Positions 1-64,000 of a DNA stretch of 64,000 nt are shown piece after piece. The translations under genes were made by a program, and so were the position numbers. How positions within the stretch are numbered: the stretch's first letter is position 1; the number at the start of each line of letters is the position of its first letter. Source of the stretch: Dacryopinax spathularia (lineage: Eukaryota; Basidiomycota; Dacrymycetes; Dacrymycetales; Dacrymycetaceae). The DNA is taken from assembly GCA_037974965.1 (NCBI GenBank), contig JBBPFI010000002.1:2418001-2482000 (forward strand). The letters are read 5' to 3'. The notes beneath the pieces were generated by a model. That model did no database searches, had not been told where the DNA came from, and saw nothing but the letters and a program-made list of their open reading frames with translations.

Positions 1-1168
1 AGCTACCTCTTAAGTTGAATACGATTCAAAGTACGTGCGGTTACGTTTGGATGGCGATGTTATTTATGTTTTTGCAGATGTCATCGGCGTCATTATATCG
101 GTTGGATCTTCGTTCCAAGTCACGAAGAACAAAGCTCGTCGTGTTCTGTCCGGACCCAGCACATTCACGCCAGTGTCCCAAATGGATGAAGTCCAAGTGA
201 AGAAGGCGTTGTTGGAATTGCAAATCGTCGACCAAACCAAGTGTGGTTGCAGGGTTGCGTTCTGGGACAAGGTCGCGACGGATTTCGATCAGTCGGTCGG
301 GTCGGTTATCGTGTTGCGGAACATCAAGATCTGCGATTTCGGCGGGATCAGCCTCAACACGCAACCGGACACGAGCATTTCGTATGACGAGGACATTCCG
401 GAAGTGAACGTTTTGCGTGCCTGGTACGTTTGCTGTTCGTTTTAATGCAAGGGTTTCGAGCTGATTACCCTGTAGGTTCGAAGAGCATGGACGTGACACA
501 ACGTTCCAAATGCTGTCCGGAGCGCATTTCAGAGCTTCTTCAGCGACTCAATTGACCAACACCGTTTTGAAAGCTGGTCCGATGACGCTGTCGGACGCAG
601 CGCAACTCATGCCCGCAGACGCGTCGGGTCACTTGTTCGAAACGGTTGTGACATTGAAAGACCTGGACAAGGAATCGTTGGCGTATAATGGCTGTCCCGA
701 GGCGGGATGTAACGGAGGGGTGAGCCGTAATCAAACGGACCCAAACGCTGCCCAATGTTCGACTTGTCGCAAGGTGTTTACGGACTTCCAACACCGGTGC
801 GTGACTGACATTGTCTCGTGGTTGTATGATATTTACGCTGTCGAAGGTATTGCTTGAAAGTGTTATTGACCGACGGCACGAAGGAACTGTGGTGTACCAT
901 ATTCGATCCGGTTGCGGAACGTATGGTTGGCGTTTCGGTCAAGGTACTGGAAGGTTTTCGGTTCGTGGGCAGTACACGTTTTGAAGGCGCGTTGAAAGCT
1001 CTTAAACGCAAGTGGAAGATGACACTGTGTGCGAAACTGGTTCGTGATCGTCCATACGTGTGGAAACGTACCTGATTGTTTTTTTGTCAGGGGAGAGCCG
1101 GTAAAATGTACACCGTGGTCAAAGCCGAACCTGTGCCGGAAACGGCGACACCAAGTGAAGAGGACTAG
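1..1168 (+). CDS. RPA1-like (RPA70) ssDNA-binding protein A, 5' partial
   Basis: Large-subunit-type replication protein A, which binds single-stranded DNA through OB folds. The gene runs off the left edge. Visible exons are about 81-423, 476-796, 847-1039 and 1091-1168; joins at 424-475, 797-846 and 1040-1090 keep frame. The first exon carries OB fold B, ending in the family signature 'ICDFGGISLNTQPD' and 'DIPEVNVLRAW'. The next carries the zinc ribbon of fold C (C-x4-C then C-x2-C: 'CPEAGC', 'CSTC') followed by 'DFQHR'. The third gives 'LWCTIFDPVAERMVG', equivalent to the end of fold C in human RPA1. The exact start of the first visible exon is uncertain: a splice acceptor ends near base 80, but the reading frame is also open from base 35. 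It converges on a second RPA1-like gene 274 bases away. The sequence is divergent, so this is probably an accessory paralogue and not the housekeeping subunit; that is inference. Confidence 0.82.
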
Positions 1169-1441
1169 GAGTGACAGGGGATACGATTCCGAAGAGTGTG
1201 CCGTGAAATGGACTGACCGCTTGACATTAACGATTATGGACACCTGTATGCATACATACCGCACCGCCCAAACAATGACGATACATCTTCCTTTGCCAAT
1301 ACGTGCTGATGATTGAATACGCGGACGTGGCCGCTTAACGCGAGACGCATACGAATCGAAGTCGTAAATTGAACACATTCATCGAACAACCGATCATACT
1401 ATTTCAATGGACGTGGACGATACAGGAAGCGTTTCATAATG

Positions 1442-3185
1442 TTACACGCGATAGATGCGAATCACCGAGCAGACGCGTAAGTGTGCCTACGTAACTACGT
1501 CACGAAAACCGTTTTGAGGGACGTGAAGGGAAACGTACCTGTACGTGCACGCGAAAGGATACACGGTAAGTGTGATGCAGTAGGCTTTGGAGTAAGTTGA
1601 CGTAAGCCGCGTTGTTCGTGCGGCGAAGATTGTCCATGTCCATAGGTGTTTCATCCCCGAATAGGGAGCGACCGGCTTCGTCATATATGCGAAAGCGAAC
1701 GGTTTGAGGAACGTGTTGGAAACGAGCCGTGATATTGAACCTGCAGCGATCAGTTCGGAACGTGAAATGTAACGTGAATGCTCACCGGCGAGTATGGAAG
1801 TCGTAGTCGTGATTGCAACGTCTGCAATACCATTTGCCGTTGACTGTGTGGTTGACGAGCGTACGGCAGTGGTCGACAGGGCATCCAGCGTACGTTATGT
1901 TGCCTTGGACGATGTCGACCAAGACGGCGTCGAACTTAGCAACGCGCCAATTCGCGAGGTTGACGATCTGTTGCGGAGACGTCCATTCTATGAAACGGTC
2001 CGGATCGTATACCGGTGAACGATACGGTATGATAACGTCGTCGTATAACTATCGCAGTGAGTCGACCATCGCACGTGGTAGACAACGCTTACCAAAGTGA
2101 ACCGAGTGTGATCGTACATGCGAACCTGCAAGTCACGACCGGCCGCGAATACGGGCAGAACAGTATCCACTCGTATTCCAGTGATACGATATATCTGTAC
2201 CATAAGTTACGTTACGTGATTTTCAACGTGAATGGGACGTACGCAGTTGAGCGGCATGATACGGAGCTGTCTACGAATTTCGCGATCCCATGTCACACCA
2301 CTGATGGTACCCTTCATGTCCTGTTAGCTGGGTACATGGACCAAACTGGTGCGTACCGTATCGTCTAACCATACGCACGCGGTATGAGCAGTGTACGCGT
2401 TCCTATCCGTCAAACGTGCCACGAACGTGACGCTATCGTTCGTCAGCCGTGAGACGTAAACGTTGGACGAGTTCAGGCATACCTTGTCATCCCGCGCACC
2501 ATATCTGCGATCCGTACAGATACGAAAACGTTCGCATTGAAACCGAGGAAAGCGTTGTTGGCCACGGCCGGAACGTACGTGACCACGTTGGGCTGTACCG
2601 ATGCCTGCAACGGTTGTTGAATGGGAACGGCTGGAGCGGGAAGAGGCCCGGCCGGAACGTGGTGCGCAGGCACGTTCAGGACGTTAGCAGGGGCGGCCTG
2701 CTGTTGCACACGGGGGTCGAGAAGCACGGGACTGCCGATGCGAAAAGGATGGCTACGTGCATGGAATTCGGCGTCGATTAATATGACCACTCTAAACGAA
2801 AGTCAGCGAAAGCGGACCGTGAACGAACTGGTCACGTACCTATAGTTGTACCTCAATTGCAGCTCCGTACGATGGACGCGTAGCAAATCGAATAGTTGCC
2901 ATTCTTCAGTGGCAACATGTTGACTGAGGTCGACGGTCAGGATAGTCCGTACGGTGTGCGTGCCGTCGCTGAGCGTCAACCTGTTTCCGGACGTTAGTGC
3001 CCGTGATCGTTTGCTCGGTAACGTTAGCAGACGTACCTGTACAACGGCGCTTCGTATTGATTTGCAGTGACATTGGCGGAGTCAATGGCAAGTATCTGAA
3101 CGACGGCGTTTGCATTTTGTGTGCTGCTGTCGTACAACAAATGGGCCGTTCCAATATCGCAAGGGTTGTTGGGCATGTCAGCCAT
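1442..3185 (-). CDS. RPA1-like (RPA70) ssDNA-binding protein B, nine exons, no OB fold B
   Basis: Second replication protein A large-subunit relative. Exons (minus strand, descending): 3037-3185, 2840-2980, 2483-2791, 2357-2432, 2243-2320, 2093-2194, 1786-2048, 1539-1740, 1442-1486. They sum to 1365 nt (454 residues) with every phase matching. Residues about 1-110 match the RPA70N domain ('LTLSDGTHTVRTIL', 'VVILIDAEF'). A Pro/Ala/Gln-rich linker follows, then OB fold A ('ACVWLDDT', 'IYRITGIRVDTVLP'), then directly the fold-C zinc ribbon ('CPVDHCRTL', 'WYCRRC') and 'VRFRIYDEAGRSLFG'. The central fold B of ordinary RPA1 (about 120 residues) is not found between A and C. Introns are 36-56 nt. 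I chose the first Met before 'ADMPNNPCDIG'; an upstream exon is possible. Sited in the Helitron-bearing island; role in transposition is only inferred. Confidence 0.85.
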
Positions 3186-3412
3186 GACGGTCTCGGGAAA
3201 GGGGTCGATCGACGCCTCCTAAACGATTGCAAACGAACCTGAACGTTTTTTTGCTTCCGTATTACTTCCGCTTTACATCGTAATCGTCCACGTGGCGTAT
3301 GGTGGGACACATGAGGGCTATGTATGCTATCATGTTCAGTACGAGCTGAGGTCGACGTGATTCGTCATGCAAGTCGGTTGGGGTCAGAAATGGGTCGGTA
3401 AATCGTCGGATG

Positions 3413-4875
3413 TTACCTTGAATCGTTTCTAGTTGGCGGAACGCGCTCAGGACACGAACCCATACGTCCTGGAACGGTTGAACGTCTTCCGTATATGAAC
3501 GTTAATAAACGGTTGCTTACTAACGTTGAGCCTTGAGTCGGATCCAGACATAGCTTCGACACAGATGTAGTGGAATGACCGACCAACACGAGAAAGCGTA
3601 CCGCGAACTGGTCGTCATAGCCGTTGGCCGGATCGGGGGGTTCGAAACGTAAGCTGTGAAGGCTATGAAGGCGGTTGAACTGGTTCGCGACCGCACGCAG
3701 TGCATCGCGTTGCCAGACGTTATAAGATGCCATTCCCCATCTGAGGTGCCGTAACGTGTTGCGCTCGGTCAGGGAGGACAACAACGTGAGATCTGCGCCG
3801 GAGACGTGACAGTATCGCAAATGTCGAAATGCAGTAGTGTGAAGTCGTTTGCCGTACGGCAAATGACCCCGTTCCAATTGAAGATACCGGATTTCATGGC
3901 GTGTACCGAACATACAAAACGTATCCCAGTCGCCGGCGAGGATGGAAATGCCTATGAGAGCGAGCGAATGCAGTTGCGGCCAAGACGAGGTCCATATACG
4001 AGAGAAGTCGTTGTAGATGGACACTACTTTGTGCACGTCCATGCGTAGATGTTGCAAGCGCGAACATCGTTCCTTTAACAATCGCTCCAGAGCCACGGCG
4101 ACGGGCCGAAACGCATAGAAGCCGGCGTGGCCTGTATCCTGATTAGCAGCGTAGAAGAAAACGCTTTCGTTATGGTTCGAACATGCCTTCGCCGATCCAA
4201 GAGAAACCGATTATGTCCACGAGCGCGTCGATCGGCTACAAACGCGGATCGTCAGGTGTTATGGACGAGTGAGTAACGTGTACGTACCGCGACGCAATCC
4301 TCCCACATTCTAAGTTCGGTGCGATCGTCGTGCAAGAAAGTGTCCGAGTACAGCTTGACATGCACGTATCGCAACGTACGGGTAACGTTCACGAAAAATT
4401 CCGTAAACCGAGCGAATTGCAAAACGGTTACATGGACGTGGATACGTTCCAGGGCGGTAAAATGCGATGAGCTCGACTTGATATCTTTCCAAGGAATGCC
4501 AAGTTCTCCACGAAACCGACCGAAACGTTTTTGCAACGACAAAGGATGGATATGGACATGGGCGGTGGGTGGTCGTGGATGTTCGAACAAACCACTCGTG
4601 ACCCATAGCCTGTGACAGGCTGCACCGGCGCCCGGAACCGATCCGAAACGTTGCCAAGCCAAGCAATCTTGCAGCGATAACACTACTCGACGAAATGGCA
4701 AATGCCATTCCGCGATGTGTTTGTAGAACGAAGAGGATGATAACGCGAGCGCAAGCAAATCAACCGGGGCCGAAATAAAGCCAAACACAAGATGCCACAC
4801 CTCTACCAGTAAAGAGTTCAGCGACATGCCGACTGCGCGAGGAAACGGATAGGAGGACGTACCGAAACGGAACAT
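3413..4875 (-). CDS. F-box-type protein, two exons
   Basis: Exons 4288-4875 and 3413-4186 joined across a 101-nt intron (donor GTACGT, phase 0) give 453 residues. Residues about 17-60 look like an F-box ('LLVEVWHLVFGFISAPVDLLALALSSSSF'-type pattern, hydrophobic with W and L spacing), and the rest is a Leu/His/Arg-rich region with repeated 'LHSLAL', 'LRHLRW', 'LHSLRF' segments typical of degenerate leucine-rich repeats in basidiomycete F-box proteins. Such proteins normally bind Skp1 in an SCF ubiquitin ligase and select substrates; here the partner is unknown. It is not obviously a close paralogue of the two other F-box genes in the island. Function beyond the fold class cannot be stated. Confidence 0.65.
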
Positions 4876-5002
4876 GGACGGTTTTATACGGCTTCATGAC
4901 CAATTGAGTTGGGGGAGCGAGCTGTAGGCGGACCGGTGGACAGGGGACTTGGTTAGCATGGACACTGAATTCGTACCACCCGGAAAAACGATGTAATTAG
5001 CC

Positions 5003-5734
5003 ATGGTACGTTTCGAGACTAATGGGGAAACACGCGCGCGGAAGGTACCAGTCATGCGGACATGCGAGCAAATTGATTCGAGACGTTGCGGTGCCACGGA
5101 TGCATTCGCGGTCTGCTTCCGTAACGTTTATTATGGAGAGGACGCGTCGCGCCGCGTCGTTCGTTTGTAACGACAACGAAGGACGGTATTCGTCGTTGTA
5201 TTCGACAAGGATCATTACACTCATCGTCACCAATTTGCTTCTACGATTGTCATGGCCATGTACACGCAGTTCGCCTATCCCGACTTGGTTGGCGCCATGT
5301 CAGGAAAAGGTACGTGGGTGACGATTCGCAAATGTATGCGCTAACTGAAACGGGGTTCGTTTTGATTCCACAGACTATACGGAAGATGCCATGCACCGTG
5401 TGTTGTTATACGCTTCCGCTATCGACTGGATGACCGGTTCAACCCGCAACGAGGTAGCGATCCAACCAGTCCATCCGGTGTTATCTCGTGCGTTATCGAC
5501 TGTTTGGTACCGTGCAACCTAAACGTCTAAACAGGCCAAGCGCCGAACGAGGCCGGAACCGTGGTCAGTTTGCATGCCGGGAAAGACGATCCGATGGAGG
5601 ACTTGATGTTCTGGGACGACTACTTCGAGTCGACGAATCGCCAGGTGGGCCAGTTGGAGAACATGTCCTTTCACAGGGAGCATGTGGAGATGTTGGTGGC
5701 GGCGTTCCTGTTGCATGAACTGCCCCGTGTCTGA
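5003..5734 (+). CDS. Orphan spliced gene (5' end uncertain)
   Basis: Not recognised. Coding is supported by consecutive in-frame segments linked by plausible introns: a segment ending at 5309 ('MAMYTQFAYPDLVGAMSGK'), an intron 5310-5373, a segment 5374-5511 ('RVLLYASAIDWMTGSTRNE'), a very short apparent intron (about 23-29 nt) and a last exon to the stop at 5732-5734 ('MFWDDYFESTNRQVGQLENM'). Amino-acid usage is protein-like (aromatic, acidic, few biased runs). The start could be the ATG at 5003 or 5136, but I could not join either cleanly to the rest. The very short last intron is suspicious and may mean a small misread or a different splice choice. Confidence 0.45.
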
Positions 5735-5862
5735 AATGTTACGTTCCGAATTGTACGTTGTATGTAGATCATGTGGTGTATAAACGTCCCGGACACATAT
5801 CACAATCGCACATGATCGTTATTCCCATCCGGACTGGTCATGGACGAGGACATGTCACTGTG

Positions 5863-7263
5863 TTACACTGCGAGATCGGAATCGCTATCGCCTTGTACGG
5901 TATGGTCTTCGCCTCGTTCCACGTATTCCGTATCGTCTAAGAGACAAATGGACTTCAGACCGAAAGAAGCGCGCCATTTGGCGTCGGCAGGTGTAGCCGG
6001 TGAGCGCGCCGCATGTTTCCCGGACCTGCCCGGGCTCAAGTACGAATCCATAGTACGATCACGATACCGGCTCAAGTAGGCCTCCACAAGTACCAAATCT
6101 CCTCGCTTGAGGTTCTCCGGGGCGATTGTAGTCATCTTCGCTTTAGATTGTAGGAGAATCTTAGCATCGTATACGGCCGTGAACGGTTCGTTCTGGAATA
6201 CTCAGAACGTCGTCGAGGACGTATGAACGGTACACACCACTTCGGCGGCTGCGCCCGCGACACGACGGTTCATCCACTTGCTAACGCGAATCGTGTTGTA
6301 CCCGTCGACCGGAACATGAACTGTTACAAAACGTAACGGGGTGAGTTCATTAGGATACGTCATGGCAACGTACGTGTGTTGGCGGTGTGCGTTCGAAGAA
6401 GAGATTTGCACGCAGACAAGTGGGCATTGTCCAGCAGTGTGACGGTGATACTCGCTTGACGTTCGGGTTCGCCATCGGATCGGAAGAGGTATGCACCGGC
6501 CAAGCGTCCAACCAACCATATCGTGACAGGGACGCGTTTTCGCGGATCGCAAAAATATTCGTGCGAGTCGCCGTCGAAGCGGAGCGACCAGAAACCATTT
6601 TGCGGGAATTTCGTCGGACAGTAGGTGGCGTTTTTTGCGTCGAACCAGTTCAACATTGTGTTCAACCGCCTGCGAAGGTAGACACGTCAACGGCTGGTTT
6701 CGGTTACGACCTGTTGAACGAACCTGTTCAGAGCTGGTTCCACACCCCAGTCTCGATTCATATTCGTGTCGTCCAACTGTTATGTTCGTCAGGTCGAACA
6801 TGAGCATGTACAGCAACGCGTGTATACACACATAAGGGCCCAGGGAGTCTGACCGATTGGAACGGCTAACGTTTTCCGACCTGCCACGCAGTTAATTACG
6901 CTTGATCACGATACCCGTTAAGAGTATTCACTCCACCATAGCGTCGTTACCAACGAGATTCGTGAACGGATCCGACGGAACGGCACTATGGCATCGAATT
7001 ACTATGACGAACAAACAAGACATGAATTCCGTGACGCACCGACTCGTCGTGACAGGGACGGGGGAGGTTACCAAACCCGTTTCCCCGATTTCTTGTTCGA
7101 CTTCGACCTGGTCCAGATCCGTATCGTCTTGCGGCATCTTTGCAGTGGACCTGTACAAGATAAGCCCACTACAACGAAAACAGCAGGGTACTGACCGTGT
7201 ACGTTTGGCCTCGGGCACGGAAGGTGGCCCTGGCGTTGTGGGAGCGTAACGTTTCGTACCCAT
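5863..7263 (-). CDS. Orphan spliced gene with C-terminal GD-x-V-x-VE element (A)
   Basis: Not recognised. Proposed exons (descending): 7196-7263, about 7072-7150, 6724-6776, 6374-6669, 6238-6320, 5863-6192; the sum is a multiple of three (about 302 residues), but a further small exon in the 6777-7071 gap is possible. The N-terminus is basic and Pro-rich ('MGTKRYAPTTPGPPSVPEAK'), followed by an acidic stretch. The middle is beta-rich in appearance ('RVPVTIWLVGRLAGAYLF', 'ASITVTLLDNAHL'). The C-terminal part reads 'ENLKRGDLVLVEAYLSRYR', then 'WRASFGLKSICLLDD'. The same kind of element ends the divergently transcribed gene at 7678-8705. The alternating hydrophobic strands would suit an OB-like fold, but that is a guess. 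It is divergent from that gene across 414 bases. Confidence 0.55.
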
Positions 7264-7677
7264 ATTGAGTGGCAGCGCGGGTAGTCGCAATAGTTCGGGT
7301 CGTTTTGCAAGAACGAATCGGAAGTACTTGGATATAAGTACGATCGCGTAGGTTTGCTCTACGGAACGTCAACCGTTCTGGGCCGAATCCGCTGACCAGG
7401 CCCAGTTTCGCAATGTATTCAACGGATAATCTCTGAGGGAGCGGAACGAAATTCAACGTAATAAGTCCATAGGGTTTCGTGACGAACGTACCATTATTCT
7501 GAGACAGGGTGGACATCTCAGCCGTGGAACCGCTTTCCCGGACCGACCGGTTCGGAAGAGAACGATTTCGGTACGTTCCCCAACGAAGGAACGTATAATT
7601 GACAAGGTCCAACGAACCATCCATTCGTAGCCGACTGGTCGGAGACAGTCGAAAGCGTTCGATAACGACCCCGGAAC
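7264..7677. promoter_or_regulatory. Bidirectional intergenic region between two orphan genes
   Basis: 414 bases separate the start codons of the two divergent orphan genes. Open frames here are short, disagree between strands and show no splice-supported continuity, so I read it as a shared promoter region. No specific element was identified. Confidence 0.4.
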
Positions 7678-8705
7678 ATGGCCTTTCTTCGCGGTACGTC
7701 TTGCGATGGACCGATTCGGGACAGGAGCTGATGCAAATCCATCTAAGACGGATCTCAACTGATTCGGGATGCGTGGGGAGTGTCGAACGTAACGTTGACG
7801 ATGGACGTCGAGGTCCAAGCCATCGATCCGGACGACACCGGGTGCGAATTCGGAATGGACGTCTTCCTACGAGGCCGGCAGCCGTCCAAACGATTTCGGA
7901 CATGGGACGTTATTTGGAGACCGGTGAAAGCCGAAGACGGTAACCGTATCGCACATTTTCGCGTGCACGGGTTTCTGGGCAAGTACCGGTTAAACAGGTT
8001 GGGTAACTGGAACGGGTAAATGCACGTACACGACAGAAACGCATTCTAACGTGTCACAGAGAAGAAAAGGACGCGTGCCGAGCGATGCAATTTGTTACCA
8101 TTGGACCTTTGAACGCGGAACCGGCTTGGACGTTGACGAGCAAGAAGATCGATTTACTGCGGCAGTACGTGCTAGGCTTAACCAGAACCCAACAGGAACG
8201 TGGCATTGCCCTCGCCGTTCCCGATCGAGTGGCTTTCTTTCGGCCGGTTTTCGTCAAGGTATGTGCACTAACAAGCCTGTTCAACGGAGCGATGAACAAA
8301 CGTGTGTAGAATCGAACCAACGCGCCGTGCGAATTGAAGGACCATGAAGACCCGGGCGGTAACGCGCGCCGTCTCCGACGTGAGTGGACTGCGGATACCG
8401 GCGCAGTTTTAGCGAGCAGGTCGACGTCGGGCACGGTACGACCATGTTCGTTTGCAGCGTTCAGAGAAGGCGATTTCGTCGACGTTGCCTTTACGATGGA
8501 AGTCGTACACCTACGCAACAAGACTGTGGTGAATTTGGTGTTGCAGCACGTTGTCCGCTTGGTATCGGCATCGCTATTTGTTGTGGTGCGCGAGCGAAAC
8601 GAACTGAAGCGGAGACGTATACTAACGTTCCCTCAGGAAAACGCGGACGGTAGCGAGACGGGCGTGACCGTGCCGATATTGGGACCAACGTTGCGGTTTG
8701 AATGA
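7678..8705 (+). CDS. Orphan spliced gene with C-terminal GD-x-V-x-V element (B)
   Basis: Not recognised. Exons 7678-7693, 7748-7982, 8060-8258 and 8310-8705 sum to 846 nt (281 residues), with all phases fitting. The first exon codes only MAFLR plus one base. The protein continues 'DGSQLIRDAWGVSNVTLTMD', then 'CEFGMDVFLRG', 'RTWDVIWRPVKAEDG' and a Lys/Leu-rich middle. Near the end stands 'FREGDFVDVAFTMEVVHLRN' followed by 'VVNLVLQHVVRL', matching in pattern the C-terminal element of the minus-strand neighbour ('LKRGDLVLVEAYLSRYR' ... 'FGLKSICLL'). A further intron in the last exon cannot be excluded, because the tail after 'VVRL' is Arg-rich and less protein-like. Confidence 0.6.
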
Positions 8706-8895
8706 AAAGTAAAACGTGAGGATACGTGTACTCCAATAGCGTGGGCGAAATAGTACCGTATGAGTGATACTGTTGTCCATGAAAAGTCACGACGCTTGGG
8801 TGGGGATCGCGTGGCGCGGCATAAATACGCGTGTCGCACCTGTACAGGCCGCGGGCGTCGCACTTCTGAATCATCTCCGCTTTCGCCTCACTTCC

Positions 8896-10517
8896 ATGCC
8901 GAGAAACACCACGCACCGTGTGTGGTTCGTACCAGAGATCGTCGAAAGCATAACGGAACGCGTATATTGCAGGAACGGCCCTGCCAATGTACTGAGTTTA
9001 GCCCTGACGAATCGCGAGATGTTCGTGATCAACATTAAACGGAACTGGGGGACGTTGTCGACGAGGAAGGTTACGTGTCTTGCCGTGGCAGTGTCAGACC
9101 ATGATACATGCACGGACGCGGGCATAAGCGTACGTTAGCGTCGTTGCCCACGGATTGCAGGTTAACGACGAAACAGACGAGGGTACGTACATATATGGCC
9201 GCGGTACGATCCGTTTCGTTACAGTATGAAACCTGCTACATACGTGGCCGTGCAGTCAGCGACAATGACATTGTCAACGCGTACGAAACTATTTTGTCCA
9301 AATTGCCGACACAGACACCGTTGCCAACACTGCGCAGGATCGTAATCGAAACGGGAGCCAAAAACGTCGTACGAATTGGAATTAAACTGATTCACGACGC
9401 GTTGACATATTGGTACCTCCACTTCGCGGGACCCGACGAGGAATGGACGATGACATGGGACGCGTTATTCACCGAGTGCGCGGAACGATTAGGCGTCGCC
9501 AGCAAATGTTTGACCGACGTCTCCCTTTTTCACCGAGGGTTAACCACGACGGCAACGTTTCACAACGCTTTGGCTCGGCTCATCCTCCAGACGCGTCGCT
9601 TACATCACGTTGGCTTGGACACGTCGGATTCCGTTCCGCAAGTCGTGTCGGCATTGTCGGGGCACAACACTTTGGTCTCGCTAAACATCAGGGGCCAAGC
9701 GGGACGGTGCACGATGGCCATAGTGGGGACGGGATATCCATTCCACTTCAACACAACATCGCTTGAAGACCTGTGGATTTATGCCGACCACGACGGCGCG
9801 ACCGCTGCGATACAAGAAGCGAATACGTCACTCGTAACGTTACATTTGTGTAGCGAAACCGATGCGGACACGTTCAATTTTAAGCCGCTTTCGGAAACGA
9901 TCGGTTCACGTCTCACACAGCTACGCTTCCTAACGTTGAAAGCGATGAACAACAGGACAGGAAACGAGATGTCGGAATTTCGCATGGAATCGTTAATCGC
10001 GTTAAGGGGTTGCACCAGATTGGAAAGTTTCTGTTTCAGACATGAACGACGAGTACGTTTTGTGTTGGACAACGACACACTACTGGACCTGGCCGGCGCC
10101 TGGAAATCACTCAAACGGTTGACGATCGAATGGAGAGAACAATGGCCGGTTCCCGCCCAGTGGGGTTTGGTCAACAAAAGCGGCTTGACGCTTTTAGGCC
10201 TGTCTCGTCTCGCAAACGAATGCGCACAATTAAACACCGTCAAGTTGACATGTATGGCCATCCTCGACAGGGAACCGTACCCCGTTCTTCGTCAACCCGA
10301 AACACGTTTCGTGGTCATTTTATCCAACGGCATCACGATTTCGAACATATACCATGCTGCCCGGTTAGTACGCGAGGGTTGGCGTGGTTTGCTCCTCAAC
10401 GTAGGCGGCTACGGGTCGGCACGAGTCGACGCCGTGTACAACGAGATCAAACGCATAGACGCGTGGGATGCATGGCGACGAGAAAACGAGATGTCGAACG
10501 GAGATCGAGTCGTATAA
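8896..10517 (+). CDS. F-box/LRR-like protein, paralogue of the gene at 17677-19233
   Basis: Exons 8896-9129 and 9177-10517 join across a 47-nt intron (GTACGT ... CAG) to give 524 residues. The join restores collinearity with the 518-residue intronless paralogue on the minus strand ('DTCTDAGISTRVRTYMAAVRSV' region against 'SETSPAQLERMRPYMKAVRTV'). The first 60 residues are F-box-like ('VPEIVESITERVY', 'VLSLALTNREMF'). The remainder has repeated short Leu-rich strands ('LTQLRFLTLKAM', 'LKRLTIEW', 'LTLLGLSRLANEC'). It would be expected to act as an SCF adaptor, but no substrate is suggested. It and its paralogue flank the Helitron gene, facing each other. Confidence 0.7.
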
Positions 10518-10892
10518 TCTAACCGGACCGGGAACTGTACGTTTCGGAACGTGCCCAGACGTCGAACATGTATGCGAGAGATCATTGGAACGTATGACGA
10601 TTCAATACGAAACGAGTTATTGCGTGATGCATGTCAAAGGACACACAGAGTACAGGACCAACAAGTGCGATGACATGCGCTAGGTACACAATGCGTTGAG
10701 ACAGAGGACGAGAAACGTAAGTGACATATCCAAGTCAAGGGTCAAGAAACGTGTCTAGCCCGGCGGACTTGCAGATACTGAGGTACGCGATAAGGAGTGG
10801 CACGCGACCGGGGATCAGTATCGATGTAACCAACTTTGACTCGCCCATTCACGTCGTGTATTCGCACTGGCACGACGTCGTACGGGGTAGCG
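10518..10892. other. No gene seen
   Basis: 375 bases between two converging genes. Only short, non-overlapping frames occur and none shows splice support or a recognisable motif. Confidence 0.4.
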
Positions 10893-11464
10893 TCAACATA
10901 CGTCGGGACACGGGAGCGGTCCATGGTCGTTGACTATATGCGCGTTAACGTCCACATCGCTCGTCGCCATGCGGTTACGTACTCGTGGCTTGGATCGTCT
11001 CACAGGCCCCGTGTGTGCCGTCTGTTCCCACTCAACATCTCCGTCTTCATAGAACACCACAGGGATGGGATCATCCAGTGAATGACCAAAGTTACGTGGC
11101 TGAACGAAATGTCAAACGGTGCCTGCACAGAAATAAAGGTACTTACACGCGTCGCATGTTCCCATTCCCGTCTCCGTCTCATTAGGTTGGTGGAGGTTAC
11201 CCACCTCGAATCTTTATACGCGGACAAGAACAATGTTTTCTTCGTAGGGTGCTGGAACGAGTCGGGCGCTGCGCACCATTCCGTTTTGGTTGCGTCCCAG
11301 TACCAGCATATATTCGGGTGTCCATGAACCGGAACATAGCATATAGTCGAATCGGTAATGTACATGGCAAGGTCGGAATCGATCGGAGGTGGTTTCCAAG
11401 AGGCGAGATCAACACCGTGCGGGGCCCGTATCACGTTGTACCATTCGAAACATCGAACGCGCAA
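10893..11464 (-). CDS. Orphan spliced gene, 5' exon(s) not found
   Basis: Not recognised. An exon 11147-11464 ('WYWDATKTEWCAAPDSFQHP', 'KTLFLSAYKDSRW') joins in phase across a 47-nt intron (donor GTAAGT, acceptor at 11100-11101) to 10893-11099, which reads 'NFGHSLDDPIPVVFYEDGD' and 'VEWEQTAHTGPV' and stops at 10893-10895. The upper end at 11464 coincides with a CAG acceptor, so at least one upstream exon is missing from this model. The composition (many Trp, Tyr, Pro, Asp) is protein-like. No known domain is apparent. Confidence 0.5.
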
Positions 11465-11643
11465 CTGATAACCGGCATAGGATACCGTAGCATCAGGTCG
11501 TATCGCTTTGACTATGTAACATTAGCAAACGTCTTTGAACGAAAGTAACACGTACGAGGCGCCATACTGCATTGGAGATGGGCAGAACCAAGGAATCGAG
11601 GGTGATGGACGACTCCTCGCTACTTATAAGCGGTGACACGCCA

Positions 11644-14600
11644 CTAACGGGTCTGGACAGACCCATCCTGTCTGACATCGGGAGCAAGAGACCCTGTTTG
11701 ACCAAACTGACCCAGACCCTCCAATCTGCCCATTTCAGCACGCAACTCACCGGATAAACTCGAAAACAAAATGTTAGTACGGAAGTCCCGTAGGAGTAGT
11801 AAGCCACGTAGGTCATGAACCCTAGACAACATGACGTACATGCTCTGTAGATTATCGCACGCACTAATATCGACAATGGCCGCTTGCAAAGATCGACCTT
11901 GAGCCTTATAATCGGTATAGGAATACGCTGGCACAAGAGGCACCTGCAATCGTCGAACTGGGTAACCAGCATGCTTCGGGTAGGGCCTGTAATGGAACGT
12001 GGTCTTCACGGGCATGAGAGGCACAACATCCGCTGGGAGACCATAACCAACCATATCCGAACCCGGTATGTGTACGAATACCGTCACTACGTACCGGACA
12101 CCATCCTCAACGTTATACTTGATGGATACGACGGTTCCCTCCATGCCGTTCACGACCTTGTAACGTATTGCAACGTTCTCCGTCACCATCACCTTCATAC
12201 CGACACACAATGGCAGGCTACCGAATGCGTCATGTGTGACACTCGAGGAAACCTTCCATAACCGTCGGCGAATTTCACCCTGAACTGTGGTTCCTCTCAC
12301 ACTATCCTTCGAATGGTACATTTCGACCGATTGACCAGACCGCGCTGCGTAACGTTTGATAGCTCGCATGTTCAATTGATCGCGCACCAAACGTGTTGTG
12401 ACGATGTACGGCGCGTCCCGAAACCGCTCGATTTCGGCAGGCGCATGATGTTGAAGCCATGAAAGCGTTCGTTTCCGCAACACGGTGTCGTCGGATTCTA
12501 CAAAGTCAATCCCGACAACGTTTGATGCGTTCCACCTGACCGACTTTCCGTCCCAAGCCTTCCCAATTCGAACACGATCCAGCAAACGGGCGTAACGCAT
12601 GTCCGAACGTTGACGAACGTTTTGCGTTAACAAAACGACCGATTGCACTTGCCTCCAAAGGAAAACGCCTTGCATGGCCGATTGGCCTCCGAGCGTATGT
12701 ACCACTTCGTTGTTTAAGTCGCGAACGATTCGGTGATCGAAAACACTCTTAGCCCGAACAGGACGTAATTGGCCGAAATCACCGAAAAACAATACGCTGA
12801 TCCCCCCGAAAGGAGACGTGCACCGGTGTTGTAACGTACTCTTGACGTCCATTAAACGGTGGTTCAGCGGGCTCAACAATTGGGCGCTTACCATCGAGAT
12901 TTCGTCAATGACAAGGTACCGGACAGATGCCCAAAAGGAACGCAAATACGACAAATCTGCAACCCGACTTTTCCGGTCATTCAACATCGCAGCAGAATGG
13001 ATCGTCGTACCACCGATATTGACCGCAGCTATACCGGTTGGTGCGGTTAACAGAAGCGAACGCTCCATACCGAGCTTTGTGAACAAAGCCACGATCGCTC
13101 GAATCACATGGCTCTTACCGGTTCCAGCCGTACCACCCACATACATCAACATAGGCTCCGCTGTGGAGCCTTGAGCCAAATGGTCACCTACCATCTTCAA
13201 AGCACGGAATTGTTCTTCATTGCCGACTATATCCATGGCACGTGCGATATCGTCTACGGTTCCCTGAACGTCAATCCCACTGGACGGCGATGGTGCATTC
13301 CTATACATCAAACGGTCATAATCGATCGACGGAAGCATCATTGGACGGAGCATGGGCGGCCCTCCATGTTCAGGCCCATCCTCGTCAACCGGCCGTTTCC
13401 TTGCACGTACCATGACGGCAGCCAATTGGGTAAGATACGTTTGGTCCGTACCGGAAACGTCTTCTACTCCATGGTTGTTTGCCGGAGCGACACATGGCTC
13501 GACGTGGAACAAACCGCTTCGTACTATGTCCACCATGGTCGACTGGAAACGTTGATCGACCGGCCCGCGTTCGTCGTGTCCATCCAACTGGACGTCGTCT
13601 AGGATGGCGTGTTCGAACGGATCAACGTCTGAGAACTCTACTCCAGACGCACGCAACAACGAACCACGACGGCCTGTTGCCCTCCTAGAACGATTATACT
13701 CGTCTCGAACATCGCGACATTCCCGCTGTATGCAAAGGTTATCAATCAGGCAAAGATCATCTTGATTAAATTCTGTACGTTCGAAAGCGTGTGACCACGT
13801 CTCGTTCGCGCGTCTCAAGTCGCATGGAACTCGCCAAGGACTGAACAAGATCAGCATCATCCAGCACCAGGCATCGTATTCGGCCGGATCACCATCCCTT
13901 CGAGGTACAGATGGACCCAAGAGTACCGGGAAAACAGGTAATTCACGATGGCGAACAAAATGGGTATCGTGCTGGACATGATTTTCTTGGAAAAGGCCCC
14001 GTGGAGAGGGACGCTTCCCCAACGGCGCCGATCCGGCTCCTAAACGCGAAAGCCTGTCGGATTCATGATTCGATGGAACTTTATCCATGTTCGCAACATA
14101 ATTCCACAAGGAGATACCGTCCACGAACGCGTCGTCGGGACGATACATATAGTCCTGAAGTTGGTTGGACGCGGTAACCGACTCGTTCGTAAAAGATAAG
14201 TACATTACCTCGTCATACGTTTGTTCGTCGAGATCATGATCCTGTTCTTCGTCATAGCAGCGGCAAGGCCACGAAGAAACGTATTCAATCGATCTTGTAG
14301 ATTCCTCTTCCCGGAAATGATGCGACACCATCTTGTGAAACGCGCCCCAATGCAACGGCCTGTACATTGCACTAACGTATCGATCTCCGTAACCGAGAAG
14401 ATAAGCCATGACCTGAGGATGTGATATTTCCGTTCGAGACATCATAAGGTTTACCACACGTATCAGACGAGACCGCTTCGTTGCGTCTACGTCGTCGTCC
14501 TCACACGACGGCATGCTACCGAGGACAGAAATTGCATGGGACAGGGCGGATACACCTTCGTACAACGGCAAGGCAGTCTTTGTGACATAGTCCGTGATAT

Positions 14601-17472
14601 AATACATGAGCGCCTTCGACGCATGTCCGGAACCGATAAATTTAATATCCATGTTACAACGGAACAAATAAATACATATATCGTTATAATTCGTGATCCA
14701 GGGATGTAAACGGCGGACAGCAAGAACACCGTTTGTGTCCACGTCTGTACATGGCCGCGTGGTTCCATCCATTCTCATGCGACAATTGGAGTTGACTTTC
14801 TTTTCACCCGGCCTCAGATATTTCCAACACGTCGCTGTGTGTACATGCCAATTACATCGCGTCGCCAAGGATGTGACCTCTTCGTTCAGTACACGTTCGA
14901 ACTCCGAGTCCGCCAAGTCTGACGTGTCCGGTACCTCACGCGTACGTGGATCGACACCTGGCTGTAAACGCGGACGTTCATCCGATTCAACCGGAACAAC
15001 TTCATGTTGACCGGGAAGTTCGGATTTGATAATGTCCTCTAACCAATTAACAAGCGAGGTTTTGTATTGCGCATGGCTCAGCAACCGTTCCTGCATCGTT
15101 TGAGGGTTCAAGTGATCTTCTAACCAAACGACGAAATGACAATGCAACGTGCCCCTTCCCTGTGCCTCGACCATACCGTAGTAACCTGTGCAACGACCGA
15201 ACAGGCCGACTTCGTTCCGTCCATAACGTAACACAGACGTCACAAAGGAACGCATGACCACATCAAAGAAACGAGCGGCAGTGGCAGGATTCTTTGCGAC
15301 GGTAACCGACCGGGCGAATGCGTTAACCTCTGCATCCCCTGCTAGCGCACGATCGAGGTCCAAAGAGGGATCGTTGAAGACACGCACCAAAGGGTGCCCA
15401 CGATCGTACGGGTTGATGGTAATGAACAAGGCTGGAGTCGACAAGCAATTCGAACTACTACGAAGCTCGTTACGACAGCGTACTTTGTTACCCGCCGTGC
15501 CGGGAATGTCAGCTACGCACAAGTTCAGAGACTTCATTACACGAACTATTTTACGTTCATCATCGTTGACAGGCGCATCTGACGAGCAAGATCGCAATCG
15601 AACGAGATAGGACTCGAGGGAGTCAAGGGAAATGGTTTGCAAGTCCGCGAATATACGTTCCCGATGCGACGCCCGAATACGAAACCGCAAGGTACTCACC
15701 ACAATCCTTTTCCGGATGATATTATAACACACGAATGCGAAAGAAGCGTCAGCCGCAAACGGAGAGTTGTACAACGACAACAAATGTTTTACCTGTCTTG
15801 ACATGTCAACCCGATGCCCATGACCATCCATACCAAAACCACCCAAACCAAAGGGATCGAGCTTCGGCCACATCCACGTCAACAAGTGGTACGAATCGAA
15901 ATCGCCGACAGGTACGTTCCCCGCTCGGGAACGAATAAACGAGTTGCCCCGCAAGCACCAAGACAATGCCGTGGCCTTCATCTGGTCATAACCGACATTG
16001 GTAAGATCCGCATCCGTCCAACCCACGGTATCGACCAGAACGTCATCCGCCGAACCGGGAACAAGATCGTCTTCGGGAACGTATCCAGCGGCGACGTTTG
16101 CAGACGAGTCGAAAGACGGCAACCGGCCGATTGTGACAGACGGCGGCAAGGAACGGGATCCATCGCTGCCTAAAGCACGCATGTTCTGCTCATCCATCAC
16201 GGCGGACCTCAAAAACCCGTCCACAGGGAGACTGTACGCCGGATTATTCCGGATCAGAAACGTTATGATACAACGTACCACAGACGGATCCACCAATACT
16301 GGACAAAATCGCCGGATTTCCTGCTCAGTCAATCGGGCATGACCCGAGAAAAGCACCACCACGGACTTACCCACTTCGTCTGGCGGGGGAGGCAACACAT
16401 GGTTAAGGACCAAACTATCCTGCGGCAAGATCATAACGTTTCCCTTTGAATACGATTGCGAACTTGCACGTGCTTGCCCAACGCCCTCGTTACCCGCACG
16501 TTCACTATACTTAAATGCAATTGAATTGCCACGTACCCGAGCGACCAGGAGCAGATCGAATGCTGACGCCTGGCAAAAAGCCGAGGCAACCGGACCCGGC
16601 AGCTTGTCGTATGCAAAATAATAACCGTTTGCGATAGCAAATTCGGGCGTCTTACCACGTTTCAGGCTGGCCAAACACGTTCTGCACACGTACATGTCAC
16701 CTTCGCACCTTTCCAACTCCTGCAAAGCACGAGGATCCAACAGAGCACCTCCATATGCCTCAACATTATACGTACTTGGCATCAAATGAGGAGGCACCGA
16801 AACGTTTCTCAACAAGGAAAAGTCAATATCTCGAACGGGCGAAGGTATAAGATCGACTGCTACAGTCCCAACAGAACACACCGCGCACGGGGATAAACGT
16901 TGAGTATCAACGGACAAGAAACGGCTTACTTCGTTCACAATGGCCCGTTTATCGGCGAACAGTAAAGGCATCGGCCCCGTACCGTACAACGGCGTACGAT
17001 TCCGGTCGTCGGCCTCACTAACGTGCGATGGCATAACATCGACCGCAGGTACCGACCTAGTTCGCGATTCATGGCGACGTCGGGAACGGATACGAAAAAC
17101 GCAGCACACCGCAACGCACTTGGTACACTCGCAGCGGGATGATGATAGATACTCGCGAAAACGGCGAACGGGCCATCGAACTGCAACGACTGCTCCGCCA
17201 TGACCACAAACGGACAAGTCGTATAAGTTCCGAGTACTGAAAAACCGAAAACAACGAGAGAATACGTTAAGCGATACACCGTGCCAAACGATGAACCGGG
17301 GATCGTCCAGATAACAATCCCGAATCGCGTACTCAACGTTTTGGAAGACACCCACACAATCATACCAAACGTTCAATTCACCATCCGTTACGATTACAGA
17401 CCCATCCTCGACGTGCCGAAGCGGCGCGGGAACACCGGGCTCGACAGCGACGGAAAGTACCATGGACAGCAA
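11644..17472 (-). mobile_element. Helitron replicase-helicase (Rep/Hel), single 1942-residue frame
   Basis: Rolling-circle DNA transposase gene, one uninterrupted minus-strand frame. In order: Cys pairs near residues 197 and 265 ('CRTCLASLKRGKTPEFAIANG', the N-terminal block usual in fungal Helitrons, DUF6570-like); the Helitron-like N/Rep region with the HUH motif 'GTLHCHFVVWLE' near residue 777 and the tyrosine motif 'MYYITDYVTK' near 960; then a PIF1-type superfamily-1 helicase with Walker A 'GGTAGTGKSH' near 1450, Walker B 'LVIDEISMVS' near 1520, 'FFGDFGQLRPV', and the late motifs 'YTDYKAQGRSLQ' and 'YVMLSRVHDLRGL'. All catalytic blocks I can recognise are present, so it looks intact and perhaps recently active. 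The coordinates are those of the gene; I could not fix the element ends (5' TC, 3' CTRR with hairpin). Confidence 0.93.
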
Positions 17473-17676
17473 CGTACGCGGACAGAAATGCTAGGAGCAG
17501 ACCGTCAGGACACGCCATGGACAGAGCAACGAAATGTACGACCACACACAGGAAGAACGGAAACAGAACGGACACAACCGATACGTCACATTCGCAGACA
17601 CCTTACCTCCGGGGCGAAGCCGGCCCGAAGGATTCAAATCGAAACCATAAAGCCGAAACATGGACCAGCTGATAGC

Positions 17677-19233
17677 CTACGACGACTCGGATCCCGCAGT
17701 CGACCGCAACAAAGACTCTTCCCACCAGTCGACCCGACACATCTCTTTACGAACCCTTCGTAGCAGGGCCGAACCGAAACCGTACACGGTCAACGATACG
17801 CCCGGCCAAGTTTCTCGAAGGACCCGCACAGCGTAATGGATGTCCGTAATCCAGATCATGGTAACCGACAAGTCCACGGGCCGGTGACGTTGACATAACG
17901 TTGGGTACGGATCCGCCGCGTCCATGCTGAGGTACGTTACCGACACCGTGTCCAAGTGGGTACAAACGTTCGCGATTCTGGAGATTCCGTAAAGGCTGAG
18001 GGCGGACCGGTCGACAATACCAGACACCATCGGTTCTGAAGCCCCAGGCCAAGAATCGGGCCAGGTCACGTCCAACACCCTCAACATCGGCCACGGCGAC
18101 ACGAGATCGTATAGACCGTTATCAGTCAACTTGAACCGGACGTGCAGATCGTATGTGAAACCGAACTGTTCCATACGAGTGCACGCACGTAAAGGCAACA
18201 ATTGTTCCATGTCGAATTCGTACGCGTTATCGTTCATGCCCGGTGAAGTGGCGCGAAGGTGCAGCACCCGCAGATGCGAGAATCGATTACCGATAACTTT
18301 GCATATACTGAAAAATTGGGGTGCTTCTCGATCGGTTTCGTTGCATAAAAACAACGTGTCCAGACCCGTATTTGAACGTAACAACGTCGGGCAGGCGTCT
18401 GCTTGGGAGACATGATACTTCAACACTCTCAGTGCAGGCATCGTCATGTCGAACGCCGAATGGAGCGAGCCGTCGAGAAACGTCCCTTCAACGAATTCGC
18501 CGCATAATTCGAACTCTTCGAGCCTTGACGATGTACGGATGGCGGCAATGACGGCGGGAACGGCATCGGATACGTGGATGGTGAGAAATCGAACCCGGTA
18601 CACTGACGCGAGCAAGTTCCGAAGACTGCAGCGGTAGGCACAGCTCAGGTCGTATCGATTGTGGACGATCGTGACACGTTCCAAACAGGTCGAATTCGCT
18701 GCCAATCGGTCCACGCACGCTGTGAGAACGTTTTCCCACGTACGTGACCATTCCAGGTCCGTACCCACATATTCCATCCGCCATGTCCTGATCGTATCGT
18801 GCACAAGACGGGAAGCGATATGTACGAGTTCGTGCCGTTCCGCGAAAACGACGACGTGTCGCAACCCGCACAACAAGCGAGGGCCTTCACACGTACCCAA
18901 GAGCGCCTCATACGCCGCAATGAGTTGGTCGTCCGTAATCGCAACGCCTCGTATATGCTGATCGTTCACGAGCCAAACCGTTCGAACAGCCTTCATGTAC
19001 GGTCGCATCCGTTCCAACTGCGCAGGCGAGGTTTCAGATCCGGCAACCAAACCCAGAGAACGTACAAGATAAATGACATGCTCCGTCCTCAGCGTACGCC
19101 AGTTACTGTCCAATGCATGTAGAAAAGCTGTCGAGGCTAGGGCGAAGTAAAGGATGGCTCGATGTCCATGAAGATCGTACAACGCGTCCGAAATAGCCTC
19201 CACAATTTCACGGATACGGAGCGCGCGGTGCAT
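17677..19233 (-). CDS. F-box/LRR-like protein, paralogue of the gene at 8896-10517
   Basis: One 518-residue frame without introns. The start 'MHRALRIREIVEAISDALYD' and 'ILYFALASTAFLHALDSNW' form an F-box-like N-terminus. The body contains Leu-rich strands ('LRVLHLRATSPG', 'MLRVLDVTWPDSWPG', 'LSLYGISRIANVCTHL') that align by eye with the other paralogue over nearly the full length. It lies 204 bases beyond the start of the Helitron gene on the same strand and may be carried by that element. The intron present in the plus-strand paralogue is absent here, which fits loss or a processed origin of this copy; direction unproven. Confidence 0.7.
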   Translation of the reverse strand: MHRALRIREIVEAISDALYDLHGHRAILYFALASTAFLHALDSNWRTLRTEHVIYLVRSLGLVAGSETSPAQLERMRPYMKAVRTVWLVNDQHIRGVAITDDQLIAAYEALLGTCEGPRLLCGLRHVVVFAERHELVHIASRLVHDTIRTWRMEYVGTDLEWSRTWENVLTACVDRLAANSTCLERVTIVHNRYDLSCAYRCSLRNLLASVYRVRFLTIHVSDAVPAVIAAIRTSSRLEEFELCGEFVEGTFLDGSLHSAFDMTMPALRVLKYHVSQADACPTLLRSNTGLDTLFLCNETDREAPQFFSICKVIGNRFSHLRVLHLRATSPGMNDNAYEFDMEQLLPLRACTRMEQFGFTYDLHVRFKLTDNGLYDLVSPWPMLRVLDVTWPDSWPGASEPMVSGIVDRSALSLYGISRIANVCTHLDTVSVTYLSMDAADPYPTLCQRHRPVDLSVTMIWITDIHYAVRVLRETWPGVSLTVYGFGSALLRRVRKEMCRVDWWEESLLRSTAGSESS

Positions 19234-19684
19234 GCTGGACAGTAGCGGTTCGAACGATAAAAAACGTTTTTGAACGTTAGGAGGAGGCGCGGAAGCCTAT
19301 GCGTACCCTAACGAACGCTTCCGATGACAAGCACGTGACGCACGCACGGCCACCGGCGGCCGGTAACCGGGATCAAACGTTACCCCGAAATTGACCCGCA
19401 CAAAAAAACACGAGTTAGGCATTTAGAGACCTGGTCCCAAGGTCCCAGGAATCGCGATACCCTCAGGGAGGGGTCACGTGATTGCTATGCTTGGGCTGCT
19501 CCTTTACCGGGGAATCCGAGGTGTATAGAGGTACATTTATACAACATAAAACGAAACGAACATCAACGTGAGTATATCGGACAATGAGGGTATCTCGTGC
19601 ACATGGGTAAAGTCTCGTCAAAAAAAGAGAGAGGAAAAAGCGTCCCGTCAACTCAGCCACCCCAGTCCAGCCAGACATCAAACG
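19234..19684. other. Boundary between accessory island and conserved genes
   Basis: 451 bases without a supported gene. Around 19340-19390 lies a GC-rich, self-complementary stretch (CCGGCGGCCGG core). To its left the DNA has the CGTA-rich look of the island; to its right it has the pyrimidine/purine-biased look of the conserved genes. A Helitron terminus may lie here but no clean TC or CTRR end could be assigned. Confidence 0.4.
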
Positions 19685-22600
19685 TCAGATATCTTCTTCC
19701 CCCTCGTCCCCGAACCCCCTCACACGGAACTTCGGCTCCAGCCTCTCCCTCGGCGGCCCATCTTCGCCCTCTTCTTCCGCCCCTTGTGCGCCGCCCTCTA
19801 GGTCAACAAGGTCCTCATCGTCACTGATACTCCTCGTCCTCCCCCTCACTCTCAAACTGTCTCTCGGCTTGCTCGTTGCTTGCTGCTCCTCGCCCTGAGC
19901 CGGAGCGCCAGTCTGCTGCAGGCTCGCAGCGGCCTTCCGCAGAGCCGCTATCGTCCGCGGATCAAACCGCACATCAAACAGATCCAGCACATATTTCCGG
20001 ACCGAAAACCGATACGAATGTGTCGACAGCAAATGCAGCACTCTATAAAGCAGCGTTGTGCTGCTGAACAGCCTGTGATGCCGCGTTTTCAGGCGGGCCA
20101 GGGTGCGCGAGGCCGTGTTGGCCGTCATGCTGTTCCCGAGGTTGGCGATGGCGAGGAGGACGTCTTTTTCGAGGGGGGTCGTGGGGGGGCGGAGGAGTCG
20201 GGGTTCGAGGTATACACGGGGAGGCGGTTCCCAGAGCGGGATCTGCGGACGCGGTAAGTGCGCTGCTAAGGATGGAGAAGAGGCGGGGACGGACATCGAG
20301 GAACCGCTCCATCTTCTCGGTCTGAGCGATCGGCAAGCATATACCCGTCGGCTCACCCATAGGCGTCTTGGTCGCTTCCCAGCCATATTCATACAAGATC
20401 TCCGCGCCCTCTGAAGTGCACGACAACAGCCCAAGGACGAAATATGCCGTTCCGCGCACGGAGAGTACCGCAGACTGCTCGGCAATATCGATAATCGTCT
20501 GTAGGATATCTTCGTCCTCTATGAACTGGAAGCCATAATGGTGCGAGCCAATGTTGCCCTACCAAGCTCTTAGCGCACAGAATGTTGGGTGTTGAAGAAG
20601 ATGGCTTACGACGGCCCAGAGGACGCTCTTCAGCTTGGTGATCAGCTCCCGGTCCTCGTCCTCCAGTCCGTGCTGCCTGATAACCTGCGCAAACTCTGCA
20701 AAGTGGCCTTTCTCAAGGATGATCTGACACCCCAGCTCGGTCTTAGCCATCTCGCCATAAAAATGCGGCGGGGCGATCCCGTCAAAGCTAGAGCATCTCT
20801 CATCAGCAGACCGCACAGCAGTGTAGTGGAGAAAAGAAGGCGGCTTACTCAGGATCCAGGAACTCGGCGGTATTCTCGTGCCCCATCGCTTTAGCCAGAA
20901 ACGCCTCCACTTGGACGACGTACTGCAGGTTCCGCTCTTGGAACCACCCATCCATCTCCCTATCCACGTACCTCGCTTCCCTCAGATACCTGAACCCAGC
21001 CTGGTTGGACATGAACCTCAACAAAAGCGGATGTCCCAGCTCGCCCAGGTGCTCGAGGGTCGGGCGCATCCGGACGACCATCTGCAGTACTTCGGAGGAC
21101 TGGCACGCTTCTTGTAGGTAGTAGACGGCTAGCTCGCATACTTCGGGAGCGGGGTCGTATAGCTGCGTGAGGAGGAGCCGGAGCGTCCATTCGTGCGGCT
21201 CTTCGCTCGCTTGGACGAGCTTGCCAAGGTGTTCGGTGGCATACATCCGGATGTGCTGTCCTCATCTCAGACCAAGCGAGCAAAACACACTAATGATGGG
21301 ACTGACCTTATAGCTGGCGGTTAGCGCCTTGGACAAAACAATCCTCGGATGCCCATCCCTCGAATAATCCAAGTTCTCAATCATGCCCTTTATCAGATCT
21401 TCCCTGCTCTTCAGCTCGCTGAGGTGATAAAAAGCCGTGAAGATCCTGAACCGCTGGAGGAGCTCGATGCCCTCTTGGAACTGGCTGAGCGTGCCGAGCA
21501 TCTCGAAGTATCCGTAGGTTAATGTCTCCTCGACGCGCTTCTTCGAGAAGATGGGGTCACTCGCTGGGGCGCCGTTGAACTGTCGCACCGCGAGTCAGCC
21601 AACTTGCTCTGGTACGGCGTTGAGAAGAGAGGAAGAAAGCGCACCGGATCAAGCTGCGCAAAACATTCCATCAACTCCAACAGAAACTTATCCTCCGCCA
21701 ACAACTTCTGTCCCTCCTGATGCCCCACCAAAACTCTCAAGAACCTACACCCCAATCTCACCCAGCGCTCATTAACCTTCGTCCTCCTCAAATCCGAAAA
21801 CCGATGCGCGAACGGATGAAAGAACGGCAGCAGGCGACGACAGAACTTGCTCGTCTTGATCATCTCTTCGGCGCGCTTTGTGCTGCTTAGCGCGCCGTCC
21901 ATTACGTCCAGCAGGGACTCGAGGTTCCATTTGGCGCTGTCCCGTGAAGTGGTGACTTGCGTGTCGACGATCATAGAGGCGAAGGTCTTGTCGTCTACGG
22001 CGGCGGCCATGGTTTTCCGGGTTTGCTCCGCTTGACGCTGACCACGGCGGACGGCGTCGTCAACGGAGTTGGAGCGGTTCCTGCTCGTTTGGGGCTGCGC
22101 TTCCAGTCGGAGTCGGTTCCGGTCAAGGCTGTCGAGCGCAGAAAGCGAGTCAATGCCAGTGTTCCGCTTATCGTTATCCGTGAAACTCGTCGTCATGGCA
22201 AACAGAGCCGGTAGCGACTGTCCCCATTCCATGCATCAGCTCTCTTCTCACATTCGCTTCGTGATTAGATAGGGAGGACTCACGAGAATAGCACTCGACA
22301 CCCTTCCCGGCAAGACCCGGCTAACGATCACCAGCACCTCGTCCAACAGTAACGCGGCTCTCCGCTGAACACCCTCGTCCCCGCCTTTCTCTTGCACTAC
22401 TGTTGCGAGGGCGTCGAGTAACCCGGCCTCGATGAAGATGGACACAAGGAGAGCGATGAATTGATCGGAGAGGTCGAGTTTGTTGTTGACTTGTTCGGGC
22501 TGGTGCGGGTTGTTTGAGGGGAGGCCGCGGCCGTATACTGTCGCATGCAGTATCAGCAATCACCCCTCCTTGGGAAGCGAAGGAAATCGGTAGAGAGGCC

Positions 22601-25114
22601 AACAAGCGGGAGAGGAAAAGGGCCCAGGCAAAGAAAGGAAAAGGAAAGGAAAGAAACGAAGGAAGAATGAAAGACGCACAAGTCAGCCTCCTCCCCTTCA
22701 ACCACTCCCCCTGCCATCCCCCCCTCCTAACCCTCAACAGCTCCGCCAGAAACTCCAAAAGAATCTCCCTGCTCTCCGGCACGGGTATCCTAAGCGTATT
22801 AACGAGCGTCGCAATCGCCCTTCTGTCGTTCAGGGAGAAATAGAGGAGACCGGGGAAGGTGCGGAGCATGCTGCTTATTGTTCGGGCGCAGGAACGGAGA
22901 CGGGAGGTGTTGATTGATTGGCGGGCGCCGTAGACTTCGGAGAAGGTCGAGAAGACGGACTGTGCATACCTATTAGCATCTATCACACGAGCTGTTTCAA
23001 CCCGCTTGAAGCGCTCGTACGGGAGCGTATTTGGCAGGTTGGGGAGAAGGGAAAGAAGGGAGAGCACGCACCTCGAGGTCGCACCCCAACCTAAAATACC
23101 CCCTCGTCCTCGGCCGATCCACCAAAAACAACATCAACCCCCCCAACGCAGGCCCAATCCCCCCATCTCCCCCAGCACTCCCTCCAGTCCCCTCCGCCAA
23201 AGCCTGTAAAAGCACCCTCATGCCTCCCGTCAAGCAAACAGAGTCTATATCGATCAGTGCTAGCTCGGCAAGGGTCTCGAGCGCTGAGGGGCGGAGGGGG
23301 TCTTCGGTGTGTTCTGTTAGGGCTATGAATGCTCTTAGGAGTGGTTCGGGTAGGACGGGCGGGTTTGAGGGGGTGGGAGCGGTGGTGATGGTGGGGTTGG
23401 AGGGGTTGACGAGGGTTGGGGTGGATAAGATGGAGGCTGCGGCAGAGGAATTGTTGTTGGTGGTGCTGGTGGTTGGAGGGATGGGGGTGGATGAAGATGC
23501 AAGGGTGGGGTCGGGTCGGAGGGTGAGGAAATGCCTGATTAGCTTGAGAGCTTGTTCTTTCTCTTCGACGTATTTGTTGTCTCTCGAGAGCGTTCTACAC
23601 GTAGCACGTAGTCAGTACTGCACGTCTGTACAACCTTAGACTGCAAGCCAGAGAGGCAATGATCGAGACAGGAGCAGCGATAGTGGGAGCGAGCGAAGGG
23701 AGCGGGAGCGGGAGGAGGGGACGGAGAGACGCAGGGGAAGCGGAAGGAGGAGAAGCAGGGGGAAGAGCGCGCACTTAATCATATACCAATCCAACCCCTC
23801 CCCTCTCAATACCCCAAGACCAGCCATATCAACCAGCGCGAACCTCACCAGCCTATAAGCAGCCGTCCGGAGCTCTTTGGTGTTACTGTCGGAGAGGCAT
23901 GGCATCACCCTACGGACATTCAAATCCCGTCAGCAGCCTACCTACCCAGCGCAGAGGAGGAAAGTAGGAGAGTAGGAGAGCAGAGGAAGGAGAGGGAAAG
24001 GAGATGGAAGTAGGTTGCAAGGGTTGGGCGGGGGGACGTACGCAGCTGCAAACAGCTCCATATCAAGCTCATACCGCACTCTAATATTCCCCCTCAACAC
24101 CTCCGTCAGCCTGCCCACACAGGCCAATCTGGCCATCTCGCTCTGACCCCCAGCTGCTCCCTGCACGCCATTCCCCGCTGTCCCGTCCGAGCCCGAGCTG
24201 TCGAGACGGGCCATCTCACCCAACTGCCCCAACCAAGCCCGAGCGGCCTGGAGAGCAGACTTGAAGTCCTCCATTTCCCCCGCCAGGGCCGCTTGCGTAC
24301 TAGTGCTCGTGCTTCCTCGTCTCAGTTTCTCCCCTCCTCCTCCGAGCGAGCCAGCAGAGCCATTCGCCGTAGAGGAAGAGGCAAAAAAGGACCGCTTGGA
24401 CTTGCCAGGCTCGGAGCTGCTCGTCCCCCTCCGAGCGCCTAGTGGCCTCGTCCCTCCCACACCTCCAGCTCCCGAGAGAGGCGAAACTCCACCTAGTCCG
24501 TCCGCTCCTTGTAGTTGTGCGATCGCGCGCGTAAGGAGCTGGATCCTTTGTTCTGCCGCCTGCAGCTCCCTCTCAACACTTTGCAGGTGCTTGCTCGTCC
24601 CCCCTCCCCCTCCAGCATCGGAGGAGTTGTTGTTGGAGTTGGCGGTGGAGTTGGTAGAGAGAGAGGAGAGCACGACGTGCAGAAGGTTCTCAGCGCCATC
24701 CTTGATCTTCCTCTGCTTGTCCAGCTCGCGCTGGAGCTCCTCGACTTGCTGGGCCGGGTCGAGGCCTTCGAGCTGCGGCATCGGCAGTGGCAGTAAGGTC
24801 GGCGTAGGCGACGAAATGCTCGGTCGAGGTCTTTCCCCAGGCACGGGCGAGGGGCTCGCTCCATCCCTCTCCCTCTCCCGATCGCGATCCCGGTCTCGAT
24901 CGTCCCGACGAGAAGACCCAGAACCGAGCGAGAGCAGGTTGGCGCCTACGCCTACGATAGCGCCGGCGAGGTTTGTGGCTCCTGCTGTTAGGGTGCTGGA
25001 GGCTGAGGAGAGGGTGCTGGTTGATGAGGGCGGCGGTGGTTGGGGTTGGAGGGGAGAGGGGCCGGAATGGGGGAGGGGAGAATGGGCGCGCCGGGCGTCG
25101 GATATGGAGGGCAT
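19685..25114 (-). CDS. Rictor/Avo3/Ste16-type TORC2 subunit
   Basis: Scaffold subunit of TOR complex 2, which controls AGC kinases, actin and membrane homeostasis. Eleven exons (descending): 24042-25114, 23775-23909, 23072-23594, 22680-22959, 22284-22537, 21645-22217, 21307-21579, 20849-21255, 20610-20787, 20295-20558, 19685-20242; 4518 nt, 1505 residues, all phases consistent. The N-terminus is a Pro/Ser-rich disordered region and a predicted coiled coil ('QQVEELQRELDKQRKIKDGA'). Then come helical-repeat blocks of the Rictor family ('SRDNKYVEEKEQALKLIRHF', 'SMLRTFPGLLYFSLND'), the middle block ('NERWVRLGCRFLRVLVG') and the diagnostic 'LYEYGWEATKTPMGEPTGIC', followed by 'LLAIANLGNSMTANTASRTL'. 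The tail is acidic. It is divergent from the ribosomal uL22 gene. Confidence 0.93.
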
Positions 25115-25642
25115 CGTCAGGATGCGGACGGCGTGTTAGTGAGCGCGACGTGCCGGGACGGTTGGCACTGTTGATGCTGGCTAGAGCATACAGCCCTGCG
25201 CTCTTAGACGATAGTCGGAGTCTATCAACAGCAAAGAGTCGGATAGTAAGCTTAGATAGTAGCAGGTGTTGGCCTTGCGACGCCTTACAATGCCAAGTCG
25301 AACACCTTACACCACTGAACACTATCACGTACGCACTCACCGATTCACACGCATCGCGCATCCATTCCCCACACGTGCACTATCCCCGAGCCGCATCTCC
25401 GACCATTGCACAGCACAGCCCCTCCTCCCTCCGACAACGCCACCCAAGAACCCTGAACCTCCTCAGGGGAGACGCAAGGGAAGCAAGAAACTATACAGCA
25501 CCAAGCCACCCCGGAAGCAATTCCCCCTTCCCTTGCTGCACACCGTTCACCGTCGTCGACACTAGCAGCGGGAAGCAAAGCAAGTCGCCTCGCCCTCGCC
25601 CTCGACACCGACACCCGACCCCTCACCTCCAAAACAACAAAA
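25115..25642. promoter_or_regulatory. Shared divergent promoter, Rictor-like / ribosomal uL22
   Basis: 528 bases between two start codons pointing outward. The uL22 side is strongly pyrimidine/C-rich just before its ATG, as usual for highly expressed fungal ribosomal genes. No defined factor site was identified. Confidence 0.5.
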
Positions 25643-26556
25643 ATGGGTGCGTCCACTCCCACTCTAGCTGCTGTAGAGAAGGGGATGCTGATTGGGGTGT
25701 TTGGTAGTACGCTACGCGGCCGCTGCTATTGTCGATAACCCGGAGCGCTGTGCGTCGTCGTTCAAACTACTGCACGGAGAGAGCGCGGGAAAGGCTGACT
25801 GGGGTATATTGTTGTAGACGCTCGCGCGAGGGGCGAGTACCTCCGCACGCACTTCAAGAACATGCGCGAGGTCGCCGCTGCTCTGACCGGTACGTCCCCG
25901 CTCCCCACTTCCCTCTCCACTCTTCCCCTGCCTTCGACTGCGTGTTCAGGCGCTGATGTGGTTCTGTGTTTGTTTTGGGGTGTAGGCTTGAAGCTGAGCA
26001 AGGCCTACTCGTATTTGGCGGACGTGCAGGAACATAAGCAGATTATTCCCTTCCGCCGGTTTTCGGGTGGGGTGGGGCGTGAGTCTCAGGCGAAGCAGTT
26101 TAAGGCTACGCAGGGTGCGTCCCTTTCTCCTTCTCTCCCTCTTCCCTCCCTTGGGACGGGCTCGGCCTGCTCAGGGGCAGGGATATGGGATCACATAGTG
26201 GTGCTGACCCTCGCCCTCGCGCAGGTCGCTGGCCCGAAAAGTCCTGCAAGTTCATCCTCTCCCTCCTCAAGAACGCCGAATCCAACGCGGACGCCAAGTC
26301 CCTCGAGCTGGAAGACCTCGTGATCAAGTCCATCGTCGTCCAGCAAGCGCCCAAGACCCGGCGGAGGACGTACCGCGCCCATGGGCGGATCAACCCTTAC
26401 CAGGGCCATCCGGTGCATATTGAGGTCTTCTTGCATGCGCCTGCGGAGGAGGTGGAGCGGAACAAGGAGAAGGACGGCGTGGTGGCGAAGGGCGAGCTGA
26501 AGGGGTTGAATAGGAGGCAGGTCGCGAGGAAGAGGATTGAGGCTGCGCGTGCATGA
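25643..26556 (+). CDS. RPL17: 60S ribosomal protein L17 (uL22)
   Basis: Large-subunit ribosomal protein near the exit tunnel. Exons 25643-25646, 25708-25749, 25818-25889, 25986-26114 and 26225-26556 sum to 579 nt, 192 residues. The mini first exon (ATG plus one base) gives '[20 protein letters not shown]'. Family blocks are '[18 protein letters not shown]', '[17 protein letters not shown]', '[18 protein letters not shown]' and the near-invariant '[14 protein letters not shown]'. The length matches eukaryotic L17. Introns close to the start are typical of basidiomycete ribosomal protein genes. Confidence 0.96.
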
Positions 26557-27097
26557 GCGAGCCTGAGGCCCGTGTGTGTAGTGCGTAGGGGGGATGTTGC
26601 GGTTATGTTGTTACATGCAATATGACATGCCGTATGATTGTCTTTTCTCGTGCGCGATCCTGCGCGTACCTTGCACTGTCGAGGAACTTTCGACAAGTAT
26701 TGCTCCCCCGCCTCGAATACAGAAATTCTCAAGCAGCATCTCCATCGTCTCGCGAGGAAATGCTTGAGTACACATGCCACCACGCACGCAATCGCAGCCT
26801 AAGTCTTCATTGTTTCACAGATTCATAGGTTGGCTACTATTTATATGCGCGCTTCTTAGGCAGTTTGCGTAGAACAGTATAGCACACTGATAGTTAGACA
26901 CTTCCCGGAATAACTTCAAGTTCGCCTTGGTGTTGAACTTCATTTCTCCGGAGGCATCCAACCGAACCCTACTCACTGCCTTATCCCTCCCACCATCCAT
27001 CCCTCACCACCTCGTCCCACCATCCCCCAACCCAACCGCCTGCCCAGCTCTCCTCCCCCTCAAGTCCAGTCCGGGAAAGAGCTCAGCAACGGGCAGG
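26557..27097. other. Intergenic, uL22 3' region and bL35m promoter
   Basis: 541 bases. A frame in register with the downstream gene opens at 26927 but its extra N-terminal residues look unlike a targeting sequence, so the later ATG was preferred. No other feature seen. Confidence 0.4.
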
Positions 27098-27813
27098 ATG
27101 TTCGTCCTCCCCACCCTCCGCAACACCCTCTCCCTCCTCAGCACGCCCTTCCGCACCCCCTTCCGCACCTCCCTCCCCTCCGCCCTCCCCTCCTCCCTCC
27201 CCTCTCCCTCCTCCCCCGCCAGCAGTGCCCTCTTGGCCTTAAAAGCAGTGCAAGCACTCAGAGGGAGGGGGTTCTCGACCACCTTCTCCGCGCTGGATCA
27301 GAAGAAGAAGAAGGATTATAAGCTTAAGACGCATCGTATGTCCCTCTCTCTCAGCCTATCTTACGAACGAGCAAGCGAGGAAGAAGGGGAAGAGGAAGGG
27401 GAAGGGGGGCGAGGAGGAATGTAGGCTGATTGGATGCTTTTGTAGAGGGAGCTAAGAAGCGGTGGAAGGCTTTGCCGAATGGGCACTTCAAGCACGTACG
27501 TCTTCTCTGCCCTCTACTCATCCCTGCTTCCCTGCGAGCCACACCCAATCCACTCCCTGCTCCCCGTGCTTCCAGCCTCTGTCCTCTTCCCTCCTTTCCT
27601 CTTGCGTACTCGCCTCCTGCTCCTGCTCCTGAGGAGCCTTCGCCGCTCCCTCGCCCCCGCCCATGCTCACTCCGTTCGCTTGTCTAGTGGCGACCAGGCA
27701 AAACGCACCATAATTCCAAATACTCGAGGATAAGACTGCACAACCTCGGCCTGCCGAGCTACGAGACCCCAGCGCAACGCAAGCAGCTCAAGAAGCTCTT
27801 GCCGTACGCATGA
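27098..27813 (+). CDS. Mitochondrial ribosomal protein bL35m
   Basis: Mitochondrial large-subunit protein. Exons 27098-27335, 27446-27495 and 27688-27813 give 414 nt, 137 residues. The first about 65 residues are Ser/Arg/Leu-rich and lack acids, as expected for a matrix-targeting sequence ending near 'GRGFSTTFSALD'. The mature part carries the bL35 pattern 'YKLKTHQGAKKRWKALPNG' then 'HFKHWRPGKTHHNSKYSR', ending in a basic tail. The first Met at 27098 was chosen over an in-frame one at 26927 because it begins directly with the targeting-like segment. Confidence 0.88.
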
Positions 27814-27833
27814 GCATCGGCCTCTTACCCAAT

Positions 27834-27860
27834 ACATGCTACATGCTACATGCTACATGC
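27834..27860. repeat. Short tandem repeat, unit ACATGCT, about 3.9 copies
   Basis: Seven-base unit repeated without error just downstream of the bL35m stop, in its presumed 3' UTR. Length of this kind of repeat may vary between strains. Confidence 0.85.
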
Positions 27861-28013
27861 CGCTTTCCGGGGAAGTGGTCCAGCAGTGATAGGGGGCACA
27901 GCGCTTGTTTGGGTGAAGCGAGGGAGAGGGGGTGGGATGGGACGATGATACCTTTTCACTAGATGATAATGGAGCATCTACAACCCCAACCGCCACCAAA
28001 AAAGGAGCTACGG

Positions 28014-29706
28014 TTAGACGCCCCACTCCCTCCTCACTGTCTCCCCCTTCTCGACCCCTAACCCGTCCAGCACCTGCCTGACGAGCTCCTCATCCCCCCT
28101 GGGCAAAAAGAGCCTCATAGTCCCGAACCTGCTACATCGGGGGATAGCCTCCAGATACTTCCTCACTTTCTCCCGTTCTTCCTCTTCTGCCTGGGAGGAG
28201 GCGGAGGAGAGGATACGGATCAAGCTGCTGAGTGTGTCTGGTTCTAGGGCTGAGCCGAAGAGTGCAGGGAGCTTTTCGGGTGGAGTGAGCTATATTGACG
28301 GTGTCAGTCGTCGGTCGCTTCTCCAGCACTGTGTATGCGAAGGACGCACCTGAAGATATGACCACCTCGCTTCCTCCGGCAGATCGCGTAACGCAAGCGT
28401 GAACTCGCTCGCCCTCTTCGGCGCCGGAGGGAGCCTTACACTCTTCCCTCCTCCCGCTTCTGCCCCTCCTGGCCGTGGCTGCGACGCAGGAGTAGAACTT
28501 GAAGGAGGCCGCCGCTCTACGACTTCCTTGTCCCCGTTCGGACCCAACTCGAGCAGCTCCTTCCCGTCTGAGCCTATCAGCTTGGCCGTTCCGTCCGCCT
28601 TGAACACCCCTCCCCCCACCCGCTTCGCTCGCGCATCCCGAGCAGCAGCGAACGTCGCTGGCTGACTCTGACTCTCTGTCCGCCTCTCGTTCTGCACCGT
28701 ACCTCCATTCTGCCCAACCGGTGCAGCTGAGCTCGACGGCCCACTGCTGCCCGTAAGTCGAGTAGAAGAAACGGGGGTGAGCAGCTCGCCACGCTGCCCA
28801 GTAAAAGGCTCGACCCTTGGAGGCGGCAACGAGGAGCCCGAAGGCTTAAGAGCCGATTTAAGGGGTTTCTTCTTCTCTTCTCCCGGTTCGTCCACTAATG
28901 CTATGGGGATCCGTCGTCGCTTTACGGGTTTGGAGGATGAAGAGGCAGAGGAAGAAGAGGGAGGGGAGCGTTCGGCTACTGTGGCGGCGAGAGGAGATGG
29001 GGAGACGGAGACTGGTTTGACCTGCTCGCTTACTCAATATATGCACCTCGTACAAATTTGGGGGTGGAGGCGCACCTTGGACGGTTGTACCTTGTCAGGC
29101 AGCGTCCCCAACAGAGCCTTAACAGCCTCGTTCCCCGGCTCCAGCCTTAACGCTTCCTCCAGATCTAACCCCCATCCCCAAATCAGCCCTTTTCAGACTT
29201 GGCTCACATGCAGGGGGAGGCGTACCTGCTCGTGCGCCTGAATTGTCGCCTAGTCCTATTCGGGCTTGGGCACGACGGAAGAGCGCTTTGACGTCTTTTG
29301 GCTTTAGAAGGAGGGAGGATGAGCAGTCTCGCAGGGCGTCGTCGTACCTACCCACACAGCGTCAGCGTCTAGCCCGCCCATCCCGCAGGCCGCCCTGTAT
29401 GCCCCATGCTAGGTCGACGCAGAGCCGCAGCCGACGGAAAAGGGTAAAGTCAAGGGAGAGGGAAGGGACGTACTTCTCAAGTTTGAGGTACGCTGCCGCC
29501 CTATTCAGATAAAACGTCGGGTCGACCGGCAGGTCATTAGACTGCGAAAGCACAATAGCGCGCGTATAATGCCCCACAGCGGCCGGGTATTGGCCAGCTT
29601 TGAAGGCGGCGTTGCCCTGCTCTCCCCTGTCAGCTCTTACTGCCAGCTTAGGGATGGGTAAGGAAGGGGCGGACGTTTTCTTTTGCTTGTTGTGGGGTTG
29701 TTGCCA
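28014..29706 (-). CDS. RPAP3/Spag1-like TPR co-chaperone
   Basis: TPR protein of the R2TP type, which links Hsp90 to assembly of RNA polymerases, snoRNPs and PIKK kinases. The start 'MATTPQQAKEN' (29706) joins to 'QGNAAFKAGQYPAAVGHYTR', the first TPR helix pair; 'DPTFYLNRAAAYLKLEKY' and 'YDDALRDCSSSLLLKPKDV' give the next. A long Ser/Pro-rich linker (28860-28400) follows. The C-terminal part 'PKRASEFTLALRDLPEEARW' and the final 'LARLFGTMRLF'-like helices match the RPAP3 C-terminal (RPAP3_C) domain. There are several introns; not all joins were fixed. It is divergent from COX20 across 224 bases. Confidence 0.8.
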
Positions 29707-29930
29707 TTCCTGAAGAGTTTGAGAGGAGAAGAGGGAGTATTGAGGAGAGGTGGGGGGGAAGAGGTGTGGAATGTGAAGTGGCGACTGACGAGCGCTTGTT
29801 CGAACCTTTCAGTTACGTCTTCAAGGGTCCTCCTCCTCCTCTCGCATTCCGTCCTCCTTCCCGCCGCCCTCCCTCCCCTGCCAAACAACCCCCCCACTCC
29901 CAACCTAATCAGCACCAACCAAAAGCCAAG

Positions 29931-30741
29931 ATGATCCCCCCACCTCCCGGCTCCTCCGAGTCCGACCTCCCCCAAACCTGGCCCCCTCCCCCCCCACCGC
30001 AAGCCGTCCCCCAGTCCCGAGCTGGGCAAACCCTTTTCGCACTCCGGATGTTGAGCTGGGAGGACTTTAAGCATGTGGGGGAGATGCCGTGTGTGCGGAA
30101 TGCGCTGCTTATTGGGATTGGAGCTGGGGCGGGGGTTATGGGGATTAGGATGATGCGGACTTGTGCGTTGCTGTTCCTTCGCTCTTACTCTCTGGCTCTG
30201 GCTATGTTTCGTTTTGTCTGTGTGAGGTGAGAGCATGGCTGATGTGTGGGACAGCGGCGTTCTGGGCTGCAAATTGGGCCGCAGGAACATTCGTATTCGC
30301 AAGCAGTGGATCATTGTACGTCCTCCATCTACATTCCACATCCCACTTCTACATACTACGAACCCTTCCCTGCTGCCCCCCTCCCCCTTGAACTCCATCC
30401 CACACAGCCCCAACCTCGCTACGCAACCCCACGCGCCTCTCCTACCACCCCTCTACCACCTGCTCACCGCCCGTATGCTGACCATACTCATGCACGCACG
30501 CAGCCTCGTCTGCCAGTCCAAACTCGCCAAAGAAAAAGAGGTCGTGCGCGCCATAACCGAAAAGTTCCCCCAGCGCAACCTCAGGTTGGCAAAACAGCGG
30601 GCGGAGGAGGCGGCTGCTCGGGCGAGGGCGCAGGGGGCGCAGAGCGGGGGCGAAGGCAAGGGCGAGGGCGCGGGTCGGAGTGCGAGTGAGGCAAATAGTT
30701 CGAGTACGGGTGCGGCGGAGGGCGGGGATGGGAGGACATGA
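29931..30741 (+). CDS. COX20: Cytochrome c oxidase assembly protein COX20
   Basis: Inner-membrane chaperone that handles Cox2 during complex IV assembly. Exons 29931-30162, 30255-30315 and 30504-30741 give 531 nt, 176 residues. After a Pro-rich start, 'FKHVGEMPCVRNALLIGIGA' begins the first membrane helix, and 'AFWAANWAAGTFVFASSGS' (family pattern A-N-W-x2-G-T-F) the second; 'CQSKLAKEKE' follows as in COX20/FAM36A. The C-terminus is an Ala/Gly/Ser/Glu-rich tail longer than in yeast. It is tail-to-tail with the rhodanese phosphatase gene, 76 bases apart. Confidence 0.88.
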
Positions 30742-30817
30742 GGGTATATGTATGCGCTTGTACGGGTCGATGCGAGAGAAGAGAGCAGGACTGATGTGTG
30801 GGCGAGAGAAAGGAAAT

Positions 30818-31807
30818 CTACATATCCCAGATCTCAGGCCGGAAATCCTCAAAGAGCGTCGTCTCTTTCTGCTCGCCCCACCGGTCAGCTCTCTTTCCGC
30901 CACAACAAAGGAGAGAAAAGGACGTACGCGGAACTCAGCCTGGAACTGCATAAACCCCCCTAGTTACTCCCACGTCAGCGGTCCCACCTCCATTAAGAAT
31001 CAAGAAGATAAAGAGTGCGTACCTCGTAGAACGACAACTTTCTGCTCTGGCCCCTCAGGCAAAAGCTGCGCTCGGGTCTCGGCATATATCTACCCCCAAC
31101 CCGTCAGCATCATCCTTCCTACCTTCTCCCACACCCCCAGCAGCTCGGCAGTCCGTCGCTGGCCAGCTCTGCCCTAGGGATCCCAGGCAATGGGAAAGAG
31201 ATAGGGAAGGACGTACCCTCGCTGCTTTTGGACCGCGTTGTTGTGAGAGTGCGCAGTGGAAGACGACCACCTCTTCGTCCTTAAGCTCCTGGACGAGCGT
31301 ATGCACCGTGTCCATAAATTTCGAGGATGGATAATGCAGCGAATTGGCAATATGGCCGCCCTGCGTCGTTATCAGTCCTAACCGTTTCAGACGGGGACGG
31401 AAGGGCAGGAGAGGGAAGCGCGGGAGTGGGAGAAGAAAGAAAGAGAGGGTGGGAGGGCGTACGATGTAGTCGTCGTCTCGTACGTCGATCACTTTTGGAG
31501 GCTTACTCGTCGTGTCCGTCAACAGCTTTCGGAGTTCCTGCACCATACATACTATATCAGAATTTGGTGTTCCCTTTAGGGTGGGTGAGAGGGAAGGGAA
31601 GGGGGAGGGGGGGCGTACCTTGCCTGATATGAATGAGTAGGGGAGGGAGAATGACATCTTCTCTTTGCCTTTCGCTGAGTTCGTTGAGTAGGGGGTGTGG
31701 AATGACGGAGGAGGGCGGCTTGGAAAGAGACGAGGCAGCGACCGAATGGGACCAGGGAGACGAGATAGCGAGCGTGGGAGGTTGTGCGGGACTGGGAGAG
31801 GGCGCAT
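30818..31807 (-). CDS. Cdc25-like rhodanese phosphatase / arsenate reductase family
   Basis: Single rhodanese-domain phosphatase of the Ych1/Ibp1 kind. Exons (descending): 31619-31657 (or to 31807), 31463-31537, 31217-31360, 31023-31089, 30928-30959, 30818-30868; 135 residues from the 31657 Met, with phases consistent. Active-site loop 'VVVFHCALSQQRGPKAAR' has the Cys-x5-Arg pattern; 'PKVIDVRDDDYIGGHI' is the N-terminal rhodanese block. The end 'GGFMQFQAEFRKETTLFED' is characteristic of the family. An in-frame Met at 31807 adds 50 Arg/Ser/Pro-rich, acid-poor residues that resemble a mitochondrial targeting sequence, so two products are conceivable. Confidence 0.87.
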
Positions 31808-32261
31808 TTGCCTCGAGGCGACAACCGGCGCCTACGAATTAGCGCGTGTTGTTATGAGCGCACTAACGCCGAACAAGGCGCTCTCCACCCGTTATTGTTG
31901 ACTATGGGTGATGATGCGACGATGAGATCATGCGATGAACTGGTAAAATCATCATTTATATGTATGCGGTGAGATGTATGCGATAATGCGATAAATGATT
32001 ACAACCAAAAAAAGAAATGTACAACATGTATGCATGCTACTGCATCCTTACGGACGAATACCAGCGAACCCATAACAGATAGGGGTCAAGCTGTCCTCCG
32101 TACACTCACTCTCATCCGCTGGCCCTCCTGACAGCGAGGTGCGACCAGCCTTGCCGGAACACGACTTCGCCAGGCAGCGTCGTCATGCTATGCGATGCTG
32201 ATAGCCGCCGTCTTGTGTGATGTGTGACTGGCAGCAGAGGGAAAGAAGCAAACGAGGGAGA
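31808..32261. other. Intergenic
   Basis: 454 bases with AT-rich patches. No coding or repeat signal seen; it should hold the rhodanese promoter and the 3' end of the Dre2 gene. Confidence 0.4.
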
Positions 32262-32936
32262 TCATAGATCATCACCAAAATCGATCTCCACCTTCTGCCC
32301 AGGAGTGAAAGCTGGCATCCCTAGCCCAAGGTCAACCTCGTCTCCTCCTGTACAGTGATAGGAGCATGGCAACTCACCAAGATACGGACAACTCCCGCAC
32401 CGAAAAGCGTCCCCCATCGAACATTTCCCGCAGCTCGTAACCAGTTCGCCGCGCTCGATGCCCTCCGCTAGCGCTAACAGGCGTGCGCGCTCGGACTGCG
32501 GGGTCTTCTTTGCCCCCGTTCCTGCGAGGGGGAGGGGGAGGTCTTCCTCGGTTTCGGAAGCTGAGGAGGAGCCGGAGCTGGAGCCGGCTGAGATGAGGTC
32601 GGGCTCCTCATCGTCCGCTCGGCCACACGAGCAGTTCTTGCATCTCTTACTCCTCGCTCCCATCTTCGGAGCACACTCGCCGTCGCTCGACGATGCTGAT
32701 GAGGCGGAGGCGGAGGCGAGGGCGGGGCGGGCAAGGTCGGCGGGAAGGAGGAGGGTGGAGTCGTCTATCAGCTCATAGGCGTTGGCTGATGATGAGGAGG
32801 AGGCGGAGGGGGGAGAGAGAGCCCAGATGTGTTTCTTTTGGGATTGAGGGCGCGAGCGGCGCGGGAGTGGGATGGGCATGGCGGTGGGGACCGGGGCGGC
32901 GGATGCTGCGGAGGATGTTGAGGGGGTGGGGCACAT
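32262..32936 (-). CDS. DRE2: Dre2/anamorsin (CIAPIN1) cytosolic Fe-S assembly factor
   Basis: Electron carrier from Tah18 in cytosolic iron-sulfur assembly. Exons 32378-32936 and 32262-32320 give 205 residues; the 57-nt intron would be readable but its removal restores the family end '[20 protein letters not shown]'. Both cluster sites are visible: '[18 protein letters not shown]' (first, Cys-rich) and '[19 protein letters not shown]' (twin C-x2-C). A Ser/Ala/Glu-rich linker lies between. The usual N-terminal methyltransferase-like domain (roughly 130 residues) is not encoded downstream of the chosen Met, and I found no convincing upstream exon. Confidence 0.87.
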
Positions 32937-34505
32937 TGTTGATTGTTCGGGTTGTTTGCGGTTGAATCCAAGTGCCGGGAGCTGGATAGACAGCGGGCGG
33001 TGATGCTTGCTCTGTTGGTTGAGGGGTGAGAAGGACAGCGATCTAAGGGAACCTCACTCTCCCAACGCAGCATATTTATACATCCCTCTCTCAGCCTTGT
33101 CAACACAGGCCAGAGACTCATGAACGGAAACACGATTACTCCACCCGCCCGTTCCCGCCCCCGCTCAACGCCACGCCCAGTCAACCAACCCCGTCCGCGT
33201 CGCGCATGTTCCGCACCGCCCGCCGCCCTTCCCCCTCCCGCTAGCCAATCACAGCTCGCCCATTTGGACCCACCAAGCGGGGCATCGCCACCCATGCGGG
33301 AAGGGGACGGGAAGAGCGGGAAATTCGCGCGTTGTGGTTGGCTCGTTTGGGCTTTGGGTGGGATCGCCTGTGAGTGCGTAAAGCGGGAACGCTGACTCGT
33401 CCAGCGCTCTCTCTTGCCTCTCCTGGCTCGGGTTTGTCACGTCCATAGCAAAAAGGCGAAAAATAGACCACCTGTGCGGTCCCTCCCAATTCGCTCCCTC
33501 TCTGTAAAGCCAATTGTCCAGCATCTCACCAACCCAACCCCTCTTCCAGGCCCGGCCCACTTACGCCCATCATCTCCTTAGACTCCGCCCTTCCTCACCC
33601 GATGCGTGCGGCTACGTACTTACTGTACTGTACTAGTACTAGTTCATGATAGGCCGGGTTCTGGCCAGGATCTGATCCCGCGGCGCGGGCTAGCCCCGCT
33701 AGTGGGTTACGAGAGATAGTCCGAGCGGGAGGTGCACCCCTCTCGGAGATCAGCTGACCCGTCCGGAGGTCGGCCCGAGCTGGCTGACCGGAGGTTGAGA
33801 GGTGCGGGGAAACTACCAGAAGGTGGACCTCGACGACTGTTGTTGGATGTGCGTCATGCTTGATTTTTGCGGGGATTAAGGTGTTTACGTTACTTGGAAG
33901 GAATAGGAGACGGGGTGGAGGGATGACGTCCTCCTCGCTCGTCTTGATGGTCTCGTGACCATCGCACAACCGCCAATACGGCAATACGATGCCCCAAAGC
34001 AAGCTCGGATCGACCGATATACATATAGCAGCTTCATCCCATCGACAATTGGATGGTCTGGTTCATCGCGTTGAATATTACTTTATCGATCCTGTCTGAG
34101 TCTGAGCGGGGGGCGGATGACTTCCCCAATCCAGCTCCCGCTCCTCAGGGTTCTTCATCACCATCACTATTATTGTTAAGGATTTAGACTACCCGCTCCT
34201 TCCCACCATACTTAGCCCGGCAGCGCCCGCTGGACCCGTTCGTAATATCTGAATCGATCGATTGATGATCGATCATCGATCGGTCTTTTTGTGCGCCCGA
34301 TCTGGGGGGAGGTGCGGAGTTGTTGGAGGATAGGGATAAGGGGGAACAACTGGCGGTTGGTAGCGGTAGTGCGTTAGTAGTTCGTCTAGTTAGGTTAGTA
34401 TACGATACATAATTACAAGATTACAAGATCGCCCATGATCTTTTTAAGATACAACTAAAGAACATTCGTCCAGATCGCTCAAACATCTCCTCTCAAATAT
34501 GGGAT
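32937..34505. other. Long intergenic region, Dre2 to PMS1
   Basis: 1569 bases. The first 300 hold a C-rich promoter-like stretch for Dre2. No convincing gene is present; frames are short and biased. A GC-rich self-complementary stretch spans about 33730-33810, and a GATC-rich palindrome lies at 34255-34283. Confidence 0.45.
34255..34283. repeat. GATC-rich palindrome
   Basis: A perfect 14-base palindrome (GATGATCGATCATC, 34264-34277) is embedded in CGATCG flanks, making an almost palindromic 29-base block. It lies downstream of the PMS1 stop. It could form a cruciform or be a binding site; no function is shown. Confidence 0.8.
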
Positions 34506-37500
34506 CTAGGCCGCGAACGTCCTCCAATCGACCCCCGGCTTCTTCCGCATCCGTTTGACGTAGTCTGGCAGGCTGAGGAGATGACGCATTGTTGGACGGC
34601 CATGTGGGCAGTTCCAGGGTTGGTCCATTGTTCCCATGTGTTTTATGACCTGCCGCAGCTAGCGTTAGCCCAGTCCTTGCAACGCTCGCAGAACACAACG
34701 AGCAGAATGGGGCTAGGAAGGAAGCAAGAGGCGAGAAGGAAGAAGGAAGAAGGAAGGAGGTGGGAAGTAGAAAGTAGGAGGAGGAGACGTACGTTCGTCA
34801 TCTGCTGCCTCGTCAACGCCTTCCCAATCATAACACTCCGCCTACAAGCCCGCATCGCAAACATCGCCCTCGCCTTCGAGCACCTAACCATCCGGCCAGG
34901 CGGCGCATCCTGCATCAAATGCAGCAGTTCCTCAAGGTCTTTCATATCGAACACGGTCTCTTTACTGATCGGCTGGGCGGTCAGGCGGAGTCGGCTTTGT
35001 CTTTCCGTGGGGGATTCGTCTGGCGATGCAGCGGAGGTTTGAGGGGTGGGCTCGACTTCTTCGACTTCGAAGCCGTTTTCGCGCAGGATGTGCAGGTTTT
35101 CGAGGGCGATTAGTTCGTCTGCCGGGGTCAACTCCAGTGGACGGGGTCTGTATTGCGCGTCAGTCTTCCGTCTTGCCTGAAGCACACATCACGAAGACTT
35201 ACCGGAAGAGGCTCTGCGACTGGATCCTCGTCGTCTGCTGCAGCGTCTCAAAATTATACTTCTCGTCCGCCGCATGCTGGTCAACGATGAACAGCTCATC
35301 ATACTCTTTTTGCCCTTCCTCGGCCTTCCGAAGCCGTACTATGATGAACCCGAGGTTAAACTGGCCCAGGATCTCCATCCGTTCAAAGTCGGATTTGGTG
35401 ATGACGCGAGAGAGGGTCGCTTCCGCTTGTTCGGCGCTATCGACTTTGAGACCGGCGGAGGTGATGCTTTTGTCGGCTGAGGAAGCTGGTTCTTTGGAAG
35501 AGGCGGATTTGCTGGCCAGGGAAGTCCATTTGGAGCGGATGCGGTCCATGTCGACTGATAGAACGCCTTTGCTTGTCGCACGATCCCGAAGGATCTCGAC
35601 GGTGCCGGCCTCTTTGCCATTGATTGCGTGATCCTTACTTGCTGCGACCTTGTCTGCCACAATCGGGGCACCGTCCATTATTTCTTCTTCCTGTGTGAGA
35701 TCGATCAGGCCAGCGGGGGCAGTCTCATTCTCGATTGGTTGTTCCTGCACCGCTTCGAAGCTACTGTCGCTGGGGTCGTTCTCCAAGACTTGTACATCGT
35801 CTCCTTCGACCTCGCCGTTCTCATACGTATGATCATCCTGATCTTCCGAGGTGACCGCAGGCGACTGAGATCCTCCACTCGCAAATCGCTGCAGTCTTTC
35901 TTGGAACTGCGACACCGAGAGTTGACTGCTTCCATTTTGGGTGACCTTCCGCCGTTTAGTTGCAGGTTCTTTCGTTGGAGAAGGTGGCTCGCGTGATAGC
36001 TGCGTCCTTGACAGTCCAAGCTGCGGCAGCGGGGCTGATTTGGGTCTTAGCGGGGAGTTGAGGTAGCCAGAGGATGATGATGGACCAACTCGATCTTCAG
36101 AGACGGGTGATGGTCGCCGTGCAGATTCTGTGTCGAGTCCCGCCATGTCGTAGTTCAGAGCTGAACTAGGCGCGCCATTTTCCTGCTCTGCAACCGTCTG
36201 AGAGTTTTGCGCTGCAGTGTCCTCCAGAGATTCGGCTTGATTCACCTTGTCGCTTTCAACATGGTCCCCAGCCGCTGGCTCGACACCCAGCTCCAGACTC
36301 TCGGCACTTCCGGGTGGGATGACACCTGATTCGCCAGCGGAGCTGCTCTGGGATGGCTCGGCGATTTTATCGACTCCAGACGATCGAGTACTGCTGCGTC
36401 TCGTAGCAGACTTTGAAGCAGCAGCTGTTGGCCAGGTTGTCGCTCGCTCTCCCAATCTCTTTGGCTGCGCCGAAGCACGCGCTCGACCTAACAGTGTCGA
36501 GAGCTGCATAGGAGGTTCATCAGGTTCGTTGTCATCCTCCAATTGGTCCTCTTCTTCCATGTCCTCGTCGAGTATTCCGCCAGAGTTGGAAGCGCCAGAG
36601 TTCTGGCGAGAAGCGCCGCCATTGACGGCGAATGTGGAGCGAGTGGGTTGCCACAGGCCTTCTAGAGCAGTCTGGTGATGGTCGGCGGGTTAGTCATACT
36701 CATGTCGGCGAACGAAAGGCCCACCTTCAAGGCAACGATGATGTTCTCCTCATTATGAAGCAAAATACTACGTTTGTCAGGACTGACGTTTACGTCATAC
36801 GCATCTATCACAATGTGTGAGCGAATGAGCACCAGCAGCGAAACATGTACGTACTAGTCGGCAATGTAAGATCCAACACCCACATCCCATGCCCCTGCAC
36901 GCAAAACGAATGCCAAACTTCCGCAATAGCCTTCGTGACCTTCGGCAAATTACAAGGTCTAGAATTCAAGAACAAGAACTGTCGATCCGCAGCAGTACGA
37001 GACGACGCAAAAGTTGGCAGGCTGGCAACGCCTTGACAGCGGACGGTGGTTGAGAATGATGTAAGGCCGGAACGCTTTAGCATTGAGGGCTCGGCTTCCA
37101 CTTCCAGCTCGAGGTCGACGTCGACTAGCTGATCGAGGACTTTGCGGCCCCAGAGGTTGGCGATGTTGTTCCTAAGGTTCGGGGTGCCGTCCGTTCGGAT
37201 CTGCACGCTCTTCTTCCTGCAAGGAGGATGCTCAGCAACACTTCAGCAATCGTGCAAGAAGAGAGGGACATACCCGCCTTCCGGTTGATTGGACACGGTG
37301 AGGCGCACGCCAGGCGGCTTCGAGCAGGGTACCATAGCGTACGCTGTCAAGAGTGCAACGGCCTTCGAATGCTCACGCTTGACATTCCTGGTCAACTCCG
37401 CCCTCCTCACGGGAAGGGGCGCGAACAGGTTGGTGACCGTGACAGTTGTCCCTCTCTGCACGCAAAGTCAGACACTCCACCTTAGGAATCCAACTGCGCG

Positions 37501-38041
37501 CACCTGTCGAGCGACCTTGGTACTCGAGCTCGCCAGCTTGCCTGTCCTGTCGAACTCTAGGACCGTACCCATTGGCGCTTCGTCCTCCGTTGCAGTGGTC
37601 ATCGTTACGCTCTCGGCCAATGCACATAAGGAGGAGATAGCTTCCCCGCGGAAGCCGAAACTCGTGACTGATTCCAAGTCCGCGTAGGAGGCGAGCTTGG
37701 AGGTATGATGCTTGAGCCCTTCTCTTTGGTCAGCTGGGAGAACCAAAGGAGCCAGAGTGCCGAAGACGTACCGATAGACTCATAATCGGCGGGCTTGATC
37801 CCAGAGCCATTATCTATTACCTCGACAGACTTCAAGCCATAGTCCTTGAACCGGACCTCTATACTCCCATCAGGCTTTGATGGCGCAGGTAGTGCTGAAG
37901 AGGCTCACCGATACTCGTCGCTCCTGCATCAAGACTGTTCTCGACAAGCTCCTTCACTGCTGTGTGGAGGTCGACGACTACTTGGCCGGAGGTGATTTTG
38001 TGCACTGAGTGCTGGGGTATCGCTTTGATTTGTGAAGCCAT
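34506..38041 (-). CDS. PMS1: DNA mismatch repair protein PMS1 (MutL homologue)
   Basis: Partner of MLH1 in MutL-alpha; nicks DNA during mismatch repair. The N-terminal GHKL ATPase shows '[14 protein letters not shown]', '[16 protein letters not shown]' and '[15 protein letters not shown]', then the transducer ('[18 protein letters not shown]', 'FLFLNSRPC', '[12 protein letters not shown]'). A long Ser/Glu-rich linker (about 36600-35500) follows. The C-terminal endonuclease motif is complete: '[13 protein letters not shown]' (D-Q-H-A-x2-E-x4-E), with '[12 protein letters not shown]' and '[13 protein letters not shown]' zinc-site blocks. At least eight exons; the first is 37909-38041. The stop is at 34506-34508. 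Confidence 0.95.
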
Positions 38042-38451
38042 GGTGGATCATGTTTGTTGCAGCATGTTGGTGTGTGAAGGTGTGCGAGCCGACGTGTGAG
38101 TCGGATGCTTGAACGCGTCGCGCTGAGCAGTCACGCGTACATTGCGGCGATGACTTCGAGGATCGCATCTGTGTCTCACAACGATTGAGAGTGGTACGCA
38201 TATTCCGATACTTCAGATGATTCATAAGAAGAGCTACTATATACAGGAAACGTAGCGCATTCCACAACATAAGCGGGCATGAACTATCGGCAAGTCAATA
38301 AACAGGCGTTCAAGTGGTATACATGCCGTTTCACAGGTCTGGTAAGCAAACAGGCCTGAGAAATAGCATAGGCAGGCCGGTGAGAGGGTGAGAGGGTGGG
38401 AGGTGGGGGGAACAGTGCACAACAATTGGTTCACGGCTAGATCATAGGGAG
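38042..38451. other. Intergenic, PMS1 promoter and VAP 3' end
   Basis: 410 bases with no supported gene. A G-rich stretch lies near 38380-38410. Confidence 0.4.
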
Positions 38452-39790
38452 TCAGAAGAACAGGTAGGTCGTGATGAATACCCCCAGGGCGATCATGATA
38501 ACCACCAGCGGCGGTACGCCTTCCGCCTGGCTTTCCACAAACTTGGTCTGCTCGCTTGGCCGCGTGTCCTCCTCCGACTCCCTGCTCCTGTGACCGCGCT
38601 TCCGCAGACCGACATTTGGCATCGCCGGGTCGGTGTAGGATGCGAGCATGGCCCGTAGACGCTCGATCTCTGCCTGTGCATCCGCATACTTGGCGAGAAG
38701 GTCGTTATCCGGGGCCCTGGGCGCCGGCGATGACTGTACAACAGGCGCTTGTACCGGAACTGGCTCGTGCGGGCGGTACGAGGACGCTGCTTGGACCTCG
38801 ACGGGGCGAGCTGGCTCAGGTGGTGGAGCTGCAAGCACCGGAGGCGCTGGTGCAGGTACCGGCTCCGGTTCAGGTTCGGGCTCGGGCTCCTCAACCGGAG
38901 GCGGGACGAAGGATGTCTGGGTGACTTCCTCCCTCGCTTGATTGAAGCTCTCATCGGCTGGCTCCTCGGGCACCGGTGCAACCACGGGCACGGGATAGTT
39001 GTGCTCCGGTTCGAGGACTGCAGCGTGCCCGTTGGTGTATGTACGCTCGGTGACGCTGTGGAATGTTTGTTGCAATGTCTGCAAACCGCGTGAGCGCCTA
39101 TCGAGAGCAAACACATGGGCTGGACGTACGGAGTCCACGCTGTTTATCTGGCCTGGATGCTCCGGCTCTTCTGGGATACCATCACCCTCCGGTGGCAGAT
39201 ACGCAACCCTGATCTTTTGTTGATGGATACCATTCTCGCCTGGCGTCTTCTCCGCAACAGCCCACTACTGCGCCGTTAGAGCGGACACAAGAGGCAGCCG
39301 CATGGCAGCACTCACCAATTCGCTGAGGCTGCCCTGCTCGCGCTCAGGAGTGATGAAGGTGGTCTGCACGAGGAACTTGTCCTTGCACTTGACATTCAGA
39401 GGAGGATCCTCCTTCATAGGCTGGAGAAGCACTGCATATATGCGGTCATTTCGGAAGCCCAAGAACGGACGAAGCAGAGTCACGCACCAGCAACTTCGCA
39501 CGTATCTCCTGGCTCTATCCTCCCCGAGTTTGGTCGGACACAGTAGAGCTAATAGCCCCATCAGAAGTATCCAGTTGAGGTAGGATATTGCTCACCTTAG
39601 GCGCTGTGGTCTTGACCTTGAATGCGACGGGTTGTGCATTATGGTTTGTAACTTGCAAGGTACGTTTAACGATCTGGTTGAACGGCCCTATCATCGAACA
39701 TTCCAGTCAACAACGTAATACGGCAATAGAATCTCGACCAGACTGACTGTTGAAGCCTAGCTGAGTGCTAGGATTGAGTTCGACGGACAT
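38452..39790 (-). CDS. VAP/Scs2-type ER membrane protein (MSP domain)
   Basis: ER-anchored contact-site protein that binds FFAT motifs through its major-sperm-protein domain. It starts 'MSVELNPSTQLGFN' (39790). MSP blocks follow: 'IVKRTLQVTNHNAQPVAFKV', 'KTTAP', 'LQPMKEDPPLNVKCKDKFLV', 'QTTFITPE' and 'HQQKIRVAYLPPEGDG'. After a long Pro/Glu-rich linker, a short coiled coil ('LLAKYADAQAEIERLRAML') leads to a C-terminal membrane anchor 'VPPLVVIMIALGVFITTYLF'. Several introns interrupt the MSP part. A tail-less paralogue lies just upstream on the same strand. Confidence 0.9.
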
Positions 39791-40141
39791 AGTAGCAGCC
39801 CTAAGTACGTCAAGGGAAGGAGAACGATTTGGTGTCTGACGGTGTTGAGCTCGGGCCACTCACTAAGGAAGTCCGCATCGGATGACGGAGGCTAAGGCGG
39901 GGGGGCCACATACTGAACGGAGGCATTTGCTCAGCCACGTAAGGCTGATTCCGTCATTTCCACGAGGCAGCCGCAGTCCCTGAGTGGAGGTTCGGCGGCT
40001 CGAAAGCGGCCGTGTGCTTTCATCGCGCTTTTGACCACAAAAAGCAACGTCTTATCTCTGTCCGCACACACAACGAATTGTATACGGAAATGCTATCGCT
40101 GCTTTGCACTGGCTGCATATGAAACTAGTCTGGCCGAATTC
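39791..40141. other. Intergenic between the two MSP-domain genes
   Basis: 351 bases. No gene seen; it should contain the promoter of the VAP gene and the 3' end of its paralogue. Confidence 0.4.
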
Positions 40142-40884
40142 TCACTCCGACATGGTCTTCCTGCCGAACAAGATCCGTCCTATGCTCTTCACGGTCCCAA
40201 ATCGGACGGAGGAATACTCCGGATTTTGTGCCGTTCTTCTGCTGCCTCGGAACACCCCTATAAATTGTCGAAGCCACGTCTCTCCAAACCATCGGTCTTC
40301 GCGTGGAAGATACACGACGCGGATCTTCTGTTGGTAAACAAGGCGCTGCCCAGGACTTGCTTTGATGTCGTTCCACTGGGTACAACTCAGCCTCGGAATT
40401 GGACCAGACTAGCGCCCAGCACGCACCAGCTCCTCAATGAAATCCCCTTCATCTTCCTGCTCGATTTCTGTGGTCTCAATCAAGAACTTGTCTCTGCATC
40501 GCACTCCTGCCGGAAGATCTTCATCAAATGGCAGCATGCGGACTAACTATGATCGGCAGATGACTCGCCGAATGAATTGACTGGACTTACCGGCAACCTC
40601 TCTGAACTTCCCTCGTTCTATTCTGCCGTAATTTGGTCGAACGGTATACCTCTGTGATTCGCCTCAGCACAAATTCATTTGGTTCAACGAAATGGCTCGT
40701 ACGAAAGGCGCCGTCGTCTTGACCTTGAATGCCAGCGGCACATCACCTAAATTGATGATGCGCAGTGTTCGGAGCATGGGTCGGTCCAGCGGATCTATGC
40801 GGTGCTCTTGAGATGCAAATGGTTTCCCGGAGAAGTGCGCCTACGAGGAAAGCCCAACACTTCAGGCTCAATCCCGACTGACAT
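40142..40884 (-). CDS. Soluble MSP-domain protein, VAP paralogue without membrane tail
   Basis: Reads collinearly with the neighbouring VAP gene: 'MSVGIEPEVLGF' (start 40884), 'PMLRTLRIINLGDVPLAFKV' then 'KTTAPF', 'MLPFDEDLPAGVRCRDKFLI' then 'ETTEIE', and 'YQQKIRVVYLPREDRW'. The frame then continues about 45 residues ('FGRKTMSE' end, stop at 40142-40144) with no coiled coil and no membrane helix. At least three introns are needed; joins between 40400 and 40700 were not fixed. Likely a tandem duplicate that lost the anchor. It could be a gene, or an ageing copy: nothing I see breaks the frame. Confidence 0.65.
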
Positions 40885-41172
40885 GGTCTGACTGCGTTGA
40901 TGGACTGTCGCCAATAGGCGCCATCGCTGCTGGAATTTGCGACCAGCGGGTACAAACGGGTGATCAGAACGAGTTGGAAGATGTTCCGCTGTTGTCTGAC
41001 GTGGCTATGCTGAGCGTGTTATGGGACTGGTGGACACCATGCGTTGCTGGCAGATGGGCGGAATTCCTGTGCCTGGTGTGGTGCGTTCTTATCACGCTAA
41101 CCATGGGTAGATAAACGCCTTTTCACCCCATCCCCTCTCCTCTCTCACACGACCTCGACCCCCACCGCGACC

Positions 41173-43177
41173 ATGTCGATCCCGCTGAATCACCTCCCTT
41201 CAAACGGCAGTCTGAAAGACACCGAAAATGGCGCCAACGGGAGCGAGAAAGCTGCAAAAAAGGGCATACATTTGCCGCCGGGTCTCATTCAGGTCCAGCC
41301 CAGTCATGGCAACCTCATGTTGGAGGACGGCGAGCAGGACGAAAATGTGGATTTCGCGGAGACGACGGTGCTCAAACGAGGCCTGAAGCAGAGGCACATC
41401 CAGATGATCGCCCTTGCCGGCACAATTGGCACGGTGCGTGATGTAGCTATTTCCGGCGTCAACATCTAACAATTTCCTACAGGGTCTTTTCCTTGGCTCT
41501 GGAGGTGCGATCACTTCGGGAGGTCCGGCTGGGGCTTTCATGGGTTATCTGTTCGTCGGCATCCTCGTTTCCGGCGTGGTCATCTCAATCGCCGAGATGA
41601 GCGCCCTCGTTCCGCTCTCTGGCGGTATCGTTCGACACGCGCATTATTTCTTCGACCCCGCACTCTCGTTCGCCCAAGGATGGAACACAGTGTACTCCAC
41701 CCTCATTACCCTTCCAGCTGGTACGTTATTCGAATCCGTGTCTCTATGAGCGCATTTAGTAACATTTCTGGCAGAAATTACTGCCGCGGCCGTCATCATT
41801 GATTTCTGGACGACGAAAGTCAGCAATGCCGTCTGGATCACAGTACTCGGTGCACTGCTCTTCATCTCCAACCTTTTCTTCGTCCGTGTTTACGGAGAGC
41901 TCGAGTTCACCTTTGCAACCCTGAAGATCATGCTCATTATTGGCCTGATTATCATGGTCCGTCATCCGTCCTTGACTCTTTAGGTTATATGTTGTGCTCA
42001 TGATTATATGCGCAGGGTCTCGTTGTCGACCTCGGCGGTGGACCAGACCACACCCGTATCGGCTTCTACTACTGGCAAAACCCCGGCCCCTTCGTCCAGT
42101 ACCTCAACATCCCCGGCTCGCTCGGCCAGTTCCTCGGATTCTGGGCAACGTTCTCCAACGCCGCCTACGCCTACTCCGGTGTTGAAGGCATCTCCGTCGC
42201 AGCGGCAGAAACGCACAACCCTCGCCAAGCGATCCCGAAGGCTGCGAAGCGGATCTTTTTCCGTGTGCTGCTGTTTTATGTTATCTCGATCTTGATCGTT
42301 ACGATGATCGTGCCCTCGAACGATCCGGATCTGCTTAATGCTACTGGGCCCGGTGCGGCGGCCTCGCCTTTCGTCATCGCTGCGAGCCGAGCCGGCATCA
42401 ACGTTCTCCCGCATATCATCAATGCGGTGGTCTTGACTTCAGCTTGGTCTGCCGGCAACTCAGGTGGGATCTCATCTCTCCTACGTCTAGAGCGATAACT
42501 ATGCTAATAATGAGCTGCCAATGATAGGAATGCTTACCGGATCTCGTGCTCTGTACGGTCTGGCTATCGAAGGCCACGCACCATTCTTCTTCAAATACGT
42601 CAACCGATTCGGCGTCCCCTACGTCGCCGTCTGCAGCATCGGCGTCTTCCTCGCCCTCGCCTACATGTCCGTCTCAAGCGGTGCCTCGACCGTCTTCAGC
42701 TGGTTCCAAGATCTAGTCGGTTCCGCAGCCCTGATCCTCTGGATCGTCATCTCCATGGTCTATCTCCGGTTCTACTACGGCTGCAAGGCACAAGGCATTG
42801 ACAGGCATACTGAGCTCCCGTGGGCGGGACCGTTCCAGCCTTATGCGGCTTGGATGTCGGCGATCATGTTCGCCATCATCCTGCTCACGGGCGGCTTTTC
42901 GGTATTCATCAAGGGACACTGGGACCCACAAGGCTTCGTCGGAGCGTACTTCAACATCCCTCTCATCCTCGTAGGCATCCACTCTCAACCTAGCTGTGTA
43001 TGCAAGCTAACTCCGCGCTAGATCCTATACTTCGCCTACAAGTTTGCGAAGAGAACCAGCCTGGTCTCGCTCCAGGAGATGCCGATTAGGGACTTCATCC
43101 AGATCTACAGGAACAACCCGGAGGTGCCTGATCCGCCTCTGAAGGGCTGGGCGAGGCTGGGCTTCTTGTGGTCGTGA
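41173..43177 (+). CDS. Amino-acid permease (APC superfamily, fungal AAT/YAT type) A
   Basis: Plasma-membrane amino-acid/H+ symporter. A hydrophilic start is followed by the family entry motif 'LKRGLKQRHIQMIALAGTIG' then 'TGLFLGSGGAI', with 'GGIVRHAHYFFDPALSFAQG', 'FWATFSNAAYAYSGVEGISV', 'LPHIINAVVLTSAWSAGNS', 'SRALYGLAIEGHAP' and the C-terminal 'LPWAGPFQPYAAW'. About 12 hydrophobic helices can be counted. Introns lie near 41435-41481, 41720-41775, 41957-42015, 42463-42528 and 42972-43020. The substrate cannot be named. The paralogue on the other strand is very similar, and the two genes converge. Confidence 0.92.
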
Positions 43178-43777
43178 GTCCTAGTATGTATGTACGCGAC
43201 GTATGATGCGGAAGCATGTACGGTTCTTGGACTGACAACAGACTGGTGCACGATGACGAGCATAATAATATGTATCCTCTCGTTTTAATCCGCATGAGTT
43301 TCACTTCTACCGCGTGAGATGGAATTCCGTAGCAGCTCGTACCTGGCGTCTTTTACTGCGATGTCTATGGTGTAAGTCGAGAACTGCCGACTTCGATGGG
43401 TTGGATGGCAAGGATATACATATTGCGCTCAGCCACGAAGGTGCGAGAGCTGTCAGAGACCTTTGGAATGAGCGAGAGAACGATAGATGTTGTAGGTCAT
43501 GGCGGTGTGACGAAGCTATCCTGTGTGCACGGCCGTTTCTCGTCGTCTTCATGCTCGCAGCTCGCAATCAAGGTTCACATCCTACCCTTAGAGCCGCCCT
43601 TGGCGCAGGATGCGGAAAATCCAAACCCGACATCAGACACCATGTGCACGAGAGACTCCCCAAAGATAGAAGATTGAATAATTTGCACTACAATATTTGG
43701 AACGCTACAATACACCATCCAGCGCCCTTACAGAATTTGCATCCTCCAGTCTAATCAACCCCACGCGTGTCAACCCT
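43178..43777. other. Intergenic between convergent permeases
   Basis: 600 bases holding both 3' ends. A frame of about 146 codons on the plus strand has unremarkable, Arg/Cys-rich composition and no motif; not called. Confidence 0.4.
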
Positions 43778-45673
43778 TCAGCTCCACAGGAAACCAAGAC
43801 GTTTCCAGCCGCGCAGAGGGGGATCGGGGTGCTCCGGGTTATCCTTATAGATCTGGATGAAGTCCTTGATAGGCATCTCATCGAGACGAACAAGCTTGGT
43901 CTTCCTGGTGAACTTGTACCCGAAGTAGAGGATCTGAAATCGTGTCAGAAAGGCCCGCATATGAGGAAAGCGTCGACGTACCAGGATAAGTGGAATGTTG
44001 AAGTATGCACCAACGAAGCCTTGCGGATCCCAATTGCCCTTGGTAAATACGGAGAAACCGCCCGTAAGCAGGATGATGAAGAACATCACACCGGAGATCC
44101 AGGCGGCGTAGGGTTGGAAGGGACCAGCCCAAGGAAGCTCCGTATGACGATCGATCCCTTGGGCCTTGCAGCCGTAGTAGAACCGCAAGTACACAGTGCA
44201 GATGACAATCCAGAGTACAAGCGCGGCGGAACCGACGAGGTCCTGGAACCAACTGAACACAGTTGAGGCGTTGTCGGACACGGTCATATAAGCAAGGGCA
44301 AGGAACATGCCGATGCTGCAAACCGCGACGTATGGCACACCGAATCGGTTAACCCTCTTGAAAATACCAGGTGCATGACCTTCGATAGCCAAACCGTAGA
44401 GAGCTCGGGAACCGCCGAGCATTCCTGAGTTACCGGATGACCATGCCGAGGTGAGCACGACGGCGTTGATGATGTGGGGGAGAACCTGGATGCCCGCACG
44501 GTTGGCGGCAATGACGAATGGTGAGCGAGCGGCACCTGCACCACCTTTGAGCAGGTTGGGGTCGTTCGATGGAACGATCATGGACACAATGAGGATGGAG
44601 ATGACATAGAAGAGCAACACGCGGAAGAAGATGCGCTTGGCAGCTTTCGGGATGGCGTGACGAGGGTTGCGGGTTTCGGCGGCAGCGACTGAGATACCCT
44701 CGACACCAGAGTATGCGTACGCGGCGTTGGCGAATGTCGTCCAGAAGCCGAGGAATTGTCCCCATGCGCCAGGAATACCGAGGTACTGAACGAAGGGACC
44801 AGGATTCTGCCAGTAGTAGAATCCAATACGAGTGTGATCCGGTCCACCACCAAGGTCAACAACGAGACCCTAGGGAAATCATGTAAGAATAGCCTTCACC
44901 TGCATGACACGGACTTGCCATAATGATGAGTCCAATGATAAGCATAATCTTAAGCATGGCAAAGGTGAACTCGAGTTCTCCGTATACGCGAACGAAGAAC
45001 AGATTGGTGATAAACAAGAGAGCACCAAGAATGGTAATCCAGACGGCATTGTTGACCTTGGTTGTCCAGAAGGTGATAATGACAGCCGCGGCTGTGATTT
45101 CTGGAGAACAGTGTCAGCTATAGAGTAAGCTAGAATGTCTTTCAAACGTACCTGCGGGCAGGGAGATGAGGGTTGAGTAAACCGTGTTCCATCCTTGAGC
45201 GAACGACAAGGCTGGGTCGAAGAAGTAATGGGCGTGCCGTACGATACCGCCGGAGAGAGGAACTAAGGCGCTCATCTCGGCAATGGAGATGACGACCCCG
45301 GCAACGAGAATACCGACGAAAAGGTATCCCATGAAGGCGCCTGCAGGTCCACCCTGGACGATTGCACCACCGGAGCCTAGAAAGAGACCCTGTTACGACA
45401 GATTAACATTAAATTACGGCTTTTGGTGAGAAGACTTACAGTCCCGATCGTCCCAGCGAGCGCGATCATCTGAATGTGACGCTGCTTGAGACCCCGTTTC
45501 AAGTCCTTCTTCTCCTCAAATTCGACGATATCCTCCTCTTCTGGCACATCAACGGCCATATGAAGAGCGGTATGTGTGTGGGTCTTGTGTAGACCCTTCT
45601 CATCCGCAAGCCCACCATCGACATCCTTGTCGGTTGTCCTGGTGGGCGTCTTTTCGACTGGATAGGACGACAT
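43778..45673 (-). CDS. Amino-acid permease (APC superfamily, fungal AAT/YAT type) B
   Basis: Paralogue of the permease at 41173-43177 in inverted orientation. It shares 'LKRGLKQRHIQMIALAGTIG', 'GGIVRHAHYFFDPALSFAQG', 'SRALYGLAIEGHAP', 'LPWAGPFQPYAAW' and the end 'GWKRLGFLWS'. The N-terminal 60 residues differ most ('MSSYPVEKTPTRTTDKDVDG', with a Thr/His stretch). Introns occupy the same places as in copy A, so the duplication involved genomic DNA and not a processed copy. The differing N-termini could give different regulation by ubiquitination or different trafficking; inferred only. Confidence 0.92.
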
Positions 45674-46184
45674 GTTGGGGTCGAGCAGTGAGATCCGGGA
45701 GCGTGGAAGGGACGTCAGGTGCTCTGGGACTTTATAGGACCCATCGAAAGGTTATAAGAGCCAGGAAGTTCCCTCCGTCAGGGGCACAGGATACGGGGTT
45801 GATGGCGCTATCGTGGGTGGTGCCTTGAAAGCGCTCGCGAGCATATGGTACCATGTGGTGCATGCATCATTTGGGACAGGTAGGAGATAACGCGAACCAA
45901 CACGAAGGAGTGGATAAGAATAGCGAGTTCATGAAATGAATGATAGGGCAGCACCGCCGATGATATGCCTCCTTGCCGTGGGCGCCATATCCAGATCGAG
46001 CGGTCTTATTGCTGAGGGCATTGTGGAGTGGCTTCTGAGACCGGAAGATAAGAAACCGCGGGACAGGCTACGATGTTTGCTCTTGTCTGAGAGGGGACAT
46101 CAGTGCCATAATAGGCGGATTCGTATGGGTCCGTGTACCCACCACTGCTCCCGACTTATCAGCGTTGCTCCCGCCAGCTCCCGC
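45674..46184. other. Intergenic, permease B promoter
   Basis: 511 bases with no supported gene. Overlapping frames on both strands have no splice or motif support. Confidence 0.35.
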
Positions 46185-46842
46185 TCAGTCCTTTGTTGGG
46201 AAGTTGACTGGCTTGGCGGGCTTCTCGTCATTCGCATGCTCTCCGGCTATCACCAGGACCATATTGCGAGAACCGGTGCTGGACCCTGGCAAGGCACAGC
46301 TCGGTTGCCTGGTCGTACGCCTATGGAAGGAAGAAAGACGAACTCGGACCATGTTGACAGTGCACTGCCAATCGACATTCCTTCCAACCCCGCCTCCAAC
46401 AAAAAATCCGCGCTCGCGATAAGGTCTGTGATGGCGCTGCCCGAGCCGTAGCGGTCCGAGTTGAAGTTTCTTGGCACTGCCTAACCAGCTAGGAGTGGTT
46501 ACCATCGTTATCAATGATGCATAGCAGGTTCTGGAGGCAATGGTTGACAGGATCCCACGGTACTTTTCTCGTCCGACGCCACTGAAGAGCCAATGATTCA
46601 GACTGTTCTCGAGCGATTCCGGCGGAAATCGGTGACCATTCAGATGTCGTAGTTGATCGGCACATTGCGGCAGATTCGGGAGCATTGGGTGTGCGGGGCA
46701 GCTCTCGGGAGATGGGATGCGCCGGCACACGAGGAGATAAGGACTCTGGGGAGTCTATTTGACGTGCTCCCAGCCTTCGCGGACTGCGGGTCGCGATAGC
46801 AAACTGGACCCTGACAGCCGTCGATGTTGATGACGTCATCAA
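46185..46842 (-). CDS. Possible orphan gene, weak
   Basis: Not recognised. Two protein-like segments lie on the minus strand: about 46490-46730 ('LENSLNHWLFSGVGREKYRG' then 'ILSTIASRTCYASL') and about 46260-46470 ('DRYGSGSAITDLIASADFLL' then 'EAGLEGMSIGSAL'), separated by a possible short intron near 46480. No domain is recognised and the exon model is not established. It may be a decaying gene fragment. Confidence 0.25.
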
Positions 46843-47666
46843 GTCATTTTCGCTTTGTCGTCCCCTACCTCAGCGACGTTCGAAATGAAAGCTGGACTGG
46901 TTAAAAGGCAAAGTCGATAGGTGCAGTCCACTTCAAAAGAACAGCCCCACTTCTTCGGAACTTCATGACGTTCATGGAGAGGTGAGCGCGGTCGTAGAGT
47001 GGCCCCAAAAATCGACAGCTCGCTTTCGGGTGCGGACCTTGCCCTGTTTATACGAGCTCAGTACGGTTCCCCATTGGCGAAACCACGTCAAGTTGGCCCA
47101 GACACCTGAGGATGGAGACGCACTTTGCTAAGAAATGACGACGCGGACAAGCGTGCAAGTCCTCTGTGGCGTGTAACGTTCCCTAACAAGATTTTTGCTG
47201 AGTGCTGTCGATTCGAAGTTTAAAGTCCGCCAGCTCATTCACTGAGGCTACAGTTCAAAGTGCTTTGCTTCAACAGCGATAGTGATAGAATCAAAGAAGC
47301 CCCCATTTCAGAAGTTAGACTAGGGCAGAAGAGCGGAAGGACAGAAGAGCACCAAAAGATGAACAAGGATGAGGCCGGCGTCAGAATAACCGCGGCATCA
47401 ATTTTGGCCGATGAACGTGCGATCGGCTGATCCCCTGTTCCCCGACGCGTCACTCCGCGTAGCCTCCTTTCCGTTGGTTCAACTTCCACATCCTCCTCTC
47501 TCGCGACCATCTAGCTCTGCTAACTTACTTGATCGCTCTGGGATTGCCTGGATACTGTTCCAAGTCATTGTCGTTATTGGGATCTGCGGAAGTTTGTGGA
47601 CGGTGGAAGGGCGCTTCTTGGTGCTGAAACAGAGATCGAGTCATCGTCCTCCTGCTACCACGAACG
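46843..47666. other. Intergenic upstream of the sphingomyelinase-like gene
   Basis: 824 bases, moderately AT-rich, no gene or repeat recognised. Confidence 0.35.
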
Positions 47667-49718
47667 ATGCGAGCTGCTTTTCTCGGCTTTCTCGCATTCT
47701 CAGCGCCTGTCTTGTTGGCGTTTGACCTAAGGGGCCAGGATCAAGTACCATTTTCTGCACTTGAAGGGGAGCATGCCGAGGTAAAGAACTGCTATGATCC
47801 TTCGAAAGGTCGTTAATGCTGTGTTAGGGGTTGCTGGACCATGCGGCGGGGATCGAAGTCGATGCGCCTAAGAGGGGACCATTAGACCCACCGAAGATCT
47901 CTTGCTTGGAGTGCAAGCTGATAGTGCAGTCGCTCAAGGTAAATCTCCCTATATGCATCGGAGCAATGGCGAACTGACTATGCAACACCAGACAGCAAAC
48001 GGCGTTTCTCCGGAAAATGCCATGCGCGTTGCAGCGACGCTCTGTCCGCGCTTCGGGATCGCCGACAAGGACGTCTGTGCCGGAGCGATCAACCTGTATG
48101 GCCCGCATGTGACGCAAATCCTACCCCAGATCGACCCATTCGGGTACTCTGGAACCCTGGGTTGCGCAACGATCATCCATGCCTGCCCGTATCCCGATCC
48201 GCCAGAAGACGAAGAGGAAATTTTCCTTCCTCCTCCATCGACCCACCTTCCTCCTCCAAGGAGAAGAAACAGCAGCCTGGAGCCTCTCACTGTCGTCCAT
48301 CTCTCTGACTGGCACTTCGATCCGGGCTATATCGCTGGTTCGGAGGTACATTGCACGAAACCACTTTGCTGTCGAGGCTGGAACGAGACTTCCGACGGCG
48401 AACAGCAGGAAGCCTCCTTCCCAGCTCCAAGCTGGGGCGCATATACGTGCGATGTTCCGCAAAAGCTTGCGGTACATATGCTGGCGAATGTCGAGAACCT
48501 CCTCGGGAAGAACCCAGATTTCGCCATCTTCACCGGTGATGTCCCACCTCACGACGTTTGGGCCACGACGGAGAACGGTACCATTCTTGCGGAGACGACA
48601 GCGTTCAAGACGATGCGTAAGTACCTAAACGCTCCGGTCTTCCCGACTATCGGGAACCACGAGACAAGCCCGAGCGACCTGTTCCAACCCGAAAGTATCG
48701 CCGATCCACCAGAAAACCAGTGGCTCTTCGATGGGTTGACAAACAAGAGTTGGTATGGCTGGCTTAGCCCGAAAGAGCTTGACTACGCCCGGACACACCG
48801 CGGAAGATACGCGACCCGACCAGTGGAGGGATTGAAAATCATCAGCCTCAACACGTACGTTTCTCAGATATATGCATTTCCAACCATTCATTTTGTTGCA
48901 GGAACGACTGCTACGCGCAGAACTATTGGCTCTTCGCCGATACCTCCGAGTTGGATCCGAACGGCCAACTCGCCTGGCTCGTCGCCGAGCTCGCAGATTC
49001 CGAAAGCCGCGGCGAGCGCGTGTGGATTATCTCGCATATTCCACCCGGCTTGCCAGACTGTTTCCGTAGCTGGAGCGAGTCACACAACAAGATCGTCCAG
49101 CGGTACTGGAGGACGATTGCAGGCGTCTTCTCTGGGCATACGCATCGGTGGGTTTCATTTACATACTCATTCGACGTTGAGCTTACAATGTCGGATAGGG
49201 ACGAATTCAAGCTCTTCTACGCCAACGAGAGCAAGACCGTCGGCTCGGCCATCGCGGTCAACTGGGTCGGACCCTCCGTCACCCCATTCACGCAACTCAA
49301 CCCCGGCTGGCGCGCATACACCGTCGATCCGGTTACATTCGAAGTGCTTGATTCCAGGACATACATCACCGACCTCTCCCAAGCTGCAGAGCTCGACCTA
49401 GCGGGCGAAGAGCCCGAATGGGTAGAAGAATACTCCGCTCGGGAGTACTTGCCCGACTGGCCTGCGGACGAGCCGCTGAATGCTACGTTCTGGGCGAAAG
49501 TGGTTGAGCGGTTCGAGGAAGACGACGAGGTTTTCCAACGATATTTCCTTCATAGGGGCAAGGGAGGGCCGAGCGGGAGAGTGGCGTGCGATGCGGACTG
49601 TAAGGCAAGGCTGTTGCAGGGCATCAGAGCTGGGTCGAGCAAGGATGTGGATGCGAAAGCTACGGGAGGAGATGAGGTCTGGGCTAGGGATCTGTGTGGG
49701 CTGCATGCGCATCATTAG
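47667..49718 (+). CDS. Acid sphingomyelinase-like phosphodiesterase, secreted
   Basis: Predicted extracellular or lysosomal/vacuolar zinc phosphodiesterase. It starts with a signal peptide ('MRAAFLGFLAFSAPVLLAFD'). A saposin-B domain with paired Cys follows ('ISCLECKLIVQSLK', 'AATLCPRFGIADKDVC'), then a Pro-rich hinge and a calcineurin-type metallophosphatase: 'VVHLSDWHFDPGY', 'FAIFTGDVPPHDVW', 'TIGNHETSP', 'WIISHIPPG', 'GVFSGHTHR'. These supply the metal-binding Asp, His and Asn residues. The C-terminal region has further Cys ('CDADCKARLL'). Five or so introns. Substrate (sphingomyelin or another phosphodiester) cannot be proved; fungi often lack sphingomyelin. Confidence 0.92.
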
Positions 49719-50092
49719 CGCTCGCCTGGCTTTCCGCGAAGGGAGAAAGGAACGAAGGGGTTGAAGGATCTGGATTCGTTCACTATGCAAGCACGCAGGC
49801 AATGTATCATATGCTATCATCAACTTATGCAATCATCACGTACGCGCCGTAATGATCATCTTATGTAACCATCATTTTGCCGTGAAAACATTCTCCGGGT
49901 ACTTACATTCCAATGGTCATTCTTGACTTATTGTCGGCCCATCAATCACGCTCATTATCGTTGCTTCGCGAAATCGTATCTCAGAATCACACACAGTGCC
50001 CATACAGATTATTCATTTTCTATCCATACAGGGGGCGCGCCTATACAGTACCCGCATTCGCATCTGCATCTCTTTCACACATCCAAACCCAC
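49719..50092. other. Intergenic between convergent genes
   Basis: 374 bases, 3' ends of the sphingomyelinase-like and Vip1-like genes. Nothing else seen. Confidence 0.4.
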
Positions 50093-51065
50093 TCATACCT
50101 TCATCGTCGTCGGAGTGGTGGTATCGACACCGCTCACCGTTGCGGGCTCAGCAATCGGCGCATCAGCAGTCGAAGAAGACGGCGTGGTCGTCTTATGCGA
50201 CTCGGCGATCCGCTTCGCCTCCTCGTGGATGTCGAGCACCTGCTTAGTCGTGCTCGTGTAGAACTCGTGCACCTTCTTGCCCCAAGGAGAAGAGATCGCC
50301 TTGGTATAATAGTCGGTCGCGACCTTGCTCAGCGCGTGCTTCTCGTCCACTTCGCGCGCTTTCGCGGCACCGGCATCGACGTACGTCTGTACTTGGCCAG
50401 AGATGGTCTTGTCGTGTCCGACGAGACGCTCGCCGAGGTTGTGGTCGAGCGAGCGGATGTAGGACAGGAAGCGGGAGGAGATGCCTTGCTTAGCTGTTGG
50501 ACACACACCAACAAGTCAGTCACCTCATCTCGCCTTGACCTCAAGAAAACACCCACCGTCAATGTCGATCGCGCGCTGCAAAATCTGGTCGGAGAGAATG
50601 TATCCCTTTGCCAGATACTCAGCCGCGATCCCTGCACGAGGCTTATCCTCCTGCGAGATCGGTCCGCCCGACTCAGCAGCCGCAGCTGCGGCGGCAGCGT
50701 GCCCGACCGGGTCCTCATGTACCTCGTCGCTCGAGACGACGATGTGGGCACCGTCGAGCGTGCCGCCGTTCAGCATGAGCGCGGTCTTGGCCGCTGAGAC
50801 CTTCTCGAAGGAGATCTTGGCGCTGTCGCCGGATTTCTCGATGGAGGTGATCCTACGCGACGGGGAGGTGCGGGTCAGTAGACTGTTTGAGAGAGGAAGG
50901 AGGGAGATGGGGGACGTACTTGCCGCAGAAGGAGAAGAAGTCGTGCAGCGCCTGCTCCGTCGTCGTCGGGGAGAGGTTGGAAACCTATATGCGTCCTCTA
51001 TCAGCATCTCACCCTCGCACTAAGCAGCAGTAAGGGGAACGCACGTTAACAGAGTAAGTCGACAT
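50093..51065 (-). CDS. Vip1-like RRM protein
   Basis: RNA-recognition-motif protein of the fungal Vip1 family (function unclear; reported homologues are linked to stress and cytoskeleton). The start 'MSTYSVN' leads to the RRM: 'VSNLSPTTTEQALHDFFSFC', 'GKITSIEKSGDSAKISFE', 'AKTALMLNGGTLDGAHIVV'. Then an Ala-rich stretch and the family block 'RAGIAAEYLAKGYILSDQIL' then 'QRAIDIDG', followed by an amphipathic helical region ('SRFLSYIRSLDHNLGERL') and a Thr/Ser-rich tail. Four or five exons. The RRM lacks strong aromatic RNP residues in RNP1, so RNA binding is uncertain. Confidence 0.85.
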
Positions 51066-51993
51066 CGTGTTCGTTTGTGTTATCGTTCAGTAGAGGTAGT
51101 AGAGGTAGTAACAGTAGAAGTAGCAGGTAGTCGTATCAGCAGTAGGTGATGGCTGTGAACAGAGAAGAAGAGATTTAAGTACCCGACCCTACTCGCACGA
51201 AGCTAGATGTATGCGCTTCCCCTGCGCTGCGCCCCCATCCCGCCTCTGCTTGTTCCCTTGTGCTCCCCCTCACGCTCAAGTCTGCGGGTGGATGAGCCCC
51301 TGCGGGTCGAGGCGGGTCCTGTACTCCGATGATGGGACCCTGACGTCATGTCATCATCCCGCAAACGGCATGTGATTTCCGTCACTTATCCCCTAGTGGG
51401 GAGAGGGAGGGACTGCGGATCACGGAACTCTGCCGGAGGGCCGTGGTACTCTCCAGAAGGGGTCCCATATCGGGCAACGGAGCGGGAGCCAGTCTGTTCT
51501 TGGGCTGGGGCGAGCTTCGGTGCAACAACATGCATGATATTTCCCTGCGAGTTGTTCCCTCCAGAAGGGAAGGGAAGAAAATCGATCACATGAAATAAAG
51601 GTCAAGGTGAGAGAGGAGGGTGCAAGGTGAGAGAGGAGGGTGCGCGGCTATCTGCAGTAAAACAACGGATTGTTCCAGAGCTACAGCGTCAGCAGGACAG
51701 TGAAGTTGGTTTGGATCGAAGGGCGGTAGGGAGCGCAATGGTGCAAAAACAAAAGCACCTGTGCGAAAACGACTAGCTATGCAAAGCGACGTGAATTTTG
51801 GACTGGTCCGCCTGTCCGATCCCTGATTGGAGGGAGGAACGGGCGGTGGGTATCAGTGAAGCAACAAGTATAAGGGTATGCGAAGGGTGGGATGCAAGGA
51901 ACTTGAAATGACAGAATAATAGGGGTCTAACCTCGGGCCCGGAAAGAAACAGAAAGCAAGCGGGGAGAAGGGATTACCATTTTAGGCGTGCGC
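51066..51993. other. Intergenic, Vip1-like promoter and mucin-like 3' region
   Basis: 928 bases. It contains a 20-base tandem repeat (51604-51643). No gene seen. Confidence 0.4.
51604..51643. repeat. Tandem repeat, 20-base unit, two copies
   Basis: The unit AAGGTGAGAGAGGAGGGTGC occurs twice in direct succession without mismatch. Confidence 0.85.
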
Positions 51994-54900
51994 CTACCAA
52001 TCCATGGTGGATTGACGCAAGATCGGCTGCGATATTTGGTTTGTGGCTACGGGGCTCGTGCGCCGGCCACCACGCTGCTGTTGCTGATGCTCGTGCAGTG
52101 GATCTACGGATCGCGTCGATGAGGGATCCATGTAGCCCCGGAGCGAGTCCTCAGCGAAGAAGAACGATCGGCGGCGTTCTTGCATCTCCGGGCTTGGTGT
52201 GTTGCGTTCAGGTGCATAGACGGCAGCGACACCAGCTCCGATGGGCGATGCGGCGCTAGATGCGATGGAGTCCGCTGCCAGCTGCTGATGGGCGCGCTCT
52301 TGACGGCGCTTGTACCACCTGCGGCCGAAGTACAGCCCAGCCAGCAGGAGGATGCCTCCGACTGCAGTGACGACGCCGATAATCGCGTCCCTACGCTTGG
52401 TATTGTCCGTCGACGTTGAGCCGGAAACGGTCGCACTCCCTGATGGTGCTGTTGACAGCGCTGTGACTGGGAAGGCAGGGTCGATGAACTCTGCCAGCTG
52501 ATGCGCAACTCCCGTTGAAGAATAGTAGAGCGGCGAGTTCTTCGTCTGCACCTGCGCTTGGAGATACTCGACATAGTCGTCCGGAATGTAAGCCAGGTAG
52601 ACCGTAAGCAGCTCGTTGACGTCGCCGTTGTAGCTTGCGGGCTGGTAGGCTTCGAGTGAGACGGTCTGGACTTGGCTGGAGTCGATCCCGAGAGCGTTGG
52701 CGAGCAGCACAGGGCAGAAAGCGAACAGCTGACTGGCGGATTCGACGTTCCCGACCACGAAGACCCAGTTGAGCTGGGGCTGGAAGAGCAGCGAGATGAG
52801 CGACATGCCCGCCTCGGTTGAGCCGTTCGCGTCTGTGCCGGGGATGCTGTTCTGGCTACCGGCGGTGCCAGGAGGCAGGATCTTGGCTGGGATGGCACTA
52901 GGGAAGGGCGAGGCTGCTGGGGTACCGGAAGTCTGGGTCAGCGTAGTAGGTAGCGCATCCGGATCCGTCTGGGTAGGTGAGGCGGTGATGGTCGGCGACG
53001 GGATGGACGAGAACAAGAGAGTGGTGACACTGATGACCCCGCTAAACTGGGAGAGCGGCGCATCCTGCGCCGTCGACAGGCTCGTTGGTTGAGAGACAGA
53101 AGCGACTACGCTCGTGCCCGGGAAGATCGAGTTGAGCGCAGGCGAGAATGAAGGTGTCACGCTGCCAGCGGTCACCGCTCCAGTGGAAGCGGCAGCCAGG
53201 CTAGGCGCAGTGAACGTCGCCGGAGCGGTGTCGGATGGGCTGAGCAGGTTGGCGCTCGCGCTCCCTGTAGGTGTAGGCTGGGTGTTCGTATCTACGACAT
53301 TCGTATCCGTTGGTGAGCCCGTGCTGCCGAGCAGGATACTGGTGATCTCACCGACTGCGCTGCTGACATCGCCCAGGGCACTCGTGAGGTCACCGAAGGC
53401 ACTGCTGAGAGGCGCTGCGGGTCCGCTCGTGCTGGCGGGTGTGTCTGGAGAGCTGGTGGGATTGCCCAAAGCGCTGGTCGCATCGCCGAGGACGCTGGTC
53501 GCGTCGCTAACGATGCTGCCCACGACGCTTGTCACGCCACCAAGCAAGGAGGACACGCCGCACCCTATGCCGCCAAGTCCGTCACAGGTGTCAGTCGAAG
53601 CAGGAAGGGTGGTGTCGGTCGGCTGCGACGGAGGAGCAGTATCTGTGACTGTCGGGCTAGCACCCAGGATGCTGCCAACATCACTAGTCACGCCGCCGAG
53701 GACGCTGGTGAGCCCTCCAACCAGGCTGCTCGCTGCTGTGCCCACGCCTCCTAGGACTGAGGACACGCCACAGCCAACGCCTCCCAGGACGCCATCACAA
53801 TCGTCTGAAGATGAAGTAGGGGGAGGAGCGGGCGCGGTGTCGGTTGGCGAAGTCGGACTGTCTGGCGCCGAGGTGGGACTACCACCGAGTACGCTACCCA
53901 GATCGCTGGTCACTCCTCCCAGGAGGCTTGTTGCGCCTCCAACCACATCACTCGCTGCAGAACCAACGCCTCCTAGAACGGACGAAACACCACAGCCGAT
54001 GCCGCCCAGCACACTGTCGCACCCATCGGACGATGTCGGAGCGGCAGGCGGAGCAGTTGTAGGCGGAGCAGGAGCGGTATCGGTTGGTGAAGTCGGTGCA
54101 TCTGGGCTGCTTGTAGGACTGCCACGGAGGAGGTCGCTTGTAACGCCCCCCACAAGGGAAGTCAGGCCGCCAACGACATCGCTGGCGGCCGTACCGACAC
54201 CGCCGAGAGCAGAAGTCAGGCCGCAGCCCACAGCACCAAGGACACCACCGCAATCATCGGCGGATGAGGTGGGCGTTGCAGGCGGAGCAGTGGTAGGCGG
54301 AGGTGATGGAGCAGAATCTGTAGGGGACGTAGGCGGCGGCGGAGGCGTCGTATCCGTTGGCGAACTGCCCGCGCTGGTGTCGGTGGGGGAAGAGTCAGCA
54401 GTGCTGGTCGGGCTGCCTCCCAGAAGGTTGCCAAGATCGGTGGTCAGGCCGCCCACGACATCACTCGCTGCTGTACCGACCCCTCCAAGGAGCGAAGAGA
54501 CACCGCAACCGAGATCGCCGAGGATCCCATCGCAACCGTCAGCGGAGGAACTCGGCACAGCAGTCGTACCTGGGTCAGCAGAGGTTGGTGTGGTCGGCGG
54601 CGGAGCGGAAGTAGACGGAGTGGAAGTAGGCGAAGTGGAAGTGGGTGCGTTCGTATCGCTTGACGTTGGAGCGTCGGTGGAGCTGGTAGGAGAAGAGGTA
54701 TCGCTCGTTTGGGACGTAGTGTCGGACGTTGAAGTAGGCGTCGACGTGTCGGACGTGGCTGAGCTAGTCGCAGTCGATGTCGGAGAGGAGGTACCCGGTC
54801 CTTGAGGGTTCGTCAAATCCGCAACTGTATCGCCCAGATTTCCACCGAGGTCGCCAACGGTTTTACCAAGGTCGCCCAGGAGGTCACCAACAGCTGCGAA

Positions 54901-55671
54901 TTAGTCAACATATGCTCATTGTACAGAAGTTCAACAGGCGTACTTTGGCCAAGGTCTCCAATAAGGTCCCTCCTCCCGAATGGGTGGGTCAAGCCAGCCA
55001 ACGTATCGCCCACGTCGGCGCCCAGATCAGCAACAGTCTTGCCCACGTCACCCAAGAGTCCTCCAATAGCTATATGCACCGTCAGAACATATCCGACACT
55101 CCAAGCACAGACGACGCACTCTGTCCCAGGTCATCATCCAAGCTCCTCGAGAAAGGATGGGTGAGGTCGACGAGGTCCTCTCCCACATTCTTCCCAAGAT
55201 CAGCAGCCGTTTTCCCTAAGTCGCCCAGAGCACCACCAACAGCTGCAAACCATTTAGAATGACAGCATATATGCTAGTGAAAATTACGCACTTTGGCCTA
55301 GATCGTCCAGGATATCCCGGTTTGTAAGACCGGCGAGTGTGTCTCCGACGTTCTCACCGAGGTCAGCGACGGTCTTCCCTAGGTCGCCGAGCACGCCTCC
55401 GACAGCTGTATCCGGTTTTCTCAGCATATATGCGCCTAACTTGCAAGGGAAACGCACTCTGCCCGAGATCATCCAACAAATCTCCCCTCTCGTTCCATCT
55501 CCGCTCAGCCCGAGCATGGCTTAGGTTGTCGAGCTGCGCCCGACCGTGCAGCGATCGTCGTGCATGCGAGTGCGTAAACGAAGAGTGGGTGCCGTGTGCC
55601 GCTACTACAGGTGCTGAGAGGGCTGAGGCGGAAAGGAATCCAAGAAGCAGGAACGTGGTCGAGGTGCGCAT
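51994..55671 (-). CDS. Mucin-like single-pass membrane protein with exon-sized repeats (Msb2-like)
   Basis: Five exons (descending): 55458-55671, 55292-55405, 55120-55242, 54944-55069, 51994-54893; 3477 nt, 1158 residues. A signal peptide ('MRTSTTFLLLGFLSASALSA') is followed by four 'GDLGKTVADLG' type repeats; exons 2-4 each encode one, and all four introns are phase 1. A Ser/Thr/Pro-rich domain follows, interspersed with about six repeats of 'GCGVSSLLGGVGTAASDVVG' type, each with a Cys pair. Beyond it, 'NWVFVVGNVESASQLFAF' to 'SPLYYSSTGVAHQLAEFIDP' resembles the conserved extracellular block of fungal signalling mucins. A membrane helix ('IIGVVTAVGGILLLAGLYFG') and a basic cytoplasmic tail finish the protein. 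Msb2-like osmo/surface sensor is my best guess. Confidence 0.72.
53480..54560 (-). repeat. Coding tandem repeats in the mucin-like gene
   Basis: About six imperfect copies of a 45-60 codon unit ('CDGVLGGVGCGVSSVLGGVG' then 'TAASDVVGGLTS...') separated by Ser/Thr/Pro linkers of varying length. Copies have diverged but keep the Cys pair and Gly spacing. Confidence 0.8.
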
Positions 55672-56816
55672 CGTTGGTGTGTCGTCTGGTGAGCTGATGG
55701 ATCAGAGTTCCGCAGGAGTTGCTGTTTCGGCCAAGGATTTTGGAAAAGAGACAGGAAGTTGTAATGAGCGACAGTGAGTTGGCGAGTGGGCCGTCAAGGC
55801 AGGTATAGCAGAGGGTTTAGAGAAAAGCAAGCAAGTAACCAGGAGTGTTGCGGCGTTGTAGCCAGCAAGCGAGTGCGAGAGAGCGTGGGTAGGAGAGAGT
55901 GTCGAAACAAATGAATGGGCGTGACAGGTTGCAGGCTTTTGGGCGAGCAGTGTCACTCGTGTCCTGCCTCTTGCTCTAAGCTAGAGGTGGATGATGTACA
56001 AGTGGGTTCTTTTCAGGGAAGAGAGGAGAGAGGGGAGAGGGGAGGAGGAGGAAGAAGGGGAGGGGAGGGCAGCGCCCAGCTTGTTGATGGAAGGAGGAGA
56101 GACTGTGAGAGGGAGGGACGGCGACGGAAGCGGCGACGGCTGGAACGGGACGTCGCTAGGGACGCGCGCGGTGCGCGGTGTGCTGCTGTGTCCAGGCGCG
56201 CAGGTTCCAGGGACTGGAATGTCTGCTTCCAACCCCTTTGGTAAACCCTCACGGAGGCACTTGAAGGGCCAGGCCAGGTTCGAAAGAGAAGGCAAAGAAG
56301 CGCGATTCGCGGTGATTCAGATGGCAAACGAGGGTTCTCCTCGAGAATTCTTCGGGCGGAGGTTGGCACAATCGTCATCTCAAACAGACAACAGAGAACA
56401 AAACAAAATGGGCAGGCAGCGATGATGCCGCAGGGGCCGCTGTTTACTGGTGATCATGATGGTATTCATGACAAGGAACAAGACCAGCACAATCAGACTG
56501 ATTTCGCCTTTCTGGGCGATTAGCGGCGATCCCGCTCTTCGCGTATGAAACACGTAGGCGCACAAGCTCATAGCGACCGAGCCTATAAAACATCTCGCCT
56601 CGCTCGCTTGCGACTCCTTCGTGGTGATCGAGGCGAGACGGCACGAGACTAAGTGATCGTGATGAACGCAGGGCCAGGAGGGCAGAACCAGCTTCTAGTC
56701 ATCAGCTGAGAGATCGCATGTAGTACCATTGCATATCATATCAGCCTATGGGACAACATTGCAACACCAGCGCCGAAATCCGCCCTCGTCATCATCACCG
56801 ACACGTAGCGAGTAGA
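55672..56816. other. Intergenic, mucin-like promoter, with polypurine tract
   Basis: 1145 bases. A near-pure GA tract runs from about 56015 to 56069. No gene recognised; it lies far upstream of the mucin-like gene and downstream of uL23. Confidence 0.45.
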
Positions 56817-57416
56817 TTAGATGAAGCCAATCTGGGTGAGTGTCAGGAAATTGACTGCGAAAACGAGATCGGAGACACGCACCTTGTTAGCAACATCCAG
56901 AGCATCGTGGTCAGCCGTCAGCCTGACATATGCCTTCTTCTTCCCGTCGGGCCTGATCAGGGTGTTGATCTTAGCAGCCTGGACATCGTACAGCTCCTTA
57001 ACAGCAGCCTTGATCTGCTTCTTGTTCGCACGGAGGTCAACAAGGAAGACAAGGGTGTTGTGCTCCTCAATCTTCTTCATTGCACTCTCAGTGTTGACAG
57101 GGCTGACAATGGTCCGGTGGGCATCCATCCGTGGGGCATGGGGGATGCTCTTGCGGGGGTAGAGGGGCTTCTTGGGCAGGCGGAGCGTCTTTGGCCGGCG
57201 GAAGGTGACGGACGTCCGGATCTTCCTCTCCTTCTTCCCGTTGGTGCCGACAAGAGCGGCCTTGCGGGCCGACTGGGCGGTCGACACCTTCTTGGCGGCG
57301 GCGCCTGAATATCCGTTAGCAGGTTGTTATAGCTGGTGGGCGCGACTATGCTCACCCTTGGTCTTGCCCGCCGTCTTTGCCGTCTTGGGCTTTTCCGTCT
57401 TCTGGGTGGTGGACAT
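56817..57416 (-). CDS. 60S ribosomal protein L23a/L25 (uL23)
   Basis: Large-subunit protein at the peptide exit, docking site for SRP. The start '[20 protein letters not shown]' (57416) joins across an intron to '[20 protein letters not shown]'. Family blocks are '[20 protein letters not shown]', '[20 protein letters not shown]', '[20 protein letters not shown]' and '[20 protein letters not shown]'. A last small exon gives 'ANKIGFI' and the stop at 56817-56819. A GTGAGT donor near 57661 and a TGTAG acceptor four bases before the ATG suggest a leader intron of about 240 nt. Confidence 0.96.
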
Positions 57417-58168
57417 GTCTACAGCAAGAACAACACGGTCAGAACCGCCACCCAAATCATCCCAACAAAGCATAGGAGAGCGCATGCGGCTCTGAGATGC
57501 TCGATCCTCAGCCCTCTTCATCCATCCGTCCTCGGATACATCCACCCTCTACCGGCCGCATCCACCTCTCCCTCTCCTCCTCATCACCTCCAACACCTCC
57601 TCCATCCATCCCAGAGCATCCCAGCGCCGCACGCGCTCGAAAACAAAAGCAATAACTCACCGGTAGGAAGACGGTGTTGTCGATGTCGAGTAGGGAGGCC
57701 GGGACGAGGACCAGGGTTTGGCAGACGACGAGCACGAGCGGAGGCAAAATTTGGGAGATTGATGCCGGAGGCGAGTTCGGCTTCGGCGTTATGCGAAAGC
57801 GCTGAAGATGCCCGCGTTGGTTGCGTGGTTGTCTGTTCATCTTTCCTACCACTGAGCGTACATCTGGAATGATGCTGTATCTATGCACCTCTGTCAGTTC
57901 TCTGTTCTGTATCTTGCAACCAGACTCCGCGATTCCTGGATTAGGTCTGGCGCCCAAATAAGGCAAATGCCGAATCGAGCTCTCGTATTACTTGACTCCT
58001 TTCTGTCAGGAACTTCTGTGCACATCGAAACCTGTAACGCATCGGACGTCTACGCCATCGCTCCAATTCCATTGGAACGCGTCATTCATCCCCTTGCCAA
58101 ACAATGATGGTAAATTCTCATCAGCACACTTCGGCATCGCTACAACTGCCCGCCCCGGAGCCCGCCTT
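57417..58168. other. uL23 leader region with probable 5'-UTR intron
   Basis: 752 bases. The part next to uL23 behaves as a leader intron (about 57419-57661). A short hydrophobic frame (57660-57840, ending 'SLLDIDNTVFLP') precedes its donor and may only be leader sequence. Nothing else supported. Confidence 0.4.
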
Positions 58169-59135
58169 CTAAGTAGGCGCCGTCGCACTAAACCTCAGCC
58201 TAACATACATAACCGACCAATTCCCAAACTTGTCCTTCATGTCGATCTCGCACATATCTTCTACCTCCTGCATCATCTGCGCGGCTTGATCGTCGGGCAT
58301 ACCGTCGAAGATGGATGTGCGGGCGAAGGTGATGAGCCAGTTGTACAGTCTGCCGGGGAGGGGCGTTATGCGCGGATTGAGGGAGATGTGGTCGACTTTG
58401 AATCCGTTGGATTCGAGGAGCTAAACAATGGATGAGATGAATGACATCGGTGGAAGACAGGTGCTTTGTACCTGCTGATCCTCCTCGACGGAGGGGAAGT
58501 ACCATGGATCTATCGGGACCGGGTCGATCCCATGTTTCCGGCAGACTTCATGTATCGCCGTCCGGAGACCTGCGTCCTCATCAGAACCGCTCTTAATTTC
58601 CAGGAAACTCTCTTACCGACAACGTTGAGATACCCGCCCATTTCAGCTACGAACCTTCCCCCAGGCTTCAGCGCCCGCTTCACTCCGCGCAGCACACCAG
58701 CCGGGTCCCGTTTCATCCAGTGCAGCGCAGCATTACTAAACGCCGCATCGAACGTATGCTCCAGCTCCTTCTCCATCTGCAGATCACATCCGTCCGAGAC
58801 ATACACATGCTCGCATCCGTTCGCTTTAGCCTTCTCGATCTACCCAAGCACCATCATCATAAGCAGTCATTTCAAGCACGTTTCCTAGTAGTAGAGAGCC
58901 GGACCATATTCGCGCTGAAGTCCGTCCCCACCACCAGACCATTGGGACCGACGACCTTCTGCAGGTCGGCCGTGAGCTCGCCGCTCCCGCAGCCTATGTC
59001 GATTATTCGCTCTCCAGGCTTAGCAGCGAGCAAGTCCAAAACAGCAGAAGTGAACTTCGCCGAGTAGACGAACGAGGCATGCTGGTTATAGTCGGCTGCA
59101 GACCATTTGTCGTCTTTGGCTGCGGTGGAAGACAT
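58169..59135 (-). CDS. Class I SAM-dependent methyltransferase
   Basis: Small methyltransferase similar to trans-aconitate/ubiquinone-type enzymes. The start 'MSSTAAKDDKWSAADYNQHA' is followed by motif I 'GERIIDIGCGSGELT', 'GLVVGTDFSANMV', motif II region 'HTFDAAFSNAALHWM' and 'VLRGVKRALKPGGRFVAEMG'. The C-terminal lid-like part ('YNWLITFARTSIFDGMPDD') ends 'LRFSATAPT' at 58169. Four exons or so. The 'AALHWM' block is typical of the trans-aconitate methyltransferase group, but the substrate is unproved. Confidence 0.88.
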
Positions 59136-59592
59136 CGTAGAACAGGACTATGGGCTGTATGAGGGGGTTCGGAAATGTGGTGTTGGACCGGGATTCACGG
59201 AGGGCCATTTATGCGGGGTAGGCGGAAGCAAAGGCAGGTGCACACTGGCCGATGATAACCGACTTCTGAGGGGCGCATATCGGCCGAATGGGTTGGCGGG
59301 AATCGCTCAACAGGAGTTGTTTGTTGGTGCGAGAGGCGCTCGTTGAGCAGAACCGCTAACCCGGAATGATGATAGGGAAGAGGGAGAAACGGGATGTTGA
59401 GCGAGTCGGCCGAAATATACGGGGGGCTGAGTCGGCCGACGAAGTAGGGCTTACCCCGCACTACCGGCTCTTGACCAGTCAAAACGCGAGCAATTGGCAG
59501 GCCGAACGGAAGGCAGGTCAAGATGGACGAGAGAACGCAGGCGTATCATACGTTTTATTCAGCGTGACCTACAGACAAACGGCCGATTCTGC
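59136..59592. other. Intergenic, methyltransferase promoter
   Basis: 457 bases; no gene or repeat recognised. Confidence 0.4.
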
Positions 59593-60786
59593 TCATGCAT
59601 GCCCCTGGATGGCCTTGGGCACATATGGCTCCTCCAGGAACTTGATCTCCTCCGGCGTGAGCTTCTTATCCGGGATAATGGCCTCCTCCAGACGCGCAAT
59701 GGAGCTGAAGCCGATAATCGGGCTGGAGACCTTGGTGTTGATCCAAGCCTGAGCAACCTGGCCCATCGTCCATCCCTTCTCCTTCGCAAGCTTTTCCACA
59801 CGGTTGATAATCTCCTTGTCCGCGTCGCTCTTCTTCATCTCGAACGGCGTGCCCTTGGCGGAGTCTTCGCGCGGGGTCGATTGAGTAAGAGGACGAGCCA
59901 GCTGACCGGCAGCGAGTGGGCCCCAGGGGATGAGGCCGACACCGGTGTAGTTGCAGTACGCGTTCATCTCCCTCTCCTCCTCGCGGTAGAGAAGAGAGTA
60001 GTGGTTCTGCATGCTGATGAACTTGGTCCATCCGTTTTTCTCTGCAACATGCTGGTATTCAGCGAGCTGGAAGAAGTCAGCATCGTCCGGCATGATTCGA
60101 GGGAGGGAAAGACGTACCTGCCACGCCCACATCGACGAAGCCCCAATGTACCTGACCTTGCCCCAGCGCACCAGGTCGTTCAACGCACACATCGTCTCCT
60201 CGTACGGCGTCTGAGGATCCGCACGGTGAATCTGGAGAAGGTCGATGTAGTCCGTGTCGAGCCGCTTGAGCGAGGCCTCGACCTGCTGGAAGATCGCCTG
60301 CCTCGACAAGCCGGAAGTGTTCACATAGTCACGCGTGTCCTTCAGGTTTGGGAACATCATCGTAGGTACGCCGGGGTCATCGTGCGTAAGTGCGCAGCAC
60401 TTGGTGAGGATGATAACCTTGGACCGGGGAATGTTGTACTGAACCCAAGCATCAGCACGTGCCACTGACGCGCATATATGCTGCTGCGTACCTTCTTCAA
60501 CGCCTCGCCGATGATGCGCTCCGACTCGCCGTTCGAGTAAACGTTGGCGGTGTCCCAGGTGTTGATGCCTCGGTCCCAGGCAGCCTTCAGCAGGGGAAGA
60601 GCCTTGTCCTCGTTGATGACCCAGGGCTGAGAGCGTCATCAGCTGCGTGTCCAACAGCAGAAGCGGTCGATTCACCAGCCACTTGTCGCTCCCAAAGCTC
60701 ATTGCGCCCAGAATGGGCACAGAGACCCGAAGGCCCGACTTGCCCAGACGGCGATATTCAACCTGAGGCAGCTGGGTTGTCGACAT
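59593..60786 (-). CDS. Aldo/keto reductase A (tandem copy)
   Basis: NADPH-dependent oxidoreductase of the aryl-alcohol dehydrogenase/Kv-beta-like aldo-keto reductase group. The start '[20 protein letters not shown]' (60786) is followed by '[16 protein letters not shown]' (catalytic Asp and Tyr), 'VIILTKCC' (Lys), '[11 protein letters not shown]' (His), '[15 protein letters not shown]' and the cofactor-binding end '[17 protein letters not shown]'. Introns lie near 60630-60675, 60443-60495 and 60070-60118. The whole region happens to stay open in one frame across some introns. The paralogue lies directly upstream on the same strand. Confidence 0.9.
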
Positions 60787-61526
60787 GTTTCTCTCAGAGC
60801 AGTTCGGTGACGGATGTGGTCGCAGACGTCGAGGGCAGCACCAGCCATCTCGCGCTGTGCAATATATATGCCATCGCTGGAAGCGTTGGATACCAATCAG
60901 CCGGTGTAGTACCCTCCAGGGTCACAACATGACCTTTGCAGGATCGTAGGGAATCCACTCTCATGTAAGCACGGCACCAATTCATGTTGTTCACCGATCG
61001 TATTGCAACGTTCCACACCCGTCCCATGAAACAGTTTCGCGCACTGCCCGAGTCTCCGGTCGCATTCAGTCCTCTTGTCTTTATGACCAAGGAATGGATT
61101 TATTGGTCACAGTTGAGATTATGTGGCAACGTCATCCGCCGTGGAACATTGTCATACAACCGCGTTCCTCGAGCCACATCGAATGAACGTGTTCTACCAC
61201 CTCTCGGCCCATCAAGCTTAGCCAGAACACAGTTTGGCAAATTCTGTTGAAGGCCTTCCTCATTGAACGGATGTGTATATTCGTCAAAGGCGCTAACTTA
61301 GCCCATTCCCGCGCTTTTGGAGAACGTGGACCCGACCGAAAGGTGATCATGACGGCGGACTGGTTTCGCCAGTAGATCACCAGCAAACCAAGCTAGGTTA
61401 GCGCAGGTCACGGTGGTATCTGAACCTCACTTCGACCTGTGCTGACCGCCAAACGGGAATCGGAAACTGATGCATATTCATTTTGTAACTCGTCGCTCGT
61501 ATCCACATACATGCACCACACAGTCT
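60787..61526. other. Intergenic between tandem aldo/keto reductases
   Basis: 740 bases. No gene seen; frames are short and lack motif support. Confidence 0.4.
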
Positions 61527-62670
61527 TCACGCGTGACCCTGGATCGCCTTGGGCACATACGGCTCCTCGAGGTACTTGATCTCCTCCTCCGTGAGCTTCT
61601 TGTCCGGAATGATAGCCTCCTCCAGCCTAGCAACCGAGCTGAAGCCGATGATGGGGCTGGAGACCTTGGTGTTGATCCAAGCTTGTGCGACCTGGCCCAT
61701 CGTCCAGCCCTTCTTCTTGGCAATCTCCTCGACGCGGTTGATGATCTCCTTGTCGGCATCGGTCTTCTTCATCTCGAATGGCGACCCCTTGGCAGAGTCC
61801 TCACGGACGGAGGTCTCGCCCAGCGGGCGGGCGAGCTGACCGGCCGCGAGAGGTCCCCACGGAATAAGGCCGACACCGGTATAGTTGCAGTACGCGTTCA
61901 TCTCCCTCTCCTCCTCGCGATAGAGAAGGGAGTAGTGGTTCTGCATGCTGATGAACTTGGCCCAGCCGTTCTTCTCCGCCGCATGCTGGTACTCAGCGAA
62001 CTGCCAAGCCCACATGGACGAAGCGCCGATATAGCGGACCTTACCCCAGCGAACGAGGTCGTTAAGGGCGCACATCGTCTCCTCGAAAGGCGTGTTCATG
62101 TCGCACCTGTGGATCTGGAGGAGGTCGATGTAGTCCGTCTCCAGGCGCTTGAGCGACGCCTCGACTTGCTGGAAGATCGCCTGCCTCGACAGGCCGGACA
62201 TGTTGAGATAGTCACGCGTGTTCTTGAGCTCGGGGTACATCATCGTGCGCACACCGGGGTCTTCGTGAACCAAGCCATTGCATTTGGTCAGGATCACGAG
62301 CTTGGAGCGAGGGATGTTGTACTATGCGGAAGATGAATTGGATGTTGAGGGCACAACGAACAAGGCCACGCACCTTCTTGATAGCCTTGGCGATGATACG
62401 CTCCGACTCTCCGTTCGAGTATACGTTAGCAGTGTCCCACGTCGTCACGCCGCGGTCCCAAGCCGCCTTGAGGAGAGGCAGAGCCTTATCCTCGTTGATG
62501 ACCCACGGCTGCATACGAGGTCAGCCCTACCTGAGCACGACACGGGCTGCATATACGGCACTTACAGCCCACTTGTCGCTGCCGAAGCTCATGGCACCCA
62601 AGATGGGCACCGAGACCCGCAGGCCGGACTTACCAAGACGGCGGTACTCGACTTGAGGCTGGGAGGACAT
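61527..62670 (-). CDS. Aldo/keto reductase B (tandem copy)
   Basis: Paralogue of the gene at 59593-60786, with nearly identical C-terminal half ('[15 protein letters not shown]'). The start '[20 protein letters not shown]' is at 62670. The tetrad residues sit in '[13 protein letters not shown]', 'LVILTKCNG' and 'DLLQIHRCD'. An intron near 62515-62568 separates 'DKWA' from '[13 protein letters not shown]'; a second near 62325-62372 follows 'AIKK'. It lacks the third intron that copy A has at 60070-60118 ('[16 protein letters not shown]' is continuous here), so one copy gained or lost an intron after duplication. Confidence 0.9.
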
Positions 62671-63352
62671 ACTGGCAGCTAGTAGTAATGCTAAGCGACG
62701 AGGACGAGGACGAGATGATGGTGGTCAGGAGCGTGGGGAGCGCGCCAGCGAGGCCAACGGTTCTCTCCCGGGGCTGCCATTTATATGTCGACCGAAGCTG
62801 CCACTCGACGACGGTTGTTGCGTTCCTACTCGCTGCCGGCGGTGGGGTGGACGCCTCAACCGTAGGGAATCCACCATCACGTAATCACCGAGTTTGGTAC
62901 CGGGTTGCCTTTTCGGGACCCTCCACTTTCCTATTCAATCGTCTTCCTCTTACCACTCTCACGACAAAAATAGGCGATCTTCGCGTTTCCTTCAATATTC
63001 TTTGAATGTCTGTCTGTCTGTTGTGCTCCTGTGAACAGCATGACGTAGCAATCATCTCTGTATCTTGCATTCTGATGGCCATACTGCTTCGAAACGCTGA
63101 CTACGATGATTGCTGCGACCATCCAAGAGTTCGAGGCTATTCTGCGTGGAGGGCACGCGTGACCCAGATTTTGGCACAAGCTCGAACACGCGGTCGCTGC
63201 TATCTTGGGCCTCGACCGTGAGACACTCGAACCGAACCACGGAACAACCTGTCGTTGATTCGAAGCAACCTTGGATTATCTGACGAGTCATCGTCTGCTG
63301 GTACGACGGAGAAAACTAGCTGCTGTTACGGTCAACAGAAGATCACCTGTGT
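62671..63352. other. Intergenic, aldo/keto reductase B promoter
   Basis: 682 bases with no supported gene. Confidence 0.4.
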
Positions 63353-64000
63353 TCAACAGACCTTCAGGCCCTTGACGACGCTCCATGCTCTCATCCCAAC
63401 TCCGCGCACATTCCACGGCACTGCGCGCTGCTGGAACGCGCTCGTACTCGCAACACGCATGACCAGGGCGATGGTCTCGCCTTCCTGCATCGGCGGGAGA
63501 GGCACCTTGGCGTCCCATAAAGTCCACCCCCAATCTTTGCCCTGGGCGGTCATGCTACCTTTGTTCTGGCGCAAAGTGGCATCAATCCAGCAGACGCTAC
63601 CTTTGGCTGCGAGCGCACGGATTGCCTCCCCTGTTGCGCTTGGACCGGCGGCGACCGCGGCGACCTGCACGTGGGTGATCGGCGAGCCTGCGGACTTCTT
63701 AGCTTTGAAGATGTGGAACATATCGACAAGGACATGCCTTGCTCGCCAATGGCATATCCGCTGCAGGAGATTGGTCCTCTCCGAAGCGTAGCACCATCCT
63801 CGGGCACCATAATCCCCCCTCCAACACCCATAGCCATCAACGGCCTCACAGTCAGCATCTTCCTCTTCCTATACTCCTGGTCATTCTGGATCATGTCCGC
63901 CTCAACTTCGCTCTCCGGGACGACGATCTTGTAATCCAGCTGCATATAGAAGCAGTCGGATTCGTATGGCAGGATCCGGATTCGGGAAAGCCACTTGACG
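63353..64000 (-). CDS. Sulfite-oxidase-like molybdenum enzyme, C-terminal part
   Basis: Molybdopterin oxidoreductase (sulfite oxidase family), cut by the right edge of the window; the cofactor domain lies outside. Visible are the end of that domain ('VKWLSRIRILPYESDCFYMQ', 'LDYKIV', an ES motif usual at this place) and the dimerisation domain ('SPITHVQVAAVAAGPSATGE', 'WGWTLWDAKVPLPPM', 'AVPWNVRGVGMRAWSVV'). A small intron near 63692-63730 links 'SCSGYAIGEQG' to 'SPITHVQ'. The stop is at 63353-63355. Whether the enzyme has a heme domain or acts on sulfite cannot be seen. Confidence 0.78.

Follow-up and report, generated by a model that had tools for sequence, protein, structure and literature searches.

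The question raised by this locus is whether the two convergent RPA1-like genes at its edge belong to the host or, as proposed in a preliminary description, are accessory RPA paralogues dedicated to a mobile element or to ssDNA handling. The analysed stretch (the window) comprises 64,000 nucleotides, C2:2418001-2482000, of the 29.2-Mb genome of Dacryopinax spathularia (24 contigs); positions are those of the window, with negative numbers for nucleotides that precede it. In all likelihood, a Helitron2-type element owns these RPA1-like, presumably ssDNA-binding proteins as long-term residents, co-inherited with its Rep/Hel protein and kept under purifying selection, with strand coating as their inferred role.

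Both convergent genes reported for the first 3185 nucleotides are indeed present, intron-rich, and endowed with RPA70 domains according to Pfam and profile comparisons. Their structures, obtained with a home-made predictor, are as follows:

-1067 to 1168, plus strand: full-length RPA1-like gene, 11 exons, 583 aa
Exons of this gene ahead of the window: -1067 to -937, -887 to -747, -696 to -505, -459 to -366, -320 to -252, -203 to -102
Exons of this gene in the window: 1-30 (exon begins at -54), 78-423, 476-796, 847-1039, 1091-1168
3185 to 1442, minus strand: fold-B-less RPA1-like gene, nine exons, introns 44-78 bp, 436 aa
Exons of this gene: 3185-3037, 2968-2840, 2791-2483, 2432-2379, 2300-2243, 2194-2093, 2048-1786, 1740-1539, 1486-1442

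The plus-strand gene starts 1,067 bp ahead of the window, where six of its exons and part of the seventh are located, and its ten introns (45-52 bp) are all of the GT-AG type. Pfam identified all four domains expected in RPA1, in the order RPA70N-A-B-C (Rep-A_N, 1.3e-10; OB fold PF01336, 6.3e-8; REPA_OB_2, 4.9e-12; Rep_fac-A_C, 2.4e-16), and the protein matches human RPA70 in the PDB (1.4e-39). Folds A, B and C each reached 99% in the same profile comparison as was used for the minus-strand gene, and four cysteines occupy the zinc positions of fold C. Protein database searches with both RPA models returned no match at the set thresholds, a result that is uninformative, as the candidate step was word-based.

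The minus-strand gene is laid out as RPA70N, an A-like fold and fold C. Pfam reported Rep_fac-A_C (1.6e-13) and Rep-A_N (1e-4; 22.7 bits, under the 26.7-bit cut-off) and matched neither the fold-A nor the fold-B family. Profile comparison with hhalign recognised RPA70N (97.7%), fold C (98.7%) and fold A (75% with the middle segment and 53% with the entire protein as the query); just 1-2% was obtained for fold B, or 7% for one short segment. The A-like residues stop at 271 and fold C starts at 310, and the A and C exons are split by an intron of 44 bp, too short to hold a missed fold-B exon, so that fold B is truly absent from the gene. The earlier description of nine exons, with RPA70N and fold A leading straight into fold C, holds; the length given there was 454 residues, and our model has 436 aa (the last exon has three possible acceptors, yielding 432, 436 or 476 aa). 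Our own earliest models of this gene excised the zinc ribbon and were dropped, because the part so removed is open and encodes the expected cysteines.

Both genes turned out to lie in a mobile element with the following features:

-1942 (3' end, C2:2416058) to 19450 (5' end, C2:2437450), minus strand: Helitron2-type element, 21.4 kb
19430 to 19450, minus strand: 5' end TCCTGGGACCTTGGGACCAGG, containing the 5' arm of the asymmetric terminal inverted repeat and the predicted 5' hairpin, preceded by T
11644 to 17490, minus strand: Rep/Hel frame, 1948 aa from stop to stop, with DUF6570, Helitron_like_N and PIF1
5917 to 6761 (match pieces 6363-6761 and 5917-6324), minus strand: conserved accessory gene, ~230 aa
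3413 to 4893, minus strand: possible F-box/LRR-type cargo (weak; F-box-like E 0.072 and LRR_14 E 0.062, both below the cut-off)

The segment C2:2416057-2437458 (window -1943 to 19458) aligns as a single block, with 98.57% identity, to C11:771014-792431, and the flanks of the two copies are unrelated to each other. One delimited 21.4-kb repeat encloses both RPA genes, situated at its 3' end, and the Rep/Hel frame. Read on the minus strand, its exact ends are TCCTGGGACCTTGG... and ...CAAGGTCCCAGGTTTGCCCGGAGGGTTTTCTCTA, the latter followed by T; the arms of a 12-bp inverted repeat (CCTGGGACCTTG/CAAGGTCCCAGG) are separated from the 5' and 3' ends by 1 nt and 22 nt, respectively, and short hairpins are predicted at both (-4.4 kcal/mol at the 5' end, -1.1 kcal/mol at the 3' end). 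The Rep/Hel frame matches Helitron_like_N (1.4e-25) and PIF1 (6.5e-26) in Pfam and includes what we take to be the HUH motif (HCH, within 15153-15118), the tyrosine motif (YYITDY, within 14604-14578) and Walker A (GGTAGTGKS, 13137-13111). The best relative of this Rep/Hel was encountered in Calocera viscosa (48% across the query region), which, as far as one gene can tell, points to a host that is probably a basidiomycete close to the Dacrymycetes. The Rep frame of the C11 copy carries in-frame stops (one TAG in one search, two in the alignment); both RPA frames of this copy are open, with GT..AG at all 18 introns. The Helitron context claimed earlier for the RPA genes has thus been narrowed to one delimited Helitron, with terminal structures at both ends and Rep/Hel within.

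The accessory gene matched no Pfam family at E 1, nor did its profile yield a meaningful PDB relative. It is present at seven places of the window-type Helitron family (the window, C11:779k, C1:1084.6k, C4:713.4k, C7:6.3k, C6:1694.2k and C2:2560.9k), with an additional weak match at C2:2204107, inside an element.

As to the class of the element, its Rep/Hel protein combines the HUH and tyrosine motifs with a PIF1 helicase, as in Helitron2, and its inverted repeat agrees with the asymmetric terminal inverted repeats of that class, described in the available part of PMC3627910 as 8-15 bp long, with the 5' arm 0-2 bp and the 3' arm 20-30 bp from the end. No AP endonuclease domain, which in Helentrons is fused to Rep/Hel, was matched by Pfam at E 0.01 in the 1948-aa Rep/Hel frame. 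Canonical Helitron1 elements have 5'-TC and CTRR-3' ends and no 5' inverted repeat or hairpin; the window element also starts with TC, but its last bases before the T are CTCTA, and inverted-repeat arms lie close to each of its ends. Judged by its ends and Rep/Hel, it is a Helitron2, and neither a Helentron (by the endonuclease criterion) nor a canonical Helitron1.

An exon-by-exon Pfam search of the genome yielded at least 45 Rep, at least 22 fold-C, at least 18 fold-B and at least 5 RPA70N matches. Merging the fold-C and fold-B matches, some of them under the curated cut-off, gave 28 RPA1-like places, for 18 of which the distance to one of 45 Reps is 20 kb or less; such zones make up 6.1% of the genome (binomial 1e-15). 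One of the 18 (C2:1459007) sits in an element with terminal inverted repeats (TIR element, see below), which leaves 17 Helitron candidates. The ten places that are not near a Rep comprise the host gene and a host-type paralogue on C5, two TIR-element copies (C2:96959 and C1:2277783) and six others (C9:169k, C8:1126k, C7:13k, C13:394k, C15:372k and C5:1637k); the match scores at C7:13k equal those of the copies located at C1:1078k and C4:720k, both of which have Reps. The housekeeping RPA1 is a separate gene at C2:1.634 Mb (1.3e-158 to U. maydis RPA1), and the co-occurrence of RPA1-like copies with Rep, raised as a check in the preliminary description, recurs at other loci. By this linkage, RPA1-like genes are regular cargo of Helitrons in this genome.

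The C5 paralogue (C5:1769-1771k, L013) is a second RPA1 of the host type; it comprises RPA70N and folds A-C and ends in a helix-like tail. The RPA1-like genes at C9:164-169k (L024) and C8:1126k (L038) are related to each other, have an altered zinc ribbon and, in the models, long acidic tails, and adjoin neither a detected Rep nor a 3' end. These genes on C5, C8 and C9, none of them near a detected Rep, could be cited in favour of the view that the window genes are host-domesticated RPA paralogues lying by chance in repeat-rich islands; we regard it as highly improbable, since the window genes lie between the ends of an element and recur with all of it at the unrelated C11 site. Among the Reps, six places score 212-221 bits (C5:590k, C1:2180k, C2:2052k, C15:90k, C2:1468k and C8:684k) and the other 39 score 91-129 bits; the former perhaps represent a second Helitron class in the genome.

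The TIR element is a 5.5-kb repeat with an RPA1-like gene, found in L022 (546-6036; C2:1456046-1461536), L023 (504-5988) and L025. Its inverted ends share ACTTTCCGCCACC and two of the three copies show apparent 9-bp flanking repeats, on account of which these loci were rejected as Helitron families. They look like a MULE-type element bearing an RPA of the Helitron kind.

Returning to Helitrons that carry RPA, we located 16 3' termini beside RPA genes, at 15 loci. The 3' stem reads CCC-GGA-GGG in the window and C11 copies and CGC-GGA-GCG in the remaining 14, i.e. it is altered yet still paired across families, which supports the 3' hairpin. T precedes four of four 5' ends and follows all 16 3' ends, the 3' T being independent of the search pattern in only five alignment-bounded copies. 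A general search of 22 loci (CCAGG, short hairpin, CTAT) found a 3'-end structure adjoining the RPA gene at 13 Helitron-type loci and one dissimilar match in L022, and none at the host gene, the C5 paralogue, L023, L024 or L025. Strict patterns, learned from sister elements and matching neither of the window's own ends, gave 21 exact 3'-end and 11 5'-end matches genome-wide (reversed controls: 0 and 0).

With the two window-type termini, the 3' ends total 23; for 16 of these, a Rep was detected on the element side at no more than 25 kb. RPA lies between Rep and the 3' end in 14 of these 16, a biased rate, as RPA-bearing loci served to derive the patterns, and two of the 14 (C12:304581 and 304945) share one Rep and RPA. 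At the other two (C1:465759 and C8:1152397) a Rep and no RPA was found, so RPA may be dispensable. Neither Rep nor RPA accompanies seven of the 23; among these, C2:2929093, C3:2266061 and C4:16657 each pair with a 5' end at a distance of 0.6-0.7 kb and resemble short non-autonomous copies. Both ends were located, with Rep and RPA inside, for nine elements, namely the window and C11 copies and the following:

C1:1300942-1318520
C2:2197463-2209104
C5:445477-462879
C7:219154-235830
C9:1151220-1167865
C12:839668-856344
C12:293131-304599

On C12, two 5' ends (293131 and 293173) are 42 bp apart and two 3' ends (304581 and 304945) are 364 bp apart; from the spacing of these predicted ends, one Helitron is nested in or adjoins another. 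Among the window-type relatives, those at C6:1688k and C2:2565k have a similar 3' end under a looser pattern, and none was detected within the 4 kb examined at C1:1078k.

In an unrooted tree of RPA folds A-C, host RPA1, the C5 paralogue and the human and U. maydis proteins form one group with 100% support, which contains no Helitron RPA; the tree places neither window gene as the sole host RPA1 orthologue. The plus-strand gene groups with the RPAs of C6:1688k, C2:2565k and C1:1078k (87% split). The minus-strand gene groups with other Helitron RPAs and that of the TIR element (95% split), on a very long branch that makes its placement uncertain. The window element therefore seems to hold two RPA lineages. 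The Rep-domain tree comprises 13 domains, nine of which (one a shorter fragment) were compared with the RPA tree, leaving aside three without a detected RPA and one with an incomplete RPA model. Over these nine loci the two trees share six of six splits, a result equalled by 2 of 5000 label permutations; support in the Rep tree is low at some nodes (25, 39, 50). The RPA-free elements at C1:456k and C8:1161k nest, with low support, among RPA-bearing ones, which suggests loss or an undetected RPA.

These data bear on passive gene capture, i.e. the chance pick-up of host RPA1 copies with no role in transposition. Helitrons are known to capture genes (see the available part of PMC6431247), and a related RPA1-like gene also resides in the non-Helitron 5.5-kb element with 9-bp flanking repeats. 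Nonetheless, the absence of every Helitron RPA of the tree from the host clade, the congruence of the Rep and RPA trees, the position of RPA between Rep and the 3' end and the purifying selection described below make such capture a very unlikely account.

Comparison of the C2 and C11 copies gave NG86 dN/dS values of 0.19 (plus-strand gene), 0.12 (minus-strand gene) and 0.34 (Rep), the two RPA genes together showing 21 synonymous and 11 nonsynonymous changes (P 4e-7). Among other Helitron RPAs the values are 0.05-0.07 (L014/L020/L021), 0.13 (L015/L016) and 0.03 (L036/L039); the pair L024/L038, which is not near a Rep, has 0.21, and two further pairs were saturated. Judging by these ratios (0.03-0.19 where measurable), the Helitron RPA genes are under purifying selection. 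As for the minus-strand gene, its weak fold A, missing fold B and very long branch, together with the finding of its own sequence solely in the C2 and C11 copies, could mean that it is a decaying RPA fragment with no working protein; we consider this unlikely, given that its nine exons are open and its eight introns GT-AG in both copies, that the 21-base length difference of the C11 copy is in frame, and that 10 changes are synonymous versus 4 nonsynonymous. The proposal of accessory RPA paralogues dedicated to a mobile element is supported by linkage, tree congruence and purifying selection taken together.

The Helitron-located models (13) were inspected at human RPA70 positions F238, F269, W361 and F386, which we take to be the base-stacking residues: an aromatic residue is present in 13/13, 12/13, 12/12 (models with fold B) and 6/12, respectively. 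All 13 have the four zinc cysteines; a basic residue occurs at human R210 in five and at R234 in none. The C-terminal helix of RPA1 joins it to RPA2 and RPA3 in the trimer. Six closed models allow an assessment of this tail, the rest having been cut by hand after fold C: by sequence alone, the helix is absent from five (both window proteins, L012, L015 and L021), and L039 has an unclassifiable 17-residue tail. A helix-like tail is present in host RPA1 and the C5 paralogue. Both window proteins therefore probably act without the host partners RPA2 and RPA3. RPA2 (PF08784) was found at one place, C7:318819, ~97 kb from the nearest listed Rep, and hence provides no evidence for a complete element-borne trimer; the search for RPA14 (PF08661) had no match anywhere, controls included, and is uninformative.

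In the general model of Helitron transposition, a nick is made by Rep at the 5' end, and a strand is then peeled off by the helicase up to the 3' hairpin. In the window element, Rep would likewise nick the 5' end and the helicase displace the strand as far as the 3' hairpin, and the element's own RPA would coat the displaced single strand, or a circular intermediate made by Rep/Hel, in place of or alongside host RPA. Lacking the C-terminal helix, the element RPAs would probably work without RPA2/RPA3, and the fold-B-less protein, seemingly of another lineage, may be a lower-affinity version or a partner subunit. One may speculate further that the full-length and fold-B-less RPAs form a private two-part complex, independent of RPA2/RPA3, which would replace the host trimer on the transposition intermediate and shield that intermediate from the host damage checkpoint, but we consider this elaboration unlikely.

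RPA in Helitrons is already known from plants and animals (PMC3288121, PMC4683698, PMC4067079, PMC6431247), where its purpose is still unproven. Within the accessible text of the open-licence PMC literature (PMC4289320, PMC5148889, PMC4067079, PMC3627910, PMC4683698, PMC12730594, PMC3288121, PMC10799480, PMC6431247), no RPA-bearing fungal Helitron is described. The present 29-Mb fungal genome holds many of them, with recent copies, delimited ends and Rep and RPA evolving in step. Its variants (full-length, fold-B-less and apparently RPA-free) form a natural series, which, together with the recent copies, makes the role of RPA in Helitron transposition testable by comparison and experiment.

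Among fungal systems, as represented in the available text, the window element shares asymmetric terminal inverted repeats, predicted hairpins and a 5' end with T with Helitron2 (PMC3627910) and FoHeli (PMC5148889), and the distance of its 3' arm from the end is similar to theirs (20-30 bp and about 20-40 bp, respectively). FoHelis are about 5-11 kb long, in contrast to 21.4 kb here, and RPA1-like genes, carried by the window element, were reported as not found in them (PMC5148889). The Helitrons of Pleurotus ostreatus (PMC4289320) likewise reside in a basidiomycete and encode Rep/Hel; RPA was reported as not found there, a statement limited to the RepHel ORF.

Animal Helentrons, in the accessible sections of PMC4067079, have in common with the window element a Rep/Hel accompanied by a separate RPA1-like gene, subterminal inverted repeats and, apparently, T-T insertion, but differ in the AP endonuclease family, which the window frame lacks by the Pfam search above; Helentron proteins have also been reported in fungi (PMC4067079). 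The mite Helentron RPA has 358 aa, no introns and folds A and B, whereas the plus-strand gene of the window has introns, RPA70N and fold C, and is one of two RPA genes in its element (PMC4067079). In plants, maize ZmhelB (PMC3288121) and rice Mothra (PMC4683698) resemble the window element in linking RPA1-like DBD-A/B/C to Rep/Hel, and the plant Helitron RPAs form a clade outside the host core RPA, as here, according to the available parts of both papers. In ZmhelB the RPA domains are situated within the Rep/Hel ORF (PMC3288121), whereas the window element carries them in separate convergent genes, one without fold B, between ends of the Helitron2 type.
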